From the NCBI GenBank assembly GCA_947627695.1, contig CANQXF010000006.1:62001-126000 (forward strand): a DNA stretch of 64,000 nucleotides, in the 5' to 3' direction. This DNA comes from an uncultured Ruminiclostridium sp. Lineage in GTDB: Bacteria; Bacillota; Clostridia; Oscillospirales; Ruminococcaceae. Shown here piece after piece: positions 1-64,000 of the stretch. Position 1 is the stretch's first letter. Each line of letters begins with the position of its first letter. The notes under the pieces were generated by a model that did no database searches, was not told the origin of the DNA, and was given only the letters and a program-made list of their open reading frames with translations. The position numbers and the translations under genes are program-made.

Positions 1-14
1 ATAGGAATGTGAAT

Positions 15-48
15 AAAAAGCAGTGAGGTTTTTGCCTCACTGCTTTTT
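15..48. terminator. Intrinsic terminator of a gene outside the window
   Basis: A 14-bp perfect stem (15-28 with 35-48) with a six-base loop is flanked by A and T runs on both sides. It can stop transcription in either direction. It lies upstream of the pyrE promoter, so it probably ends a gene to the left of the window. Confidence 0.8.
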
Positions 49-139
49 GAATATTTTCATCAAACCCTTTATTTATACGGTTTTCCTTGTCTAATTTATT
101 GTAACACTTTTTGGATTTGCGTTAAATTTAATTTTCCCC

Positions 140-168
140 TTGCAATTCTGCGGGATTTATGTTAAAAT
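140..168 (+). promoter_or_regulatory. Sigma-A promoter of pyrE
   Basis: TTGCAA at 140-145 and TAAAAT at 163-168 are 17 bp apart. A strong ribosome binding site (AAAAGGAGG) follows near 184-192, just before the pyrE ATG at 201. Confidence 0.65.
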
Positions 169-200
169 ATCATAGTGACTGAAAAAGGAGGCTTTCAAAA

Positions 201-857
201 ATGACCTACAAAGAGGAATTTATCAAGTTTATGAGCGACAGCGGCGTTCTCACCTTCGGCGAGTTCACCCTGAAAAGCGGAAGAAAAGCCCCTTATTTCA
301 TCAATGCGGGAAAATATATGACAGGCGCTCAGATAGCAAAGCTGGGCGGTTTTTACGCCGATTGCATAAAGGACAACGGCTTTGACGCAAAGCTCCTGTT
401 CGGACCCGCCTACAAGGGCGTTCCTCTGGCGGTGAGCGCAGTTGCGGCGCTGTACAACAAGTACGGCGACGACAGATTTTACTGCTTTGACCGCAAGGAA
501 GTGAAGGATCACGGCGAGGGCGGAATGTTCGTTGGCAAGGAGCCTCAGGACGGCGACCGCATAATAATCATAGAGGACGTTATGACCAGCGGCAAGGCTT
601 TGCGGGAAGTTCTACCCAAGCTGCAAAGCGCCGCCGACGTCAAGGTGGAAGCTATGATAATCACCGTTGACCGTATGGAAAAAGGACTTACCAGCGACCT
701 TTCAGCGGTGCAGGAGGTCTACCGTGATTTTGGGATAAAGGTCTGCTCCATAGTTACCATAAACGACATAATCGCCGCCCTTGAAAACGGCGTTATCCCC
801 GGCAAAGAACACGTCGAGGCGATGAAGGCGTACCGCAGGGAATACGGAGTAGATTAA
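201..857 (+). CDS. pyrE: Orotate phosphoribosyltransferase
   Basis: This cytoplasmic enzyme joins orotate to PRPP to make OMP in pyrimidine synthesis. The 218-residue product has normal length for the family. The PRPP-binding motif IIIIEDVMTSGKA is clear near residues 113-125, and the N-terminal part (FGEFTLKSGRKAPYF, about residues 19-33) is typical of bacterial PyrE. The start is supported by a strong AAAAGGAGG site. It stands alone here, with no other pyr gene beside it, followed by a short hairpin (about 881-902) and a tRNA gene. The identification is firm. Confidence 0.95.
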   Translation: MTYKEEFIKFMSDSGVLTFGEFTLKSGRKAPYFINAGKYMTGAQIAKLGGFYADCIKDNGFDAKLLFGPAYKGVPLAVSAVAALYNKYGDDRFYCFDRKEVKDHGEGGMFVGKEPQDGDRIIIIEDVMTSGKALREVLPKLQSAADVKVEAMIITVDRMEKGLTSDLSAVQEVYRDFGIKVCSIVTINDIIAALENGVIPGKEHVEAMKAYRREYGVD

Positions 858-907
858 ATTTCTGATAATTGAATATTAAGTGAGGAGCCCTGCTCCTCAC
901 CATAGGT

Positions 908-984
908 CGAGGCGTGGCTCAGCTTGGTAGAGCGCTGCGTTCGGGACGCAGAGGTCGCGTGTTCAAATCACGTCGCCTCGACCA
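908..984 (+). tRNA. tRNA-Pro (anticodon CGG)
   Basis: A full cloverleaf can be drawn: acceptor stem CGAGGCG/CGCCTCG, D arm GCTC/GAGC, anticodon stem CTGCG/CGCAG with loop TTCGGGA (anticodon CGG), and T arm with TTCAAAT. The CCA end is encoded at 982-984. A strong terminator follows at 995. The Pro(CGG) identity is read directly from the loop. Confidence 0.93.
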
Positions 985-994
985 CGTCGTTAGG

Positions 995-1024
995 AAAATT
1001 CCCTCGTATAACGAGGGAATTTTT
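995..1024 (+). terminator. Intrinsic terminator after tRNA-Pro
   Basis: A 13-bp perfect stem (995-1007 with 1011-1023) with a three-base loop ends in a T run. It lies 10 bases after the tRNA CCA end. Confidence 0.85.
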
Positions 1025-1027
1025 GCA

Positions 1028-1145
1028 AACGGGAAAAGGCTTCGTCCGTCGCCTTACGGCTGTCCTCAGCTCTTTTCCATGTGCAATTTTTCTTGAATTT
1101 CCCTAAAGGAAATTCATTTTGCTTGCGCAAAACCGAAAAATTGCA
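1028..1145. repeat. Branched palindromic element
   Basis: An 11-bp perfect outer stem (1082-1092 with 1135-1145) encloses two hairpins: 1095-1102 with 1108-1115, and 1117-1122 with 1127-1132. A further GGAAAAG/CTTTTCC hairpin lies at about 1031-1079. This is the main content of the gene-free stretch 985-1344; the rest (1146-1275) is AT-rich and I see no gene in it. The outer-stem-plus-hairpins design matches other elements in the window, though the sequence differs. Confidence 0.6.
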
Positions 1146-1275
1146 GCGCGCTCCCAAGGAGGGTGGAGTAGTTATATTTATCACCAAAAAATCTTTTTGG
1201 TAACATCATTACACGCCATTAGGAAAATTCTTCATCTACCCCAAAAAAATTTTTTAAAAATTTTACCGGAAAATA

Positions 1276-1304
1276 TTGGCATTTGACTGAAAATATGTTA
1301 TACT
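1276..1304 (+). promoter_or_regulatory. Sigma-A promoter of the barnase-like gene
   Basis: TTGGCA at 1276-1281 and TATACT at 1299-1304 are 17 bp apart. The ribosome binding site (CGGAGG, near 1330-1335) and the ATG at 1345 follow. Confidence 0.65.
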
Positions 1305-1344
1305 CTAATAAAGGAATACACAATACGATCCGGAGGTACAAAAT

Positions 1345-2082
1345 ATGACATTAAAACGTATTCTGGCGGCGTTTTTAGTGCCTGTAATGATGTTCACGAC
1401 AGCCTGCGCACGGCAGAATGAAGTTCAGGAACCGCAGGAAGGCGCAACAGTAGTGATGACGTCCTCTCAGGAAGAGGCTCTGGAAACAGACGCTGAACCT
1501 GTGACCGCCGAGCAGACAGACGAACAGACCCAACCGCAGACCGATGAACAGACTGAAGCGGAGAGCACCGAGACCGCCGAAGCTGAAAATACCTCACCTA
1601 CCGAAGAGGAGCAAACGACTGCTCCCCAGGACAATATATATCCTCCCGACAAGCAGACGCCTATCGAAACGGGCTCCGAAACACGCCCTCCTAAGCCGAC
1701 TGTCGGCTTTTCCCTGCCGCAATTCGGGCATTACTATTATGACGTTACAAGCGTGGTATTGTACCTTGAGCTTTACGGCGAACTGCCGCCCAACTACATA
1801 ACCAAGGCGGAGGCGCAGTTCCTCGGCTGGCGGGGCGGCTCGCTTGAACCTTATATGCATGGCGGTGCTATCGGCGGAGACAGATACGGGAACTTTGACG
1901 GCAAGCTGCCGAGAGCAAGCGGCAGATTTTACACCGAATGCGACATAGACACGATTTTGCTGGTAAACAGAGGCTCGCAAAGACTTGTGTTCTCCAACGA
2001 CGGGCTTTACTTCTACACCTCAGACCACTATGCCACTTTCTCCCAGGTGTTTGTTACAGATGATTTTGAAGTAATATGGTAA
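1345..2082 (+). CDS. Lipoprotein with barnase-family ribonuclease domain
   Basis: The 245-residue product begins with a lipoprotein signal peptide; the lipobox ends TTAC with the lipid-bearing Cys at residue 21. Residues about 25-120 are a Thr/Glu/Gln/Pro-rich spacer. Residues about 125-240 match the barnase/binase family of secreted guanyl-preferring ribonucleases, including LPPNYITKAEAQFLGW, IGGDRYGNFDGKLP and TSDHYATF. Key barnase residues have equivalents: Lys27 (K154), Glu73 (E198), Arg83 (R209), Arg87 (R213) and His102 (H228). Barnase Arg59 is replaced by Phe (F184) and Glu60 by Asp (D185). The enzyme would be tethered outside the cell on a flexible stalk. No barstar-like inhibitor gene is seen within the window. 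It has its own promoter and terminator. Function is inferred from motif matching; the family call is strong. Confidence 0.85.
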   Translation: MTLKRILAAFLVPVMMFTTACARQNEVQEPQEGATVVMTSSQEEALETDAEPVTAEQTDEQTQPQTDEQTEAESTETAEAENTSPTEEEQTTAPQDNIYPPDKQTPIETGSETRPPKPTVGFSLPQFGHYYYDVTSVVLYLELYGELPPNYITKAEAQFLGWRGGSLEPYMHGGAIGGDRYGNFDGKLPRASGRFYTECDIDTILLVNRGSQRLVFSNDGLYFYTSDHYATFSQVFVTDDFEVIW

Positions 2083-2094
2083 GATGATAAAACA

Positions 2095-2128
2095 AAACCG
2101 AGGCGGTATTTCCGCCTCGGTTTTTTTG
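2095..2128 (+). terminator. Intrinsic terminator of the barnase-like gene
   Basis: A 12-bp perfect stem (2095-2106 with 2112-2123) and five-base loop are followed by a T run, 13 bases after the stop codon. Confidence 0.9.
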
Positions 2129-2300
2129 TTTTAAGGACTTTATGAAAATATTATTTTTATCCCATTACTTTTTTAGGCAATAGCATTGACTTTAATTCAG
2201 TATTAGTGTATAATTGTATAATAAAACCCAAAATTGGAAAATTTTGGTAAAATCCCCCAAAGCATATTTTTCAAGACATTAAAAAACAGGAGGAAAAACA

Positions 2301-5300
2301 ATGAAAAGGAGAATGTTGAGACGAAGGATACTGAGCTTTATTACTGCGCTTGTTATGTGCATAAACTCTGTTCCCGTCACGGCTATCACCGAGGAAAGTC
2401 CCGACCAGGCGGAGCTCAGGAAAAAACTGTACAATATGGTGGACTCCGAGGAATATCCCAACGGTCTTATCAATTTCCTGACTCCTCAGATGGAATGTAC
2501 CGAGGGACAGGAATTTCTGGAGTTTGCCGTAGTGAGATACGGCCCCACAAACACCTTTGCCTCTGTACAGTTTAAGGCAATAGATATTTCCGCACGCTAC
2601 GGCGAGGATTATTATATAACGGTTCCGGGAATATTCAGCGACTCCCGCCTTGAGCAGGACCCTGATTCAGTTCCCATACTTGAATTTACCGCCGACCACG
2701 CCAACAACAGCGAGCTGACCCTTGGCAGCAGCATTTCCGATGAAAGCGCTGACGAAGAGGAAACCTCCGACGAAGAGGAAGAAACTCAGCAGCCCGCAGA
2801 GGAAGCCGAACAGCAGGAGGAAAAGGAACAGGACGACAACGCCGAAAATCCCTTTGCCGCCGCTGAGAACGCAGCAAGTGACAAAGGAGCTTTAAGCTCG
2901 CTTGCCTCCGCCCGCACGGCGCTTCTTGGCGTACCCACCAGCACCGCTACGTGGCAGGATAACGAAGCGGCAAAGAAAATAGTTGCGCAGGCGCTTGTAA
3001 ATCAGACAATGGGCTATTATGACGATATGCCCGGAGCCTGCTTCACGATCAATTTTGCGCCGGGCGAAAACATGAAGGTCCTGAGATTTTGCATAACCGA
3101 CGACGCAGTTTCAGAGAGCGAAGAGCAGGTGCTGTTCGTGCTTACGGACGCCGAGGGCTCCGCCATTGACGCAAACCCTACGGGCTATATGAATATCAAA
3201 GATAACGAGCCCGCCGAGGAATCCGTTTATTCCTTTGAGGAAAGCGTAGTTTACGCCGACCAAAATGCAAGCTACGTTACCGCCACGCTTTTGAGAACTA
3301 AGGGCACAGAGCGCTACGATACAGTAACCGTCGGTACCTCGGCGCTGACCGCCGTTCCCGACGTGGATTATCTTGCCCTTGAGCAGAATATAACCTTTGT
3401 TCCGGGACAGACAAAGCAGACTGTCCGCATACCCATACTCGGCAACAAGAGGGAAGAAGGTCTGACCTTCAATCTCCAGACCCGCGGTGAAGCGACAGAA
3501 GCGGCAGTTACCGTCGCGCTTGCTTCCGACGACGGAAATGGCACTACAGCCGCAGGAAGCTCCGCCCTTGACCCTGCCGACAAAACAGGTCACAGCTTCA
3601 GCCCCGATGTATCATATCAGGGACTTTCGGGCAGCGGTACTTTTAAATACCGTGTATACAGGTGGGAGAAGGAAGTCATCTCCACCGCAAGCGACAGCAT
3701 AGGCAAACACGAATACCTTATCCCCGCATCTATGAGTGGCATACAGAAAATACAGTATACTATCGACGATGTGGAAAACGGCACTCCCTACACCGTTGTC
3801 AGCGACTGGGGACATGATACATATTTCTATACAGGCTGTGAGGATCGTCTCGGCGTTATCGCAGGCTCAACATTTTTCACCTCGACCAACGTGCAGGATC
3901 CTCCAGTGAACAATGCCACAGGCACGCTTAACGACACTGACCGCACCAAAACGGGCTTCGTCCTTTCATCAGGCGCAAGGGACGGCAACCAGAAAACCGA
4001 CCTGAAGCTCACCTATATGGACGCATACGTCAGCCCCGTAGAGATTTTGCTTCTTGATCCTCCCGAGGAAGACGCGGACGGAAGCGTCAACGCCTACACC
4101 TGGACGGCTCAGGACACTCGCGGACCCTCCTTCACTACGACCAAAATGGGACGCCTCGGCTTTGCAGGCGATCTTGAAAACACAACAAAAGTCGTATACC
4201 CTGACGGCGACGCCACGGGAAAATTAAGCTTCGTTCCCGTTTATGAATCGGGAATAACCGCCGATATAGCAAGCAGGACCTACCTCTGGGGCTACAAGAT
4301 ACTGCGCAAGGCAGGTCTGCTTGACGACGCGCTCTATTATTACATCAAGGGCACCGATTTTAATGTCAACGACTTTATGAACGACCGTCTTGTGGACGGT
4401 ATGACAGGCAAGACAGTGCTTCACGCCACCTGCGGCAATACCGCCACCGACGGCGACGTGACCTACTATCAGTACAGCATCGAGCCTGTATTCAGAGCAA
4501 AGGACGCCACAGTAAGACTTAGCTGGGACGATACAAAGCTGCGTGCTGACAAGGACGCTTTCGTAAACGGCAAGTCCATGGCCGTCGGTATGCTTGACAC
4601 TATAAGCTACCGCCTCATCTCTGCTCCCGGACAGACGGAGCTTCCCGGCAAATATACGGGCTTCGTAGCGGATTCAAGCGTTGATACCAGCAACACTTCA
4701 GTGTTCTATAACCTTAATATATCTGCGGTAAGACCTCTTGACGGCACTACACAGCAGTTTGACGAACAGCTGAACTTCAAGCTCACCCTGACCTTACAGG
4801 ACGGCTCGACCGTTACCCGTGACGTAACGATAGACACAGGCGACGAGCTTTCAAGACTTGTCACCTTCTCGGTGAACAAGACTTTCAGCTTCACTCAGGA
4901 GGAGCTTGGCGCAGACAGCATAGTCAGCGCAAGCCTTACCACAAATTCTCTTGAAAAGGGCGTAAAGCTCAGCGGCAGCTTTGAAAAGCGTATGTTCGGC
5001 AGGACCGTGCAAAGGGCCGCTTTCACCGAAACGAAGGCTCCCGACACGAAAACCAATTTCACTATCAGCAGTAATTTCACTCAGACATTTTCATTCAAGG
5101 CAGTGGACAGCTTCCCCTTCAACGTGGCTGAGCCCGGCAAATTTGATTTCAAGCCATCTTCACCCTATACTGAGATAACTGCGATAGCAGGCTCCGCAAG
5201 CATTGATGTGCGCTATGACCCTGCAAGCTCCTCCGAGGGCAAAAATATAGGCACCGTCCTGCATATCGGCGAGGACGGCACAGGCGACAGGGCAGACCCC

Positions 5301-8300
5301 GACAAGGGACTTCAGATAGACAATGTCAAACTGAACACCCTTTATTCCTTTAACGGAATATACAGCGACGAGGGTGACGGCGGCGCAAATATCCTGCGCA
5401 GAGATTGGAAAATAGTCTGGAAGGACTGGACAGGCGACGTCAACCGTGACGGTGTCATCTCCAAGGAAGAACAGGCGAGCCTTGGCAGCTACGGCGACAA
5501 GATAGACCGTACCGCCATTTCGGGCAACACTTTCCAGTTCGTTCCCATTTTCTCAAATTCCCAGATATATTATTCCTTTGTAAAGCGTGACCCCGCGCCC
5601 GACGACGGACGGGTACTCACCGTAAAGGGCTGCGTTTTCCTCCAGAAAGGAACAGTCCTTAACAACCTGGATTCACGCGGGCTTATCACCAGCTCAGTTC
5701 CCGTTGAGGGAGCAACGGTGACCGTTGACGGAATGAGCACCACCACCGATAAGAACGGCAACTTCAGCTTCTCAAGCCCGTACTTCCGCAGCGGTGAAAA
5801 CTATCTTGCAGTGATCAGCTATCAGGGACTGACTTACAGCGTCGTTATCCAGGTCAACGCATTCAAGAACATTTTCCTTGAAGAGTTCAAGTTCTTTACA
5901 CCCTTTGAGCTTAAGGGATACGTTAAGAGTGGCGACAGCTTCAGCGCAATGGATCTTAACAATCCCATATTCCCCGACAACGCGGACAGCATTCAGAAAT
6001 GGACCTTCAAGCTCTCGGAAAACGTGGCGAATATCTCGGCGGAAACAGTAAAGCTCAATCTTTACGACGCAGAGAAAAACCTTCTGACGTCCGTACCCGC
6101 TAAGTTCGACGCTTCAAACTTCACCTGGTCGGCAGAGTTCAATCCCGCCAACTACGAGGGCACTGATTCAGGCACAGCCCGTGTATTGCCCGCAGGCTCA
6201 ACTATGACCATTTCCGTTGTAGGCAGTGACGGCGTAACATACCCCGAATTTGAAGTAGGCGTAGTTTATAAGAAAGCAATATCCACAATAACAGTCCTGA
6301 ATACATTCCAGACTCCCGCAAGCGAGCTTATCAACTTTATCGGCAACCTTGACGCAAAGTTTAATCTGGGAATGTCCGCAACGGTTGACAAGGAGCTTAA
6401 GGACAGAGCCGAAGTAAGCGGCGACAGAGTTCTCATTTCATTCGGTATCAACAAGGAATTTGAAGGACAGTTCAACGACACCGAGGAAGAGGACGACAAG
6501 GGCGGCAAGGACAGCAAGCCCAAGACGGATTCAAAGAAAGCCGATCCTTCAAAGCCTGCTCAGCAAACCAAAAATTCCAACGTTCTGGACTATCTTAAAG
6601 AAATAGCCAAGGGCGAGCTTACCGAGGGTGCCGACCCCAAAAAGGCGCAGGAAGCAGTGTCAAATGCGATCAAAGGCACCACCTCCAAGACCAGCGGCAG
6701 CGTTATGGACGGCTACCAGCTGGATATGGGCATAGGTCTTTACCTCTCCCTGAGAATAGACAAAGCAACGGGAGATCTGTATTTTGACGGACTTATCGTT
6801 GCCGCCGCAATGCTGGGAGATGTGGGCTACAAGTTCTCAATGGCAACTCCCATAGGCGTAACGCTTGTCGCAGGACTTGACTTCGGCGGAAACATCACAG
6901 GTCTTGTGGCGGTAGAACCCCACAACTTCGCAAAGATAAAGTTTGACGGAGAAGGCTCTATCGACGTTACCAAGGCGGGAGATATAAAGAGTGGTCTTGA
7001 CGTTTTCGGCAAGCTGTTCGTTTCGCCCTATATCGTGATAAGCGCAGGCGTTGAGGCAAGCACTCAGGGCTTTTCCGCCGCAAGCATAACGGTAAGCGGC
7101 AAGGCGCTGTTCGATATGGCATTCTCCAGTGCGGGAAGCGGCAAGGGCAGCGTTACAATGAGCTGCGAGCTTGCTCTTAACGTGCTCGGCATTTTCAGCA
7201 AGTCCTGGACCATTGCACAGGGAACATGGCAGCTGTTTGACTACAATCCTCGTATGCTCAGGGGAGAATTTGAAGGCGACCTCCGCTTTGATACGGTAAC
7301 CTCTGACGACACGATGGATCATTCCTATCTTGATAACAGGACGGAATGGGACGGCGTGGGCAGTAAGGACACCTCCGAGGGAGGACTGCTGGGCTCCACC
7401 AACGGACTGAGCCGTGAGGAAACTCTCATAGAGGGCGTTTACCCGTACGCAAATCCTCTGATAATGTCTATCGGTGATAAGGACGCAGACGGTCTTGAGG
7501 AACAGATAATGGTATTCCTCGACACCGACACCACCGACAAGAATACTCAGAACAGCACAAGAATTTATTACTCCATATTTGACAATCATGAATGGAGCAA
7601 GCCTCAGGAGGTTGACGCCCCTGACGACAGGCTCCACGACGATTCACCCAACATAGCCGACCTGGACGACAGGATACTTGTTGTCTGGACCAGCGCGGAA
7701 TCCGCAGTAACAGATAATACAAACCCCGTAGACGTTATGAACAACCGCAACATCAAGGGACGTTTCTTCTTCAAGGACACCCGTGAGTGGAGCGAGATAA
7801 CCGATATCACGGTAAGCACCGACGAGGACACTGCGGGCGACGACCGTCCCACTATCAGATACTGCAAGGACAAGGACGGCAACAGATACCTCGTGCTCAC
7901 TTACGTCAAATCCGTACACACCGCAACGGGCGCTAACGGCGAGGACGTTCTGGTAGGCGATATCCTTGACCCCAAGTCAGAGCTTGCTTACAGATTCTAT
8001 GATTTCAAGACCGAGTCATGGGTATCCGAATATGACGACGCCACTATGCAGAAGCTGACTGAAAGCTTAGGCTCTGCAAAGGCGGCGGAAGAATTTGAAG
8101 ATAACTGGTACGGACAGAATTTCGTAGACCTTACTTCAAGCGACGATATCACGCAATCCGACCCCGTAGTTACCGACAACGGCGGAACGGGCTTTACGGA
8201 CAGAAACGGTCATGCGATAGACGCAGGCGCATATATCGTTGATATGGACGGAGATAAATCCACCGTTGAGGACCGCGATATCTTCCTGATATACTACGAC

Positions 8301-10205
8301 CTCACGGCGAACAAGAGATACGACGCTATCCGTCTCACCAACGACAATGAGGAGCAGTCCTACATTTCAGCGCTGAACACTTTGGAGGGCGCAGAGATAT
8401 TCTTCCTTTCGGACGGAAACATCAAGGAGCTGAACGTTTCCTATCTGTGGGAAAATCTTACTACTGACAGCTCAGGCAAAAAGACGCTTGACTTTGACCC
8501 GCCCATCTACACGGCTGTTGCCGCTATTGATGAAAAAACACCTATACTGGAATTTGTTGTTGACACCGACGGCGAAAACGACTATCTGTTCTGGACCGAA
8601 ACCGACATCAGCTACACCAACGGCGTTGAACCCAACAGCGACGAGTCAAGCGATGCTAAGAATCATCTTGCCGAGCGCCACATTTACGGCGCACTGAGGG
8701 CTATGGACGACGCAGTAAAAACCACCCTTCACGATGCAAACGGAAACGTTATAACCTATCCCGATAATGTTGATTACAGCGTAACTCCCGACGTCAACGG
8801 TCAGATTGGCGTTGTCAAGGCAGGCGACCCGATCGTAGCCCTGACACGTACTTGGGGCAGTCCTATCAAAATAACCGACGAAGAGGGAGCAAATTACAGC
8901 GATATCGACGCTACTCTGCTTTACGACGGCGGCTTCAGGCTGGCATATCTCAAGAGCTTCAGCACCGTCAAGGAAATAGACGGCGAGGAAATGGCAGTTG
9001 ACGACGCTATCAACCGTTCGCTCTGCACTGCCGATTTCAACGTTCATATAACCAGCTACGAAATAGAGATAGACCCTGTAACAGCTCTCCCCGCAGTGGG
9101 CTATCCCGTACCCATAACCGCACAGGTCAAGAACACAGGCTTCTGCATAGACAGAGGAAATCTTGTGGCTGAGCTTCTTGTATCCGTAAACGGAGAAAAG
9201 AGCCAGCTTGTCAGCACCGTTCCCGTGGGACGTCTTGCCAGCGGCAAGTCTGACAGCGTAACGTTTGAATGGACCGTTCCCGAAGGACTTGAAACAGCGG
9301 AGCTTACCGCCCGCGTGGTATCAAGGAGCGAAAACGGAGATATCGCAACGTTCTATGATGAGATCGAGACGGAATACGAGCGCACCCCTGACGTCAGCGT
9401 TACCGTTATCGGCGCTCAGATGTTGGATATGAATCAGGCTGAAATAAGCGTCTTCCTGCAAAATACAGGCGACGCTCCCGCAAACGACAGGATAATCATT
9501 GCCAGCGTGGGCGACGCAAACAGTATGTCCCAGAGCTACACCCTTATGCCGGGTGAAGAGACCATACTGACCTTCAGAGCAACCGTTCCCGACGAAGCAT
9601 TCGGACGTTCTACTGAAAGCGACGGCTCGGTAGTTGATTCCACAAAAATAACGATAACCTCAGGCTCGGCTATCGTAGAAGCAAACGTGACACGTTCCGC
9701 TTCCGCCGAGGATATGGCGATAGCGGGAGCAATAGTCAACGCTTCCCTTACAGGCAGCGATGGCAAGACCCTTTCCGACACGCTGAAAGTCAAGAAGGAC
9801 GAAACGGTGAAACTCGGACTTACCGCCGAAATGACCGAGGGCTTTGACGAATCCCTGCTTGCCCTGATACTCACCAGCACAGACGGAACGATAATCTGCA
9901 ACGGCGACAGCTTCACCGCATCAGGCGACGGCGTTATAACCGCCTACGTCGTTCCCAAGGGCAGCGCGGCATTGCTGACCGCAGGCGGAATGGGAAGAGA
10001 TATTGATATACTTCACCTTATCTCCTCCGCGGCGCTGAGAACTATCACCCTGAATATCAAGGTGGACGACGATTCCGACATAAACATAGATACCTCGGAC
10101 GGAACTCAGCCGCTCCGCGATATCTGCACGGCTGTTGCATTTGCGTCGAGTATCATTCTCCTGCTGATAGAAGTCGCATATATCCTGAGAAGAAAGCGCA
10201 GTTGA
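2301..10205 (+). CDS. Giant membrane-anchored surface protein with Calx-beta-like and CARDB-like domains
   Basis: The 2634-residue product has an N-terminal signal peptide (basic start, hydrophobic stretch to about residue 30). Calx-beta-like segments lie near residues 55-120 and 320-400, with an acidic Glu/Asp/Gln-rich linker between them (about 147-193). Near 1045 is an EF-hand/dockerin-like calcium loop (GDVNRDGVISKEE). A carboxypeptidase-regulatory-like fold lies at about 1115-1190 and a Lys/Asp-rich linker at about 1395-1430. A region with beta-propeller character (repeated D-D-G and W-rich strands) covers about 1710-2140. CARDB-like beta domains lie at about 2255-2440. One membrane helix at about 2608-2628 ends in RRKRS; there is no LPXTG motif. 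It is therefore probably an extracellular stalked protein held by its C terminus. Ligand and role are unknown. The start is set by AGGAGG at about 2288-2293. Domain calls are by eye, so boundaries are rough. Confidence 0.75.
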   Translation: MKRRMLRRRILSFITALVMCINSVPVTAITEESPDQAELRKKLYNMVDSEEYPNGLINFLTPQMECTEGQEFLEFAVVRYGPTNTFASVQFKAIDISARYGEDYYITVPGIFSDSRLEQDPDSVPILEFTADHANNSELTLGSSISDESADEEETSDEEEETQQPAEEAEQQEEKEQDDNAENPFAAAENAASDKGALSSLASARTALLGVPTSTATWQDNEAAKKIVAQALVNQTMGYYDDMPGACFTINFAPGENMKVLRFCITDDAVSESEEQVLFVLTDAEGSAIDANPTGYMNIKDNEPAEESVYSFEESVVYADQNASYVTATLLRTKGTERYDTVTVGTSALTAVPDVDYLALEQNITFVPGQTKQTVRIPILGNKREEGLTFNLQTRGEATEAAVTVALASDDGNGTTAAGSSALDPADKTGHSFSPDVSYQGLSGSGTFKYRVYRWEKEVISTASDSIGKHEYLIPASMSGIQKIQYTIDDVENGTPYTVVSDWGHDTYFYTGCEDRLGVIAGSTFFTSTNVQDPPVNNATGTLNDTDRTKTGFVLSSGARDGNQKTDLKLTYMDAYVSPVEILLLDPPEEDADGSVNAYTWTAQDTRGPSFTTTKMGRLGFAGDLENTTKVVYPDGDATGKLSFVPVYESGITADIASRTYLWGYKILRKAGLLDDALYYYIKGTDFNVNDFMNDRLVDGMTGKTVLHATCGNTATDGDVTYYQYSIEPVFRAKDATVRLSWDDTKLRADKDAFVNGKSMAVGMLDTISYRLISAPGQTELPGKYTGFVADSSVDTSNTSVFYNLNISAVRPLDGTTQQFDEQLNFKLTLTLQDGSTVTRDVTIDTGDELSRLVTFSVNKTFSFTQEELGADSIVSASLTTNSLEKGVKLSGSFEKRMFGRTVQRAAFTETKAPDTKTNFTISSNFTQTFSFKAVDSFPFNVAEPGKFDFKPSSPYTEITAIAGSASIDVRYDPASSSEGKNIGTVLHIGEDGTGDRADPDKGLQIDNVKLNTLYSFNGIYSDEGDGGANILRRDWKIVWKDWTGDVNRDGVISKEEQASLGSYGDKIDRTAISGNTFQFVPIFSNSQIYYSFVKRDPAPDDGRVLTVKGCVFLQKGTVLNNLDSRGLITSSVPVEGATVTVDGMSTTTDKNGNFSFSSPYFRSGENYLAVISYQGLTYSVVIQVNAFKNIFLEEFKFFTPFELKGYVKSGDSFSAMDLNNPIFPDNADSIQKWTFKLSENVANISAETVKLNLYDAEKNLLTSVPAKFDASNFTWSAEFNPANYEGTDSGTARVLPAGSTMTISVVGSDGVTYPEFEVGVVYKKAISTITVLNTFQTPASELINFIGNLDAKFNLGMSATVDKELKDRAEVSGDRVLISFGINKEFEGQFNDTEEEDDKGGKDSKPKTDSKKADPSKPAQQTKNSNVLDYLKEIAKGELTEGADPKKAQEAVSNAIKGTTSKTSGSVMDGYQLDMGIGLYLSLRIDKATGDLYFDGLIVAAAMLGDVGYKFSMATPIGVTLVAGLDFGGNITGLVAVEPHNFAKIKFDGEGSIDVTKAGDIKSGLDVFGKLFVSPYIVISAGVEASTQGFSAASITVSGKALFDMAFSSAGSGKGSVTMSCELALNVLGIFSKSWTIAQGTWQLFDYNPRMLRGEFEGDLRFDTVTSDDTMDHSYLDNRTEWDGVGSKDTSEGGLLGSTNGLSREETLIEGVYPYANPLIMSIGDKDADGLEEQIMVFLDTDTTDKNTQNSTRIYYSIFDNHEWSKPQEVDAPDDRLHDDSPNIADLDDRILVVWTSAESAVTDNTNPVDVMNNRNIKGRFFFKDTREWSEITDITVSTDEDTAGDDRPTIRYCKDKDGNRYLVLTYVKSVHTATGANGEDVLVGDILDPKSELAYRFYDFKTESWVSEYDDATMQKLTESLGSAKAAEEFEDNWYGQNFVDLTSSDDITQSDPVVTDNGGTGFTDRNGHAIDAGAYIVDMDGDKSTVEDRDIFLIYYDLTANKRYDAIRLTNDNEEQSYISALNTLEGAEIFFLSDGNIKELNVSYLWENLTTDSSGKKTLDFDPPIYTAVAAIDEKTPILEFVVDTDGENDYLFWTETDISYTNGVEPNSDESSDAKNHLAERHIYGALRAMDDAVKTTLHDANGNVITYPDNVDYSVTPDVNGQIGVVKAGDPIVALTRTWGSPIKITDEEGANYSDIDATLLYDGGFRLAYLKSFSTVKEIDGEEMAVDDAINRSLCTADFNVHITSYEIEIDPVTALPAVGYPVPITAQVKNTGFCIDRGNLVAELLVSVNGEKSQLVSTVPVGRLASGKSDSVTFEWTVPEGLETAELTARVVSRSENGDIATFYDEIETEYERTPDVSVTVIGAQMLDMNQAEISVFLQNTGDAPANDRIIIASVGDANSMSQSYTLMPGEETILTFRATVPDEAFGRSTESDGSVVDSTKITITSGSAIVEANVTRSASAEDMAIAGAIVNASLTGSDGKTLSDTLKVKKDETVKLGLTAEMTEGFDESLLALILTSTDGTIICNGDSFTASGDGVITAYVVPKGSAALLTAGGMGRDIDILHLISSAALRTITLNIKVDDDSDINIDTSDGTQPLRDICTAVAFASSIILLLIEVAYILRRKRS

Positions 10206-10223
10206 GCAAATAATTAAACGCAA

Positions 10224-10256
10224 ATATCCCCCGTTTTAAAACGGGGGATATTTTTT
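10224..10256 (+). terminator. Intrinsic terminator of the giant surface protein gene
   Basis: A perfect 12-bp stem (10224-10235 with 10240-10251) with a TTAA loop is followed by a T run, 19 bases past the stop codon. Confidence 0.88.
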
Positions 10257-10321
10257 CCAACGTTTCACCAAACCATTCGGCAAAACATAAAAAAGCGCAC
10301 CCGATTTGTACAAATAAACTG

Positions 10322-10350
10322 TTGACTTTTACAAAAATTAGGCGTATAAT
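10322..10350 (+). promoter_or_regulatory. Sigma-A promoter of the EAL-domain gene
   Basis: TTGACT at 10322-10327 and a consensus TATAAT at 10345-10350 are exactly 17 bp apart. The mRNA leader to the ATG at 10440 is about 83 bases. Confidence 0.8.
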
Positions 10351-10439
10351 CAATAGTAGATTATTATACCCGCAGGCAGCGGGCAAGACAAATTTTTTCG
10401 GAAAATAAGGCATGGAGGCGGGACAACCGCAGATCTACT

Positions 10440-12932
10440 ATGGAAAATACGAAACCGACTGTTATTATATTAAACGGCTCAGGGAGAAGCTCTAACGCCC
10501 TTTCGGACATTATCGCCAAGGCTTACCGACCGTTGACCGCAAAGGACGAGGCGGAGGCTGTTGAGCTTATCCGCAGCGAGGGAGCCGTGCTTGTTGTGCT
10601 GGAAACTGTGGATTACGGCACGGCTGGCGGCAGGTTCCTTGAAATGATGGAGAGGGACAAGGCGCCCGAGGGCGTTCCCGTGATAGCCGTCACCAACACG
10701 CTGATATTGGAGCAGTACGCCCTTAAAGCGGGAGTTTTCGAGTGCATTTCAAGACCGTTCCGCGAGGAGCACGTGCTTGACGTGATAGAAAGAGCAATAA
10801 AGGTGGGCGGCTCCGACGAGGAACATTCCAAACTGAAGCATTTCAACGAGGAATTTGCGGACAACATACCCGGCGGTATGGCGGTTATGGAGCTTGACGG
10901 CGAAAATGTGAAAATGCTCTATTGCAGCAAGGGACTTGCCGATATGTTCAAGTGCGAGGATTACGACAATTTTGTCGCCCAATGCGCCGACGACCCGTAC
11001 AAAAACGTCCACCCCGACGGAAAGGACGTATGCAGAGAGCTTTTGCACACCGTTATCGCCACAGGCGAGCCTGCAAAAAGGGTAATCAGATGCATGGACG
11101 AGCAGGGCGGCACCGTCTGGACCCTCACCCGAGTGAATCCTGTGAAGCAGGAGGACGGGCGTATCCGTATCTACGCTTTCGTGACGGACATAACTCAGGA
11201 AAAGGAATATGAGCTGGAGCTTAGGAGCAGCGCCTGGATAGACCCGCTGACGGGAATGTACAACCGCACCGCCTTTTTCGCCAACTCAAAGCGCATCATC
11301 AAGACTCACCCCGAGACTGCGTATTCCGTTTTAAGAATGAACATCGGCAGCTTCAAGCTGATAAACGACCTTATGGGACGTGAGGCGGGGGACAGACTTC
11401 TGCTCACGGTAGCGTCAGTTATCAAAAATTCAACTCCCATCAGCGGACTTTACGCCAGATTTATCGCCGACACCTTCGCCCTTCTTGTCCCCACGGCGGA
11501 GCTTGACGCTCACAAGCTGCTGAAAGACATCGAGAGCAGGGTTAAGGAAGCCCACGTTATAAACCACCAGGTCCAGTTTTACATAGGCATATACGACATA
11601 GCCAAGGACGACGACACCTCCTTTGAGAACATATGCGACCGCGCTCAGATAGCCTGCCGTTCAATCAGCGGAAGCTACCGCCGCCATATCGTGCATTACA
11701 CCGAGAGTATGCGCAAGGCTATGGTGGAGGAGCAGGAGATACGGGACGACGCTCAGCGCGCTCTTGAGGCGGGAGAATTCTGCATTTACTATCAGCCTAT
11801 CTACGGCATAAACGCAAAGCGTTTCGTCAGCGCCGAGGCTTTGGTGCGCTGGAACCACCCGAAGAAAGGGCTTATCTCTCCCGGAAAATTTATCCCCGTG
11901 TTTGAGAAGAACGGCTTTATCGCAATACTTGACCTGTACGTTATGGAGCAGGTCTGCAAATACCAGCAAAAGCGCAGGAAAAACGGACTTGAGCCGTTCC
12001 CGATATCGGTGAACATCTCCCGCAAGAGCCTTTACAATCCCGATTTGTTTGACATCATCAGCTCTCTTGCGGAAAAATATAACGTATCTCCCGAATATTT
12101 CAGGATAGAGATAACCGAAAGCGCATACAACGACAATCCGTCCCAACTTTTGGAAACAGTCTACAAGCTGAGGGACAAATGCTTCCCCGTGCTGATGGAC
12201 GATTTCGGCAGCGGCTACTCCTCACTGAATACCTTAAAGGACATTCCCATAGACTTGTTAAAGCTGGATATGAAGTTTATGCAGGGCTTTGAGAAAAACG
12301 AGCGTGTGGGAACGATAGTTACCTCCGTTGCAAGAATGTCCCGCTGGCTGAACGTGCCTATGCTTGCCGAGGGCGTGGAAACGAAAGAGCAGTATATGTT
12401 TTTGAAGAGCATAGGCTGCACCTACATACAAGGCTTTTACTTTGCAAAGCCCTGCAATGAGGAGGAGTTCACAAGGCTGATAGAGGCTCACGACGGCAGC
12501 AAGGACGATTACGCCCTGAACGTTCAGGATATGAACGTGTACGAGATAAGCAACGTGATGAGCAGCAACGTGCTTGAATCCGAGCTTATCGGAATGATAT
12601 TCGGTGCGCTGGGAATTTACGAGATGAACGGCGACCAGCTTGATATTATCCGTGTCAGCGACAGCTATATGGAGCTTATGGGCTGTACTGCGGACGATTT
12701 AAGAGGAAACAACGTAAACATCTGGAGCAAGCTCCACCCCGATGACGTAGAGATATCCCGCACCGCCTGTCAGAAATCGGTGGATACGGGCAGGAGCGTG
12801 AGAGCCACGGTGAGAAGATACCTCCCCGACGGCAGTATAAAGTACCTGGAGGGTATCCACAAACGCCTCGGCGGAACGGAAAAATGCCCCATAATATGCA
12901 TTGCGTTCAACGATGTGACTGATATGCAGTAA
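10440..12932 (+). CDS. REC-like/PAS/degenerate GGDEF/EAL c-di-GMP phosphodiesterase
   Basis: The 830-residue cytoplasmic protein starts with a receiver-like fold (about 5-120) whose phospho-acceptor position reads VVLE, that is Glu55 instead of Asp, so it is unlikely to be phosphorylated. A PAS-like region (about 135-255) follows. The GGDEF domain (about 260-425) has IADTF in place of the signature, so cyclase activity is probably lost. The EAL domain (about 435-690) keeps SAEALVRW, DDFGSGYSSL and EGVET, so it probably hydrolyses c-di-GMP. A second PAS-like domain (about 715-825) ends the protein. It has its own promoter and is the only c-di-GMP enzyme in the window. Which signals the PAS domains read is unknown. 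The stop codon overlaps the edge of an inverted-repeat element. Confidence 0.88.
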   Translation: MENTKPTVIILNGSGRSSNALSDIIAKAYRPLTAKDEAEAVELIRSEGAVLVVLETVDYGTAGGRFLEMMERDKAPEGVPVIAVTNTLILEQYALKAGVFECISRPFREEHVLDVIERAIKVGGSDEEHSKLKHFNEEFADNIPGGMAVMELDGENVKMLYCSKGLADMFKCEDYDNFVAQCADDPYKNVHPDGKDVCRELLHTVIATGEPAKRVIRCMDEQGGTVWTLTRVNPVKQEDGRIRIYAFVTDITQEKEYELELRSSAWIDPLTGMYNRTAFFANSKRIIKTHPETAYSVLRMNIGSFKLINDLMGREAGDRLLLTVASVIKNSTPISGLYARFIADTFALLVPTAELDAHKLLKDIESRVKEAHVINHQVQFYIGIYDIAKDDDTSFENICDRAQIACRSISGSYRRHIVHYTESMRKAMVEEQEIRDDAQRALEAGEFCIYYQPIYGINAKRFVSAEALVRWNHPKKGLISPGKFIPVFEKNGFIAILDLYVMEQVCKYQQKRRKNGLEPFPISVNISRKSLYNPDLFDIISSLAEKYNVSPEYFRIEITESAYNDNPSQLLETVYKLRDKCFPVLMDDFGSGYSSLNTLKDIPIDLLKLDMKFMQGFEKNERVGTIVTSVARMSRWLNVPMLAEGVETKEQYMFLKSIGCTYIQGFYFAKPCNEEEFTRLIEAHDGSKDDYALNVQDMNVYEISNVMSSNVLESELIGMIFGALGIYEMNGDQLDIIRVSDSYMELMGCTADDLRGNNVNIWSKLHPDDVEISRTACQKSVDTGRSVRATVRRYLPDGSIKYLEGIHKRLGGTEKCPIICIAFNDVTDMQ

Positions 12933-13199
12933 TTGTTAAAGCGCCGCCGCTGTGCGGGGTTGCAGGATAAATTTAACTGTACCGTTGGGGGAGACCCTTT
13001 TGGAAAAGGGTCATCCCCCAAACCCCCTCCCTAAAACTTCTGACTATTTTTTCCAAAGGGGGCGTCGCCCCCTTTGAAAAAAATCATTAAAAGTCTTTGG
13101 AAAGAGGTCTGGGGAATAACCTTTCTTCAGAAAGGTTTTCCCCAGTGGTAGAGCTAATCTGTCTCGCACCACCCCGCACAGCGGCGGCGCTTTAACAAT
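12932..13199. repeat. MITE-like element: 29-bp terminal inverted repeats with three hairpins
   Basis: The ends (12932-12960 and 13171-13199) are perfect 29-bp inverted repeats. Between them lie three hairpins: one around 12985-13020 with a G5/C5 base, one with a perfect 10-bp stem at 13054-13063 with 13067-13076, and one nested hairpin at 13109-13145. There is no open frame for a transposase. The left end overlaps the TAA stop of the preceding gene. The element fills most of the gap between the EAL gene and rplM. Confidence 0.8.
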
Positions 13200-13291
13200 G
13201 AAACGGCAGCAGAAAAATCAAGAGAAAAGCAGAAAATCCAAAAGAAAACAAGAGAAATCAACATATATTTAAAAAAACTTTAAAAAACCTA

Positions 13292-13320
13292 TTGACAAAC
13301 CCTGCCAATGCGGGTATAAT
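13292..13320 (+). promoter_or_regulatory. Strong sigma-A promoter of rplM-rpsI
   Basis: Consensus TTGACA (13292-13297) and TATAAT (13315-13320) are separated by 17 bp, as expected for a ribosomal protein operon. Confidence 0.85.
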
Positions 13321-13326
13321 AACAAA

Positions 13327-13438
13327 TGTTGCTCCCTGCAAGGCAAACGATTTGAATTTTTCGCACATCAAATGTGCGTGAAATTGAAATCGTTTCGTCA
13401 CAAGACTGCGGAGCGAAAAAATTCAGGAGGTAAATACC
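13327..13438 (+). promoter_or_regulatory. Structured mRNA leader of rplM, candidate L13 autoregulatory leader
   Basis: The roughly 110-base leader folds into a long imperfect hairpin: AAACGATTT (about 13346-13354) pairs with AAATCGTTT near 13386-13395, and inside it CGCACAT pairs with ATGTGCG. A GCTCC/GGAGC pairing can close the structure. Firmicutes commonly have an L13 leader at this place, which L13 is thought to bind. The assignment rests on position and hairpin shape, not on a covariance match. Confidence 0.5.
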
Positions 13439-13867
13439 ATGTCAACTTATATGCCCAACCCTCAGACAGTTGAACGCAAATGGTATATCCTTGACGCTGC
13501 GGGCAAGCCCCTCGGACGTGTTGCGGCTCAGGCGGCTCTTATGCTTAAGGGCAAGCACAAGCCCACCTACGCTCCCCATTGTGACTGCGGCGACCACGTG
13601 ATAATCATCAACTGCGCAAAGGCTGTCCTCACCGGCAAGAAGCTGGAGAAGAAGTATTACAGATGGCACACCGGCTATATCGGACATCTCAAGGAGATCC
13701 AGTACAGCAAGCTGATGGCTACCAAGCCCGAAAAGGCTATGGAGCTGGCAGTTTACGGTATGCTCCCCAACAACACCATCGGCAGAAAGGCAATGACCAG
13801 ACTCCGCCTTTACAGAGGCGCAGAACATCTCAATGCCGCCCAGAAGCCCGAAGAATTTCAATTTTAA
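13439..13867 (+). CDS. rplM: 50S ribosomal protein L13
   Basis: The 142-residue product has standard L13 length and sequence (WYILDAAGKPLGRVA, GDHVIIINCAKAVLTGKK, YGMLPNNTIGRKAMTRLRLY). It is an early-assembly protein of the large subunit that binds 23S rRNA. It is followed 13 bases later by rpsI, the usual bacterial pair. AGGAGG precedes the ATG. Expression is probably controlled by the strong upstream promoter and the structured leader. Confidence 0.97.
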   Translation: MSTYMPNPQTVERKWYILDAAGKPLGRVAAQAALMLKGKHKPTYAPHCDCGDHVIIINCAKAVLTGKKLEKKYYRWHTGYIGHLKEIQYSKLMATKPEKAMELAVYGMLPNNTIGRKAMTRLRLYRGAEHLNAAQKPEEFQF

Positions 13868-13880
13868 GGAGGGATAAACA

Positions 13881-14279
13881 ATGTACGAATCCAAACCGTA
13901 TTACTACGGAACGGGAAGAAGAAAACATTCTGTTGCAAGAGTGCGTGTTTATCCCGGTTCCGGCAAAATTACGATCAATAACAGAGACATCGACGATTAT
14001 TTCGGACTTGACACTCTCAAGCTCATCGCCCGTCAGCCTCTCGCCCTTACAGGCACCACCGAGAAGTTTGACATCATCTGCACCGTTGCAGGCGGCGGCG
14101 TAACAGGTCAGGCAGGCGCTATCCGCCACGGTCTGTCCCGCGCTCTGCTCCAGTACAGCGAGGAGCTCCGTCCTGTTTTGAAGAAGGCAGGTTTCCTGAC
14201 CCGCGACCCCAGAATGAAGGAAAGAAAGAAGTATGGTCTGAAAGCCGCACGTCGTGCGCCTCAGTTCTCAAAGCGTTAA
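13881..14279 (+). CDS. rpsI: 30S ribosomal protein S9
   Basis: The 132-residue product matches S9 along its full length: [17 protein letters not shown] at the start, [19 protein letters not shown] in the middle, and the basic tail ending SKR that reaches the ribosomal P site. It is the second gene of the rplM-rpsI operon, with its own AAGGAGGG site, and is followed by a hairpin terminator. Confidence 0.97.
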
Positions 14280-14316
14280 GTATCAGACTTACGTTCGGAA
14301 TTTTCAGAATACTGTC

Positions 14317-14348
14317 AAAATCCGTCCCGATCATCGGGGCGGATTTTC
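14317..14348 (+). terminator. Terminator of the rplM-rpsI operon
   Basis: A 12-bp stem (14317-14328 with 14336-14347, one G-T pair) with a seven-base loop lies 37 bases after rpsI. The T tract is short, so it may be of moderate strength. Confidence 0.7.
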
Positions 14349-14391
14349 GTGTTTATTATACATCAGAATAATATCTGTCCCGAATATAGTA

Positions 14392-14419
14392 TTGCAAAAA
14401 CAAAGGAAGGTGATATAAT
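14392..14419 (+). promoter_or_regulatory. Candidate promoter of the ImmA/IrrE-like gene
   Basis: TTGCAA at 14392-14397 and TATAAT at 14414-14419 are 16 bp apart. It is the only good match between the rpsI terminator and the next start codon. Confidence 0.5.
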
Positions 14420-14479
14420 TAAAACGTAGACTGACGCATTATGGCGGCCTGAAATCTGCGTAAAGGAGAGCTGGAGCTT

Positions 14480-15364
14480 ATGCTGCACAATAATCCCATC
14501 TTTAAGTATATTCAACAAAAAGATATGATCGACGACTTTTGCGATTACGGAACGTATATGTTTATGGCGTCAGGTCTGTCGCTGTTCAATTCCGCAGTGC
14601 TCCTGGTACAGCGTCCGGGACTGGGCTTTGTGGCAAATGAAAACGTCTGGAACAAAAAGTACGGCAGGTTCATCAAGCCCGAGGCAAGACCGCTGCTTAT
14701 CGTCAGACCGTTCGCTCCTCTTGAGATATATTATGAGCTCACCGACACGTACAGCCTATATGAACGAAAGCTGCCCGAATGGATATACAAAGAAAATAAT
14801 ATGCTCCCGCCGCTGCCCTGTGAGGAGATAGAAATGCTGAAGAGTAATATAGTATCAATTTTCAGCCGACACGGTATATATTATGGGGAGAAGGATTTCG
14901 GCGAGCGTCTGGGCGGAGAGGTGCAATATTCCCCCAACGCGCTGTGCGTTAGTTATATGAACAAAAAGAACCGCGTCGTTTCCGTTTTTACCCATTATGC
15001 AATGACGATAAACAACAGGCACCAGCCCTTCAAACAGCTCGCCTCCATATTTCACGAGATAGGACATTTGCTGTGCGGACATTTGCGGATTGACGAGGAA
15101 ATAAACAAAAATGACGATCTGGATTGCAAGATACCCAAGCGTGACATGGAAAAGCTTACACCTCATCAGCAGGAGTACGAGGCGGAAATGACCTGCAAGC
15201 TGATAATGAAGGCTTTCGGCTTTGAACATTCCATTGACGAGTCCGTTCGGGGAATGGAAAAGGGCAAGGAACCTCTTTTTGATTTTGAAATAGTTGCGAC
15301 GGCGGCGGACCGTTTCCTGAAGTGGTACAACAAAGCCTTTCCAAATATCAATATGCGCTGTTGA
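14480..15364 (+). CDS. ImmA/IrrE-family zinc metallopeptidase-like protein
   Basis: The 294-residue protein carries a gluzincin signature, HEIGHLLCGH, at residues 192-201 (ligands His192 and His196, catalytic Glu193). A Glu-rich helix, EYEAEMTCKLIMKAFG (232-247), gives a likely third ligand. This arrangement is typical of the ImmA/IrrE (M78) family, which often cleaves XRE-type repressors. No signal peptide is seen, so it is probably cytoplasmic. The N-terminal 140 residues are not recognised. No XRE gene is directly beside it; the nearest is the HTH gene at 16365-16688, on the other strand. The target is unknown. Confidence 0.65.
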   Translation: MLHNNPIFKYIQQKDMIDDFCDYGTYMFMASGLSLFNSAVLLVQRPGLGFVANENVWNKKYGRFIKPEARPLLIVRPFAPLEIYYELTDTYSLYERKLPEWIYKENNMLPPLPCEEIEMLKSNIVSIFSRHGIYYGEKDFGERLGGEVQYSPNALCVSYMNKKNRVVSVFTHYAMTINNRHQPFKQLASIFHEIGHLLCGHLRIDEEINKNDDLDCKIPKRDMEKLTPHQQEYEAEMTCKLIMKAFGFEHSIDESVRGMEKGKEPLFDFEIVATAADRFLKWYNKAFPNINMRC

Positions 15365-15432
15365 GCCCTGCAAGCCGCCGCAGTATTGATTTTATCCGCA
15401 AAAAATGCTACAATAAAAATGAGGTGAGAGCA

Positions 15433-15687
15433 TTGAAAAGTAAAAATCCCGTCGTCGTAACGCTTTGCATTGTGGGCGCAGTTTTGCTGTTATGGTTCGC
15501 CGCAGGATTTACCGACTACGTTATGGCGGAAAGCGGAAAAGCTCCCGTTTTCTGCATAGAGCAAAAAGACGGCGTTTATGTGGGACTTGGCTACTCCTAT
15601 GAAATGTACCCTCACCCGATAACGGGCAAAAACGAGTACGCCCTTTACCTTTTCGGAAACCTGATAAAGTCAAACTTCACCAATTAA
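15433..15687 (+). CDS. Small single-pass membrane protein of unknown function
   Basis: Starting at TTG 15433, preceded by a good GAGGTGAG site, the product has 84 residues. Residues 7-26 form one membrane helix (VVVTLCIVGAVLLLWFAAGF). The rest, about 55 residues, would face outside and contains a single Cys. An in-frame ATG at 15322 would overlap the previous gene and lacks a binding site, so I prefer the TTG. It lies 13 bases before the SIMPL gene and is probably cotranscribed with it. I do not recognise the family. Confidence 0.6.
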   Translation: MKSKNPVVVTLCIVGAVLLLWFAAGFTDYVMAESGKAPVFCIEQKDGVYVGLGYSYEMYPHPITGKNEYALYLFGNLIKSNFTN

Positions 15688-15700
15688 AAAGGAGAACAAA

Positions 15701-16336
15701 ATGGACAGAACGATAAAAACAACGGGAACCGCAACAGCAAGCGTCGCTCCCGACCTGATAACTCTTTCTCTGGGAATAGAGGCGAGGAGCGCAAGCTATC
15801 AGCAGGCAAACAGCCTTGCCCTTGAAAAGCTGGAAAAGCTGAGAAAAGCGGTGATAAGCGCAGGCTTTGAGAAAAGCGACCTTAAAACCGCGGGCTGCAA
15901 TATCAGCGCCGAGTATGACAGCTTTCAGGACGGGAACCGCTGGAAAAGGCAGTTCGCGGGTTACAGGTACCGCCACGATCTGAAGCTGACCTTCGATATG
16001 GATATGGAAAGGCTGAACAAGGCGCTTTCCGCCCTTTCGGGCAGCGAGGCTGACACTGAAATAAGCATCAGCTTCAGCGTGAAAAACGGTGAGGAGATAA
16101 ATAAACAGCTTCTTTCCGCCGCGGTAAAGGACGCGCGGGAAAAAGCGGATATCCTTGCCGCCGCCGCAGGCGTTTCTGTGGGAAAGGTCATTTCCATAGA
16201 CGGCGCGGAAAGCGGAGGACCAACCCCTCTGCGTATGGCAAAAGCTGCAATGCTTTGCGCCGACGCTCAGCCCGATATCGTTCCGCAGGACGTTACTGCT
16301 GTGATAACGGTTGTTGCAGAGTGGGAGATAGAATAA
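15701..16336 (+). CDS. SIMPL (DUF541) domain protein
   Basis: The 211-residue protein fits the SIMPL/DUF541 family: it begins IKTTGTATASVAPDLITLSLGIEARS and continues with the paired beta-alpha pattern and the LSAAVKDAREKADILAAAAG helix near residues 145-165. Members are usually exported and linked to stress protection, but this copy has no obvious signal peptide, as in many Clostridia. AAGGAG precedes the start. It shares a transcript with the small membrane protein upstream. Its molecular role is not known. Confidence 0.75.
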   Translation: MDRTIKTTGTATASVAPDLITLSLGIEARSASYQQANSLALEKLEKLRKAVISAGFEKSDLKTAGCNISAEYDSFQDGNRWKRQFAGYRYRHDLKLTFDMDMERLNKALSALSGSEADTEISISFSVKNGEEINKQLLSAAVKDAREKADILAAAAGVSVGKVISIDGAESGGPTPLRMAKAAMLCADAQPDIVPQDVTAVITVVAEWEIE

Positions 16337-16339
16337 AAA

Positions 16340-16367
16340 TAAAAGCAGTCAGAAATGACTGCTTTTA
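16340..16367. terminator. Bidirectional terminator between the SIMPL gene and the XRE gene
   Basis: A 12-bp perfect stem (16340-16351 with 16356-16367) with a GAAA loop has T-rich sequence on both sides. It serves the converging genes; the stop codon of the XRE gene lies within its right arm. Confidence 0.85.
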
Positions 16368-16688
16368 TATTTTTGCAATTATCTCCGCCAGCTTTTTGAG
16401 CCGTTCTTTTTCTTCACTGCTCATAGACTCCAGCAGCTCCAGCAGCTCTCTCTGCTCAGCTGTTGCCCCACCTGCAAAGCCGCTTTTGCTGTTGGTGCGC
16501 CCTGCGATATAGTCAAGGCTCACGCCGTAAAATTCCGCCAGCATTATCGCTCGCTCAAAGGGTATCTCCGCCCGCCCCATTTCGTATTTTCCGTAATGCT
16601 GTGAGGAAGTCCCCAGATATTCCGCCAGCTCCTGCTGAGTTTTGTCGCTGTCCTCCCGCAGGTCCTTTATCCTGTCGTACTTCGCCAT
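16365..16688 (-). CDS. XRE-family transcriptional regulator
   Basis: The 107-residue protein has an N-terminal helix-turn-helix of the Cro/CI type (residues about 5-63): IKDLREDSDKTQQELAEYLG, then SSQHYGKYEMGRAEIPFERA and the closing helix ending YGVSLDYIAGR. A short linker and a charged C-terminal helix follow, which may allow dimerisation. It is divergent to the membrane protein gene at 16825; the 136-bp gap holds TGTGAT and ATCACA half-sites (about 16710 and 16734) that could be its operator. The regulated gene is an inference from this layout. Confidence 0.88.
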   Translation of the reverse strand: MAKYDRIKDLREDSDKTQQELAEYLGTSSQHYGKYEMGRAEIPFERAIMLAEFYGVSLDYIAGRTNSKSGFAGGATAEQRELLELLESMSSEEKERLKKLAEIIAKI

Positions 16689-16754
16689 TTCAAATATATC
16701 TCCAGCCTGTTGTGATTTTTCTTTGTATTATTGTATCACATCAGGCAATTTTTA

Positions 16755-16783
16755 TTGACATTTGTGTTAGATTAGGTTATAAT
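16755..16783 (+). promoter_or_regulatory. Sigma-A promoter of the DUF4190-like membrane protein gene
   Basis: Consensus TTGACA (16755-16760) and TATAAT (16778-16783) with a 17-bp spacer. It lies beside the TGTGAT/ATCACA half-sites that may bind the divergent XRE protein. Confidence 0.8.
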
Positions 16784-16824
16784 ATTGTAAAAAGGTGTCT
16801 GATTAGATACAAAGGGAGGAAATA

Positions 16825-17898
16825 ATGAAGAACAGCGGACTTGGCATAGCGTCTTTGGTTTGCAGCATTATCGGATTGCTGACCGCATCTGCAAGAATTG
16901 GTATTATTTTGTCTATTGTAGCTTTTATTTTTGCACTTGTTTCGTTTACTGATAAGTGGAAGAAACATGGTGTATCTGTTGCAGGATTAGTTATTTCTAT
17001 ATTTGGTTTTTTAATTTCTGTCGGAACCAATTCAATTTTAAATCAAACAACTAATTTTGATAAAACCGATTCGGCAACAACGACCGAAAGTGAACAAGAA
17101 ACAACTGTACCGAGTATTTCGTCTTATGACAAGGAGGAAACAGACACAATAAGTGCAGTTTCGATAGACAAAACCTGTATTTATAATGAAAACGAAGTTT
17201 CAATATACGTGGAAGGCATCGAAGACAGACCTTTGTCTTATAACGTAAAATTCCATATAGAAAACAAATCTTCATTAAATCTTGGCTTTAATGCACACGC
17301 ATATGCTGTCAACGGAATAATGTCAGGAGAAGGTAAGTATGCAATGGACTGTGACGTAAGCGCAGGCAAACAAGCAAATACATACCTTGAAATAAAAAAA
17401 GGATTTTTGACGAAATCAAAAATTGATATAATAAAAAGCATAGATATTTTGTTTTGGGCTTATGACAATGATAAAAATATTAAAGAATTTGATACAGGGC
17501 AGATAACTATTTACACCAGCGCTTATGAAAATGAATCTTACAATGCACAAGGGCATACGCTTTATGACAACTATGGTATAAATGTCAAAGCAGTAAGCCG
17601 AACAAACAACTCATTTGTATTTGCGCTTACAAATCAATCAGGCAGTTATATTAGTTTTGATGTGGACAATCTGTCTATAAATGATTTTACGTCGTCTGAA
17701 ACAGATTTTGACTTGATGTCTATCATTACTCTTAATAATTGCCAAGAGCAGTTTACGGTAAATATATCTGATAAATTTTTAGATACAAATAACATTGATG
17801 AGATAGAAAAAATAGAATTTACTTTAAATGTCAGACCGCATGAAAGCTATTTTGATGATTGGAATACGGATTGGATAACCTTGACAGTAGATGAATAA
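16825..17898 (+). CDS. DUF4190-like membrane protein with extracellular domain
   Basis: The 357-residue protein begins with a glycine-rich two-helix unit (about residues 3-70), GLGIASLVCSIIGLL and then VAGLVISIFGFLIS, as in DUF4190 proteins. A Thr/Glu/Ser-rich linker (about 75-110) is followed by about 240 residues with beta-strand character that should lie outside the cell. The extracellular part is not recognised. The gene is clearly more AT-rich than its neighbours and faces a divergent XRE regulator, which suggests a recently gained two-gene unit. AGGGAGG before the ATG supports the start. Confidence 0.6.
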   Translation: MKNSGLGIASLVCSIIGLLTASARIGIILSIVAFIFALVSFTDKWKKHGVSVAGLVISIFGFLISVGTNSILNQTTNFDKTDSATTTESEQETTVPSISSYDKEETDTISAVSIDKTCIYNENEVSIYVEGIEDRPLSYNVKFHIENKSSLNLGFNAHAYAVNGIMSGEGKYAMDCDVSAGKQANTYLEIKKGFLTKSKIDIIKSIDILFWAYDNDKNIKEFDTGQITIYTSAYENESYNAQGHTLYDNYGINVKAVSRTNNSFVFALTNQSGSYISFDVDNLSINDFTSSETDFDLMSIITLNNCQEQFTVNISDKFLDTNNIDEIEKIEFTLNVRPHESYFDDWNTDWITLTVDE

Positions 17899-17903
17899 AA
17901 GAA

Positions 17904-17931
17904 AAAGCAGTTGGTAATTACCAACTGCTTT
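17904..17931. terminator. Bidirectional terminator between the membrane protein gene and fba
   Basis: A perfect palindrome of 28 bases (stem of up to 14 bp) with A and T runs outside lies between two converging genes and can end both transcripts. Confidence 0.85.
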
Positions 17932-17944
17932 CTATTTTATCGTC

Positions 17945-18808
17945 TTACGCCTTCCCCACAGACCCGAACAGCTCCATCTTCTGCTTAACGGTAGCCTTTA
18001 TAGCCTCTGCGCCGGGAGCGAGCAGCTTTCTGGGGTCAAAGCCCTTGCCCTCAAGATCCTTGCCTGCCTCGATGTACTTTCTTGTAGCTTCCTGGAAAGC
18101 AAGCTGACATTCGGTGTTTACGTTTATCTTAGCAACGCCCAGAGAGATAGCCTTCTTTATCATATCCTCAGGGATACCCGTGCCGCCGTGGAGAACCAGG
18201 GGCATATCCCCTACCTTTTCCTTGACTGCGGCAAGCGTTTCAAAGCTGAGACCCTGCCAGTTTTCGGGGTATTTGCCGTGAATGTTGCCGATACCTGCCG
18301 CCAGCATTGTAACGCCAAGGTCAGCTATCTGCTTGCACTCGTCGGGGTCAGCACATTCGCCCATTCCCACAACGCCGTCCTCTTCGCCGCCGATAGCGCC
18401 AACTTCAGCCTCAAGGGAAAGACCCTTTTCCTTGCATATCTCAACCAGCTTGGTGGTCTTTTCGATATTTTCAGCGATAGGATAGTGAGAGCCGTCAAAC
18501 ATTACGGAAGAAAATCCTGCTTCAATGCACTTGAGAGCGCCCTCGTATGAGCCGTGGTCAAGGTGCAGAGCAACAGGAACGGTGATGTTCAGCTCCTCCA
18601 GCATACCCTTTACCATTCCCACAACGGTCTTGTAGCCGCACATATACTTTCCTGCGCCCTCGGAAACGCCGAGGATAACAGGGGACTTCAGCTCCTCAGC
18701 GGTGAGCAGGATAGACTTAGTCCACTCTAAGTTGTTGATGTTGAACTGACCTACCGCATACTTGCCGTCACGGGCTTTTGTCAACATTTCCTTTGCAGAT
18801 ACTAACAT
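17945..18808 (-). CDS. fba: Class II fructose-bisphosphate aldolase
   Basis: This glycolytic enzyme splits fructose-1,6-bisphosphate into DHAP and glyceraldehyde-3-phosphate using zinc. The 287-residue protein has the class II landmarks: AVGQFNINNLEW near the start, the HLDHG metal/catalytic motif at about residues 82-86, LSLEAEVGAIGGEED, GNIHGKYP, and LHGGTGIPEDMI near the phosphate site. An ATG 69 bases further upstream would add an unrelated stretch; the chosen ATG follows an AAAGGAAA site. It is a single-gene unit. Confidence 0.95.
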   Translation of the reverse strand: MLVSAKEMLTKARDGKYAVGQFNINNLEWTKSILLTAEELKSPVILGVSEGAGKYMCGYKTVVGMVKGMLEELNITVPVALHLDHGSYEGALKCIEAGFSSVMFDGSHYPIAENIEKTTKLVEICKEKGLSLEAEVGAIGGEEDGVVGMGECADPDECKQIADLGVTMLAAGIGNIHGKYPENWQGLSFETLAAVKEKVGDMPLVLHGGTGIPEDMIKKAISLGVAKINVNTECQLAFQEATRKYIEAGKDLEGKGFDPRKLLAPGAEAIKATVKQKMELFGSVGKA

Positions 18809-18856
18809 ATTTATTTTCCTTTCTGCGGCAGAGCCGCCAAAAATTTTCCTGTTAAT

Positions 18857-18885
18857 ATTGTAGCACAAATTTTGCAAAAAGGCAA
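18857..18885 (-). promoter_or_regulatory. Promoter of fba
   Basis: On the minus strand, TTGCCT (18885-18880) and TACAAT (18862-18857) are 17 bp apart, about 50 bases before the fba start. Confidence 0.55.
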
Positions 18886-18939
18886 CATATTTTTGGAAAA
18901 CAGTCAGTATCTTTGAGGGGGAATAAGCGGTTTTTTCAT

Positions 18940-18967
18940 AAAAAATGAGGAGACGAAAGTCCCCTCA
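18940..18967 (-). terminator. Terminator of the holin-endolysin unit
   Basis: A hairpin with a GAAA-type loop (TGAGG/CCTCA plus GAC/GTC, one mismatch) is followed on the minus strand by a T run, just after the lysozyme stop codon. Confidence 0.7.
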
Positions 18968-18972
18968 AATTC

Positions 18973-20007
18973 TTATGCATAAATAAATGCCGAGTTAAGA
19001 TACCCCACCAGACCGTTATAGGCGGCTTTTGTCCAGGTAATGCCGTCCTTGTCAGCCTTTTGGTTCAGTATCACCAGCGAAACGCCCGCGGGGAGCGTTG
19101 TGAGCAGCTTGCCGTTTATACCTGCCGTTTCTCTCAGGTTCACCACGGCGGCGGTCTTTTTTATCTTGCCGTCGGTCTTTTTGAACACGCTGCCCTTGTC
19201 CACCCAGCCGTACACGTCGGAGCTTTCTCCTATCAGATGATAGGGGTGAAGTGCGTCCTTTGAAATATTGGTTATCTTTGCGATACCCGCTTTTCTGGGA
19301 AGTCCCGTGGGCTCCGTGGAGGAGGAAGCGCCGTAGTGCCAGCCGCCGCTGAACAGCACGCTCTCTCCCCTTTCAAAATCGGTATTGTCCCCCTCGGACG
19401 GCTCCTCAGCGCCTATCAGGGCGGGATAATCCACAAAGCAAAGGTCGCTGTCCAGCTTACCGTTTGAGCCTGCGCTGGACTCAGCGCCCCACTGCCACAT
19501 CTTCTGACCGTAGCTGTACTTGGTGTACTTTTCAGGGTCGTACGTCCAGTGCGCCAGCCAAAGGTCGAAGCTGTCCAGTATCTTTTTCTTGTCCAGCTTT
19601 GTTTCCAGCCACGATGGATTGGAATACAGCCCCGCACGGTAGCCCGCCGATCTCACCGTTTCAAGGAACGTGAGGGCTATTTCGGTGAGCTTTTCACGGC
19701 TCAGCTCCCACAAGGTGCTGTCCTCCATATCGTAGTAAACGGGGTAGGTCAGCTTGTAGGGCTGGAGCAGCTTCACGGCGTATTCCGCCTCTTTCCTTGC
19801 CTCCTCGGTGGTCTTTGACATACAGTAGCAGTAAGCGCCTACGTTAAGTCCCGCTGCAAGAGCGTTTTCCATATGGCTTTTGAACATATCGTCGGTCTTC
19901 TGGCGGTAGCCCGTGCGAATGATGACGTAGCTTATCCCCGACTCTTTCAACTTCCTGAAATCTATCCCTTTATTGGCATAGGAAATATCTATACCTCTGA
20001 AAGTCAT
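18973..20007 (-). CDS. GH25 lysozyme-type endolysin with C-terminal SH3-like region
   Basis: The 344-residue protein starts directly with a GH25 muramidase domain (residues about 1-200): FRGIDISYANKGIDF, YVIIRTGYR, the acidic pair in VYYDMEDS (about 110-117) and LWLAHWTYDPEKY. The rest (about 215-344) contains two SH3-like beta repeats, the last with NLRETAGINGKLLTTLPAG. There is no signal peptide, which fits an endolysin released by a holin. The holin gene lies 35 bases upstream on the same strand. It would cut the glycan chain of peptidoglycan. No other phage genes are present. Confidence 0.88.
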   Translation of the reverse strand: MTFRGIDISYANKGIDFRKLKESGISYVIIRTGYRQKTDDMFKSHMENALAAGLNVGAYCYCMSKTTEEARKEAEYAVKLLQPYKLTYPVYYDMEDSTLWELSREKLTEIALTFLETVRSAGYRAGLYSNPSWLETKLDKKKILDSFDLWLAHWTYDPEKYTKYSYGQKMWQWGAESSAGSNGKLDSDLCFVDYPALIGAEEPSEGDNTDFERGESVLFSGGWHYGASSSTEPTGLPRKAGIAKITNISKDALHPYHLIGESSDVYGWVDKGSVFKKTDGKIKKTAAVVNLRETAGINGKLLTTLPAGVSLVILNQKADKDGITWTKAAYNGLVGYLNSAFIYA

Positions 20008-20042
20008 GACAGATGATCTCCTTTCCTTACGGGAAAAGCGTT

Positions 20043-20441
20043 TTACTGCTTTTCCTTATTTTTTATCTGCGCAAGTGCGTCCTTTAGCTTCTGCGGCACG
20101 GGCAGACCCATTTCCGCCGAATTTTCGGTTATGCTCAGCGCCTCGTTGGCGATAAAGGCGAAGATGACGGCTGTCCTGAGCGCAGAGCCTCCGATCACCT
20201 GTGTATCTATTATATTCGCCACCGCCACAAGTGTGAAAAGCATAACCTTTTTGCAGATACCCTTAAATCCCACCTCGCTGGACATTGTTCCATTCACCGC
20301 CGCCGCCAGCATACCGGTGATATAGTCCAGCAGAGCAATGGCTATCAGCGCGGTCAGCAGTCCGTTCAGCTCCCCGAACAAAAAGCTGAACAGCGCTCCC
20401 ACAGACGCGCAGATGCAATTGAACGTAACGGATGTTTTCAT
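20043..20441 (-). CDS. Phage-type holin
   Basis: The 132-residue protein has several hydrophobic segments (about residues 8-24, 27-50, 68-85, 88-104) and the pattern of the phage holin family found in Firmicutes toxin-secretion/lysis cassettes, including LNGLLTALIAIALLDYITGM and a charged tail. It would make pores in the cell membrane so that the downstream GH25 enzyme can reach the wall. AAGGAGAAAGGGG lies before the start codon. A prophage remnant or a domesticated export cassette are both possible. Confidence 0.75.
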   Translation of the reverse strand: MKTSVTFNCICASVGALFSFLFGELNGLLTALIAIALLDYITGMLAAAVNGTMSSEVGFKGICKKVMLFTLVAVANIIDTQVIGGSALRTAVIFAFIANEALSITENSAEMGLPVPQKLKDALAQIKNKEKQ

Positions 20442-20584
20442 TTTATCCCCTTTCTCCTTGCCTCAAGGTAATTATAATTCAAAAGGGCAGTGCAATACAA
20501 TGAAAAGTTTAAGTACAGCGGCAAAGCGGGGTGGTAGTAGTTCAGGTGCTTGAGCAAAGCGGCGGAGAGTGTTGTGGGTTGCAG

Positions 20585-20736
20585 GGAAGATGTGCGTGTC
20601 GGGGGCGGCGAAGCCGCCTTTGTTTCGGGCAAAGCCCGAAACAAAGCGCTGATTTTGCGAAGCAAAATCAGCGAGTCAATGCGCCGCTTGCGGCGCATTG
20701 ACTGCGGCTTCGCCGCCCCCGCCCCGCACATCTTCC
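20585..20736. repeat. Cloverleaf palindromic element
   Basis: A perfect 17-bp outer stem (20601-20617 with 20704-20720) encloses three perfect hairpins that abut each other: 20618-20646, 20647-20673 and 20674-20703. Outside it a further stem of about 12 bp (20585-20596 with 20725-20736) continues after a small bulge. Nearly every base from 20601 to 20720 is paired. It lies in the gap between the holin gene and vanR; bases 20442-20584 and 20737-20790 hold only promoters and weak outer palindromes. No coding frame of note. Confidence 0.85.
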
Positions 20737-20792
20737 TTTAAAGCGCCACCCCCTAATTCGATCCCATCGCACCCCCTCAAATATCACAAAAT

Positions 20793-20838
20793 CGTAAGAT
20801 TTTACCGTATTGAAAATTCCCCCGTCATATGCTATACT
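20793..20838 (+). promoter_or_regulatory. vanR promoter with candidate VanR-binding sites
   Basis: TTGAAA (20810-20815) and TATACT (20833-20838) are 17 bp apart. Two CGTA-based half-sites, CGTAAGATTTT (from 20793) and CGTATTGAAAA (from 20806), overlap the -35 region. They resemble the sites bound by VanR regulators, and a similar CGTAAGA...AATTCCC string occurs again before vanW. Autoregulation is therefore likely but inferred. Confidence 0.6.
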
Positions 20839-20867
20839 GAAAACAAACATACTGGGGGAGCATATCT

Positions 20868-21548
20868 ATGAATATCCTGATAGCCGACGATGAAAAAGAG
20901 ATAGCCGACCTTGCGGAATTATACCTGCAAGGCGAGGGATACAATATTTTCAAATTCTACAACGGCCTTGACGCACTGGAATGCATACAGCACGAGGAGA
21001 TAAGCCTTGCCGTTCTGGACGTTATGATGCCCGGAATGGACGGCTTTGAGCTTTGCCGCAGAATAAGGGAAAGCTACGTCTTCCCCGTGATAATGCTCAC
21101 CGCAAGGGTGGAGGATATGGACAAGATAAAGGGTCTCACCCTCGGCGCAGACGATTACATCACCAAGCCCTTCAACCCCCTTGAGCTTGCGGCAAGGGTC
21201 AAGACCCAGCTTCGCCGCTACACCCGCTACGACAGAGTGGGAGCAAACGGCGAGGAGATAGACATTCGTGGACTTCACATCTCAAAGACCAACCACAAAT
21301 GCACTCTTAACGGCAAAGAGGTCCAATTGACCCCCATAGAGTTCAGCATTTTGTGGTACCTCAGCTCACGTCAGGGGCAGGTGGTGTCCTCCGAGGAGCT
21401 GTTCGAGGCTGTGTGGGGCGAAAAGTACCTTGACAGCAACAACACCGTTATGGCGCATATAGCAAGACTGCGTGAAAAGCTGGGCGAGCCCGCCCGCAAG
21501 CCCAGGTTCATCAAAACAGTGTGGGGAGTGGGATATACCGTTGAATAA
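20868..21548 (+). CDS. vanR: VanR-type response regulator
   Basis: The 226-residue protein is an OmpR/PhoB-type regulator. The receiver domain (about 1-115) has the acidic pocket ADDEK, the phospho-acceptor Asp51 in VLDVMMPG, and the conserved TKPF lysine near 100. The C-terminal winged helix (about 128-225) includes ELFEAVWGEKYLDSNNTVMAHI and TVWGVGY. It is the first gene of a vanG-type cluster and overlaps vanS by 8 bases. With VanS it would switch on the resistance genes when glycopeptide is sensed. Confidence 0.88.
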   Translation: MNILIADDEKEIADLAELYLQGEGYNIFKFYNGLDALECIQHEEISLAVLDVMMPGMDGFELCRRIRESYVFPVIMLTARVEDMDKIKGLTLGADDYITKPFNPLELAARVKTQLRRYTRYDRVGANGEEIDIRGLHISKTNHKCTLNGKEVQLTPIEFSILWYLSSRQGQVVSSEELFEAVWGEKYLDSNNTVMAHIARLREKLGEPARKPRFIKTVWGVGYTVE

Positions 21549-22896
21549 AATTTCCGAATGTGTAAAAAGCCGTGATTTCCGAAAAAAGTTCCTTAAAGGA
21601 ATGTGCATATATACCGTCGTATTTGCTGCGGTGCTCGTGGTGGGACTTGCCGTTGGTCAGGAGATAGTGTGGTACAAGGGCGATCTGTTCTACGACGTTT
21701 TCTCGCTGATAAGGGGCTTTCTCCTCCTCGTTTTGATAGAAGCATGGCTGGTGGGAGCAGGTATACTTTTCCTCGTTATGGCGCTGCATAAGGGCAAAAA
21801 CAAAACGGTGAGCCACATCGTACAGCGTTTCAGACAGCGTACTCTGTCCAATTACTTTATAACGCTTGTGCTGTACACGGCGGGACTTATATCTTTAGTC
21901 ATAGTGTCCAGAGTTGTCATTATGGGGATAAACTGGGACGTCTACAGTCTGCTGTACCGTTTGTTTTTATTTGCGGAAAGACATATTGAAGGAATTTTCC
22001 TTATTGCGTGGCTGTTGGGATTTATTATAATTTCCGTCCGCCTTGTCTACCGCCTTACAGGTTATCTTGACAAGACTGCGGAGGCGACCAAGGGGCTCCT
22101 TTCCGACCCAGCAAAGCCCGTCACTCTCCCCGATGGGATAAAGGGACTTCAGGACGACATAAACGGTGTGAGAGAGCGTTTTCTGGAAAGCGCCCGCCTT
22201 GCAAAGGAGGCGGAGCAGAGGAAAAACGACCTTATAGTTTACCTCGCCCACGACCTTAAGACACCGCTTACCAGCGTTATCGGCTACCTGACGCTGCTCA
22301 AAGACGAGCCTGACATTTCACCCGCAACAAGGGCGAAGTACACGGGCATAGCCTTAGACAAGGCTATGCGCCTTGAGGAATTGATAAACGAGTTCTTTGA
22401 CGTCACCCGCTTCAATCTCACCGCAATGACACTGCAAAAGGAGAGGATAAGCCTTTCCCGTATGCTGGAGCAGCTTGTGGACGAATTTACCCCTGTGCTG
22501 GCTCAGCAGTCCCTTTCCTGGGACGCAGAAATTGAAAGCGATATCCAGCTTTTCTGCGACCCAGACAAGCTGGAGCGCGTGTTTGACAACCTGATAAGAA
22601 ACGCGGCAAATTACAGCTACAAGAACACAAAAATCTCCCTCACCTTGAAAAATGACCAGAACAAAGCCGTGATAACGGTGAAAAATCACGGACAGACGAT
22701 ACCTCCCGAAAAGCTGGAAAAGATATTTCAGCAGTTTTTCCGCATAGATTCCGCCCGAAGCACCTCAACAGGCGGCGCAGGGCTTGGCCTTGCCATAGCA
22801 AAGGAGATAGTCGACCTTCACGGCGGGAAGATATTTGCCGAAAGCGCAAACGAGAGCATTTTCTTTACCGTTATCCTGCCTTTGGAGATAACGTAA
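21541..22896 (+). CDS. vanS: VanS-type sensor histidine kinase
   Basis: Starting at TTG 21541, which overlaps the vanR stop codon, the product has 451 residues. An ATG at 21601 is an alternative but its site is too close. Four hydrophobic segments are seen (about 22-40, 56-82, 105-130, 140-170). The HAMP-like linker leads into the HisKA box YLAHDLKTPLTS with His237. The ATPase part keeps the N box (DNLIRNAANYS) and G box (GGAGLGLAIAKEI). The order and close linkage with vanW-vanG-vanXY indicate VanS of a vanG-type system. What ligand it senses cannot be read from sequence. Confidence 0.87.
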   Translation: MNKISECVKSRDFRKKFLKGMCIYTVVFAAVLVVGLAVGQEIVWYKGDLFYDVFSLIRGFLLLVLIEAWLVGAGILFLVMALHKGKNKTVSHIVQRFRQRTLSNYFITLVLYTAGLISLVIVSRVVIMGINWDVYSLLYRLFLFAERHIEGIFLIAWLLGFIIISVRLVYRLTGYLDKTAEATKGLLSDPAKPVTLPDGIKGLQDDINGVRERFLESARLAKEAEQRKNDLIVYLAHDLKTPLTSVIGYLTLLKDEPDISPATRAKYTGIALDKAMRLEELINEFFDVTRFNLTAMTLQKERISLSRMLEQLVDEFTPVLAQQSLSWDAEIESDIQLFCDPDKLERVFDNLIRNAANYSYKNTKISLTLKNDQNKAVITVKNHGQTIPPEKLEKIFQQFFRIDSARSTSTGGAGLGLAIAKEIVDLHGGKIFAESANESIFFTVILPLEIT

Positions 22897-22933
22897 GAAA
22901 ATCTTAATAATTCCCACACAAAAAAATAAGTTA
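22892..22933 (+). promoter_or_regulatory. Candidate VanR-activated promoter of vanW-G-XY-T
   Basis: The end of vanS holds CGTAAGAAAATC and, 12 bases on, TTAATAATTCCC, closely similar to the CGTAAGA...AATTCCC region before vanR. A weak -10-like TAAGTT lies near 22928. No consensus -35 is present, as expected for an activator-dependent promoter. If correct, the RNA would start near 22940 and run through the hairpin at 22962. Confidence 0.4.
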
Positions 22934-22961
22934 TTTTTGGGAAAAAACAAATAAAAAACCG

Positions 22962-23006
22962 ACTTCGTTCAGCTAAAATTATAAGCTGAACGAAGTTTTT
23001 CTTTTT
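22962..23006 (+). terminator. Terminator or attenuator between vanS and vanW
   Basis: A perfect 13-bp stem (22962-22974 with 22984-22996), nine-base loop and T5CT5 run form a textbook intrinsic terminator. The vanW ribosome binding site starts one base later, leaving no room for a separate promoter after it. vanW-G-XY-T must therefore be read by passing this hairpin. Confidence 0.85.
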
Positions 23007-23022
23007 GAAAGGAATTTTTAAG

Positions 23023-23829
23023 ATGCAACGAAAACGACTGACCCAGCTTTTCCCCTTTCTTATCCCCTTGAGGACAAAACAGCGGAAATTCTGTTATTTT
23101 CTGAAAATGCGGTTTGACAAAAACACCTATTGCTCCGTCAAAAGCGGCTGTCCTCTGCCCTTTTCGGTATGCTCCCACCAAAGCTGTATCTACAATCATG
23201 ACACAGGCTTTGATATGATATACCAGGAGAACAAGGCGCACAATCTGCGTCTCGGTGCGGCGGCGCTGGAAGGACTGCTTATCCGCCCAAATGAGACCTT
23301 TTCCTACTCCCTCGCTGTCAAAAACGCCGACAAAAATACCCCTTACAAGGACGGACTTATTATGCGGGACGGAAAGCTCACCGCAGATTACGGCGGGGGA
23401 ATGTGCCAGCTTGCCGACCTGCTGTTCTCGCTTTTTCTCGACTCGCCGCTGACTATCACCGAGCGCCACGGGCATAAGATAAAGGATTTTCCCGACCCCG
23501 AGGGGGACAGCGCTTTAAAAGGCGGCGACGCCACCGTTTTTGAGGGTTGGCTTGATTTAAAAGTGAGAAACGACACGAATATGACCTTTCAGCTCACCTT
23601 TTCATTTCCCGACAATGAAATAAAAGGAACGCTTTTGTCCAATGAGAAGGACAGATATTCCTACAAAGCGGCAAACGGCAATGTGACGTTAAAGCAGGAG
23701 CAGGACGGACTTTATGAGGAAGCTCAGGTAGTCCGTGAAAAATATCTTGAAAACCGCCTTGAAAGCACCCAGCTTTTGTACGTCAACCGCTGTAGGATAA
23801 ATTATGAAATAAAGGAAAGGACGGCGTGA
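23023..23829 (+). CDS. vanW: VanW-family protein
   Basis: The 268-residue product has the VanW domain: NETFSYSLAVKNADK, KDGLIMRDGKLTADYGGGMC (about residues 108-145) and a conserved TERHGHKIKDFPDPEGDSA segment. VanW proteins accompany vanB and vanG clusters, but their biochemical role is not established. The ATG at 23023 has an AAAGGA site nine bases before it, better than a TTG further upstream. It overlaps vanG by 4 bases, so the two are translationally coupled. An intrinsic terminator directly precedes the gene. Confidence 0.88.
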   Translation: MQRKRLTQLFPFLIPLRTKQRKFCYFLKMRFDKNTYCSVKSGCPLPFSVCSHQSCIYNHDTGFDMIYQENKAHNLRLGAAALEGLLIRPNETFSYSLAVKNADKNTPYKDGLIMRDGKLTADYGGGMCQLADLLFSLFLDSPLTITERHGHKIKDFPDPEGDSALKGGDATVFEGWLDLKVRNDTNMTFQLTFSFPDNEIKGTLLSNEKDRYSYKAANGNVTLKQEQDGLYEEAQVVREKYLENRLESTQLLYVNRCRINYEIKERTA

Positions 23830-24866
23830 AAATGATAAATATCGGCGTTATCTTCGGCGGAAATTCCTCCGAATACGGCGTTTCCCTGCAATCTGCCTGC
23901 GGAGTGATAAACGCCCTTGACAGCAACAAATACAGCGTAAAGAAAATCTGGATAACGAGGGAGGGAAAATGGTACCTCTTTGAGGGCGGCACCGACCTTA
24001 TCTCACAGGACAAGCGCCTCGAGGAGCTTTCCTTTACCCTGATACTTTCCCAGAACAGCGGCGAAGGAATATTTGTACGAAAAAGCGGAGAGATAACGAA
24101 GTTGGAGATCGACCTGCTCTTTCCCGTACTGCACGGCAGGAACGGCGAGGACGGCACGGTGCAGGGCTTGGCTGAGCTGTCCCAAATACCCTATGCGGGC
24201 TGTAAGGTCCTTTCCTCCGCCCTTTGTATGGACAAATACCGAGCCCACAAGATCGTTGAAGCGCAGGGGATAAATGTCCCAAAAAGCGTACTTGTTTCAA
24301 GAAAAGACAGCCCTGATGAAATAAGGGAAAAAGCCCTTTCCCTCGGCTTTCCCGTTTTCGTAAAGCCGCTGAGGGCAGGCTCCTCCTACGGTATCGGCAA
24401 GGCGTATGACTTGAAAAGCCTTGAAGCGGCGGTAAAACAGGCGTTCCTCTACGACGACAGCGCAGTTTTTGAGGAAAGCATAGAGGGGAACGAGGTTGGC
24501 TGCGCCGTTATCGGCAGGGAAAGGCTGTTGACAGGAGAGCTTGATATGATAACCCTTAAGGGCGAGCTTTTCGACTACAACGAAAAATACCTTAACGCCG
24601 CCCAAAGGATAACCGTGCCCGCAAATTTGCCTCCCCAAAAGTCCGCCGAAATAAAGGAGATCGCAAAGAAGATCTACGCCGCGCTGGACTGCTCAGACTT
24701 CGCCAGAGTAGACGTGTTCCTTGCGAAAAACGGAGAAATTTACTTCAACGAGGTGAACACTATCCCAGGCTTTACGCCCCACAGCCGCTTTCCGAAAATG
24801 ATGGAGGCGGCGGGATATTCGATGAGCGAAACGCTTGATATGATAGTAAAGGAGGCTTTGAAATGA
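23826..24866 (+). CDS. vanG: D-alanine--D-serine ligase, VanG type
   Basis: This ATP-grasp ligase joins D-Ala to D-Ser; peptidoglycan ending in D-Ser binds vancomycin poorly. The 346-residue protein begins KMINIGVIFGGNSSEYGVSL, the N-terminal motif of VanG. It has LFPVLHGRNGEDGTVQG (about 98-114), the ATP-site KPLRAGSSYGI, EVNTIPGFTPHSRFP near the end, and an omega loop with EKY at residues 253-255, the form seen in D-Ser ligases (VanC/E/G) rather than the D-lactate enzymes. The start is GTG 23826, with an ATG two codons later. Specificity is an inference from the loop motif. Confidence 0.88.
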   Translation: MKMINIGVIFGGNSSEYGVSLQSACGVINALDSNKYSVKKIWITREGKWYLFEGGTDLISQDKRLEELSFTLILSQNSGEGIFVRKSGEITKLEIDLLFPVLHGRNGEDGTVQGLAELSQIPYAGCKVLSSALCMDKYRAHKIVEAQGINVPKSVLVSRKDSPDEIREKALSLGFPVFVKPLRAGSSYGIGKAYDLKSLEAAVKQAFLYDDSAVFEESIEGNEVGCAVIGRERLLTGELDMITLKGELFDYNEKYLNAAQRITVPANLPPQKSAEIKEIAKKIYAALDCSDFARVDVFLAKNGEIYFNEVNTIPGFTPHSRFPKMMEAAGYSMSETLDMIVKEALK

Positions 24867-25564
24867 TACTCACGGAAAACGACATTTACCGCGGCGACCT
24901 TATCCTTGTGAACGGGGAGCATATGTACCGCCGCGACGGTGAAACGCCTTTTGAAAGGGCAGGGAGCGAGCTTCTCTCCCAAAGGGCGGCAAGTGCGCTT
25001 AAATTGCTTCTGAAAGCAACTGACAGCGAGAATGATATAATCGTTGTCAGCGGATTTCGCAGCTATCAGGAGCAGCGTGAGCTGTGGGAAAGCTCCCTTT
25101 CTGAAAACGGCAGGGAATTCACCGAGCAGTATGTTGCGCGCCCCCTGCACAGCGAACACCAGACGGGGCTTGCGGTAGATGTGGGACTGAACGTCGAGGA
25201 AATAGACTTTATACGCCCGTATTTTCCCGATGAGGGAAAGTGCAGAGCTTTCCGCCTTAACGCCGCGAAATATGGCTTTATCCTCCGCTATCCTGCGGAC
25301 AAAGTGCATATCACCCGCATATCCCACGAGCCATGGCATTTTCGCTACGTGGGCGTTCCCCACGCAGAAATTATGGAGCAGAACGGCTTAACGCTGGAGG
25401 AATACACCGAATTTCTGAAATCCTATAACAAGAACGAGCTTATCTTCGGCGATTTTGCAGTTTTGTACCTTAAAGGGGAACGCCTACCGCTGGAGATCCC
25501 CGACGCCTATTCCGTTTCAGGCAACAACGTCGACGGCTTTGTGCTTTCAAGGAGGGCAAGTTGA
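24863..25564 (+). CDS. vanXY: D,D-peptidase, VanXY type
   Basis: The 233-residue zinc enzyme has the VanY/VanX ligand set: SEHQTGLAVD (His99, Asp106) and HEPWH (catalytic Glu156, His159), plus VVSGFRSYQEQRELW at 61-75. In vanC/E/G clusters VanXY removes D-Ala-D-Ala dipeptide and the terminal D-Ala of precursors, so only the D-Ser form is used. No signal peptide is seen, fitting a cytoplasmic VanXY. It overlaps vanG by 4 bases (ATGA) and the next gene by 4. Confidence 0.87.
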   Translation: MILTENDIYRGDLILVNGEHMYRRDGETPFERAGSELLSQRAASALKLLLKATDSENDIIVVSGFRSYQEQRELWESSLSENGREFTEQYVARPLHSEHQTGLAVDVGLNVEEIDFIRPYFPDEGKCRAFRLNAAKYGFILRYPADKVHITRISHEPWHFRYVGVPHAEIMEQNGLTLEEYTEFLKSYNKNELIFGDFAVLYLKGERLPLEIPDAYSVSGNNVDGFVLSRRAS

Positions 25565-26553
25565 AGGAGCAGGGCGGGCTCGACCTGTTCCGCATTGCGG
25601 CGGCGCTGATGGTGATAGCCATACACACCATATCGCCGGAAAGCAGCGGGGGGGGGTACAGCTTCTTATTGACCCGCATTCTGGCGCGGCTTGCGGTGCC
25701 GTTTTTTCTTATGGTGACGGGGCATTTTGTCCTTTCCTTTCCGCCCGACAGGGTGAAAAAATACCTGAAAAGCTCGCTGAAAGCCTATCTCGCAGTAACG
25801 CTCCTATATCTTCCCTTAAGCCTTTACGGCGGATATTTTGAGGACCTCTCCCCCTATACTCCGCTGAAATTACTGCTGTTCGACGGCGTTTACTATCATC
25901 TCTGGTATTTTCCCGCCGTAATAACTGGGATATTTATAGTACTCTTTCTGCAAAAGCATTTTTCGCCCCAATCAGCCCTTGCGATATGCGTATTCCTTTA
26001 TTTTATCGGACTTTTAGGCGACAGCTATTATGGCTTTGCCGCCGAAAATCCTGCAATATCAAATGCATACGACATCATCTTCACCATTTCAAGCTACACC
26101 CGCAACGGTATCTTTATGGCGCCGCTGTTTCTTCTGCTGGGCAATTCCGCCCCGAAAGCAAGCGTAAGCGAGCGCCTTTCCCTGTACGGCTTCGGCGTTT
26201 CCTTCCTGCTGATGACAGGGGAGGGAATGGCTTTGCGCCTGCTGCAAGTTCAGCGCCACGACAGTATGTACTTGTTCCTGCCCATTTGCGCCTTTTTCCT
26301 TTACAGGCTACTGCTGATCCCTCAAATAAAGCCTTTCCCCTGCCTGCGAAAAATCTGCGGCGCCGTCTACGTTATCCACCCTGCGGCAATTATTTTTATA
26401 AGAGGAATTTCAAAGCTGCTTGGCAAAGCTCCGCCTGACGGACTTTTAAACTTCGCCGCCGTCACCGTCATTTCATTTTTCGCCGCAATTTTACTGTATA
26501 TCCTCCGCAGAAAAATTTTTGAAAAAAGACAAAACAAAAGCTCCGTGCCTTAA
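25561..26553 (+). CDS. vanT: VanT membrane domain only; serine racemase domain missing
   Basis: The 330-residue protein starts at TTG 25561, coupled to vanXY by a 4-base overlap and preceded by AAGGAGG. It has about ten membrane segments of the acyltransferase-3 type, beginning LDLFRIAAALMVIAIHT, as in the N-terminal half of VanT. Full VanT proteins are about 700 residues, with a C-terminal PLP-dependent serine racemase; here that half is absent. The last ten or so codons lie inside the terminator of the opposing protease gene, and the stop codon is in its loop. A run of nine G (25648-25656) lies at codons 30-32. The remnant might still move L-Ser, as proposed for this domain, but D-Ser would need another racemase. 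Alternatively it is a plain acyltransferase-3 protein; position favours VanT. Confidence 0.72.
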   Translation: MKEQGGLDLFRIAAALMVIAIHTISPESSGGGYSFLLTRILARLAVPFFLMVTGHFVLSFPPDRVKKYLKSSLKAYLAVTLLYLPLSLYGGYFEDLSPYTPLKLLLFDGVYYHLWYFPAVITGIFIVLFLQKHFSPQSALAICVFLYFIGLLGDSYYGFAAENPAISNAYDIIFTISSYTRNGIFMAPLFLLLGNSAPKASVSERLSLYGFGVSFLLMTGEGMALRLLQVQRHDSMYLFLPICAFFLYRLLLIPQIKPFPCLRKICGAVYVIHPAAIIFIRGISKLLGKAPPDGLLNFAAVTVISFFAAILLYILRRKIFEKRQNKSSVP

Positions 26554-26564
26554 AGACACGGAGC
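26540..26564 (-). terminator. Terminator of the subtilase gene, overlapping the vanT end
   Basis: An 8-bp GC-rich stem (26540-26547 with 26557-26564) is followed on the minus strand by a T-rich run (complement of 26521-26539). It lies 36 bases after the protease stop. The plus-strand T run is weaker. Confidence 0.8.
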
Positions 26565-26599
26565 CTTGTTTCGTCAGAAACAGATATTCAAGCTATCGC

Positions 26600-29500
26600 T
26601 TAATCTCTTTTCTTACGGAAGATGATAACGCCCATTGCTGCAATAGCCACAGCGGCTGTTGCTGCAATTCCTGCAAAGCTGTTGCCGGTAGAGGGGTTCT
26701 TATCAGTGAGGTCGACCATAACTGCGGTAACTGCGATGTTACCTGTTACAGCCTCGCCCTTGATCGTTACCTTGCCGGTAGCAGGGTCGTAGGTGTACTT
26801 AGCTGCGTCAAGAGCAGTGCCGTCAACAGTAACGGTAATGTTCGCAGGCAGCTTGTATCCTTCAGCAGGAGTGATGGTGAACGTAAGGTCTTCGCCCTTA
26901 GGAGCAGTAGCGGGAGCGTCAGAGGTTCCCTTGCCGCCAAGGTCTACGGATACGTCTACATCTTCTGAAACGGGAGCCTGTACTTCAGGAAGTTCAACTG
27001 TAACGTCTTCCGTTGCAGGAACTTCGTCGCTGGGCTTTCCGTCTTCGTTGTAGGTGAGGATTATGTTGGTCTTAAGACCGGACTCGTCCGCCTCGTCATA
27101 GGTGAATACCAGTTCAGCAACCTGCTTGTTAAGAGCGTCGGCAGCGGCGTAGTCAAATACCACGTTGCCTGTGGTCTTATCGTTGAAGCTGAAGTAATCG
27201 GTATTGCCCTTAACACTGTCAAGAGTAAGCGTCTCAGCGTCATATTCAACGTTGAACAGACCGTTGGTGCTGTTCACTGCGTCTACCTTGACGGTGATAG
27301 TGTTCTTTTCAGTGTCAACAACAACGTTTTCGCTTTCTGTATCAGGCTTTGTTTCGTCGTCGTTTACAACGATAGCGTTAGTGGAGCCTATCAGACCGGG
27401 AACTGCTTCGGGCTGTGCGGATTCGTTTGCACTTTCGTCAGCAATCGCGCTGATAACGTTCTCGGTGTCTATCGCCATCTGAGCGTCGCCTATAACAGCG
27501 TTGAGTCTGTCAGTGCGTGCGCCTGTCTCAGCAACGGTGTCGTCAACGTACTGATACAGTGAAACTGCGGAGCTTACAGTTGCGTCAAACTCAGACTTAC
27601 CGGTGCTTATTGTTGTAACATTGCCGAGCTCATCATACTCTACCTTGATGACAGCAACTGCGGGAGCGTCCATAGAACTTTCCGAATAGTAGGAAAGTAC
27701 GAACTGATCTGCCGTTGTGCTTCCGTCAAAGTCGTAGATCATTGAAGCAAAGTTGTTGCCGTCTGCAACGGAGCTGGAAACGCCTGACAGGTCAAGACCG
27801 CAGTTTCCGATGTATCCGGTTCCTACGCCGCCTTCAAACGTGATCATAAACAAGTACATATCGCCGTTTTCGCACAGGCATGCGTAGTAGTCAATACCAT
27901 CCGTTTTGTTCAAGCCGATCCATGCAATTGCGGCAATGTTAGAGCTGAAGTCAGAGCTTAAGTCAACAGGTCCGAACAAAGAGCCTGCGATAGGATCCAT
28001 CAGCATGATAGCGGCAGTTCCTGCCTGAGGAGCAACCATAAGAGGACCTTCGCCGTAGCCATACTGCTCAAAGAAGTTGTTGGGAGCAGCGTCGGAGAAC
28101 AGATAAATGGGATTGATATCGAACAGCTTCGCATACTCAAACGTCTCAGCGTCTGTCAGATATACAGCGCTGCCGTCATGAGTGAAGAGGTAAGCTTCTT
28201 CCATATAATCGCCCCAAGCCATACCTGCTCTGTAATTAGGCATATCAGCATTGCTCAGCTTAGTGATGTCGGACAATTTGTCGCTGTTGAACTTGCTCCA
28301 TGCGCCTTCGCCGTCAGTGCTGTTTACAAATCCTCTCAAAGGAACTGAAGGAAGCGATTCAACTGTTACCTTGATCTCGACCTTAACGTTGGGATCTGCA
28401 GCAGCAGCGGCTGTAACGGTAGTTGAGCCGGTAGAAACAGCGCTGATAAGACCGTTCATATCAACGGTCGCTACCTTTTCGTCAGCAGAAGTCCATGTAA
28501 CGTCACGGTTCTTCAGCGTCCAAGGAGATACCGTTGCTGTAACGCGTACAGAACCGCCTTCCAGCATGGAAACTTCGGTCTGGCTTACGTTCAGGCTCTC
28601 TACCTTGGTGGCAGGAGTATCGTCGATCTCTATTTTATCTTCGGAAGGAACAACGTACAGAGATTTGCATAAGCCGAAAAGACTTGCTTCTGCTTCATTT
28701 GCATAGTATGCTTCTTCATTTTCCAGGTCTATGATGAACAGAGCATTGAAGATAAAGCCGAGCTCGCCATAAACAGGAGTAGCGTCATTAGCCATATACA
28801 GTGTCTTCTTATCATAGTCCCAAGCAAGTCTGCCTGCGCCTTCAGTCAGAATGTTGAATGACTGCTGAATGGTGAGGAGCTCCTTGCCATTTGAATTATC
28901 CTTTGTCATTACAAATGCAGCGACATCCTCGGGGTCATTATCGTTGATACCTGACAGATAGAAATTGCCCTCAGCGTCAATAGCAAGACCGCTGGGTGTG
29001 TAGATCGTAGCAACTTCATCACCGATGAACAGATACGGGAAATATGCGAACTCAATATATCCGGTAAGAGGATTGATTTCATATATGTAGCCTGCGTCAG
29101 ACAGAGCATACAGCTTGCTGTCTGCATAGTTGAACGCCATATCGATGATGGTTTCGCCTTCAAGCACGTCATTGTCCAGAGCAGCGATAGCGGTGAATAC
29201 ACCGGGATCTACCTGAGGAGCAACGTACAGAACGCCGTCATCGCCTACCTGGAATACATAATCGTCAGCGTAAGCAGCTGCGGTTATGTCAACAGGAGTT
29301 ACGTCGAACACTTCCATGCCCACATCGTCCCATACGCTGATCGTTTCGGGGTCAATGGTCACCCAGGTGTTTGCGCCATACAGATCATCGAAGAAACCGA
29401 ACATTTCGCCGGAGAAGTCGATAGGATCGGTGCTGTATGTAAATTCTTCAGTTGTGATGTTGAACGCGTAGTCGATAACTTCGATATTCACAACCTGACG

Positions 29501-32500
29501 AACGCCTGCCGCGGCAAGCTCCTCAGCGGTGAATACGACAGTAACCTCTTCGTTTTCAGCCTTCTGGTCGGGAATTACCTGACCGTACAGAATAGCGCCG
29601 CTTCTGCTGATAAGGCTTACAGCAGCAACGTACTGGTTGTCCTTAACAGTTATGCGCAGGTCGCCTTCATTGTTTTTGCCCACGTTAGTGATAACGGGCG
29701 CGGTATCGTCGATGTTGAGTCTGGTGGTCATGAATGCGCCGTCGCCAAGCTCGCCGTTTTCAACAAGCTCAGTGATCTGATCTGCTGTAAGATCGCGTCC
29801 GTAATATTCGGGTACTGCTACCAGACTTACGTTAATTGCGTCGCCTTCCTTGACGCCCAGATCCTTAACAGCAACGTTGACGTTGAACTTGCCTCTTGTA
29901 TTCTGCCATGTGCCGTTGCCGTCATAATAGTATGCGGGGGTAACGTCATATGCGGGAGAAACTATTTTCAGCACTTCGCCGGTTTCAGCGTCGGTTATTA
30001 CTGTCGTCAGTTCGCCAGCATTGCGTATCAGCGTGTACATATAAGAGCTGATCTTGTCCGCGCTGTTGATAGCTACCCTATCAAAAGGATATACGCCGTT
30101 TTCGGTAATGAGACCGGCATAGGGGTTGCCGCTGATGTAGAATTCATGTCCCATATCAGCGTCATAGAAGCTAAGTATGTTAGTGGCGGTGTTTCCGGTG
30201 TAAGGCAGATGTCCTTCACTCAGGTCATATGCGCCGCCATTTGAACCTTCACTCTCTTCGTCAATAGCAAAGTATCTGTCGAACATTGTAGCGTCCGTCC
30301 AGCTGCCGTAGAAGCCGAGGATAGGAATGGAGTGAGAAACGTCCAAAACGCCTTCCTCAGTGGAAACAGCGTTAATGAACGTAAAGCCCTCTACGTAAGC
30401 GCCGTTTTCGTAGTATTCGTCAAGTATAGCCTTGGTATCGTCGGTAAGGGCGATATCAACAGTTACGTCGACGGATCCGCCTGCGGGAACGGTCACCAAC
30501 GTTTTGAGCGCCGCAAGGATAAGATGAGCGTCGTAGGTGGTTATCTTTTCATCGCCGTCAACGTCGCCGGTAGCAAGATCAAGATCGTCACCGCTTACGT
30601 TTTTGGCTATGTAATCCAACAGCGCCTGAGCGTCCTTGCTGTTTGTAACGCCGTCCTTGTTCACATCTGCGTCGATGTCCGCGAAGCCGCCTGTTTCAAC
30701 ACCGTCTACGGTGTAGGTGACGTCAGCGTCCAGCGATGTGGTCCAGCGATCCAGAAGTAAAGTGGGATCCTCCTCTGAATACATGAACAGATCCTGTGTG
30801 AACATATCTGTACCCAGAATATAGGACTGGTCGTTGTCATAGAAATTGTTTATGCTGAATGAGAAGCTGTATTCACCTGTTTTGTCAGGGTCGTCGCCAA
30901 GCTCAGCCTTTACCTTGCCGTCAGAAGCGGAAACGGGGTCAAGGGTGGAGCCTTCGTCCATAAGGATATAGGAGTGAGCCTGTGTTGCAGCGCCTACGTT
31001 TGCAAGACCTGCGCCCTGAACAAGTATAGAATACCAGCTGGAATAGTTGCCGTCAGAGTTGGTGTCTTCGCCAAAGCCTTCCGCAACGGGTTCGGCAGTT
31101 GACATCAGCAGGCTCTGCATCAGCTGACGTTCGGTAAGACCGGTCTTTTCAGTAAGACCCTCTTCCCTTATGTACTGAGCCAGAACTGCAACCATACCTG
31201 CTACCTGAGGAGCAGCCATAGAAGTACCACTCATATTTTCATATGAAGTGCCGCCGGGGATAAGACCGTTTACGGAATAGATATTTCCGCCGGGAGCAGT
31301 TATCTCAGGCTTCATTTCCAGACTTCCGGGAACGCCCCATGAGCTGAAGTCGCTCATAGTGTAGAAAGTAACGTCTTCGGGAATAGAGGAAGAAACCTTC
31401 TCATTGACCGTCATTGTGCCGGTGTAATAAGTAATTCCGTCTCTCTCTGCCTTTTCTCCTGCGCTCTTGAAGTATTCACCGTCAGCCTGTGTAATGGAAA
31501 CAGCGGGAACGGTTCCTGTATAATCGCTCAGGTCCATATTGATAACGCCGGGCTGATTGTTTACGATGATAACGCCTACTGCGCCTGCTTCCGCGGCTGC
31601 ATTTGCCTTTGCGGAGAAGTTGGAAGTGCCGCGGTAGCACATTGCTATCTTGCCCTTTACCAGATCCTTGAGCGTATCAAAGTAGTCGTTATCGGTATCA
31701 ACGCCGATGTTGTCGAGAAGGATATAATCGTGTTCGCCTGCAATGGTCTTGTAAGGCGGGTTGTTGTAATCGGTGCTTTCTGTATAGAATACAGCATGTC
31801 CGCCAACGGTAAACGTGTCGCCGGTAGCGCCCACGTTATCGATGGAAGCTACTGAAAGGGCGTTGGTAAAGGTTGAGGGATTGCCTACCATAGCCAGATT
31901 TACGTCGTCGCCGTACAGATAGCCTTCATAACCGTTTTCAGCATTGTCCGCATATGTACCGGAGTTGCCTGCCGAAGCAGTAACAACTGCAGTGCAGTCT
32001 GCCAGCTTATCCAGTATATCCTGGTATATGTCGTCATGGCTGAAGCCGCATGAAGAACCGAGAGACAGGTTTATGCTGTCTGCACCCAGAATGATAGCGT
32101 CCTCGATAGCTGCCATATAGTCTGCGTCATATGCACCGCCGCCTGTACCGAACACCTTCATGGTGATGACCTGTGCGTCGGGGGCAACGCCCTGTGTATT
32201 GACTTCATCGAGTGCGCTTACAAAGCCGCCCTTGCCGTCGGGGATATAACGGTTGGCTGCTGCTATACCTGTAACGTGAGAACCATGTTCACCCTCGGTG
32301 TCATTGTCATGAGTGATGTCATAGTTGCCGTCAACGTAGTTATAAGCGAAAGGTACCTTGTCGCTGAGGTGGAGATCTTCTGCATCAGCGTTGCCGTTTG
32401 CATAAATGTTGAGCTGTTCCAGAACCTTGGCAACGTCCTCCTGCGTAAGAGTATCTCCTGTGTAGCCGTCCTGCTCCAGAGCATACAGGTAAGCGTCATT

Positions 32501-33151
32501 GTTAAAGGACTGGTGGTCGGAGTCGATACCTGTATCGATTACCGCAACAACACTGCCTGCGCCTTTGTATCCGCTTTCATAAGCAACGTTGCTGCCTATC
32601 ATCTGGGAGGACGTCATCATGTTGGGATCGTATTCATCAACGGTAGCCTTGGATGCTTCATACTTTGTTTCAAGGAATACGTCCTTAACGCCCTTGATGT
32701 TTTTGATCTCTTCGATCTGTCCGTACTTGACGTTTGCTGAAATAATGTTTGCCGCAAGTGTCAGATTCCAAACAACGTCCAGATCCTTTCCACCGAGAAC
32801 CTTGTTTTCGATGGTCGTCTCGAGAGATTCCTGCTTTTCGCTCAGGCTTTCTCTGTAAGCGACAGCCTGTTCGTCAACGGCAATGGTGTCAAGGCCATAT
32901 CCTGCGTCGATCGTGGATTTATCCCATAAAACTATGGATACACGAACGACCTGATCGTCAGGGATATCAACTTGATCATCATCGCTGTTCTGAGCAGGAA
33001 CTCTGAGGTTGGAAGTGAGACCGGACTGTGAAAGCTTCAGGCTTTCAAATGAGTCGTCGGCGGCACTTGCAGGGATAGCTGCGCTTGTAACTGCCAGAGA
33101 AGCAGCCAGAAGTGCGGCTATCCAGCGCTTGAATGAATTGTGTTTACTCAT
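26600..33151 (-). CDS. Giant cell-wall subtilisin-like protease with dockerin and cohesin-like domains
   Basis: The 2183-residue protein has a signal peptide (1-30), an I9-type propeptide (about 68-165) and an S8 catalytic domain (about 190-720): Asp206 in VVAVIDTGID, His289 in GEHGSHVTG, oxyanion Asn396 in SAGNSG, Ser644 in MSGTSMAAP. A PA-type insert (about 480-560) splits it. A type I dockerin lies at about 825-885, with two calcium loops (DADVNKDGVTNSKDA, GDVDGDEKITTYDA). Later come a beta-propeller-like part (about 1270-1500), a Big_2 Ig-like domain (about 1515-1605) and a cohesin-like domain (about 1940-2050). The end has NPSTGN, a hydrophobic helix and RKKRD: a variant sortase signal. 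The full design resembles cell-envelope proteinases. An internal, not terminal, dockerin is unusual. The substrate is unknown. Confidence 0.88.
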   Translation of the reverse strand: MSKHNSFKRWIAALLAASLAVTSAAIPASAADDSFESLKLSQSGLTSNLRVPAQNSDDDQVDIPDDQVVRVSIVLWDKSTIDAGYGLDTIAVDEQAVAYRESLSEKQESLETTIENKVLGGKDLDVVWNLTLAANIISANVKYGQIEEIKNIKGVKDVFLETKYEASKATVDEYDPNMMTSSQMIGSNVAYESGYKGAGSVVAVIDTGIDSDHQSFNNDAYLYALEQDGYTGDTLTQEDVAKVLEQLNIYANGNADAEDLHLSDKVPFAYNYVDGNYDITHDNDTEGEHGSHVTGIAAANRYIPDGKGGFVSALDEVNTQGVAPDAQVITMKVFGTGGGAYDADYMAAIEDAIILGADSINLSLGSSCGFSHDDIYQDILDKLADCTAVVTASAGNSGTYADNAENGYEGYLYGDDVNLAMVGNPSTFTNALSVASIDNVGATGDTFTVGGHAVFYTESTDYNNPPYKTIAGEHDYILLDNIGVDTDNDYFDTLKDLVKGKIAMCYRGTSNFSAKANAAAEAGAVGVIIVNNQPGVINMDLSDYTGTVPAVSITQADGEYFKSAGEKAERDGITYYTGTMTVNEKVSSSIPEDVTFYTMSDFSSWGVPGSLEMKPEITAPGGNIYSVNGLIPGGTSYENMSGTSMAAPQVAGMVAVLAQYIREEGLTEKTGLTERQLMQSLLMSTAEPVAEGFGEDTNSDGNYSSWYSILVQGAGLANVGAATQAHSYILMDEGSTLDPVSASDGKVKAELGDDPDKTGEYSFSFSINNFYDNDQSYILGTDMFTQDLFMYSEEDPTLLLDRWTTSLDADVTYTVDGVETGGFADIDADVNKDGVTNSKDAQALLDYIAKNVSGDDLDLATGDVDGDEKITTYDAHLILAALKTLVTVPAGGSVDVTVDIALTDDTKAILDEYYENGAYVEGFTFINAVSTEEGVLDVSHSIPILGFYGSWTDATMFDRYFAIDEESEGSNGGAYDLSEGHLPYTGNTATNILSFYDADMGHEFYISGNPYAGLITENGVYPFDRVAINSADKISSYMYTLIRNAGELTTVITDAETGEVLKIVSPAYDVTPAYYYDGNGTWQNTRGKFNVNVAVKDLGVKEGDAINVSLVAVPEYYGRDLTADQITELVENGELGDGAFMTTRLNIDDTAPVITNVGKNNEGDLRITVKDNQYVAAVSLISRSGAILYGQVIPDQKAENEEVTVVFTAEELAAAGVRQVVNIEVIDYAFNITTEEFTYSTDPIDFSGEMFGFFDDLYGANTWVTIDPETISVWDDVGMEVFDVTPVDITAAAYADDYVFQVGDDGVLYVAPQVDPGVFTAIAALDNDVLEGETIIDMAFNYADSKLYALSDAGYIYEINPLTGYIEFAYFPYLFIGDEVATIYTPSGLAIDAEGNFYLSGINDNDPEDVAAFVMTKDNSNGKELLTIQQSFNILTEGAGRLAWDYDKKTLYMANDATPVYGELGFIFNALFIIDLENEEAYYANEAEASLFGLCKSLYVVPSEDKIEIDDTPATKVESLNVSQTEVSMLEGGSVRVTATVSPWTLKNRDVTWTSADEKVATVDMNGLISAVSTGSTTVTAAAAADPNVKVEIKVTVESLPSVPLRGFVNSTDGEGAWSKFNSDKLSDITKLSNADMPNYRAGMAWGDYMEEAYLFTHDGSAVYLTDAETFEYAKLFDINPIYLFSDAAPNNFFEQYGYGEGPLMVAPQAGTAAIMLMDPIAGSLFGPVDLSSDFSSNIAAIAWIGLNKTDGIDYYACLCENGDMYLFMITFEGGVGTGYIGNCGLDLSGVSSSVADGNNFASMIYDFDGSTTADQFVLSYYSESSMDAPAVAVIKVEYDELGNVTTISTGKSEFDATVSSAVSLYQYVDDTVAETGARTDRLNAVIGDAQMAIDTENVISAIADESANESAQPEAVPGLIGSTNAIVVNDDETKPDTESENVVVDTEKNTITVKVDAVNSTNGLFNVEYDAETLTLDSVKGNTDYFSFNDKTTGNVVFDYAAADALNKQVAELVFTYDEADESGLKTNIILTYNEDGKPSDEVPATEDVTVELPEVQAPVSEDVDVSVDLGGKGTSDAPATAPKGEDLTFTITPAEGYKLPANITVTVDGTALDAAKYTYDPATGKVTIKGEAVTGNIAVTAVMVDLTDKNPSTGNSFAGIAATAAVAIAAMGVIIFRKKRD

Positions 33152-33377
33152 TCCTGTTCCTCTCTTTCTTGATTTTACCGCGTGCAGGCGGAAAAAGAAA
33201 CGCCCGCAAAACGGTTTGAAGAACGGACGCAGAGCCTTGCGAAAACGAAAACGACCTCCTGTTTTTATCCCCGAAAACAGGGCGGATCGCCGCCGATTTT
33301 TTGAGCCTGAGCGACCGTTCGCTTTTAGTGAAGCTTTTTTGTCAAATCCTTTTGAAATAAGCCTTCAACATATATAA
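33152..33377 (-). promoter_or_regulatory. Long structured 5' leader of the subtilase mRNA
   Basis: About 220 untranslated bases precede the protease ATG. They contain a CCTGTTTT/AAAACAGG hairpin (33258-33281), a GGCG/CGCC hairpin directly beside it (33281-33294) and further pairings. I could not match it to a riboswitch class I know. Confidence 0.35.
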
Positions 33378-33406
33378 ATTATAGCACTTTAATATAAAAA
33401 AGTCTA
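33378..33406 (-). promoter_or_regulatory. Promoter of the subtilase gene
   Basis: On the minus strand TAGACT (33406-33401) and TATAAT (33383-33378) are 17 bp apart. Confidence 0.6.
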
Positions 33407-34002
33407 CATTTGCCGTTTGTGGATTTTTCCAAAAAAAATGCCGCTGTGCCGTAATATTTTGTAAAATCAAATAACGGTTTTTTTAAACGGCTGTAAACCC
33501 GCATTACAAGCCGTTCTGACGCATAGGACAAATTGCCCTTATGCCGCCTGTTGAAAAATTTTGTCGGAATAAACAAAACGTGCCCGCAAATTTTTATATC
33601 TCCGATGTGAAAATTGCAGAAAAACAGCCGCAGAGCATTATGCTGTGCGGCTTTCCGCCATAAGGCGGCATTCGTTTTTTCAGAAAGTAAGGTTGACATC
33701 TTCGTCAATGTGACGGCGCTGTTGCGCCCTCACGGGCTTCGCCTTTTCGGGCGGAGATGGGAGATGTATGTACTTTTTGTCGGTTTTGCACCGAGCCCTG
33801 ATGTTATCCGTCCACAAATGCTTTTGGGAGGAAACTTACTGAAGCTGTCAAAATTTGTCGAACTCCGCTGCTTAACTGCTTGAAAGTACAATAATATTTT
33901 ATCATAACGGCGGGATATTTTCAATAAAACAAGGCTGACGATTACGAAATCAAATCTGACTTTTACGAAATGCAAAAAGCCAAGGACTTATGAAAGGAAA
34001 AA
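33407..34002. other. Gene-free stretch with several hairpins
   Basis: About 600 bases without a convincing gene: the short frames lack good binding sites and family features. Hairpins are present at 33486-33515 (AACGGCT.../...AGCCGTT, one bulge), 33626-33652 (AGCCGCA/TGCGGCT with an inner AGCAT/ATGCT) and around 33715-33760 (GGCGC/GCGCC). It may contain decayed sequence or an unrecognised RNA. Confidence 0.4.
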
Positions 34003-34034
34003 CAAAAAGTACCGATGAAAATTCATCGGTACTT
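34003..34034 (-). terminator. Terminator of the efp operon
   Basis: A 13-bp perfect stem (34007-34019 with 34022-34034) is followed on the minus strand by a T run. It lies 26 bases after the zinc-ribbon gene. Confidence 0.88.
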
Positions 34035-34059
34035 CAAATCATTTATTGTGGGGAAAAAT

Positions 34060-34458
34060 CTATTCTTCCTCTTCCTCTATCCCACTCAGATCAAATTCCA
34101 GCGGCTCGCCGCAGTTAGGGCAGAGCATATCTCCCTGAGAGATAACGTCGAAGTCAACTACTACGCTGTTGCCGCACTTAGGACAGGTTATCTCATACAT
34201 ATCCTCGTCCTCACAGCCGCAGTCGCACCCGTCCTCGCCGAAAACGGCGTCCTCAAGGTCTGCAACGCTGTTGTCTATGTCGTTTACTGCGTCGACGATA
34301 CCGTCAAGGTCGGTATCCACGTCCTCAAGCTGATATGCGATATCCTGAAGCACGTCCATTATCTGATACAGCACCTTTCCCTCAGGAGTTTCAGCGTCCA
34401 GCTTCAGACCCTCCGCAAGACCCTTTAAGAAAGCTACCTTTTCGGAAATATCCATCAT
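34060..34458 (-). CDS. CD1247-like N-terminal domain protein with zinc ribbon
   Basis: The 132-residue acidic protein has an N-terminal helical part (about 1-72; ISEKVAFLKGLAEGLKLD) as in CD1247-like Clostridia proteins. A Cys/Asp-rich stretch (GEDGCDCGCEDED, about 74-86) and a zinc ribbon (CPKCGN...CPNCGEP, about 92-118) follow. The tail is five Glu. It is the second gene after efp and shares its transcript, which hints at a link to translation, but no function is known. The start has AAAGGAG; a second ATG follows directly. Confidence 0.7.
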   Translation of the reverse strand: MMDISEKVAFLKGLAEGLKLDAETPEGKVLYQIMDVLQDIAYQLEDVDTDLDGIVDAVNDIDNSVADLEDAVFGEDGCDCGCEDEDMYEITCPKCGNSVVVDFDVISQGDMLCPNCGEPLEFDLSGIEEEEE

Positions 34459-34482
34459 AGTCTGCTCCTTTCACGTGAAAAA

Positions 34483-35046
34483 TTACTTGCTTGCGCGTTC
34501 CATATATTCGCCTGTTCTGGTGTCTATACGGATAACGTCGCCGATGTCGATGAACAGGGGAACTCTTATCTCAGCGCCTGTTTCCAGCGTTGCGGGCTTG
34601 GTGGCGTTGGTGGCAGTGTCGCCCTTGAATCCCGGCTCGGTCTGAGTAACTTCAAGCTCAACAAAGTTGGGAGGCTCTACGCCGAACACGTTGCCCTTGT
34701 AGCTGAGTATCTTGCACACCATATTTTCCTTTACAAAGCGGAAGTTGTCGCCCAGGTCCTTCTTGTTGATAGGCACCTGCTCGTAGGTCTCGCTGTCCAT
34801 AAAGTAGTATAAGTCGCCGTCGCTGTAAGTATACTCCATATCCTTCCTCTCGATGTAGGCGGTGGGGAACTTGGCGGTGGGGTTGTAGGATTTTTCAACT
34901 ACTGCGCCTGTGATGACGTTCTTGGTCTTGGTACGAACAAAAGCGGAGCCTTTTCCGGGCTTAACGTGCTGGAACTCGATGACCTGCACCACGTTGCCGT
35001 CTTCTTCAAAGGTAACGCCGTTTCTGAAATCGCCTGCTGTTATCAT
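34483..35046 (-). CDS. efp: Elongation factor P
   Basis: The 187-residue protein has the three beta-barrel domains of EF-P: the KOW-like N terminus beginning [18 protein letters not shown], the loop KPGKGSAF with the lysine at the modified position (about residue 32), and a C-terminal OB part ending with [12 protein letters not shown]. It helps ribosomes join consecutive prolines. No modification-enzyme gene is beside it. It shares an operon with a zinc-ribbon protein and lies near pepP and aroQ, as often in Firmicutes. Confidence 0.96.
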
Positions 35047-35099
35047 AAATAAACCTCCGAAATTTTGTTAAGCGAAAAATCGCAAATTTACACAATATT

Positions 35100-35128
35100 A
35101 TTGTAACTTATTTGTGATGATTTTGCAA
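35100..35128 (-). promoter_or_regulatory. Promoter of the efp operon
   Basis: On the minus strand TTGCAA (35128-35123) and TACAAT (35105-35100) are 17 bp apart. Confidence 0.6.
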
Positions 35129-35182
35129 GTGTTTTTTGAAAAAAATTTGTTTTAGCGCCCTGCGGATTTTTTGTGATATGAC

Positions 35183-36019
35183 TTACTCCTTGGGAGCTTC
35201 CACCAGAGTGTAAAGCTCTCTGTCGTCGCCGCTTATCTCAACTCCCTTTGCCTCAAACAGCTCAGACACGGTGGCGAACTGATAGCCCTCCTCCAAAAGC
35301 TGAGGTATCAGCGTATCCAGCATTTCCACGGTAAGGTCGTTGCCCTTAACGTCGTGGAGCAGGATTATAACGCCGTCCTTTATCTGCCTGTTAAGAGATC
35401 TCAGCCTTTTTTCAACGCTCACGTTAGCGTCCCAGTCGTTGCACCCAACGCCGTTTATGAACGGCATATCTATGCTGTCATACATCGTGTCGTTTACGGC
35501 GATATACGGCGGGCGGAAGAACCTTGTGGTCTCTCCCGTTATCTCCTCCACCTTGTCGGCAACGAACTTTACTTCCGCGGCAATATCCTCCGCGCTCATC
35601 TTGTTCATATAGGAATGGGTCTTGGAGTGATTGTTTATCTCACAGCCCATATCATATGCTCTTTTCACCGACTTTGCGGATTCGTCGTCAATGTTGTCCC
35701 CGATAAGGAAGAAAGACGCCTTCACCTTATATTTCTGAAGCAGGTCAAGCACCTGATTTGTGGTAGTGGTATTTGGTCCGTCGTCAAAGGTCAGCGCAAT
35801 AACAGGCTTTGACGGGTCTATCTCGTAATCCAGCACAACGTCCTCCACAGGCTTTTCCTCCTCTTTTTCGGTGGGTTTTTCGGTAATTTCTTCGCCCCAG
35901 CTTTCGCTTCCTCCGCTGTCAGTGGGCGGAACAAAGTCCTGCTGAAGTCCCTCGCTGTCACAGGAAGTCAGCGCCGCAACAATACACAGCGCGGATAAAA
36001 CTGATATAAATTTTTTCAT
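35183..36019 (-). CDS. Polysaccharide deacetylase lipoprotein
   Basis: The 278-residue protein begins with a lipoprotein signal (lipobox ending LTSC, Cys19), then a Glu-rich linker and a NodB domain (about 70-255). NodB motifs are present: ALTFDDGPN (metal Asp and catalytic Asp), HSKTHSYMN (metal His), RFFRPPY and, near the end, ILLHD. Such enzymes remove acetyl groups from peptidoglycan or other GlcNAc polymers at the cell surface. It lies 28 bases after pepP on the same strand and may be cotranscribed. The substrate is not evident. Confidence 0.88.
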   Translation of the reverse strand: MKKFISVLSALCIVAALTSCDSEGLQQDFVPPTDSGGSESWGEEITEKPTEKEEEKPVEDVVLDYEIDPSKPVIALTFDDGPNTTTTNQVLDLLQKYKVKASFFLIGDNIDDESAKSVKRAYDMGCEINNHSKTHSYMNKMSAEDIAAEVKFVADKVEEITGETTRFFRPPYIAVNDTMYDSIDMPFINGVGCNDWDANVSVEKRLRSLNRQIKDGVIILLHDVKGNDLTVEMLDTLIPQLLEEGYQFATVSELFEAKGVEISGDDRELYTLVEAPKE

Positions 36020-36047
36020 TGTATTTCACCCGTATAAAACGTATAAT

Positions 36048-37118
36048 TTAAATATAGACAAGGGTCTTAGGCGTTTCGGTGAGCAGCTTGCAGCCGTCCC
36101 TTGTGACCACAGCCATATCCTCTATTCTCACGCCGTATCTTCCGGGAATGTAAACCCCCGGCTCGATAGTGATTATCATACCCTCATGCAGGGTAGTGCC
36201 GCTTCTCTTGTTTACGGTAGGACCCTCGTGTATCTCCAGCCCCACGCCGTGACCCAGCCCGTGAGTGAAATATTCCTCATATCCCCAGGCGTCAAGCGTG
36301 CTTCTCGCCACATTGTCCACCAGCTTGCAGGAAATATCCGCCCTTACAGCCTTGATAGCGTCGGTATTTGCGCCCCAAACTGCGTTATAGATGTTCTTCA
36401 TCTCCTCAGTGGGCTTTCCGAACACCACCGTCCTCGTCATATCCGAGTGATATCCCTTGTAGGTAGCGCCAAAGTCCAGCGTAAGGAAATCCCCCTCCAT
36501 TATCTTTTTATCCGTGGGAACGGCGTGAGGACACGCCGAATTTACCCCCGAAGCGGCAATAGTAGGGAAGGAAACGCCCTCCGAGCCGAAGTCCATCATA
36601 AAAAATTCAAGGAACGCCGCCACCTGCTTTTCCGTCTGCCCCGTCCTCATATTTGAAAGGAGCTTTGTGAACGCCGCCTCCGCTATCCTCTGCGCCTTTG
36701 TGATATAGGAAATCTCCTCGTCCGATTTGATTATACGCATATTTTTCATAAAGTCGGAAAGGCGGTTGGAGGAATCAATGTGTACGGCGGAAAATCTCCT
36801 TTTCAGCGCCGACAGCTCCGATATCCTCATATACTCGTCCTCGACGCTTATGGTCTCAATGCGATGCTTGTTCAGCAATTCTCCGATCTGGTCGTAAAGA
36901 TTATCCTGCAAAATCACCTTGCAAAGCGGTTCTCTCACCTGCTGCACGGTATGCTCGTAATAGCGGGCGTCAATGAAGAAATACGCCCCCTCCTTTGTCA
37001 CCAGCATAGTTCCGTCCTCAGAGCCGAAGCCTGTCAGGTACCTCTTGGATACCTCCGAGGTAATCAGCGCAGCGTCCTTCTTGCTTGGCAGCCACATTAT
37101 CAGCTTGTCGATGTTCAT
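36048..37118 (-). CDS. pepP: Xaa-Pro aminopeptidase (M24 family)
   Basis: The 356-residue cytoplasmic enzyme removes N-terminal residues before proline. It has a creatinase-like N-terminal domain (about 1-125) and the pita-bread domain with the five metal ligands: Asp in LTLDFGATYKG, Asp in HSDMTRT, His in HGLGHGVGLEIHEGP, Glu in TIEPGVYIPG and Glu in RIEDM. An upstream ATG (37175) would add 19 residues not typical of the family; the chosen ATG follows AAAAAGGAG. Linkage with efp is common in Firmicutes. Confidence 0.92.
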   Translation of the reverse strand: MNIDKLIMWLPSKKDAALITSEVSKRYLTGFGSEDGTMLVTKEGAYFFIDARYYEHTVQQVREPLCKVILQDNLYDQIGELLNKHRIETISVEDEYMRISELSALKRRFSAVHIDSSNRLSDFMKNMRIIKSDEEISYITKAQRIAEAAFTKLLSNMRTGQTEKQVAAFLEFFMMDFGSEGVSFPTIAASGVNSACPHAVPTDKKIMEGDFLTLDFGATYKGYHSDMTRTVVFGKPTEEMKNIYNAVWGANTDAIKAVRADISCKLVDNVARSTLDAWGYEEYFTHGLGHGVGLEIHEGPTVNKRSGTTLHEGMIITIEPGVYIPGRYGVRIEDMAVVTRDGCKLLTETPKTLVYI

Positions 37119-37285
37119 TCCTTCGTTTAGCTCCTTTTTTAAAATGAAATCATAAAAATTTTTTCGTGAAAGCACGGTTTATAAATCGTCGAATGTGTGT
37201 TACCTATGTGTTTTGGATTTTTGTCCCAATTTTCGGGCAAAATTTTTAGGAAAAATTTAGAAATGCACAACCTTGCAGCTCCAAT

Positions 37286-38083
37286 TCATTCAAGCGCAAA
37301 ATGAGGAATTGTCAAAGGATCATAACTTTTCGCTTTAACCTTAACAGAATTTTCAGGAAAAATCTCCTCAATGATCTGATGTTCCAGCCTCCGCCTTTTC
37401 TCCAGATGTTCAATCAATCCTCTTGCTCCGACCGATCCTTCCATCTTCCCAAACGGCGACTCCTCAACATATCGGACCATCGCAGAAAACCACGATTCCT
37501 TTCCATTTTCGTCGATTCGTTCTTTTCGGACCCTGTCAATTGTTTCCGAGATATCTTCCACGTCCAGATAAATAATTCTGTATGCTCTGCTCCCGAGAGT
37601 GCTTTTTAATCTTCTGTAAAAATCCAGAATTTCATTATCGGACATTAAGAGATACAGCATCTGGTTTTCAATGATATTCTGAAAAACAGAACATTCAAAA
37701 ATCTGTCCTTCTCCGTTCCAGTTTTCGAACCTCTCAAGAATAAGCTTTTCAAATGCGTTTTTATTCAGATTTCCGTTATATATCTCATATTTTTCCATAT
37801 CTTTATAAAAACCCGGAATGTCTGTTGATATCTTTGTATAGCAAACAATCCTGTGGTTTCCTTCTTCCACCGTTTTGGCTTTGATTTCCGCATTGAGCGA
37901 CGGATACTCTTCAAGTATTCTATCGTATTGCTTTTCTGTAACATAAGAACACCATGCCAACTCGACGGGTGAATAATCTCCTTCTTGAAAAACCTGATAA
38001 TTTTTCAGGTAACCTGAGAGCTGCTTAACAAATGTAGTCTTTCCCGCACCCTGCAATCCTTCGATAAAATAATTTATTCTCAT
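37286..38083 (-). CDS. P-loop nucleoside/nucleotide kinase-like protein
   Basis: The 265-residue protein (from ATG 38083, preceded by CGGAG) begins with a Walker A loop, FIEGLQGAGKTTFVKQLS, near residues 6-23. Further features are a YLDVED strand and a basic helix DRVRKERIDENGK (about 190-205) that could act as a lid. The sequence resembles deoxynucleoside/thymidylate-kinase-like P-loop proteins, but I cannot name a substrate. It is more AT-rich than its neighbours and sits between aroQ and pepP, two genes that are usually adjacent, so it is probably an insertion. Confidence 0.6.
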   Translation of the reverse strand: MRINYFIEGLQGAGKTTFVKQLSGYLKNYQVFQEGDYSPVELAWCSYVTEKQYDRILEEYPSLNAEIKAKTVEEGNHRIVCYTKISTDIPGFYKDMEKYEIYNGNLNKNAFEKLILERFENWNGEGQIFECSVFQNIIENQMLYLLMSDNEILDFYRRLKSTLGSRAYRIIYLDVEDISETIDRVRKERIDENGKESWFSAMVRYVEESPFGKMEGSVGARGLIEHLEKRRRLEHQIIEEIFPENSVKVKAKSYDPLTIPHFALE

Positions 38084-38099
38084 TAAGTATTCTCCGGTA

Positions 38100-38534
38100 T
38101 TAAAGCTCAATAATGTCATAAACGGCTTTCAGCGCCAGCATATAGCTGTTCTTGCCAAAGCCCGCTATGCTCCCCCTGCAAACGGGAGCGATGACGGAAT
38201 TGTGCCGAAATTCCTCCCTCGCCTGTATGTTGCTCATATGTACCTCAACAACAGGTATCTTTATTGCGGAGATAGCGTCCCGCAAAGCGTAGCTGTAATG
38301 TGTCAGCGCCCCTGCGTTCAGGATAACTCCGTCCGCCTCGGTCATAGCGCTGTGGAGCTTGTCAACGATGTCCCCCTCGTGATTGCTCTGATAACATTCC
38401 AGCTCGACCCCCAGCTTTTCCGCCTCGCCTTTCATCTCCGCCAGAATACTGTCAAGGCTTTCGTTCCCGTAAACCCCCGGCTCACGCACTCCCAGCAGGT
38501 TAAGATTGGGACCGTTTATCACAAACACCTTCAT
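38100..38534 (-). CDS. aroQ: Type II 3-dehydroquinate dehydratase
   Basis: The 144-residue protein catalyses step three of the shikimate pathway. It is full-length with all main motifs: VFVINGPNLNLLGVREPG (lid and N10 region), YQSNHEGDIVDKLH, LNAGALTHYSYALRDA, VEVHMSNIQAREEFR and the catalytic loop. Its start overlaps the end of the upstream TIM-barrel gene by 4 bases, so the two are coupled. Confidence 0.95.
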   Translation of the reverse strand: MKVFVINGPNLNLLGVREPGVYGNESLDSILAEMKGEAEKLGVELECYQSNHEGDIVDKLHSAMTEADGVILNAGALTHYSYALRDAISAIKIPVVEVHMSNIQAREEFRHNSVIAPVCRGSIAGFGKNSYMLALKAVYDIIEL

Positions 38535-39388
38535 TTTAAATTCTCCTTACAGCCTTCAAAATATTTTTTCATCACCGAAACGTCCTCCGCCTGCGTTCCT
38601 GCGCTTTCGCAGATCACCGTAGGCGTTAAGTCCCTCTCCGCAAAAAGCTCCATCAGCGGCTTATAATCGGGACCGTACTCCTCGTCCTCAAAGGTAAGGT
38701 GCGCCTTTTCGCCGCCCGCAGTATACATTATTTTGCTGAAATGAACGTGGAAATTTTTCAGCCGCTGGTGTCCCAGCTTATTTTCAATCTCGTCAAGGAT
38801 GGCGGCGTAATCGTCCTTGGTCTTTATCCCGCCCAGCGTCCTTGCGTTGAGATGCCCGAAATCCACGCAGGGCAAAAACCTTTCGTCCACTCCGCAAAGT
38901 TCAATGACCTCAGACAATGTGCCAAGCTGATTTATCTTTCCCATAGTTTCAGGGCAGATGATTATGTCGGAAAGCCCATTTTCGTCCAATCTTTTCTGCG
39001 CCCTTGTGAGAGTATCTGAAGCCAGCGCCAGCGCCTGCTCTCTGCTTATCTTTGCGCAGGAGCCGCTGTGTACCACTATCTTTTTCGCTCCCAGCAAATG
39101 CGCCGCCCTTGCGGACTCCTCGATATAGTCAAGGCTTTTCAGCCGTGTTTCCTCGTTTTCTCCCGACAGGGAAATGAAGTAGGGAGTATGTAGGGAAAGG
39201 GTTATCCCGTTTTCCTCTGCCAGTTTAGGCAGCAGGTCGTAGCTTTTCTGACTTATCCGCACGCCCCGCCCGCACTCTATCTCATACCCGTTCAGCCCAA
39301 GCTCCGCCAGATAAGCGGGAAGGTCCTCGGGAAATTTTCTTTTTCCGAAGCTGACCGAGTTTCCGCCCGGTCCGAATGAAATACTCAT
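38531..39388 (-). CDS. Endonuclease IV-like TIM-barrel protein
   Basis: The 285-residue protein belongs to the AP endonuclease 2/xylose isomerase-like TIM-barrel group. Metal-site motifs similar to endonuclease IV are seen: LSLHTPYFISLSG (about 68-80), VVHSGSCA, ICPETMGK (about 148-155), VDFGHLNAR and FHVHFSKI. It may act on abasic sites in DNA or on a sugar phosphate; sequence alone does not decide. It is coupled to aroQ. Its start lies a few bases from a tandem repeat element that replaces the usual leader. Confidence 0.72.
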   Translation of the reverse strand: MSISFGPGGNSVSFGKRKFPEDLPAYLAELGLNGYEIECGRGVRISQKSYDLLPKLAEENGITLSLHTPYFISLSGENEETRLKSLDYIEESARAAHLLGAKKIVVHSGSCAKISREQALALASDTLTRAQKRLDENGLSDIIICPETMGKINQLGTLSEVIELCGVDERFLPCVDFGHLNARTLGGIKTKDDYAAILDEIENKLGHQRLKNFHVHFSKIMYTAGGEKAHLTFEDEEYGPDYKPLMELFAERDLTPTVICESAGTQAEDVSVMKKYFEGCKENLK

Positions 39389-39403
39389 ATAACCACCCGT
39401 AGA

Positions 39404-39835
39404 CAGTTGACAGTGTACAGTGCACAGTGAAAAGTTGTGGAGTTTTTCGCCTATGGCGAAAAACGTATTTGGTTTGCCGCCTGCAAATTCGCACCTGTCA
39501 TCAAAATCCGTTTTTGCGAAGCAAAAACACCACTGATAGTTTACAGTTTACAGTGCACAGTACAAAGTTGTGGAGTTTTTCGCCGCAGGCGAAAAACGGA
39601 TTAGGATTGCCGCCTGCAAATTCGCACCTGTCATTTCAAATCCGTTTTTGCGAAGCAAAAACACCACTGATAGTTTACAGTTTACAGTGCACAGTGCAAA
39701 GTTGTGGAGTTTTTCGCCGCAGGCGAAAAACAGATTAGGATTGCCGCCTGCAAATTCGCACCTGTCATTTCAAAATCCGTTTTTGCGAAGCAAAAACACC
39801 TTAACTGTGCACTTTGCACTGTGCACTCTTAACTA
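39404..39835. repeat. Tandem array of a palindromic intergenic element (three units)
   Basis: Three units of about 134 bp are joined head to tail (about 39404-39531, 39532-39665, 39666-39835). Each has a hairpin of the type GTTTTTCGCC/GGCGAAAAAC, a conserved core (GCCGCCTGCAAATT.CGCACCTG) and a second hairpin GTTTTTGC-GAA-GCAAAAAC. The array is bounded by imperfect inverted repeats based on CAGTTGACAGTGTACAGTG and GTGCACTTTGCACTGTGCAC. It fills the gap between yqeG and the TIM-barrel gene, ending about 15 bases before the latter's start codon. Confidence 0.88.
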
Positions 39836-39864
39836 TTTTCAGCTGTCAATTATCAATTGTCAAT

Positions 39865-40356
39865 TTATTTAAGTTTAGAATAGTCTCTTTTGAAAATCGC
39901 GCTTTCCAGCTTTCTTTTCAGCTTGAAGGAGGGCTTATCCTCCATATGGAACGGCTCTACCAGAATGGTGGGCATACGCTTTAAATTCCCGCCGATGATG
40001 TCGGTGAATATCTGATCTCCCACCAAAGCGACGCTGTTTTTTGGCAGCCGCATTTTTTTCAGCGCCCTGCTGATACCCACGGTCAGCGGCTTGCAGGCAA
40101 AGGCGGTGTATTCCAGCCCCAGCTTTTTCGCCAGCGGCTCTACCCGCTTTTTCGTGTTATTGGACAAAACCCTCATCTTTATCCCCAGCCGCCGCATTTC
40201 CTCCAGCCATTCCATAACGCCCTCCTCGGCGGCGGGACTGCCGTGCATGGACAGCGTGTTGTCAAGGTCGAGGATAAGTCCGCGCAAATGATTTTTTTTG
40301 ATGAAATCCTCGTCAATGGACAGCACGTTCTTCATCCACCATTTAGGTTTAAACAT
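39865..40356 (-). CDS. yqeG: YqeG-family HAD phosphatase
   Basis: The 163-residue protein is a HAD IIIA-type phosphatase: LILDLDNTLSMHG (motif I, Asp nucleophile near residue 31), RVLSNNTKKR (motif II) and VALVGDQIFTDIIGGN (motif IV). It starts FKPKWWMKNVLSID like other YqeG proteins. Relatives act on phosphatidylglycerophosphate in some bacteria, but the Firmicutes role is less certain. Repeat elements follow its stop. Confidence 0.85.
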   Translation of the reverse strand: MFKPKWWMKNVLSIDEDFIKKNHLRGLILDLDNTLSMHGSPAAEEGVMEWLEEMRRLGIKMRVLSNNTKKRVEPLAKKLGLEYTAFACKPLTVGISRALKKMRLPKNSVALVGDQIFTDIIGGNLKRMPTILVEPFHMEDKPSFKLKRKLESAIFKRDYSKLK

Positions 40357-40389
40357 CTTGTGATAAGCCTTTCCAAAATATCATATATC

Positions 40390-40428
40390 CGCAAAAAAGA
40401 AATAAGCCAACCCTTTCAGGCTGGCTTA
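40390..40428 (-). terminator. Terminator of rpsU
   Basis: A hairpin (40404-40412 with 40419-40427, one mismatch) is followed on the minus strand by a T-rich run. It lies about 35 bases after the rpsU stop codon. Confidence 0.7.
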
Positions 40429-40461
40429 CCGCTTTGTAAGTGCCGGAAACCGGCTTGATAT

Positions 40462-40638
40462 TTACTTGAACTTGCGCTTGCGAGCCGCTTCGGACTTTTT
40501 CTTGCGCTTTACCGAGGGCTTTTCGTAATGCTCTCTTTTGCGAACCTCAGCAAGTACGCCGTCGCGGGCGCAGGAACGCTTGAAACGCTTGAGCGCAGTT
40601 TCCAGTGACTCGTTTTTGCCCAGACGAACCTCTGCCAT
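40462..40638 (-). CDS. rpsU: 30S ribosomal protein S21
   Basis: This short gene encodes 58 residues beginning [20 protein letters not shown], then [20 protein letters not shown] and a very basic tail ending KRKFK. It is a clear S21, which binds near the anti-Shine-Dalgarno end of 16S rRNA. GGAGG lies before the ATG at the right distance. It has its own promoter, which overlaps the end of rsfS, and its own terminator. Confidence 0.95.
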
Positions 40639-40724
40639 CTATATCCCTCCTTTTGCCGTTTGGCACAAGGTAAATTTCATCGAACCGTTTAAGGCACAGC
40701 CTTAAAACCCAATGTTCACTTGAC

Positions 40725-40753
40725 ATTATACATTAAATTTATCCCGTTGTCAA
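40725..40753 (-). promoter_or_regulatory. Sigma-A promoter of rpsU
   Basis: On the minus strand consensus TTGACA (40753-40748) and TATAAT (40730-40725) are 17 bp apart, just past the rsfS stop codon. The leader is about 80 bases with an AAGGC/GCCTT hairpin. Confidence 0.85.
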
Positions 40754-40756
40754 TAG

Positions 40757-41110
40757 CTATTTCAAAAATTCTTCCGCGCTTATCTCAACGCCGTCCTGCC
40801 ACAGGCGCTCCAGATCGTAAAAATCTCTCGTTTCCTTGTGGAATATGTGTATCACCACGTCGATATAGTCCAGCACTATCCAGTTCGCCCCCTGATAACC
40901 CTCGGTGCGCTTAGGCTCAAGCCCCGCCTGAGACAGCTTGAACTCCACCTCGTCCGCAAGAGCCTTTACCTGAGTCGTGCTGCTTCCGTTTGCGATGACG
41001 AAATAGTTTGCGATGACAGTAAGCTCATCTATCTTGATTATCTTTATATTTTCCCCTCTTTTGCTGTCTATCGCCCTGACAGCGATCTCCAGAATTTCGT
41101 TATCCGTCAT
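40757..41110 (-). CDS. rsfS: Ribosomal silencing factor RsfS
   Basis: The 117-residue protein is of the RsfS/YbeB/iojap family, which binds L14 and keeps ribosomal subunits apart in poor conditions. Family landmarks: AVRAIDSKRGENIKIIKIDELT, YFVIANGSSTTQVKALAD, YQGANWIVLDYIDVVIHIF and FYDLERLW. It overlaps yqeK by 4 bases. Confidence 0.94.
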   Translation of the reverse strand: MTDNEILEIAVRAIDSKRGENIKIIKIDELTVIANYFVIANGSSTTQVKALADEVEFKLSQAGLEPKRTEGYQGANWIVLDYIDVVIHIFHKETRDFYDLERLWQDGVEISAEEFLK

Positions 41111-41691
41111 AGAATATACTCCTTTTTGTACTTTGCGTAAAAATTGTACCCCTCCAACGTGCAGGCGGGTATCCTGTCCTTTTTGCCGATAGTCTTGCCT
41201 ATCGACCAGCGCAGTATCATAAACATACCGTTGTCCAGGTCGTCCAATACTATTTTCCGATATTTTTCAACGTCGTCGTAATCTCTCTCCGCCGAAACGG
41301 TGTCCGCAAGAAAAACTATCTTCTCAATATCCGTCATATCCGCTTTTCCCACGGTGTGAAAGCGTATTGCGCTGAGTATCTCCTCATCGGTTATCTTCAG
41401 CACGTTCCTGACGTAATATGCTCCTGCGGGCGCATGCCACAGCTTCGGGCAGTCTATCTCGATAGGGTCGATATAAAACCCGCTGTTTTTTGCCTCCTCA
41501 AGCATAAGGTCGGGGTCTATCTCCTTCTGACAGTCGTGAAGTATTGCGGCGGTGTAAGCCTTGTCCACGTCAGCCCCGAACTTCTCCGCCAGCGTTACCG
41601 CCATCTTCGCCACGTTGACGCTGTGCTTGAAGCGTTTCCCGCCCATAAGCGGCTTTATTGTCTGTTCGTATTTTTTCAAGTCCTCATTCAT
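41107..41691 (-). CDS. yqeK: YqeK-type HD-domain bis(5'-nucleosyl)-tetraphosphatase
   Basis: From ATG 41691 the protein has 194 residues. The HD-domain ligands are present: RFKHSVNVAKMA, AAILHDCQKE (HD pair), LWHAPAGAYYVRN and AIRFHTVGK, then DTVSAERDYDDVEKYR. YqeK enzymes cut Ap4A symmetrically to ADP. A GTG 12 bases upstream is an alternative start. It is coupled to rsfS. nadD is normally directly upstream; here about 2.2 kb of other DNA separates them. Confidence 0.9.
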   Translation of the reverse strand: MNEDLKKYEQTIKPLMGGKRFKHSVNVAKMAVTLAEKFGADVDKAYTAAILHDCQKEIDPDLMLEEAKNSGFYIDPIEIDCPKLWHAPAGAYYVRNVLKITDEEILSAIRFHTVGKADMTDIEKIVFLADTVSAERDYDDVEKYRKIVLDDLDNGMFMILRWSIGKTIGKKDRIPACTLEGYNFYAKYKKEYIL

Positions 41692-41778
41692 AATTTTGCT
41701 CACTTTTTAAATCAGAATTCAGAGCATTATCTGCTCCTTATTTACCTCAAACGGTTACTTGCCTTTCCCGGATTTATT

Positions 41779-43302
41779 TCAGGCAGATTTTTTTAATTCT
41801 TTCAATGCCGATTCTAATGTATTGTCTTTTATGCTTTCCATATACTTGTTTAGCTCATTTACTACTGTAATGCACACATTCCAGAAATCCGCACTTTCTT
41901 TTTGCATTTCTTCAAATGAAATTGTATGCAAATTTGAGCTAACATTTATATTTCCTTTCAAAAAATCAATATTAAGTGTGTATTGTTCATTTTCAACAAT
42001 AATTTCTACAGAATCAGATTCGCTGATGAAAACGCCCTCCTCCAGGTCTTTCCTTTCGAGGATTTCCATAAAACCATTCATAGTTTGGCAAGCTTTTGCT
42101 CTGTTATCATTGTTCCTTTCGATCTGACAGGCTTTTTGAGAGAAGAAAACATCTTTAGTATAAAGTTTGTCATTGCTAAGAATAGCCTGTGCTTGCTTTC
42201 TGACTATTTTTTCTAAGCAAGAGACACGTTCTGGTGAAAATGTATCATCACCACGGAATGAAAAAGAAAAATCGCACATATCCTTGACTCTGTTTCTGAT
42301 TATATCGTTCATTCCCATTTGTCCAAGACGAGTGAAATCTTCACCTAATTTAGGAGAACACACAAAAAGCTTACTTCCGATATTCTCAAAACCTTCAGTA
42401 GAAACATACGGCAGCAGAGATATGTTCAAATCAAAGATAGGAGCTATTGAAACTATTTCGAGCGTATCATTATCGAATAGCACTCCGTAATTGCCTGTAT
42501 GCCTATCCTGATTAAAACACAGCGCATCAGTAACAAGCAGTTCTCTGAATTGCTGTTCGCAACCTATACTTTCAAAAAAATCATATACATTTTGTAAGTT
42601 ATGAGTGGAAGTATCTGCTATTTTCGCATATGAAACATAACCGTATTGTTCATTTGTGAACAGATCACATTTTGAAACAAGTTTATCATACAATGTTGTA
42701 AGGCTGTAAAAAACAGAGTTATCAGGGCTGATTATTTTAGCAATTTCCGACGACAGCGTTTCACAATAAGGTTCAAGTCCTTTTCCAAATTCACCGCCGC
42801 GTTTATACAAGAAAATATCAGAGCCGTTTTCTCCTGTTTTATCCTCTTTTCTAAAGCACTTTCTAAAAGAACCCTCGCAAGTGAGTTCGGGAGAGTTCAA
42901 AGAAAAACTCACATCATTCGATCCAATTCCCTCAAAAGCAAGTTTCGATATTGTTTCATTAAATTGATTGCGATATAACGATACTTGATCCCAAGAAATG
43001 TTTTCTGATTCTGCTTTGAGCCAGAATGTATCATTGATGGTCGTTGCGTGTGTTATTTTAATAAAATCCTCGTTGTTATCGCAGCCTAATTGTTTCATAA
43101 GTGTTTGCAGATGAGTATTATGCTTTGAGCCTTTTCGATTTTCGATCCACGAATTGATTTCTTTGAAACCGATTGGCAGATCGCCTGTTTTCTTGTGAAG
43201 TTCAAATACAACTCTATCTGAAAATTCTGTTGCAGGTTTTACGCAAATTACCGCCGCAACATTATCTTTATTCATAAGATAATACATATGCATATCGATC
43301 AT
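41779..43302 (-). CDS. HipA-like kinase without a visible antitoxin
   Basis: The 507-residue protein contains a HipA/CtkA-type kinase core. The catalytic loop reads LCFNQDRHTGNYG (about residues 265-280) and the metal site IAPIFDLN (about 295). GSDIFLYKRGG may supply the ATP-site lysine. The N-terminal 130 residues and the last 120 are not recognised. HipA kinases phosphorylate translation targets such as glutamyl-tRNA synthetase and are usually paired with HipB; no HTH partner is next to this gene. It is AT-rich relative to the window and splits the nadD-yqeK pair, so it was probably acquired. Several ATG codons lie at the start without a strong binding site, so the exact start is uncertain. 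Confidence 0.68.
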   Translation of the reverse strand: MIDMHMYYLMNKDNVAAVICVKPATEFSDRVVFELHKKTGDLPIGFKEINSWIENRKGSKHNTHLQTLMKQLGCDNNEDFIKITHATTINDTFWLKAESENISWDQVSLYRNQFNETISKLAFEGIGSNDVSFSLNSPELTCEGSFRKCFRKEDKTGENGSDIFLYKRGGEFGKGLEPYCETLSSEIAKIISPDNSVFYSLTTLYDKLVSKCDLFTNEQYGYVSYAKIADTSTHNLQNVYDFFESIGCEQQFRELLVTDALCFNQDRHTGNYGVLFDNDTLEIVSIAPIFDLNISLLPYVSTEGFENIGSKLFVCSPKLGEDFTRLGQMGMNDIIRNRVKDMCDFSFSFRGDDTFSPERVSCLEKIVRKQAQAILSNDKLYTKDVFFSQKACQIERNNDNRAKACQTMNGFMEILERKDLEEGVFISESDSVEIIVENEQYTLNIDFLKGNINVSSNLHTISFEEMQKESADFWNVCITVVNELNKYMESIKDNTLESALKELKKSA

Positions 43303-43428
43303 CTCTGTTTAAATGCTTATTGTTTTTTATCAGTCACCTGATGTTCCAATTACAAAACGGAAACGTTTTTTAATCACCGTACTAATGCTCGTTTGTTTCA
43401 ATAAATTCCGAATAAAATCAGAAGTTAT

Positions 43429-43884
43429 CAGCGTGCAAGTATGGTGTAAGTAGTTTTCCGGTTTCGCATAATTCGCGCATCTGAAAATCCCGCTTTCTTC
43501 AAAACCTCGATCGACTCCGCGAAATGATCTGTCAGAACGAAATATCCGTTGTCGGTCAGTGCGGTATTCAGCTTTTTTATACAGCTTCAGCTTTTGTGCA
43601 GCGGTGAAGTGATGGAGCGATCTGAAAATTTCCGTTTAAGCACCGTCAGCATATCGGTTGACAAATCTATCCCAATCACTGACGTTTCACTGTTCAGAAT
43701 AAAGTAGTATTCAAATTCAAGCCTTGCACCACAGCCCAGATCAAGAACATTTATACAGTGTTCCGACGGCGGCAAGGTTGCCGTATAAGGATAAAATTCC
43801 TCTGCGTCTCAATTTCCGTCATCATATGCTCGTCATATCCGTTCAAACGGGCGGTGAAAAAGCGTCCGTTTTTTCAAGTTTCAT
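43429..43884 (-). pseudogene. Decayed SAM-dependent methyltransferase
   Basis: Fragments of one class I methyltransferase can be read in different frames. An N-terminal part (KLEKTDAF, then in another frame FTARLNGYDEHMMTEIE) is followed by EEFYPYTATLPPSEHCINVL with motif I LDLGCG and the VIGIDLSTDML strand. After LKRKF the middle is missing, and a C-terminal piece LTDNGYFVLTD...FAESIEVLKKAGFSDARIM ends at a stop at 43429. At least two frameshifts and an internal deletion are needed to explain this. It starts 17 bases after nadD. Confidence 0.8.
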
Positions 43885-43901
43885 ATTATCAACTTCCGCA
43901 C

Positions 43902-44489
43902 TTATCCCCTATATATCCCGTTTTCCAGAATATACTCCCTGACTTCCTCGCTGAGCATTTCCGACGTATCTCCGCCGTTTTTCAGCGTTTCCCGTATCAG
44001 GGTGGAGGAAACATCGGTGACAGGCAGATTAAGCACCCGCACATGTCCCAGCTCGGCCGCCTTTTCGGTAAGGTCGGCGTAGCTGTCCTCCTCCCTTGCG
44101 GCGGCAACTACCGTGCATTCCTTCAGGATACTTTCGTACCTGAACCACTTTTCAAAGGAAAACAGCATATCCCCGCCGATAAGCAGGAAAAACTTCGTGC
44201 CCTTGGGGTAGCTGTCCTTTATTTTTCTGAGAGTATTTATAGTGTACCCCTCTCCGCCCAGTTTTTTCTCAATGTCGCTCACATTGTAAATTTTCCCCCG
44301 AAACGCCAGCCTGCACATCTCAAGGCGGTGCTGGAAATTCGTGTCGGGAGTGGGTTTATGGGGGGAATGAAACGAGGGCATTATGATTATCTCCTCCAGC
44401 CCCAGCCGCTGACGGCAGTTTTCCGCTAAGCGGATATGCCCCAGGTGAGGCGGGTCAAAGGCTCCCCCGAAAATTCCTACTCTTTTCAT
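43902..44489 (-). CDS. nadD: Nicotinate-nucleotide adenylyltransferase
   Basis: The 195-residue enzyme makes deamido-NAD from nicotinate mononucleotide and ATP. It has the nucleotidyltransferase motif GIFGGAFDPPHLGHIRLAE at residues 4-22, MPSFHSPHKP, LIGGDMLFSFEKW and the C-terminal VSSTLIRE (ISSTxxR type). AGAGGT precedes the ATG. It lies 24 bases after yhbY. The normal downstream partners yqeK and rsfS are displaced. Confidence 0.95.
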   Translation of the reverse strand: MKRVGIFGGAFDPPHLGHIRLAENCRQRLGLEEIIIMPSFHSPHKPTPDTNFQHRLEMCRLAFRGKIYNVSDIEKKLGGEGYTINTLRKIKDSYPKGTKFFLLIGGDMLFSFEKWFRYESILKECTVVAAAREEDSYADLTEKAAELGHVRVLNLPVTDVSSTLIRETLKNGGDTSEMLSEEVREYILENGIYRG

Positions 44490-44513
44490 ATCTTACCTCT
44501 TTGCCCCAGAATA

Positions 44514-44807
44514 TCAGTCCAGATAGGAGGGCCTTTTGTCACCCTTTGGTCTGTGCTTGAAAAGCACTATCTTGTTTCCTATCACGTGGACTATCTCGCA
44601 CTCCGCCGCCTCAGCCAGCACTCCTGCCGCCTCGCTTGGAGTAAGCTCGCAGGTCTCCAGCACCTTCAGCTTTATCATCTCTCTTGCTTTCAGCGCGTCC
44701 TTTACCTGTTTTATCAGCGTATCTCCGATAGGATTTTTTCCTACCTGGAAGATCGTATCCATAGTTGAAGCTATTGATTTCAGCTTTGCTCTTTCTTTAC
44801 TTGTCAT
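44514..44807 (-). CDS. yhbY: YhbY-type CRM-domain RNA-binding protein
   Basis: The 97-residue protein is a single CRM domain linked to ribosome assembly. Family features: LKSIASTMDTIFQVGKNPIG (GxxG-like loop), IKQVKDALKAREMIKLKVL and a final IVLFKHRPKGDKRPSYLD. An upstream ATG would start inside a repeat element, so I chose 44807. The presumed binding site is only a G5 run next to the repeat. Confidence 0.88.
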   Translation of the reverse strand: MTSKERAKLKSIASTMDTIFQVGKNPIGDTLIKQVKDALKAREMIKLKVLETCELTPSEAAGVLAEAAECEIVHVIGNKIVLFKHRPKGDKRPSYLD

Positions 44808-44819
44808 AAAACCCCCGAT

Positions 44820-44976
44820 GGCAGTTGACAGTGTACAGTGTACAGTGCAAAGTTGTTGTGTCCGCTTCGCGGACATATTTGTATTGCCGCCTGCAAATTT
44901 GTACCTGTCATTTAAAATTCGTTTTTGCGAAGCAAAAACACCTTAACTGTGCACTTTGCACTTTACACTTTTAACT
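44820..44976. repeat. Palindromic intergenic element, single copy
   Basis: Same family as the array at 39404: outer inverted ends (CAGTTGACAGTGTACAGTG and GCACTTTGCACTTTACAC), the GCCGCCTGCAAATTTGTACCTGTCA core, and hairpin GTTTTTGC-GAA-GCAAAAAC. The first hairpin is different in sequence (TGTCCGC-TTC-GCGGACA) but equally perfect. It lies between rdgB and yhbY, ending 12 bases before the yhbY start. Confidence 0.85.
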
Positions 44977-44980
44977 TATT

Positions 44981-45571
44981 TTATTCTCTGTTATTTTTAA
45001 GTGTTTCAGCAAGTTTTTTCATCGCATTCGCCCTGTGGCTTATCTCATTTTTTTCCTCTTCGTCAAGCTCCGCCATACTTCTGCCGTCCTCAAGCATAAA
45101 TATGGGGTCGTAGCCGAAGCCGCCCTCGCCCACGGGCTCGTCGCCGATATAGCCGTCCAGCGTTCCCGTGACGCAGTATTCCCGCTTGTCGTCCAGAATG
45201 AAGTAAATCGCGCAGACAAACCTTGCGTTTCTCAGCGGAGTATCTACCCCCTGCATTTCCTCAAGCAACTTTTCTATCCGTTCCTTATCGGTAGCGTTTT
45301 CCCCTGCGTATCTTGCGGAATATATCCCCGGCGCTCCGCCCAGAAATTCCACCTCAAGCCCGCTGTCGTCGGCAATAACGGGCATACCCGACGCCGCCCT
45401 GACAGCCTTTGCCTTGATATGGGCGTTTTCCTCAAAGGTCTCGCCGTCCTCGATTATTTCGGGGTCAACTCCCGCCTCCGCCATAGATACCGCCTCAAAG
45501 CCGTAAGGCGTCAGCAGCTTTCTAAATTCTCGGACCTTTCCCTCATTTTTTGTAGCAATTATAACTTTCAT
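44981..45571 (-). CDS. rdgB: dITP/XTP pyrophosphatase (RdgB/HAM1)
   Basis: The 196-residue enzyme removes non-standard purine triphosphates. Motifs: VIIATKNEGKVREF at the start, VIADDSGLEVEFLGGAPGIYSARYAG (about 70-95) split over the active site, and GGFGYDPIFM near residue 150. It overlaps ftsY by 4 bases at its own start. It belongs to the smc-ftsY-rdgB-yhbY-nadD series. Confidence 0.95.
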   Translation of the reverse strand: MKVIIATKNEGKVREFRKLLTPYGFEAVSMAEAGVDPEIIEDGETFEENAHIKAKAVRAASGMPVIADDSGLEVEFLGGAPGIYSARYAGENATDKERIEKLLEEMQGVDTPLRNARFVCAIYFILDDKREYCVTGTLDGYIGDEPVGEGGFGYDPIFMLEDGRSMAELDEEEKNEISHRANAMKKLAETLKNNRE

Positions 45572-46527
45572 TGTATTTCCTCAGTATCAGCGGTTTCAGT
45601 TTTTTCCGCAGTCAGATCCATTCCCTCAAACAGTGCCTCGGCGTAATCCTCTGGGATAAAGGGCTGAAGATCGTCTATCTTTTCACCCACGCCCACCAGC
45701 TTTACGGGAATGTCAAGCTCATTCCTTATAGGTATTATTATACCACCTTTTGCCGTTCCGTCAAGCTTTGTGAGAACTATTCCCGAAATATCCGCCGCCT
45801 CTTTGAAAAGCCGCGCCTGATTTACGGCGTTCTGCCCCGTCGTAGCGTCAAGCACCAACAGCGTTTCACGGGAGGAATTTGGCAGCTTCTGCATCGTTAT
45901 CCTGTTTATCTTTTTAAGCTCCTCCATAAGATTTTTCTTATTGTGGAGCCGCCCTGCGGTATCTATTATGAGAACGTCATAGTTTTCCGCAAGGCACTTG
46001 GTGCAGGCGTCGTAAACCACTGCGGCAGGGTCCGAGCCCTCCTCCCGCTTTACGATATCCACTCCTGCTCTGTCCGTCCACACGTTAAGCTGGTCGATAG
46101 CCGCCGCCCTGAACACGTCTGCCGCCGCCACAAGGACTTTTTTCCCCTGCGCTTTCAGATTTGCGGACAGCTTGCCAACTGTGGTGGTCTTTCCCGCCCC
46201 GTTAACGCCTATCATGGTGATGACTGCGGGGGAGGAGGACAGGTCAAGCTGATTGTTCCCGCTTATCATCTGTGAGATGATCTCTTTCATTGCGGTCATA
46301 ACTTCGCCTGTGTCCGACATTTTGTCCTGCTTTGCCCGTTCTCTCAGCCTGTCGCATATCTCCACAGCCGTTTCAGCGCCCAGATCCGCCGTTATAAGCG
46401 TTTCCTCCAGCTCGTCGAAAAATTCGTCGTCTATCTTCTTATATCCTCTGAACAGCTCGCCTATTTTTCCCGCAAGACTGTCCGTAGTCTTTTTCAGCCC
46501 GTTTTTCAGCTTTTCAAAAAGTCCCAT
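45568..46527 (-). CDS. ftsY: Signal recognition particle receptor FtsY
   Basis: The 319-residue GTPase docks SRP-ribosome complexes to the membrane. It consists of the N and G domains only; the long acidic A domain is absent. G motifs: [50 protein letters not shown] and [12 protein letters not shown], ending [12 protein letters not shown]. An ATG 45 bases upstream would be encoded by the repeat element, so I chose 46527. smc lies upstream across that element. Confidence 0.94.
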
Positions 46528-46542
46528 AAAACCCCCGTAGTC

Positions 46543-46704
46543 AGTTGACAGTGTACAGTGGACAGTGGACAATTGTGGAGTTTTTCGCCGTAGGCGAAAA
46601 ACAGATTAGGATTGCCGCCTGCAAATTTGTACCTGTCATTCAAAATCCGTTTTTGCGAAGCAAAAACACCTTAACTGTGTACTTTGCACTGTGCATTTTT
46701 AACT
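46543..46704. repeat. Palindromic intergenic element, single copy
   Basis: A copy of the family at 39404 and 44820, with hairpin GTTTTTCGCCG-TA-GGCGAAAAAC, the conserved core and hairpin GTTTTTGC-GAA-GCAAAAAC, bounded by CAGTTGACAGTGTACAGTG and ACTTTGCACTGTGCA. It fills the smc-ftsY gap and ends 16 bases before the ftsY start, in the same orientation to the gene as the other copies. Confidence 0.87.
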
Positions 46705-46710
46705 TTCAGT

Positions 46711-49700
46711 TTATTCCAGTTCTTCCTCCACGTCCGCCAGCTCCTGCCTGAGCAGTCTTGACACGCCCTTTTCCTGCATGAACACTCCGTACAGCACGTC
46801 GCAGCCCTCTATCGTTCCTCTGCGGTGAGTTATGGTCATAAGCTGGGTACTGCCCGAAAAGCGTTTCAGATAGGTTATGTACTTCACCACGTTCACCTCG
46901 TCAAGGGCGGCGTCCACCTCGTCAAGCATACAAAACGGCGTGGGTCTGTGGAGCAGCATAGCGAAATAAAGCGTTATCGCCACCATAGTCTGCTCCCCGC
47001 CCGACAGGGAAATAAGGTTCTTTATCAGCTTTCCCGGCGGGGCGGCGTATATCTCTATCCCGCTGTTCAGCACGTCATTCGGGTCGGTAAGCTCAAGATG
47101 AGCGCTCCCCCCGCCGAACACCTCGATGAATACCCGCTGAAAATGCTCGTTTATGTCGTTGAAGCTGGACAAAAATCTCGCCTTTATGTCGGCTGTAAGG
47201 CTTTCTATCAGCTTTTCCAGCTCTCTCTTGGAGCCCTCTACGTCGTCAAGCTGTTTTTTCAGCTCCGCAAACCGTGCCGAGACCTCCTCGTATTCTTCGA
47301 TAGAGGCAAAATTCACGTTGCCAAGGGCGGTTATCTTCCGTCTTAACTCCGCAAGCCTGTTCTTTGCGGCGGAAATGTCCTTTGGAACGCTTGCGGCAGC
47401 GTAAGCCTCGGTGGGAGTCATCTCATACTTGTCCCACAGCCCCGACTTTATCCTTTCGCTTTCCTTTTCGCAGGCGTCCTTTCGCTCGGTAGCTATGGCA
47501 AGAGCGTTGGAGAATTTTTCCTTGTCCTCGCTTTTTTCTCTTATCTCCTTGTTTATCTCGCCTGAGCGCTTTTCAAGGGCGTTCAGCTGTTCTATCAGCT
47601 CCGCGCCCTCGTCCTTGCTCCCTGCAAGACGGGCTTTGAGCGTTTCTCCCTGCTTTACCTTTTCCTCGATATCGGAATTTAGCTGAGCTATCTTTTCCTC
47701 CTGCTCCGCTATTTCCTGTTGAAGTGCGTTCCCGCCAAGGTCGAGAGCCTTTCTGCTCTCCTCCATATCCGCCTTGCGGGACTGTATATGCTCGATATCC
47801 TTTTTCAGCGCAAGATTTTCCAGTCCCAAAGCGGTGATTTTATCGCCAAGGGCGTTCCTCTCCTCAAGACGTTTCTGCACGCCCTCGTCCGCCTGCTTTA
47901 TGCTTTGGGCAAGCGCCTCTGCGTCCTTTTCGCACTGTGCAAGCTCTTTTTTGCTCTGCTCTATTGTTTCGTTATATTTTGCAATATCCGTATCCGCGCG
48001 GGCAAGCATAGCTTCCTCGCTGTCCTGCTGTTCTTCGGCGGAGGAAATAAGCTGCTTCGTTGCGGCGATCTCTGCGCTGATGCCCGTTTCCTCCGCATTT
48101 GCGGCGGCAAGCTGTTCGTTGTAGCCCTCCATTTCAATGGACATCTTGTTTACTTCCTCACGGAGGACGGACAATTCTTCATTTGCGGTTTTCAGCTTTG
48201 CGGACAGCTCCTCCGCTTTCACGGTCAGCGTTTCTATCTCCTGATTTCTTGCGATTATCCCCGAGGTTTCCTTTAAAGAACCGCCTGTAAAGGAACCCCC
48301 TGCGTTTATCACCTGACCGTCAAGGGTGACTATCTTGAACTTATATCCGTTTTTCTTTGCGATGACCGTTGCGGTGTCTATGTCCTCCACCACGGCGCAT
48401 CTTCCCAAAGCGAACCTGATTATATCCTCATACTTTTTGTCGCACTTTACAAGGTCGCTTGCTATCCCCTCAAAGCCGTATTCCCCCTCAAGGTCTGCGT
48501 TCAGCGTGTTCCCCTTTACCGAGGTCAGGGGCAGGAAGGTAGCACGTCCGCCGCCCGTTTCCTTAAGATAGCGTATGCACCTTTTTGCGGCGTCCTCATT
48601 TGTTACGATAACGTTCTGCAAAACTGCGCCCAAAGCGGTTTCGATAGCGACGGTGTACTTTTTGTCCACCTTGATGACGTCCGCCACCGTGCCCTCAACG
48701 CCACTCACCTTTCCGTGCCTTGCGGCGTTTATCACGGACTTTACGCTGGAGGCGTACCCCGCCATATTCTTCTCCACGTCGGAAAGTATCTCCAGCCTTG
48801 ACTTGCACTGCTCATGCTCACGTCGAAGCTGTTCAAAGCTGTTTTGCTTTTCCTCCAGCTTTGCCTTTTTCCCGCCGAACAGACGGGAATAGCCCGATAG
48901 CTTGTTTTCAGCCTCGTTTTTGCTTTCCTGCACCGAGGACAGCTTTTCCTCCAGCTCCTTCCGCTTTGCCCGCCATTCCTTTATCTGCGCCTCTCTCGCC
49001 TCAAAATGCTCCTTTGAAGCGGCAAGCCGTTCCTGAAGATCGGTAATGCTCTGTGCGGCGGACTCGGCGGTAAGCTGTAACTGCGTCTTTTTAGTCAGCA
49101 GCTCGCTCTGCCTGTTTTCAAGCTCCTTATATTCACGGTCAAACTCGTCGTTTTTTGCCGACATTTCCGAAAGCTGTGCGCCAAGGCGCTTTGCCTGTTC
49201 GTCGTTGCTTTGCAGGAGCTTTTCTTTTTCCTCTATATCGGCTTCGGCGGCGTTTATCTTTTCTTCAAGCTCAGCCGAACCGTTTTCGCTGTCCTTTATC
49301 TGTTGTTTTATCTGCTCGATTTTTTCGTTGCAGTGAAGAATTTCATTTTCCAATACCGCCTTTTCGCGGTCGGCGGCGGCTATCTCGTCCCTTGCGGCGT
49401 CGCCTTTCCTGCGCAATTCCTCCTGCTGTGCGGAGATAAGCATTTTCTTTTCAGCAATTTCCTCGTTTTCCCGTTCAAGCTCCTCTATCTCACGCTGAAA
49501 ATGCTCGCATTCCCCTTGATTTGCCAGTATCCTGTCGTCCTGCTCGATAAGCTCTCTGCCTATCCTCTCTAAGTCCCACACGCCGACGCCTATATCAAGG
49601 GCTTTTTCCTCCTCCATAAGCACCCGCGCCTGTCTTGCTTTTTCCGACTGCTTTTCCAGCACGGGAATGCGGGCGGAAAGCTCCGTTTCGATATCCTTCA

Positions 49701-50271
49701 GGCGCATTATGTTGTCGTTGGCTCTTGCAAGATCGCGCTCCGCCTCCTGCTTTCTGTGGAGGAATTTGGAGACTCCCGCCGCCTCCTCAAAAAGCTCCCG
49801 CCTTTGAGTATCACGGCTGTTTATGACTTCCGAGACACGCCCCTGCCCGATAATGGAATAACCGTCCCTGCCGAGACCCGTTCCCATAAGCAGCTCCTGA
49901 ACGTCTTTCAGACGGCTTTTTTCGTTGTTTATCAGATATTCGCTGTCGCCCGTCCTGTACAGCTTTCTTGTGATAACTACCTCGTCGCTGTCCACGTTCA
50001 GCGCCCTGTCGGTGTTGTCGATGGTGAGGGAGACCTTTGCAAAGCCCATAGGCTTGCGGGAAACGGTGCCGTGAAAGATAACGTCCTCCATCTTATCTCC
50101 GCGCAGAGTTTTAGCGCCCTGCTCTCCCATAACCCAGCGCAGGGCGTCGCTTATGTTGCTTTTGCCGTTGCCGTTGCTTCCCACGATAGCGGTCATTTTC
50201 CTGTCGAAATTCAGCTCCGTCTTGTCCGCAAAGGACTTGAACCCCTGAATTTCCATGGATCTAAAAAACAT
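46711..50271 (-). CDS. smc: Chromosome condensation protein SMC
   Basis: The 1186-residue protein has the complete SMC layout: N-terminal ATPase half with Walker A GSNGNGKSN (about 32-40), two long coiled coils (about 170-500 and 670-1000), a hinge (about 510-665; GVEGTVADVIKVDKKYTVAI and the glycine-rich GGGRATFLPL), and the C-terminal half with LSGGEQTMVAITLYFAM and Walker B FCMLDEVDAALDEVNV. It would act with ScpA and ScpB, not in this window. It lies 9 bases after the radical SAM gene and precedes ftsY. Confidence 0.97.
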   Translation of the reverse strand: MFFRSMEIQGFKSFADKTELNFDRKMTAIVGSNGNGKSNISDALRWVMGEQGAKTLRGDKMEDVIFHGTVSRKPMGFAKVSLTIDNTDRALNVDSDEVVITRKLYRTGDSEYLINNEKSRLKDVQELLMGTGLGRDGYSIIGQGRVSEVINSRDTQRRELFEEAAGVSKFLHRKQEAERDLARANDNIMRLKDIETELSARIPVLEKQSEKARQARVLMEEEKALDIGVGVWDLERIGRELIEQDDRILANQGECEHFQREIEELERENEEIAEKKMLISAQQEELRRKGDAARDEIAAADREKAVLENEILHCNEKIEQIKQQIKDSENGSAELEEKINAAEADIEEKEKLLQSNDEQAKRLGAQLSEMSAKNDEFDREYKELENRQSELLTKKTQLQLTAESAAQSITDLQERLAASKEHFEAREAQIKEWRAKRKELEEKLSSVQESKNEAENKLSGYSRLFGGKKAKLEEKQNSFEQLRREHEQCKSRLEILSDVEKNMAGYASSVKSVINAARHGKVSGVEGTVADVIKVDKKYTVAIETALGAVLQNVIVTNEDAAKRCIRYLKETGGGRATFLPLTSVKGNTLNADLEGEYGFEGIASDLVKCDKKYEDIIRFALGRCAVVEDIDTATVIAKKNGYKFKIVTLDGQVINAGGSFTGGSLKETSGIIARNQEIETLTVKAEELSAKLKTANEELSVLREEVNKMSIEMEGYNEQLAAANAEETGISAEIAATKQLISSAEEQQDSEEAMLARADTDIAKYNETIEQSKKELAQCEKDAEALAQSIKQADEGVQKRLEERNALGDKITALGLENLALKKDIEHIQSRKADMEESRKALDLGGNALQQEIAEQEEKIAQLNSDIEEKVKQGETLKARLAGSKDEGAELIEQLNALEKRSGEINKEIREKSEDKEKFSNALAIATERKDACEKESERIKSGLWDKYEMTPTEAYAAASVPKDISAAKNRLAELRRKITALGNVNFASIEEYEEVSARFAELKKQLDDVEGSKRELEKLIESLTADIKARFLSSFNDINEHFQRVFIEVFGGGSAHLELTDPNDVLNSGIEIYAAPPGKLIKNLISLSGGEQTMVAITLYFAMLLHRPTPFCMLDEVDAALDEVNVVKYITYLKRFSGSTQLMTITHRRGTIEGCDVLYGVFMQEKGVSRLLRQELADVEEELE

Positions 50272-50280
50272 CGCCTGTCC

Positions 50281-51291
50281 TCAATTTCTTTTATCGTCTG
50301 CGGCGTGTATCTCCAAAAGAACGCCGCTTTTTTCCTTCATTTTGAAAGTTATCCCCTGCTCCGCCAGCGCCTGCTTGTTGCAGCCGCCGTGTCCCGAAAC
50401 GAGGCTCATATTCTTCCTGTCCGTGTAGATAACGAACCTGCTCCCGCCGATCTTTTCCATCTCAGCGAGCATTTTCCTGTACATTCTCCTGCTTTCCACT
50501 ATGTCGCCGAGAGCAGGGTGGTAAGCTCCGCCTGTGCGCTGTTTTGCCACTTCCTCAGAGGCATGAAGTCCCAGACGTATCACAGGAATGTTCTTTTCCT
50601 CAAAAAAGTCCAGCAGCTTTGCACACAATTCCACCGTTTCCTCAAAGGAAAAGCTGTTGTAAACTCCCTTTTCCCGCAGTTCGTCCAACATCGTGCCTTT
50701 AAGTATAACGGTTGGGTATATCCTCACCGTGTCGCATTTCAGCTCTGCAAATTCTCTTGCAGTTTCAAGGCAGTATTCAGGCTTATCGCCGTACAGTCCC
50801 GTCATCATCTGCAAGCCCAGTTCAATGCCGTAAGCCTTTATCATTCCGCTTGCCCGCCTTACGTCCTCGGCGGTATGACCGCGGAGATTTGCTTTCAGCA
50901 CCTCGTCGTTCATACTCTGAGCGCCAAGCTCCACCGCAGTGACGCCGAACAGCTTAAGCTCCTCCATTATCTCCTCGTCAATGCAGTCGGGACGGGTGGA
51001 ACAGCGTATCCCGCCGTACTGTTCGGGGAACGCCTTAACGTATTCCGAAGCGGCAAGCAGCAGTTCCCGCCGATAATCCTTATCCACAGCGGTAAAGCTG
51101 CCGCCGAAAAAAGCTATCTCCGCCTGTAAATTATTTTTTTGCAGCAAAGGCACCTGCGCCGCCAGTATCTCCCTCACTTCCTCGGGGAAAGGCGCTCTCT
51201 CGCTTCCGCTGATGAACCGCTGATTGCAGAAGGAGCAGGTGTTTGGACAGCCCTTGTGGGGGATAAAAATGGAAAGATTAGTTTGTTTCAT
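50281..51291 (-). CDS. Elp3-like radical SAM protein
   Basis: The 336-residue protein has the radical SAM cluster motif CPNTCSFCNQ (about residues 15-24) and the next strands IAFFGGSFTAV and GIRCSTRPDCIDEE typical of the Elp3/MiaB-like radical SAM core. The acetyltransferase half of true Elp3 is missing. Similar genes sit between rnc and smc in many Clostridia. The reaction is unknown; tRNA modification is a guess from the family. It overlaps rnc by 14 bases. Confidence 0.85.
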   Translation of the reverse strand: MKQTNLSIFIPHKGCPNTCSFCNQRFISGSERAPFPEEVREILAAQVPLLQKNNLQAEIAFFGGSFTAVDKDYRRELLLAASEYVKAFPEQYGGIRCSTRPDCIDEEIMEELKLFGVTAVELGAQSMNDEVLKANLRGHTAEDVRRASGMIKAYGIELGLQMMTGLYGDKPEYCLETAREFAELKCDTVRIYPTVILKGTMLDELREKGVYNSFSFEETVELCAKLLDFFEEKNIPVIRLGLHASEEVAKQRTGGAYHPALGDIVESRRMYRKMLAEMEKIGGSRFVIYTDRKNMSLVSGHGGCNKQALAEQGITFKMKEKSGVLLEIHAADDKRN

Positions 51292-51961
51292 AGCCCATCA
51301 GCTTTACAGCCTCTTTTGCGGCGTTTTGCTCCGCCTCTTTTTTGCTTGCGCCAACGCCCGTTCCAATAATCTGCCCGTTTAAAAGCACGTTTGAAGTGAA
51401 GGTCCTGTTGTGCGCCGCTCCGCTTTCGTCCGCAAGCTCATAAACTACCTTTTCTTCGGGATTTTGCTGGATTATCTCCTGCAAAATGGTCTTGTAGTCG
51501 CCGATGAGCAGTTTTCCGCTTTTCAGCACGTCGATAGGGGGAATGAACGGCAGAATAAACTTTTGCGCCGCCGAAAATCCTCCGTCAAGATAAATAGCCG
51601 CTATCAGCGCCTCAAACGCGTCCGCAAGTATCGAACGGCGGTGACGTCCGCCAGTGTTTTCCTCGCCCTTGCCTAAAAATATCTCGTTGCCCAGCCCTAT
51701 TTTTTCCGCAAAAGGGAACAGGGAATGCTCGCACACTATGCTGGCTCTCAGCTTTGTGAGCTGTCCCTCGGGCTTGTCTAAATTCTCAAAAAGATACTTT
51801 GAAACTACCAGGGAAAGCACGCTGTCACCTAAAAACTCCAGCCGTTCGTTGCTGTGGTGGTTTTTTCCGCCCACAAACGAGGAATGGGTCAGCGCCTCCT
51901 TAAGCAGTCCCTTATCCTTAAATTCATATCCTATCCGCTGTTCAAAATCAGTCATTTGCAA
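51278..51961 (-). CDS. rnc: Ribonuclease III
   Basis: The 227-residue enzyme cuts double-stranded RNA in rRNA processing. The nuclease domain has the signature NERLEFLGDSVLSLVVS (about 37-53) and a second acidic cluster LADAFEALIAAIYLDGG. The double-stranded RNA binding domain (about 155-225) ends GASKKEAEQNAAKEAVKLM. It overlaps plsX and the radical SAM gene by 14 bases each, so the three are coupled. Confidence 0.96.
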   Translation of the reverse strand: MQMTDFEQRIGYEFKDKGLLKEALTHSSFVGGKNHHSNERLEFLGDSVLSLVVSKYLFENLDKPEGQLTKLRASIVCEHSLFPFAEKIGLGNEIFLGKGEENTGGRHRRSILADAFEALIAAIYLDGGFSAAQKFILPFIPPIDVLKSGKLLIGDYKTILQEIIQQNPEEKVVYELADESGAAHNRTFTSNVLLNGQIIGTGVGASKKEAEQNAAKEAVKLMGYETN

Positions 51962-52976
51962 CCTCTGTACCGTCTGTATTCAGCTTCTGCAGTGCGGCGG
52001 TCATCTCCTCGATAACGTTGTTTTCGATAAATTCCTTCGCCTGCCTTACCGCATTCTTGAACGCCAAAGCGTCGCTGCTGCCGTGAGCCTTTATAACAGG
52101 CTTTGCCGTACCCAGCAGGGGAGAACCGCCCGTTTCGCGGTAGTCCATTTTCCTTGACAGCTCCTTTATCCCTTTCATTGTGAAAAGGGAGCCTATTTTC
52201 GTGCCGAAATTCTTGAAAAACAGGCGTTTAAGGGAAATTTTCATAAATTTTCCCATACCCTCGATAGTTTTAAGATAAACGTTCCCCGTAAAGCCGTCCG
52301 TCACCAGAACGTCACAGCCGCCGAGCGCCGCCTCTCTTCCCTCGATACTGCCGATAAAGTTTACAGGCGCTTTCAGCAGAAGTTCTCTCGCCTCGCGCTC
52401 CAGATCTCTGCCCTTTTCCTCCTCGGTGCCAACGTTGAGCAGTCCTACACGGGGACTTTGCACGTTCATTATCTTGTCCATATAAACGCTGCCCATAACG
52501 CCGAACTGCTGTAACATCTCTGCCCTGCACTCCACGTTCGCCCCGCCGTCAAGGAGTATGTAGTTATTGTCCGCCGAGGGCATTATGGGAGCAAGTGAGG
52601 GGCGCTTCACGCCCTTTATTCTGCCTATCAGTGTGGTACCTCCTACCACCAGCGCCGCCGTACTGCCGCCGCTGATGAAAGCGTCCGCCTCGCCGTTTTT
52701 CACAAGCTGGAACGCAACGCCCATTGAGCTGTTCAGCTTAGCCTTTCGTATGTTGGTGGGATTGTCCTCTATTCTGATAATGCCGTCTGCGTTTTTCACC
52801 GTGATATTCTGAGTTGAAACGCCCAGCGCCTTTATTCTCTCGTTTACCTGCTTTTCGTCGCCGCAGAGAACGATATTGACGCCGTATTCCTTTACCGCCA
52901 GCGCAGCGCCCTTTATCACCTCGTCGGGAGCGTTGTCGCCGCCGAAAGCGTCCATTGCGACTGTTATCCTTGCCAT
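51948..52976 (-). CDS. plsX: Phosphate acyltransferase PlsX
   Basis: The 342-residue protein makes acyl-phosphate from acyl-ACP for phospholipid synthesis. Its start ITVAMDAFGGDNAPDEVIKG, the GGSTAALVVGGTTLIGRIKG segment, ILLDGGANVEC, GLLNVGTEEEKG and VTDGFTGNVYLKT are all family hallmarks. It heads the plsX-rnc-radical SAM-smc run. An acpP gene, often found between plsX and rnc, is not present here. Confidence 0.95.
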   Translation of the reverse strand: MARITVAMDAFGGDNAPDEVIKGAALAVKEYGVNIVLCGDEKQVNERIKALGVSTQNITVKNADGIIRIEDNPTNIRKAKLNSSMGVAFQLVKNGEADAFISGGSTAALVVGGTTLIGRIKGVKRPSLAPIMPSADNNYILLDGGANVECRAEMLQQFGVMGSVYMDKIMNVQSPRVGLLNVGTEEEKGRDLEREARELLLKAPVNFIGSIEGREAALGGCDVLVTDGFTGNVYLKTIEGMGKFMKISLKRLFFKNFGTKIGSLFTMKGIKELSRKMDYRETGGSPLLGTAKPVIKAHGSSDALAFKNAVRQAKEFIENNVIEEMTAALQKLNTDGTEVAND

Positions 52977-52998
52977 TTTAACAAACCCCTTTCCGATT

Positions 52999-54291
52999 TT
53001 ACTTGACGTAAGCGGCTTTCAGCCTTTCAAGCCCTCTTGCCGCTATCTTTTCGTATCTGTCCTGCTTGTTTTTTATATTTTCCTCAAGGGGCGGGAGTAT
53101 CCCCATATTCGCCCCCATAGGCTGAAAATCCTTGTTTTCCGTGGAAACGTGCCTGCAAAGAGCCCCGCACATAGTGCCGTCGGGAAGTACAAGCTCAGCT
53201 TCCCCCAAAATCCTTTTTGCAAGGCTTATCCCTGCGATGATCCCACTCATTGCGCTTTCAACGTAGCCCTCCACCCCGGTCATCTGCCCTGCAAAAAAGA
53301 CGTTTTCACTGCCCTTAAGCATAAACCTGCCGTCAAGGAGCAGGGGAGAGTTTAAAAACGTGTTGCGGTGCATAACGCCGTATCTTGCAAATTCGGCGCT
53401 TTCAAGCCCCGGTATCATACCGAACACCCGCTTTTGCTCAGGGAATTTCAGATTTGTCTGAAATCCCACGATATTGTACAGCGTTCCCTCGGCGTTTTCC
53501 CTGCGCAGCTGAACTGCCGCCCAAGGGCGGTGACCCGTGCGGGGGTCGGTAAGTCCCACAGGCTTCATACAGCCGTATCTCACGCTTTCCTCCCCGCGCT
53601 TTGCCAGGACCTCAACAGGCATACAGCCCTCGTAAACGGTTAAGTCCTCAAATTCCTTCAGCGGCGCCGTTTCCGCATTTATCAGCTCGTTATAGAACCG
53701 CTGATATTCCTCCCTGTTCATAGGGCAGTTGATGTAGTCCGCCTCCCCCTTGTCATAGCGGGTGGCGAAAAACGCCCTTGTCATATCAATGCTCTCAAAG
53801 GTAACTATGGGAGCCGCGGCGTCGTAGAAGCTGAGCGTATCGCCGCATTTTTCCCTTATCGCCTGCGCCATTTTGTCAGAGGTAAGAGGACCCGTAGCGA
53901 TGATCGTGTCCTTTTCGGGAAAGCAGGTTATCTCCTCCGAAACCACCGTTATATTGGGGTGGGAATTTATCTTTTCGGTAACGTAGTCGGAGAAAAGCTC
54001 ACGGTTCACCGCCAGCGCTCCCCCTGCGGGAACGGCAGTTTTGTCCGCCGCCTCAAGTATCAGCGAGCCCAGTATCCGCATTTCCGCCTTAAGCATACCG
54101 CTTGCGCTGTTTATCCTCGCCGCTTTCAGGGAGTTGGAGCATACCAGCTCCGCCAGACCGTTATAGCGGTGAGCAGGAGTGCGCTTGTTCGGCTTCATCT
54201 CGAAAAGCGTGACTCTTATCCCTCTTTCCGCCAAAGCCCAAGCCGCCTCACAGCCCGCAAGCCCGCCGCCGATGACTGTCGCTTTATTCAC
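52999..54291 (-). CDS. trmFO: tRNA (m5U54) methyltransferase TrmFO
   Basis: The 430-residue flavoprotein forms ribothymidine at position 54 of tRNA using methylene-tetrahydrofolate. It begins with the FAD motif VIGGGLAGCEAAWALAERG and has CSNSLKAARINSASGMLKAE, ATGPLTSDKMAQAI, FFAGQMTGVEGYVESAMSG near the end. The start is GTG at 54291 after AAGGAG. topA lies 12 bases upstream, the usual Firmicutes pair. Confidence 0.95.
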   Translation of the reverse strand: MNKATVIGGGLAGCEAAWALAERGIRVTLFEMKPNKRTPAHRYNGLAELVCSNSLKAARINSASGMLKAEMRILGSLILEAADKTAVPAGGALAVNRELFSDYVTEKINSHPNITVVSEEITCFPEKDTIIATGPLTSDKMAQAIREKCGDTLSFYDAAAPIVTFESIDMTRAFFATRYDKGEADYINCPMNREEYQRFYNELINAETAPLKEFEDLTVYEGCMPVEVLAKRGEESVRYGCMKPVGLTDPRTGHRPWAAVQLRRENAEGTLYNIVGFQTNLKFPEQKRVFGMIPGLESAEFARYGVMHRNTFLNSPLLLDGRFMLKGSENVFFAGQMTGVEGYVESAMSGIIAGISLAKRILGEAELVLPDGTMCGALCRHVSTENKDFQPMGANMGILPPLEENIKNKQDRYEKIAARGLERLKAAYVK

Positions 54292-54303
54292 AAAAACAGC
54301 TCC

Positions 54304-56388
54304 TTAATTTTCGTCAGGTTCTCTCTCGTAATCGCAGCCCTCGCCGTCGCAGTATATCTTACCCTTTTTGCCTGCCTTTTTGAACAGCGTCTTTCCGCAT
54401 TTGGGACAGGTTTCGGGGATAGGCGTATCCCAGTTCATATAGCCGCATTCCTTGTAGTTTTCACAACCGAAGAAGGGCTTCCCCTTTTTGGATTTTTTCG
54501 CCAGCATCTTGCCGCCGCATCTGGGGCAAAGTCCCCCTGTTTCAACTACTATCTTCTTCGTGTTTTTACATTCGGGAAATCCCGAACAGCCTAAAAACTT
54601 CCCGTAAGGCCCTATCTTTATCACCATAGGCTTTCCGCAAAGCTCGCAGACCTGGTCGGTAGGCTCGTCGGGTATCTTCACCCGCTTGCCGTCCATTTCC
54701 TCCTCCGCTTTTGTGAGAGTTTTGGAGAAATCCTTGTAGAAATCTCTCAGGACTTCCACCCATTCCTCCTTGCCCTCTTCTATCTTGTCAAGGTCGGTCT
54801 CCATTTTTGCGGTGAACTTAACGTCCACGATATGCTGAAAATGCTCCTCCAGCAGTACTGTTATGGTATCGCCAAGAGGCGTGGGCTTGAGCTGTTTCTG
54901 CTCAAATTCCACGTAATGCCTGTCAAGTATGGTTGAAATAGTGGGAGCGTAGGTGGAAGGCCTGCCTATGCCGTTTTCCTCCAGCGCCTTTATCAAAGTC
55001 GCCTCGTTGTATCTTGGAGGGGGCTGGGTGAAATGCTGGTTGCCTGTAAGCTCCTGCACCTTCAGCTTTTCTCCCTCAGTCAGCTTCGGAAGCGCGCCTC
55101 CGTTTTCCTCATCGTTTTCGGAAACCTCGGCGTACAGCTTGGTAAAGCCCTCGAACTTCACGGTAAAGCCGTTTGCCTTGAACGTACAGCTGCCCGCCTT
55201 AATTGAAGCGGCGACTGTGTTCAGCTGAGCGTTAGCCATCTGGCTCGCCATAAATCTCTCCCATATCAGCTTGTACAGCTTATACTGGTCAGAGGTAAGA
55301 CTGCTCTTTATGCTCTGTGGAGTTAATGCTACCGTTGAGGGACGCACCGCCTCGTGAGCGTCCTGGACGTTGCTTTTCGTTTTGTACGTTCTGGGCTTGT
55401 CGGGCAGGTAGTCCTCGCCGTAAAGCTCCTTTATAAGCGCCGCCGCAGCCGCCTTTGCCTCGTCGGAGATACGCAGGCTGTCAGTTCTCATATAGGTGAT
55501 AAGACCAACTGCGCCCTGACCCTCTATCTCAACGCCCTCGTACAATTCCTGCGCCGCTTTCATAGTACGGCGGGAGTTAAAGCCGAGGCGTCTGTTCGCT
55601 TCCTGTTGTAAGGTGGAAGTGGTGAACGGGGGAGCAGGCTGTTTTTTGCGGGTGGATTTTTTTATCTCGTCCACCGCAAAGTCCTGTCCCTCAAGGCTTT
55701 TCAGTATCTTGTCGGCGTCCGCCTTGCAGTTTAATTCCGCTTTCTTTCCGTCCACCTCGGACAGCTTGACAGGGAAAGCCTTTTTGCTTGAAGCGGCAAG
55801 GAGCTTCCCGTCAATGCTCCAGTATTCCTTGGGAACGAACGCCTTTATCTCGTTTTCACGGTCGACTATCAGCTTTACCGCCACGGACTGAACTCGTCCT
55901 GCCGAAAGCCCTCTGCGCACCTTTTTCCACAGGAACGGGCTCAGCTTGTACCCCACGATACGGTCAAGGATACGCCTTGCCTGCTGTGCGTTTATCAGGT
56001 CGGTGTCAAGACTGCGGGGATTTTTCATTCCCGCCTCAACGCCGCTTTTCGTTATCTCGGAAAAGGTAACTCTGATAGGTTGACTGCCGTCAAGTCCCAG
56101 CACGTTGGCAAGGTGCCATGAAATGGCTTCTCCCTCACGGTCAGGGTCGGTTGCAAGATACACCTTTCCCGACTTTTTGACGTAGCCCTTCAGCTCTTTT
56201 ATCAGATTCGCCTTATCCTTCTTGTTCTCGTAAACGGGAGCGAAATCATGCTCCACGTCCACGCCGAGCTTTGATTTTGGCAGATCTCTTATATGCCCCG
56301 CACAGGCGACAACGTGATATTTTTTGCCCAGATATTTCTGTACGGTCTTCGCCTTTGAGGGCGACTCCAAAATTACTAAATCAGACAT
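54304..56388 (-). CDS. topA: DNA topoisomerase I
   Basis: The 694-residue type IA topoisomerase relaxes negative supercoils. Domains: TOPRIM (about 1-115; LVILESPSKAKTVQKYLG and the DPDREGEA acidic motif), the central gate domain with the active-site Tyr in GLITYMRTDSLRIS (about 290-303), and C-terminal zinc ribbons with four-Cys sets (CELCGKP...CSGFPEC, CPRCGGKM...CENYKECG, CPKCGKTL...CDGEGC) from about 580 to the end. It is cotranscribed with trmFO. A repeat element lies immediately upstream of its start. Confidence 0.97.
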   Translation of the reverse strand: MSDLVILESPSKAKTVQKYLGKKYHVVACAGHIRDLPKSKLGVDVEHDFAPVYENKKDKANLIKELKGYVKKSGKVYLATDPDREGEAISWHLANVLGLDGSQPIRVTFSEITKSGVEAGMKNPRSLDTDLINAQQARRILDRIVGYKLSPFLWKKVRRGLSAGRVQSVAVKLIVDRENEIKAFVPKEYWSIDGKLLAASSKKAFPVKLSEVDGKKAELNCKADADKILKSLEGQDFAVDEIKKSTRKKQPAPPFTTSTLQQEANRRLGFNSRRTMKAAQELYEGVEIEGQGAVGLITYMRTDSLRISDEAKAAAAALIKELYGEDYLPDKPRTYKTKSNVQDAHEAVRPSTVALTPQSIKSSLTSDQYKLYKLIWERFMASQMANAQLNTVAASIKAGSCTFKANGFTVKFEGFTKLYAEVSENDEENGGALPKLTEGEKLKVQELTGNQHFTQPPPRYNEATLIKALEENGIGRPSTYAPTISTILDRHYVEFEQKQLKPTPLGDTITVLLEEHFQHIVDVKFTAKMETDLDKIEEGKEEWVEVLRDFYKDFSKTLTKAEEEMDGKRVKIPDEPTDQVCELCGKPMVIKIGPYGKFLGCSGFPECKNTKKIVVETGGLCPRCGGKMLAKKSKKGKPFFGCENYKECGYMNWDTPIPETCPKCGKTLFKKAGKKGKIYCDGEGCDYEREPDEN

Positions 56389-56397
56389 AGATCCCCC

Positions 56398-56535
56398 AGT
56401 TGACAGTTGACAGTTGACAGTGTAAAGTGTAAAGTTAAGGTGTTTTTTGCCTTTGGCAAAAAACAGATTTTGGATTTTCGCCTGCGGGTCCGCACTTTTG
56501 CGTTGATACGTTACAGGTTTTTTACATTGTCAAAT
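56398..56535. repeat. Divergent copy of the palindromic intergenic element
   Basis: This copy keeps the repeated GTTGACAG end next to the topA start, a perfect hairpin GTTTTTTGCC-TTT-GGCAAAAAAC with another stem sequence, and a diverged core (TTCGCCTGCGGGTCCGCAC). The second hairpin is lost and the distal end is degraded. It lies between the TrmH-family gene and topA, in the same orientation as the other copies. Confidence 0.7.
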
Positions 56536-56543
56536 ATCTGCTG

Positions 56544-57323
56544 TCAGTTCCGTTTTGTCATTTCCCAGCATATTATTGCTGCCGCCGCGGCGGCGTTCAG
56601 CGACTCTGCGCCGCTTACGGGAATGTATATTTTTTTGCAGAGAGCAGCGGCGGTCTTTGAAACGCCGTGCCCCTCGTTGCCTATTATAACGGCGGCTTTT
56701 TCGGGAAAAGCAACGTCCCCCAGCTTTTCCGCCGTCCTGTCCAGCATAGCGGCGTATACCTCAAAGCCGCTGTTTTTCAGCCCCGCAATCGCCTTTTCCG
56801 TGTCCGCCTGATACACGGGGATACGAAAAACGCTTCCCATCGAGGCTCTCAGGGTCTTGGGCGACCATATGTCGGCGCTGTCGCCGCACATGATAACTCC
56901 GTCCATTCCCAAAGCCTCGGCAGTTCTCAGCATAGTGCCTGCGTTGCCGCTGTCCTGGACGCAGTCCAGAACCAGAATTTTCCCGCTGTTTAATATTCTA
57001 TCAGGATTTACGGATTTGTCAAGGATTTTCCCCGCGATGAAAATGCCCTGCGGGGACTTTTGCTCGCTTAAATAAAGATAAACTTCATCTGAAACCGTGG
57101 TAACTTCACAAACCGCTTTCAGCTTTTTCGCAATTTCGGGAAATTTCTGCTCCGCCGTGTCGCTTATCAGCGTCCATTCAGGGGTTATCCCCGCTGAAAC
57201 GGCCTCCATACACAGCTTTACGCCCTCTGCGGCAAACAGCCCTGTTTCGTCCCTCAGCTTTTTCTCTCTCAGCAAGCTCTTGCTTTTTACTATCAGAGGA
57301 TTTTTCCTTGAAGTGATTTTCAT
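56544..57323 (-). CDS. TrmH/SpoU-family RNA methyltransferase
   Basis: The 259-residue protein has an N-terminal substrate-binding domain (about 1-95; ITSRKNPLIVKSKSLL) and a SPOUT knot domain with all three motifs: DCVQDSGNAGTMLRTAEALG, VIIGNEGHGVS and IPVSGAESLNAAAAAAI. Such proteins put a 2'-O-methyl group on rRNA or tRNA. The exact target is not evident; it resembles the YsgA/RlmB type. Confidence 0.9.
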   Translation of the reverse strand: MKITSRKNPLIVKSKSLLREKKLRDETGLFAAEGVKLCMEAVSAGITPEWTLISDTAEQKFPEIAKKLKAVCEVTTVSDEVYLYLSEQKSPQGIFIAGKILDKSVNPDRILNSGKILVLDCVQDSGNAGTMLRTAEALGMDGVIMCGDSADIWSPKTLRASMGSVFRIPVYQADTEKAIAGLKNSGFEVYAAMLDRTAEKLGDVAFPEKAAVIIGNEGHGVSKTAAALCKKIYIPVSGAESLNAAAAAAIICWEMTKRN

Positions 57324-57352
57324 TTGACAATACTCCGCAGGTGTGATATTCT
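57324..57352 (+). promoter_or_regulatory. Candidate promoter of the gene at 57384
   Basis: TTGACA (57324-57329) and TATTCT (57347-57352) are 17 bp apart. A second -10-like TATAAT overlaps at 57352-57357. It starts right at the ATG of the divergent methyltransferase gene. Confidence 0.5.
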
Positions 57353-57383
57353 ATAATAAACTTACAAATTAAAAGGTGATAAA

Positions 57384-58337
57384 ATGGTTTTTTCCGAGCT
57401 GAAAAACATATCCGCCGAAACGGGGCTTCTTTGGGACGAGGACCGTCTTGCCCTTATCGGCACACTATATGATTATCCCGCCGTGCTTAAGGATATACCT
57501 GAAAAGAGGGAATATCTTCTTACGGTTTTCTGCCGTATGCGCCCGAGCGTTGATGAAAGCGTCACGAAAGGGATAACCCTTTTGCTGGACAAGCTGCCCC
57601 AAAATGCCGTTGCAGGCAGGAAAAACGAGCTTCACTACCAGCAGCTCCGCTTTAACGCCCAGTTTCTTTATCAGGAAAATCTTCCCCTGCTTGCGGACTT
57701 TGTGAAGGGGCTTGTCTCGCTTTTGAACAGCTTTCAGCTTGTCCCCTGCGAAATGGACGAAAAGACGGCGTTCCCAGTCGAAAAAATTCAGCCGAAAAAG
57801 AGGGAAAAGCGTCCCGCAGACAGCGTTTCCAAGCGCTTTGACAAATACAGCGTCAGAGGCTTTATAGGCGCGTTTCTTGGCGCGGCGGCGATGTCGGTGA
57901 TATCGGGAATGATAATCAAAGCCAACGACGGCTCGAACGTGGGCGTTATGCTGGCGTCCTGGTCGGCGGGAGCGCTTATCGCGCTGGTGACACTTGCGGA
58001 CTACCGTTTCCTCGCCCGCAAGATAGACGTTTTCGGCACCTTGTCCTGCTCCGCACTGACTGCGGCGGCGTGCTTTATCTGCTCCTGGATAGGGACGGTG
58101 AGGGCGATGATAAACACAGCCTCCGCAATTTTCCCCGACGTTCCGTTTTTCAGTGCCGTGAGGAACCGCACCTTGTATCTCGTGCTTTTCGGCGAGATAA
58201 CCGACGATTTCATTTTAATGCTGGTAAAGAGCCTTTTCAGCGCGTTGATAGCGTCGGCGGCGTTTTACACAGTATATTACCGCCGCCACTCCGCAATAAT
58301 GTACAGCGAGGGCGGGGATTACGTTGCAAAAAGCTGA
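57384..58337 (+). CDS. Membrane protein of unknown function
   Basis: The 317-residue protein has a soluble N-terminal half (about 1-150) rich in Leu, Lys and Asp, a basic linker (KKREKRPADSVSKR) and four or five membrane helices from about residue 160 to 300. I do not recognise the family. AAAAGGTG lies before the ATG. It stands alone with a promoter and terminator, between the divergent RNA methyltransferase gene and converging rplT. Base usage matches the neighbours, so it is probably a resident gene. Confidence 0.6.
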   Translation: MVFSELKNISAETGLLWDEDRLALIGTLYDYPAVLKDIPEKREYLLTVFCRMRPSVDESVTKGITLLLDKLPQNAVAGRKNELHYQQLRFNAQFLYQENLPLLADFVKGLVSLLNSFQLVPCEMDEKTAFPVEKIQPKKREKRPADSVSKRFDKYSVRGFIGAFLGAAAMSVISGMIIKANDGSNVGVMLASWSAGALIALVTLADYRFLARKIDVFGTLSCSALTAAACFICSWIGTVRAMINTASAIFPDVPFFSAVRNRTLYLVLFGEITDDFILMLVKSLFSALIASAAFYTVYYRRHSAIMYSEGGDYVAKS

Positions 58338-58390
58338 TTTTCCCCGGAAAAAGCCTTGCTTTGCTGAAAATAAATCGCTTTATATATACG

Positions 58391-58427
58391 AAATATCACG
58401 CCCGTAAACACAGGCGTGATATTTTTT
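58391..58427. terminator. Terminator between the membrane protein gene and rplT
   Basis: An 11-bp perfect stem (58392-58402 with 58413-58423) and ten-base loop with a strong T run on the plus strand and a weaker one on the minus strand; it probably also ends the infC-rpmI-rplT transcript. Confidence 0.82.
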
Positions 58428-58431
58428 GCCT

Positions 58432-58785
58432 TTACATAGCGGCTTTAGCCTTCTCGCAAAGAGAGGTGAAAGCGGCGGGGTCGTTTATTGCGATCTCGGA
58501 GAGCATTTTGCGGTTGAGCGCAATATCAGCTTTTTTAAGACCGCCCATAAATGTGGAATAATTCATACCGTTGAGCTTGCAGCCTGCGCTTATTCTTGCG
58601 ATCCACAGTCTGCGGAAATCTCTCTTTTTAAGACGTCTGCTTATATAAGCGTACTGACCTGATTTCCATACGGCTTCCTTGGCGGTTTTGAAAAGTCTGC
58701 TTTTTCCGCCCCAGTAGCCCTTTGCCAGTTTAAGTGTTTTATTTCTTCTCTTGCGTGTAGCAAGTGCGCCTTTTACACGAGCCAT
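58432..58785 (-). CDS. rplT: 50S ribosomal protein L20
   Basis: The 117-residue protein is a standard L20 ([57 protein letters not shown]). It binds 23S rRNA early in assembly and, in Firmicutes, also the infC leader to repress this operon. It is the last gene of infC-rpmI-rplT. Confidence 0.97.
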
Positions 58786-58800
58786 TGTTCATATCCTCCT

Positions 58801-59004
58801 TTACTTTGCGTAAGGCATGAGAGCCTTGATCTCTTTCATATCCGCTTCGCTGGCGTAAGAGCCTGCACGGTTGTTGCGCAGACGCTTTCTGCCCTTTTGA
58901 ATGAGTCTATGACGGCGGTTGGTGGTCTGATACTTTACCTTGCCGCCTGCCGTGAACTTAAAGCGTTTCTTGGCGCCGCTGTGGGTCTTGATCTTGTTTT
59001 TCAT
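58801..59004 (-). CDS. rpmI: 50S ribosomal protein L35
   Basis: The 67-residue basic protein matches L35: KIKTHSGAKKRFKFTAGGKV, then RRHRLIQKGRKRLRNNRAG. It lies 15 bases before rplT and 77 bases after infC. Confidence 0.96.
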   Translation of the reverse strand: MKNKIKTHSGAKKRFKFTAGGKVKYQTTNRRHRLIQKGRKRLRNNRAGSYASEADMKEIKALMPYAK

Positions 59005-59081
59005 TTATATAGCCTCCGTTCCTTTATTTTACAGATTTATTGTTCATTGCCGCAGCAAAAAGCCGCTGACATTGACAGCGT

Positions 59082-59717
59082 TTATTCCTGAGTGTCTGTG
59101 ATGTCGGTGTTCTCAGTGTTCTCGGTGCTTTCGTCGGGCTCGGACTTTTCGGGTTCGGGCTTTTTCTCCTGCTTCGGCTTGGGAGCTTTCTTTGCAGAAG
59201 GAGCAGCTTTCGGCTGCAACACCGCAGTAAAGTTCTTGCCCTCAAGCAAAGACGGCTTATCCGCAGCGCCGTAATCGGCGGCGGCGTCCATAAAGCGCTT
59301 CATAAGCTCCTCCCCCAGATTCATATGGGAAAGCTCTCTGTTGCGCTTGAAGCGTATCCTTATCTTTACCTTATCGCCGTTTTGCAGGAACTTTATCGCC
59401 TGAGCCACCTTGCGGTTGAAGTCGTTGGTGTCGATATTAAGGAACATACTTACTTCCTTAAGCTCAGACTGCTTCTGGTTCTTTTTCGCTTCCTTCTCAC
59501 GCTTGGTCTGCTCAAAACGGTATTTTCCGTAGTCCATTATCCTGCACACGGGAGGAACCGCCTGCGGTGCGATGAGGACAAGGTCAAGATCCGCCTCCTC
59601 CGCATGCTTTAACGCCTCCTCTGAGGACATTATGCCGAGCTGTTCATTTTCAGGTCCGATAACACGGACTTCCTTTTCGTTTATCTCCTCGTTGATGAGG
59701 GGCTGTTTAGCGCTGAT
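59082..59717 (-). CDS. infC: Translation initiation factor IF-3 with AUC start codon
   Basis: IF-3 keeps the 30S subunit free and checks the start codon. The first ATG in frame (59630) would cut off the family's N terminus. Reading upstream in frame gives QPLINEEINEKEVRVIGPEN, the true IF-3 start, and the only initiation site is ATC at 59717, nine bases after AAGGAG. A non-AUG start is known for infC and lets IF-3 limit its own synthesis. The protein then has 211 residues: N domain (about 1-80), linker helix, C domain (about 90-170), and an extra Pro/Lys/Glu-rich, then acidic Thr/Asp tail (about 170-211). Confidence 0.93.
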   Translation of the reverse strand: MSAKQPLINEEINEKEVRVIGPENEQLGIMSSEEALKHAEEADLDLVLIAPQAVPPVCRIMDYGKYRFEQTKREKEAKKNQKQSELKEVSMFLNIDTNDFNRKVAQAIKFLQNGDKVKIRIRFKRNRELSHMNLGEELMKRFMDAAADYGAADKPSLLEGKNFTAVLQPKAAPSAKKAPKPKQEKKPEPEKSEPDESTENTENTDITDTQE

Positions 59718-59893
59718 GGTCAGACACTCCTTCCGATAGTTGATAGTTTTTAGTTATTAGTAGTTAGTTTGTGGAAAATAAAAAGCACGGGAAGACGCTC
59801 CCGTGCTGAAAAATCATAGTTATAGATCTTCCGCAAAACATTGACCCTTTCGCAAAGCTGAGGGTGAGAGCAAATCTTCTTTTTGTTATGCAC
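59718..59893 (-). promoter_or_regulatory. infC leader with attenuator, candidate L20 leader
   Basis: About 175 bases lie between promoter and start codon. A 9-bp perfect stem (59784-59792 with 59799-59807), followed on the minus strand by a T-rich run, forms a terminator inside the leader. Upstream pairings (for example GACCCTTTC with GAGGGTGAG-type strands near 59845-59875) could compete. This is the layout of the L20-controlled leaders in Firmicutes; I did not run a model match. Confidence 0.65.
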
Positions 59894-59899
59894 TTATGT

Positions 59900-59928
59900 A
59901 TTATAGCAGGTGTTATTGGGTTTGTCAA
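59900..59928 (-). promoter_or_regulatory. Sigma-A promoter of infC-rpmI-rplT
   Basis: On the minus strand consensus TTGACA (59928-59923) and TATAAT (59905-59900) are exactly 17 bp apart. Confidence 0.88.
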
Positions 59929-59970
59929 GGGGGAAAGGAAAATTTTTTAGGAAAAAGCTGTTTTATTCTC

Positions 59971-59999
59971 TTGACAAAAGGGGAGAAGTCGTGTAAAAT
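59971..59999 (+). promoter_or_regulatory. Sigma-A promoter reading into the 53-bp repeats
   Basis: TTGACA (59971-59976) and TAAAAT (59994-59999) with a 17-bp spacer. It is divergent from the infC promoter, 42 bp away. No reading frame follows, only the repeat unit. Confidence 0.75.
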
Positions 60000-60031
60000 A
60001 TGACCGTCAGATGTTGGATCGCTCATTGTAG

Positions 60032-60190
60032 TGGCGTTTCGCTGCCGTCCGTTTAATCACAATGGGAAATGCGGCCTGTTTTATTGGCGTTTCACTGCCG
60101 TCCGCTTATCCACAACGGGGAATGCGACCTGTTTTATTGGCGTTTCGCTGCCGTCCGTTTATCCACAACGGGAAAGGCGACCTGTAAAAG
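60032..60190. repeat. Three 53-bp tandem repeats containing DnaA boxes
   Basis: Units at 60032-60084, 60085-60137 and 60138-60190 are about 80-90% identical. Units 2 and 3 each contain a perfect DnaA box TTATCCACA (60106-60114 and 60159-60167). The matching place in unit 1 is TTAATCACA (60053-60061), two changes away. The 53-bp period is close to five helical turns. Confidence 0.85.
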
Positions 60191-60232
60191 CGATCATATT
60201 TTAAAAAATCTATCCCGCCTCAAGCGGGAGCT

Positions 60233-60263
60233 TAAGGGCTGTTGAAACAGTCCTTATTTTTTT
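60233..60263 (+). terminator. Intrinsic terminator of the candidate small RNA
   Basis: TAAGGGCTGT pairs with ACAGTCCTTA (one G-T pair) around a TGAA loop, followed by seven T. It lies before the end of the converging DJ-1-like gene. Confidence 0.8.
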
Positions 60264-60285
60264 AAGTCACTGCTTTCTTTATTTG

Positions 60286-60918
60286 TCATATCCACCCTTT
60301 TAATTCCTCTAAAAACTCTTTGTAATCATCATCAGACCAATAGAAAGTCAGTTCTTCCTCCGAATAGTCGTCAGGCTTATCGCGCATAAAGCCGCTGTCA
60401 ACGTCATATCCGAATTTTTGCAGCACTGCCTGTGCAAACTCCCTGAAAAACATTCCTATTCCCGTAATTATGTTGCCGTCCTCTACTACTCCCTTATGCA
60501 CAAAGTTATCTTTTTCAATGAATTCAAAAGTATCTGCCATTTGCATAAAATAGCCTGCCGTAAATTTTTTGCCGTTTAATATCCCTGCTTTTGACAGCAG
60601 GACGGGAGATGATGAGATAGCCGCAAAAACAACGTCCGAATTTTCACCGCTTTTCAGAAAATCGATCAGCTTTTCATCAAATAATGCAGGCAGCGGATTT
60701 ACGGTGCCGGGCAAGATCACGCAGGAATAATCGGTTATTTTTACTTCTTCTGTTGTTTTTGTGGGGAAAACACGCAGTCCTTCTTCGCTTGAATACTCTT
60801 TATTATCGGTTGCAATAAAGTCTATCTTCTCTCCGAACCAGACTGACAGCGCAGATGTAAGGCAGGTTATTTCCTGCAAGGAAAAATCAGGATACAATAA
60901 AACTGCAAATTTTCTCAT
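60286..60918 (-). CDS. DJ-1/PfpI-family protein lacking the nucleophilic cysteine
   Basis: The 210-residue protein has the DJ-1/PfpI fold pattern: AVLLYPDFSLQEITCLTSAL with the conserved acidic residue after the first strand, CVILPGTVNP, and the nucleophile-elbow region VFAAISSSPVLL. In typical members the elbow reads AAICHGP; here Ser102 takes the place of Cys and the next His is also Ser. It may thus be inactive, a binding protein, or use serine. It is divergent to an acetyltransferase gene and shares its promoter region. Confidence 0.78.
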   Translation of the reverse strand: MRKFAVLLYPDFSLQEITCLTSALSVWFGEKIDFIATDNKEYSSEEGLRVFPTKTTEEVKITDYSCVILPGTVNPLPALFDEKLIDFLKSGENSDVVFAAISSSPVLLSKAGILNGKKFTAGYFMQMADTFEFIEKDNFVHKGVVEDGNIITGIGMFFREFAQAVLQKFGYDVDSGFMRDKPDDYSEEELTFYWSDDDYKEFLEELKGWI

Positions 60919-60957
60919 TATGTTTACCTCCTTTAGAAGAAGCGTTTATTGCTTTAA

Positions 60958-61008
60958 ATTATACTTTGTTGCTTTCGTCTTGTCAATATTCTTAAAATAT
61001 GCTACAAT
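60958..61008. promoter_or_regulatory. Divergent promoters with overlapping -35 boxes
   Basis: Minus-strand promoter for the DJ-1-like gene: TTGACA (60986-60981) and TATAAT (60963-60958), spacer 17. Plus-strand promoter for the acetyltransferase gene: TTGTCA (60980-60985) and TACAAT (61003-61008), spacer 17. The two -35 boxes share five base pairs, so RNA polymerase can occupy only one at a time. Confidence 0.7.
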
Positions 61009-61037
61009 ATACCCAAAAACAACAGGAGGAAACCACA

Positions 61038-61649
61038 ATGTCCCTTGAAGAAATATACGCAAAAATGCACGGGGAAAAGCTGTATCTCCCCAACGAGCCT
61101 AAACTTGCGGAGGAGCAGTTGAAGTGCCTCGACCGACTTTACGATTTCAATATGACCCGCCCCACCGAGCAGGAAAAGCGGGCGGAAATGCTGAAAACAA
61201 TGTTCGCTGAGATAGGGGAGAACTGCTACATCGAGCCGCCGCTTCACGCCAATTTCGGCGGGAAATTCGTACATTTCGGCAATAACATCTACGCAAATTT
61301 CAACCTGACACTTGTGGACGACACACATATTTATGTTGGCGATTACACGATGTTCGGACCAAATGTCATTCTCGCCACAGCGGGACACCCCGTTCTGCCC
61401 AAACTCCGTGAGCAGGTCTACCAGTTCAATTCCCCCATTCATATAGGAAGAAACTGCTGGCTTGGCGCAGGCGTCATCGTCCTGCCGGGCGTTTCCATAG
61501 GCGACAACTCCGTTATCGGCGCAGGGAGCGTTGTGACAAAGGACGTTCCCGCCAACGTGATAGCGGTGGGCGACCCTTGCAGGGTCCTCCGTGAGATAGG
61601 CGAAAAGGACAGGGAAGTGTATTTTAGGGATTTGAGGATAGACGTGTGA
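61038..61649 (+). CDS. Maltose/galactoside-type O-acetyltransferase
   Basis: The 203-residue cytoplasmic protein is a left-handed beta-helix (hexapeptide repeat) acetyltransferase of the Maa/LacA group, which moves acetyl from acetyl-CoA to sugars. It starts LEEIYAKMHGEKLYLPNEP, has FGNNIYANFNLTLVDD, the catalytic His in ATAGHPV (about 115-121) and the helix end IGAGSVVTKDVPANVIAVG. The ATG at 61038 follows CAGGAGG; a TTG further upstream is not needed. The natural sugar is unknown. Confidence 0.9.
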   Translation: MSLEEIYAKMHGEKLYLPNEPKLAEEQLKCLDRLYDFNMTRPTEQEKRAEMLKTMFAEIGENCYIEPPLHANFGGKFVHFGNNIYANFNLTLVDDTHIYVGDYTMFGPNVILATAGHPVLPKLREQVYQFNSPIHIGRNCWLGAGVIVLPGVSIGDNSVIGAGSVVTKDVPANVIAVGDPCRVLREIGEKDREVYFRDLRIDV

Positions 61650-61661
61650 AAGTCCTATAAT

Positions 61662-62312
61662 TCACACTACCCGCCCGTCGGAAATCCTTATCGTTCTTCC
61701 GCATTTTGCGGCAATTTCGGGATTGTGGGTAACGATAAGTATAGTTTTCCCCTGCTCACGGTTCATTCTGAGGAGCATTTCCATTACCTCGTCGCCCGAT
61801 TTTTCGTCAAGGTTTCCCGTCGGCTCGTCGCAGAGGAGGACGTCGGGATCGTTTATCAAAGCCCTCGCTATGGCGGCACGCTGCTGCTGTCCGCCTGAAA
61901 GCTGGGAGGGATAGTGATTTATTCGGTCGGAAATTCCAAGGCTGTCTATCAGCCTTTGGTAATTTTCGGCCTTTTTGTTTGCAAGGCGTGCGGGAAGAAG
62001 TATATTTTCCGCCGCCGTAAGCTCAGGGAGCAGGTCAAAAAACTGAAATACAAATCCTATGCGGTTAAGACGGAAGTCGGCGGAATCGGAGTCGCTCAGA
62101 GCAGTTATCTCGGTATCGTCATAGAATATTTTCCCCTCGTCGGCGGCGTCAAGACGTCCCAAAAGGTTCAGCAGGGTGGATTTTCCGCTGCCCGATTTTC
62201 CGATGATAGCCACCGTTTCTCCGTTTTCTATCCTGATATTTGCGTCCTTCAGGGCGGAAACTCTGCCCTCGCCCGTTCCGTATACCTTTGAGAGATTTTC
62301 CGTTCTTATCAT
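61662..62312 (-). CDS. ABC transporter ATP-binding protein (MacB/LolD type)
   Basis: The 216-residue ATPase has Walker A GKSGSGKSTLLNLLG (about 38-52), Q-loop FVFQFFDLLPELTAAENI, signature LSGGQQQRAAIARAL, Walker B LLCDEPTGNLD and the switch VTHNPEIA. This sequence type pairs with FtsX-like permeases that extrude peptides or drive envelope processes instead of import. It overlaps the permease gene by 4 bases. No regulator gene is within the window, so the substrate cannot be guessed. Confidence 0.93.
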   Translation of the reverse strand: MIRTENLSKVYGTGEGRVSALKDANIRIENGETVAIIGKSGSGKSTLLNLLGRLDAADEGKIFYDDTEITALSDSDSADFRLNRIGFVFQFFDLLPELTAAENILLPARLANKKAENYQRLIDSLGISDRINHYPSQLSGGQQQRAAIARALINDPDVLLCDEPTGNLDEKSGDEVMEMLLRMNREQGKTILIVTHNPEIAAKCGRTIRISDGRVV

Positions 62313-64000
62313 TGTCTTGTCCTCCCCTCGCTCAAGTCGGATGAAATGCCTGATTTGAATTTTTTCAGCGCCCTCACCGTAAGCAAAATCGTTATTCCGC
62401 TTATCACGACGAACAGTATCGCCGCAGGTATCTCAGGCTCCACCTGCCACCAGTTGCGGTACAGGAAAAATGTGTTGATTATCTCCTTTTGGTGAGCAAA
62501 GTGACTTTCTTCAAGCGTCACGCCGTCAGGCAGCGCCTCCTCCGAGAGCCGCAGACCCACATACGCCGCCCTCTGGAGCAGCTTTAAAACAGCATATGCC
62601 GAAACTGACGCTATCAGCGGTATTTTCAGGCTGTGGGAAAGCAGTCTTTTGCGTATTCGCGCCTTTGACGTTCCCACCGCGCGAAGTACTGATATCTGAT
62701 AGGATTTAAGGCGTATTTTCATTCCTATACCGTTGAAATATGCGGCAAAGCCCAGAACAGACATAATTATCAGCAAAAGCACCGCCGTGCCGTACTGCGA
62801 CGCCTTGTTCATAAGCTCCTCCCTTTGCAGTGTTTCAAGAGAGGTCATAGACATTTGCGCCTGCGTCGGTATCAGTGAGCCGTCTATCGGCTCAAAGCAG
62901 TATATCTGCGTATAGGACGCATTTGTTATCCCCATAGCCTTAGCGCCTGTGGCGGTGGTGAGAAAATTGTAGGAGGTTCCCCAGGTATCACTGTTCCTTA
63001 CTGCGCTCCTCAGCACGGGAGAAAGGGAATTGTCGGGCGTAGCCTGCGGCAGACAAATCACTGCCCCTATCTTCACGTCTGCTCTTTCAAGCTCGCTTAT
63101 ACCGTATGGGTTTTCATCGGAAAAGCAGACTGTGCCGAGGCTCACCGTTTCTCCCGCCGTAAAGGGGGGATTTTTGCTTTCGGTCACTAACAGCAGTTCT
63201 TCGCCGCTGTTCAGCTTGTCAAGATCGATTTTCCCCTGAATAACGTAATTGCCGAGGGAAAGTATATCCTTTCCTTCCGCCAGCCGTGTTACTGACTGAT
63301 AAAGCTTTTTTGAGCCTATCTGCCCCTCGTCGAAGAAATCCTTGTATTTGTCGGCGGAAAAGCTGATTATCATATCCTTTGCGCCTTGGTCAAGGGTTAT
63401 CATATTCTCATATTCGTTTTCCCCGCTGTCGGAGATGATAAACTGATTGTTCACTGCGCCTGCAAGGATAACGTTCTGGGGCAGCTTTTCTGCGGCGGTA
63501 TCGTCTATTCCTGCGGAATAACTGCTCTGCGCCATAACGAATTTTCCCGTATCTCCCGTCCCTATGTTGTTAAGAGTGGGAGCAGCGCTTTCATAATACT
63601 CCGCAATGCCGTATTCCTCCATATCGAAACCGCCTGCGTAAAAGCTTAGCGGCATATAAACGTCGCCTGTCGTACCGAACAGGTCAAATCCGCCGTTAGA
63701 ATCCTCCTGAACGGTTTTTCCGCTGTCTGTATAAAACATATATCCCATTATCACGCTGAAGCAGATAAGCGTCAGTGCGGCAGTCTGAACGACGGAAATT
63801 CCTTTGGTGCTGAATATCCTGCTCATACAGCGTGACAGCGAGCGTGGCTTTTTGTCCTTACGGGGAGAGCTTTTCCTCGTTCCCGACGTGAGGACTGTGA
63901 TGATATAGGCTGTGACCATTACCGAAACAGAAAAGATGACGGCTGTAAAAAACGGGTCGGTGGTAAACTTCAGGACGGTGGCGTCAGGTGTAAAGGCGCT
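62309..64000 (-). CDS. FtsX-like ABC permease, 5' end outside the window
   Basis: The reading frame stays open from the stop at 62309 to the window edge at 64000, so at least 563 residues are encoded and the start lies further right; the ATG at 63919 is internal. There is a membrane helix near the truncated start (FFTAVIFSVSVMVTAYIITVL), another before a large extracellular domain, then three further helices near the end in the FtsX pattern (ALRKVGTSKA-like SVLRAVGTSKARIRKRLLSH motif after the second). It forms an ABC exporter with the ATPase gene that it overlaps. Confidence 0.85.
   Translation of the reverse strand, partial: SAFTPDATVLKFTTDPFFTAVIFSVSVMVTAYIITVLTSGTRKSSPRKDKKPRSLSRCMSRIFSTKGISVVQTAALTLICFSVIMGYMFYTDSGKTVQEDSNGGFDLFGTTGDVYMPLSFYAGGFDMEEYGIAEYYESAAPTLNNIGTGDTGKFVMAQSSYSAGIDDTAAEKLPQNVILAGAVNNQFIISDSGENEYENMITLDQGAKDMIISFSADKYKDFFDEGQIGSKKLYQSVTRLAEGKDILSLGNYVIQGKIDLDKLNSGEELLLVTESKNPPFTAGETVSLGTVCFSDENPYGISELERADVKIGAVICLPQATPDNSLSPVLRSAVRNSDTWGTSYNFLTTATGAKAMGITNASYTQIYCFEPIDGSLIPTQAQMSMTSLETLQREELMNKASQYGTAVLLLIIMSVLGFAAYFNGIGMKIRLKSYQISVLRAVGTSKARIRKRLLSHSLKIPLIASVSAYAVLKLLQRAAYVGLRLSEEALPDGVTLEESHFAHQKEIINTFFLYRNWWQVEPEIPAAILFVVISGITILLTVRALKKFKSGISSDLSEGRTRQ

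What the first reader, a model, noticed from the sequence alone, without database searches (positions are those of the whole stretch)
25561..26553. vanG-type cluster with VanT lacking its serine racemase half
Gene order vanR-vanS-vanW-vanG-vanXY-vanT fits a vanG cluster, but VanT stops after the membrane domain. The last codons and stop lie inside the terminator hairpin of the facing protease gene, as expected if a deletion removed the racemase domain and joined the gene to that terminator. Without a D-Ser source in the cluster, the ligase would need another racemase or use another substrate.
Basis: partly seen in the sequence, partly recalled or inferred. Interest (0 to 1): 0.75.

Follow-up and report, generated by a model that had tools for sequence, protein, structure and literature searches.

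The report
Vancomycin cluster borrowing the host's racemase
A vancomycin-resistance-type gene cluster in a gut bacterium lacks the enzyme half that makes D-serine, and the bacterium's only alanine racemase carries the amino acid typical of serine racemases, so the host enzyme probably does that job.

Summary
The cluster at 20868-26553 is vanR-vanS-vanW-ligase-vanXY-vanT, and VanT is only the membrane (AT3) half. It is not a fresh deletion: a close relative ends at the same place beside another neighbour and terminator, and in all 8 VanT-bearing genomes among 71 of the genus the racemase half is absent. VanT and ligase trees put these clusters in three places, so it was lost (or came without) at least three times in one genus. 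Outside the genus, 37 of 39 assessable cases keep it. The genome has one alanine-racemase gene with both domains, its housekeeping Alr. At the residue that sets alanine versus serine specificity (Tyr354 of Geobacillus Alr, Asn in VanT) this Alr has Asn. Of 7 VanT-bearing genus genomes with a readable Alr, 5 have Asn, 2 His, none Tyr; of 48 without VanT, 47 have Tyr and 1 Asn. Best reading: the host Alr is a dual Ala/Ser racemase that feeds the ligase, which keeps D-Ser hallmarks. The membrane half is under purifying selection with its acyltransferase motif intact, so it has its own role. No enzyme was assayed, and the residue match rests on few independent events.

The parts
20868..21548 (+). 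VanR-type response regulator, 226 aa
   Evidence: NCBIfam vanR_ACDEGLN 380 bits, above its cut-off of 350
21472..22896 (+). VanS-type sensor kinase (earliest possible start shown; the true start is probably later)
   Evidence: NCBIfam HK_VanS 394.7 bits, just under the cut-off of 400
23005..23829 (+). VanW accessory protein
   Evidence: NCBIfam vanW-gen 344.4 bits, under the cut-off of 365; Pfam VanW 108.9 bits, above its cut-off
23826..24866 (+). VanG-like ligase, probably D-Ala--D-Ser
   Evidence: Best NCBIfam model D_ala_D_ser_VanG, 444.3 bits (under its cut-off of 495); best solved structure 4fu0, 335.5 bits; keeps F, EKY and R at the D-Ser positions
24863..25564 (+). VanXY-type D,D-peptidase
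   Evidence: NCBIfam vanXY_G 209.3 and vanXY 208.3 bits, both under cut-off; Pfam VanY 108.7 bits, above cut-off
25561..26553 (+). VanT membrane (AT3/TmAT) half only, no racemase half
   Evidence: vanT-CELN 3-335/697, 248.6 bits; Pfam Acyl_transf_3 3-325/326; DxxRx10H kept; dN/dS 0.12-0.26 in six pairs of relatives
26537..26567 (-). terminator-like hairpin of the facing protease gene; contains the VanT stop codon
   Evidence: pattern scan, 14 pairs
26600..33151 (-). facing S8 protease (not part of the cluster; defines the junction)
   Evidence: Pfam Peptidase_S8, PA, Big_2, Dockerin_1; matched in L005/L152, not in L006/L151 or the other genus loci searched

Best explanation
An inducible D-Ala-D-Ser cluster whose own serine racemase domain is gone. 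D-Ser is made instead by the cell's only alanine racemase, which has Asn in place of the specificity tyrosine and so probably racemises both Ala and Ser. VanRS switches the operon on; the ligase joins D-Ala to D-Ser; VanXY removes precursors ending in D-Ala; the VanT membrane half is kept for a separate membrane task (L-Ser supply as proposed in the literature, or acyl transfer, as its intact AT3 motif suggests). Shown here: gene content, no second full alanine-racemase gene found, the residue and its match to VanT status, repeated absence of the racemase half, purifying selection on the membrane half. Inferred: dual activity of Alr, the D-Ser product, induction, the role of the membrane half.
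For: One Ala_racemase_C gene in the 100%-complete genome; Ala_racemase_N adds only a 244-aa open frame that has no Ala_racemase_C match; best D-amino-acid transaminase match in this genome 33.4 bits against a cut-off of 277. Alr residue at the Tyr354/VanT-Asn site: Asn in 5 and His in 2 of 7 readable VanT+ genus genomes; Tyr in 47 and Asn in 1 of 48 VanT- genomes (Fisher 3.9e-8, not corrected for kinship). Outside the genus 47 racemase rows were read, 26 Asn and 21 Tyr (one Tyr gene counted twice): the 18 fused to VanT, 3 beside VanT and 2 beside a van ligase all have Asn; stand-alone ones have Tyr except L173 and L268, and L255 (Asn) sits at a contig start. Site placed by PMC4517790 (Ile358-Pro359-Gln360 of AlrTt, the TIPQEV of 4y2w); PMC3485190 states that VanT has Asn there (passage). 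AlrTt with Gln there has 28% relative activity on L-Ser, dramatically decreased in Q360Y, and DadXTt with His there is described as much broader in specificity (PMC4517790 passages). Three separate cluster origins: one clade rejected for VanT (p 3e-7) and ligase (p 2e-10). Host tree: clade A (Asn, VanT+) is sister to G034 (Tyr, no VanT) at 97/95; at least 3 Tyr/non-Tyr changes.
Against: No activity was measured. The 7 VanT+ genomes with an Alr sit in one 10-genome part of the Alr tree, so the match counts only a few events; that call found just 1-2 independent pairs differing in VanT status, too few for any test. G049 has Asn but no VanT. Across the whole protein these Alrs are not closer to VanT than other Alrs of the genus are: two VanT- ones scored higher on the VanTG racemase model. 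G015 (76% complete) has no Alr in its assembly. The ligase passes NCBIfam cut-offs only for general D-Ala--D-Ala ligase models, not for D-Ser models. Racemases of unknown families would not have been seen.
Confidence: 0.7

Rival explanations
1. D-Ser is taken from the gut or made by an enzyme outside the alanine-racemase families, and the VanT membrane half imports it; the Asn in Alr is incidental.
For: The membrane half is conserved under purifying selection and has been proposed as an L-serine transporter (PMC9558356 and PMC6182600 passages). A second VanT membrane protein occurs in the genome without van genes beside it.
Against: Does not explain non-Tyr in 7 of 7 readable VanT+ Alrs against 1 of 48 in VanT- genomes. 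The protein has the AT3 acyltransferase motif and matches no transporter family in Pfam.
Confidence: 0.14
2. The cluster no longer makes D-Ala-D-Ser: the ligase uses D-Ala or another substrate, or the cluster is decaying.
For: Racemase absent; ligase below the D-Ser model cut-offs; VanT of G028 is frame-shifted at a G tract and vanW of G007 lies in two frames. The ligase of G055, in the same host clade, has Leu for the key Arg and no VanT.
Against: The window ligase keeps F, EKY and R, as do the other 9 racemase-less and all 12 fused-VanT rows. dN/dS is 0.05-0.27 for ligase, vanW, vanXY, vanS and vanT and 0.01-0.13 for vanR. Two further ligase genes above 140 bits are there for the housekeeping role.
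Confidence: 0.1
3. One reading: a recent deletion removed the racemase half and fused the gene to the protease terminator.
For: The last codons do lie inside that hairpin, and L005 has the same junction.
Against: L006/G048 ends at the equivalent place with another neighbour and its own terminator; two further lineages of the genus are also racemase-less.
Confidence: 0.04

Closest known systems
vanG cluster (ligase 4fu0, VanTG racemase 4ecl)
   Same: Same kinds of genes and nearest ligase subfamily; ligase hallmarks kept
   Different: VanT has no racemase half; ligase, VanW, VanS and VanXY fall below the NCBIfam cut-offs of the van models
vanL cluster with split VanTm and VanTr
   Same: A free-standing VanT membrane protein (vanT-L-mem 164.2 bits, cut-off 675)
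   Different: vanL has VanTr beside VanTm (recalled; a passage of review PMC11597547 lists vanTm and vanTr); here no VanTr was found in the genome
Geobacillus Alr Tyr354 / VanT Asn specificity switch (Patrick 2002; title seen only in the reference list of PMC3485190)
   Same: The same site, with the VanT residue
   Different: Here it is natural, in the sole chromosomal Alr of bacteria whose van cluster lacks a racemase
AT3/TmAT acyltransferases
   Same: DxxRx10H and FxxxxG motifs kept (motif descriptions from PMC12423673 and PMC9833829 passages)
   Different: No acyl acceptor known; encoded in a D-Ser-type van operon

Membership tests
VanG-type D-Ala-D-Ser cluster | vanRS plus ligase plus vanXY of van type | tested here: met
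VanG-type D-Ala-D-Ser cluster | ligase passes NCBIfam VanG or D-Ser cut-off | tested here: not met
   444.3 against 495 for VanG; 357.6 against 520 for the general D-Ser model, so it is called VanG-like only
VanG-type D-Ala-D-Ser cluster | D-Ser ligase residues (F and R as in VanC2, recalled; EKY) | tested here: met
   all 10 racemase-less rows, the window among them, keep F, EKY and R
VanG-type D-Ala-D-Ser cluster | serine racemase (VanT or VanTr) encoded in the cluster | tested here: not met
VanT membrane half (VanTm) | matches the N-terminal half of the VanT model better than generic AT3 | tested here: met
   248.6 against 67.8 bits
Dual Ala/Ser racemase | non-Tyr (Asn) at the Tyr354 site | tested here: met
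   Asn350 of the Alr at L003:1627-2757
Dual Ala/Ser racemase | measured L-Ser racemisation | not testable with these tools
   needs purified enzyme
AT3/TmAT acyltransferase | DxxRx10H in TM1 | tested here: met
   D8, R11, H22 in 29 of 29 VanT-type rows; of three outgroup rows in the same call two lack the D or R
AT3/TmAT acyltransferase | acyl-transfer activity | not testable with these tools
   needs biochemistry

The most novel reading that the evidence does not exclude
In one gut genus the chromosomal alanine racemase changed its specificity residue to the serine type, more than once, and this let the genus take up three unrelated D-Ser van clusters and shed their racemase halves. What is left of VanT, the AT3 half, is the indispensable part and acts by itself, most likely as a membrane acyltransferase rather than as a mere anchor or serine carrier.
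Probability: 0.3. Interest if true: 0.85.

Novelty: new variant of a known kind. Interest (0 to 1): 0.66.

Why it matters
It would be a natural case of a housekeeping racemase taking over a resistance function at the very site that earlier mutagenesis work singled out, and it separates the two halves of VanT in nature. PMC9558356 calls the role of VanT's AT3 domain unknown; PMC12423673 says its function has not been considered although resistance mutations fall in it (passages). Against too simple a reading, PMC11326576 saw vanT mutations fix in 4 of 10 C. difficile lines but could not reproduce resistance by introducing them singly (passages). Genomes that keep only that half make its role directly testable. 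Resistance predictions that require an intact vanT would miss such clusters (inference).

Tried and rejected
Wrong site first: I took Ser358 of the Alr (AVSSRVPR) for the Tyr354 position and tabulated it. Held against PMC4517790 and the 4y2w alignment, the site is the N of TISNEV, Asn350. The table for Ser358 is withdrawn; one search replaces it. The Alr tree is used for topology only.

Whole-protein likeness of these Alrs to VanT was tested on ten Alrs plus that of the window genome and not found. D-amino-acid transaminase as a D-Ser source: only weak matches, 31.7-38.2 bits, in the 8 VanT+ genomes. Racemase-less or short VanT outside the genus: L020's genome has a separate racemase (L173, Asn) away from the cluster; L029 (same genome as G353) has two atypical weak matches, one with His in a weak alignment, the other with a gap there; G110 and G130 have a VanT-type racemase behind another van ligase.

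A single origin of the genus VanT genes was tested and rejected. Contig ends as the cause of the missing racemase: of 8 genus clusters only that of G036 ends soon (48 bases) after the VanT stop; the other seven have about 4 kb or more of downstream DNA. Listings of literature searches for racemase-less VanT, or for an Alr standing in for VanT, showed no such report (one search was a general search). I judged by titles, abstract starts and a few passages, in this open-licence library only.

Full report
WHAT IS THERE. Window 20868-26553 holds vanR, vanS, vanW, a VanG-like ligase, vanXY and a VanT gene in one direction with overlapping or close ends. Family scans name each. VanR passes its NCBIfam cut-off; VanS, VanW and VanXY score below theirs, and the ligase is best matched by the VanG model (444.3 bits, cut-off 495) but passes cut-offs only of general D-Ala--D-Ala ligase models. 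The cluster is therefore called VanG-like. The VanT protein of 330 residues covers positions 3-335 of the 697-residue VanT model and the Pfam AT3 domain; nothing of the racemase half is present, and the 3 kb downstream gave only chance-level racemase hits.

IS IT A RECENT DELETION? No. L006 (81%; same genome as G048) has no protease there, and its VanT of 324 residues stops just before its own strong hairpin and T-run. The loss predates the neighbour.

HOW COMMON IS IT? The genus has 71 held genomes; 8 carry a VanT-like gene, each beside a van ligase, with open frames of 333-384 codons, too short for a racemase half (two of the 8, G000 and G028, have a second copy without van genes). For comparison I took 394 genomes of the order and 391 of the class: 44 distinct genomes outside the genus matched. 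Of these, 37 have a racemase fused to or directly beside VanT (in G173, G480, G793 and G827 it is cut by a contig end), 2 have none (G353; G768, whose VanT is itself cut short), 2 end at a contig edge (G609, G674), and 3 have no ligase beside them (G110, G130, G838). Genus 0 of 8 against 37 of 39 gives Fisher p 1.4e-7, not corrected for kinship. In the 26 named loci of at least 36% identity from the first scan (L005-L030): 16 fused, 3 adjacent (one at a contig end), 4 with none in the cluster (two of them from this genus), 2 without a van cluster, 1 cut by the contig end.

HOW OFTEN WAS IT LOST? A tree of 39 VanT membrane domains, rows chosen by hand from the loci held, places the genus in three spots: A (window, G048; G028 left out because of its frame-shift), B (G001, G007, G015), C (G032, G036). 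B is joined to nine fused VanTs at 100/99 support, C to two split ones at 94/86, A loosely to three fused ones and the second-copy proteins at 84/86. Holding all seven rows together is rejected (p 3e-7), as is each pair of groups (p 5e-5, 0.0016, 1e-4). A tree of 37 ligases gives the same three groups, with G028 in A, and rejects one clade at p 2e-10. So at least three clusters of different origin stand without a racemase in one genus. Some rows have long branches, and the exact neighbour of A is the least certain. Direction (loss rather than gain) is inferred from the neighbours.

IS THE MEMBRANE HALF ALIVE? dN/dS of VanT is 0.12-0.26 in six pairs from all three groups. The TM1 motif DxxRx10H is invariant in 29 of 29 VanT-type rows. 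Passages of PMC12423673 and PMC9833829 describe this motif as the AT3 signature and as important for function. PMC9558356 says the role of VanT's AT3 domain is unknown, proposed as an L-Ser transporter; [quoted passage not shown] PMC11326576 could not reproduce resistance with single vanT mutations. The window genome has a second VanT-membrane protein, 40% identical, behind an ECF sigma factor gene and an 803-aa protein without a Pfam match, with no van genes near.

WHERE COULD D-SER COME FROM? The genome (100% complete, 67 contigs) has one Ala_racemase_C gene. Ala_racemase_N finds that gene plus a 244-codon frame elsewhere. Among the 8 VanT+ genomes of the genus, 7 have exactly one Ala_racemase_C match and G015 (76% complete) none. 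Of the 17 VanT genomes elsewhere in the order, 16 have two or more matches, though in G100, G173 and G353 the second is weak, 43-68 bits. No D-amino-acid transaminase passes its cut-off.

THE KEY RESIDUE. PMC4517790 (passages) equates Gln360 of AlrTt with Tyr354 of Geobacillus Alr, next to Ile358 and Pro359; in the 4y2w row this is TIPQEV, aligned to TISNEV in the window Alr, so the site is Asn350. In VanTG (4ecl) the same motif reads SITNEL. PMC3485190 (passages) states that VanT has Asn at this site and that the two innermost tyrosines define alanine specificity. PMC4517790 reports 28% relative L-Ser activity for the Gln enzyme, dramatically decreased in Q360Y, and broader specificity of DadXTt, which has His. 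Read over the genus (55 genomes with a readable site of 56 given): VanT+ genomes 5 Asn (G000, G028, G048, G001, G007), 2 His (G032, G036), 0 Tyr; VanT- genomes 47 Tyr and 1 Asn (G049). Of the 60 sampled genomes the other 5 are G015, G016 and G039 (no Alr found), G054 (fragments, left out before the count) and G024 (site not covered). Outside the genus, 52 of 57 fetched racemase loci were given (the five left out are genes already included through another handle) and 47 reached the site: 26 Asn, 21 Tyr, with one Tyr gene counted twice (L169, L256). The 18 fused to VanT, the 3 beside VanT (L156, L167, L168) and the 2 beside a van ligase (L270, L271) all have Asn; of the rest, Asn is found in L173 (separate racemase in the genome of the racemase-less cluster L020), L268 (G122) and L255 (a contig start in G173). 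Of the 5 that did not reach the site, L177 (fused) has Asn, L170 and L258 (one gene) His in a weak alignment, L181 and L183 a gap. Weak matches without a locus were not read. Fisher for the genus table is 3.9e-8, not corrected for kinship.

HISTORY. A host tree from Alr (site masked) and two Ddl-type genes, with missing data, puts group A next to G034 (Tyr, no VanT) at 97/95 and unites B and C at 100/100; G049 and G055 are unresolved. Tyr/non-Tyr needs at least three changes, VanT presence two; one clade of all non-Tyr rows plus G015 is just rejected, p 0.042. Asn is AAC in A, in G001 and G007 of B and in G049; His is CAT or CAC in C; Tyr is TAT in G034 and G055. Whether the residue changed before or after the clusters arrived cannot be told; G049 (Asn, no VanT) fits a change first, or a cluster since lost.

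MECHANISM. Most likely: glycopeptide sensed by VanS, operon induced by VanR, D-Ser from the dual Alr, D-Ala-D-Ser made by the ligase, D-Ala ends trimmed by VanXY, VanT membrane half doing a separate job at the membrane. The ligase keeps Phe, EKY and Arg at the positions that mark D-Ser ligases (Phe/Arg recalled from VanC2 work; alignment). Two further ligase genes above 140 bits are present. Steps inferred and not shown: racemase activity, product, induction, role of the membrane half.

LIMITS. The match between residue and VanT rests on few independent events in one part of one genus. The genomes of the genus are assemblies of varied completeness. Over its whole length the Alr is no closer to VanT than other Alrs of the genus are.

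Noticed in passing
window 18973-20441, minus strand: GH25 lysozyme with SH3 domain next to a Phage_holin_4_1 protein, divergent from vanR; matched beside the cluster also in L005 and L006. A lysis-like pair beside a cell-wall resistance cluster.
   Followed up: partly
window 25648-25656; L005, L152: Run of 9 G inside the VanT gene in the window and in G048, 11 G in L005/G028, where the VanT frame is shifted. Could be phase variation or an assembly error.
   Followed up: partly
window 20868-26553 against L151: The cluster looks mosaic: window against G048 has dS 0.39 in vanXY and vanT but 1.1-1.6 in vanR, vanS, vanW and ligase.
   Followed up: no
L154:4077-7973 (own genome, contig C4): A second VanT-membrane protein directly behind an ECF sigma factor gene and an 803-aa protein with no Pfam match; no ligase or racemase match in the 15 kb.
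   Followed up: partly
L279 (G055): Van-type ligase and VanXY-like protein without VanT; the ligase has Leu where D-Ser ligases have Arg.
   Followed up: no
L147 (G007) 5551-6356: vanW lies in two overlapping frames, so it is broken or mis-assembled.
   Followed up: no
L022, L026, L033: Genomes (1.3, 1.1 and 2.9 Mb) whose only Ala_racemase_C match is the Asn-bearing racemase beside the VanT gene, so it may also supply D-Ala.
   Followed up: partly
L309 (G768): VanT cut short (frame 239 codons) with no racemase match in the 6 kb downstream: a likely decaying cluster outside the genus.
   Followed up: no
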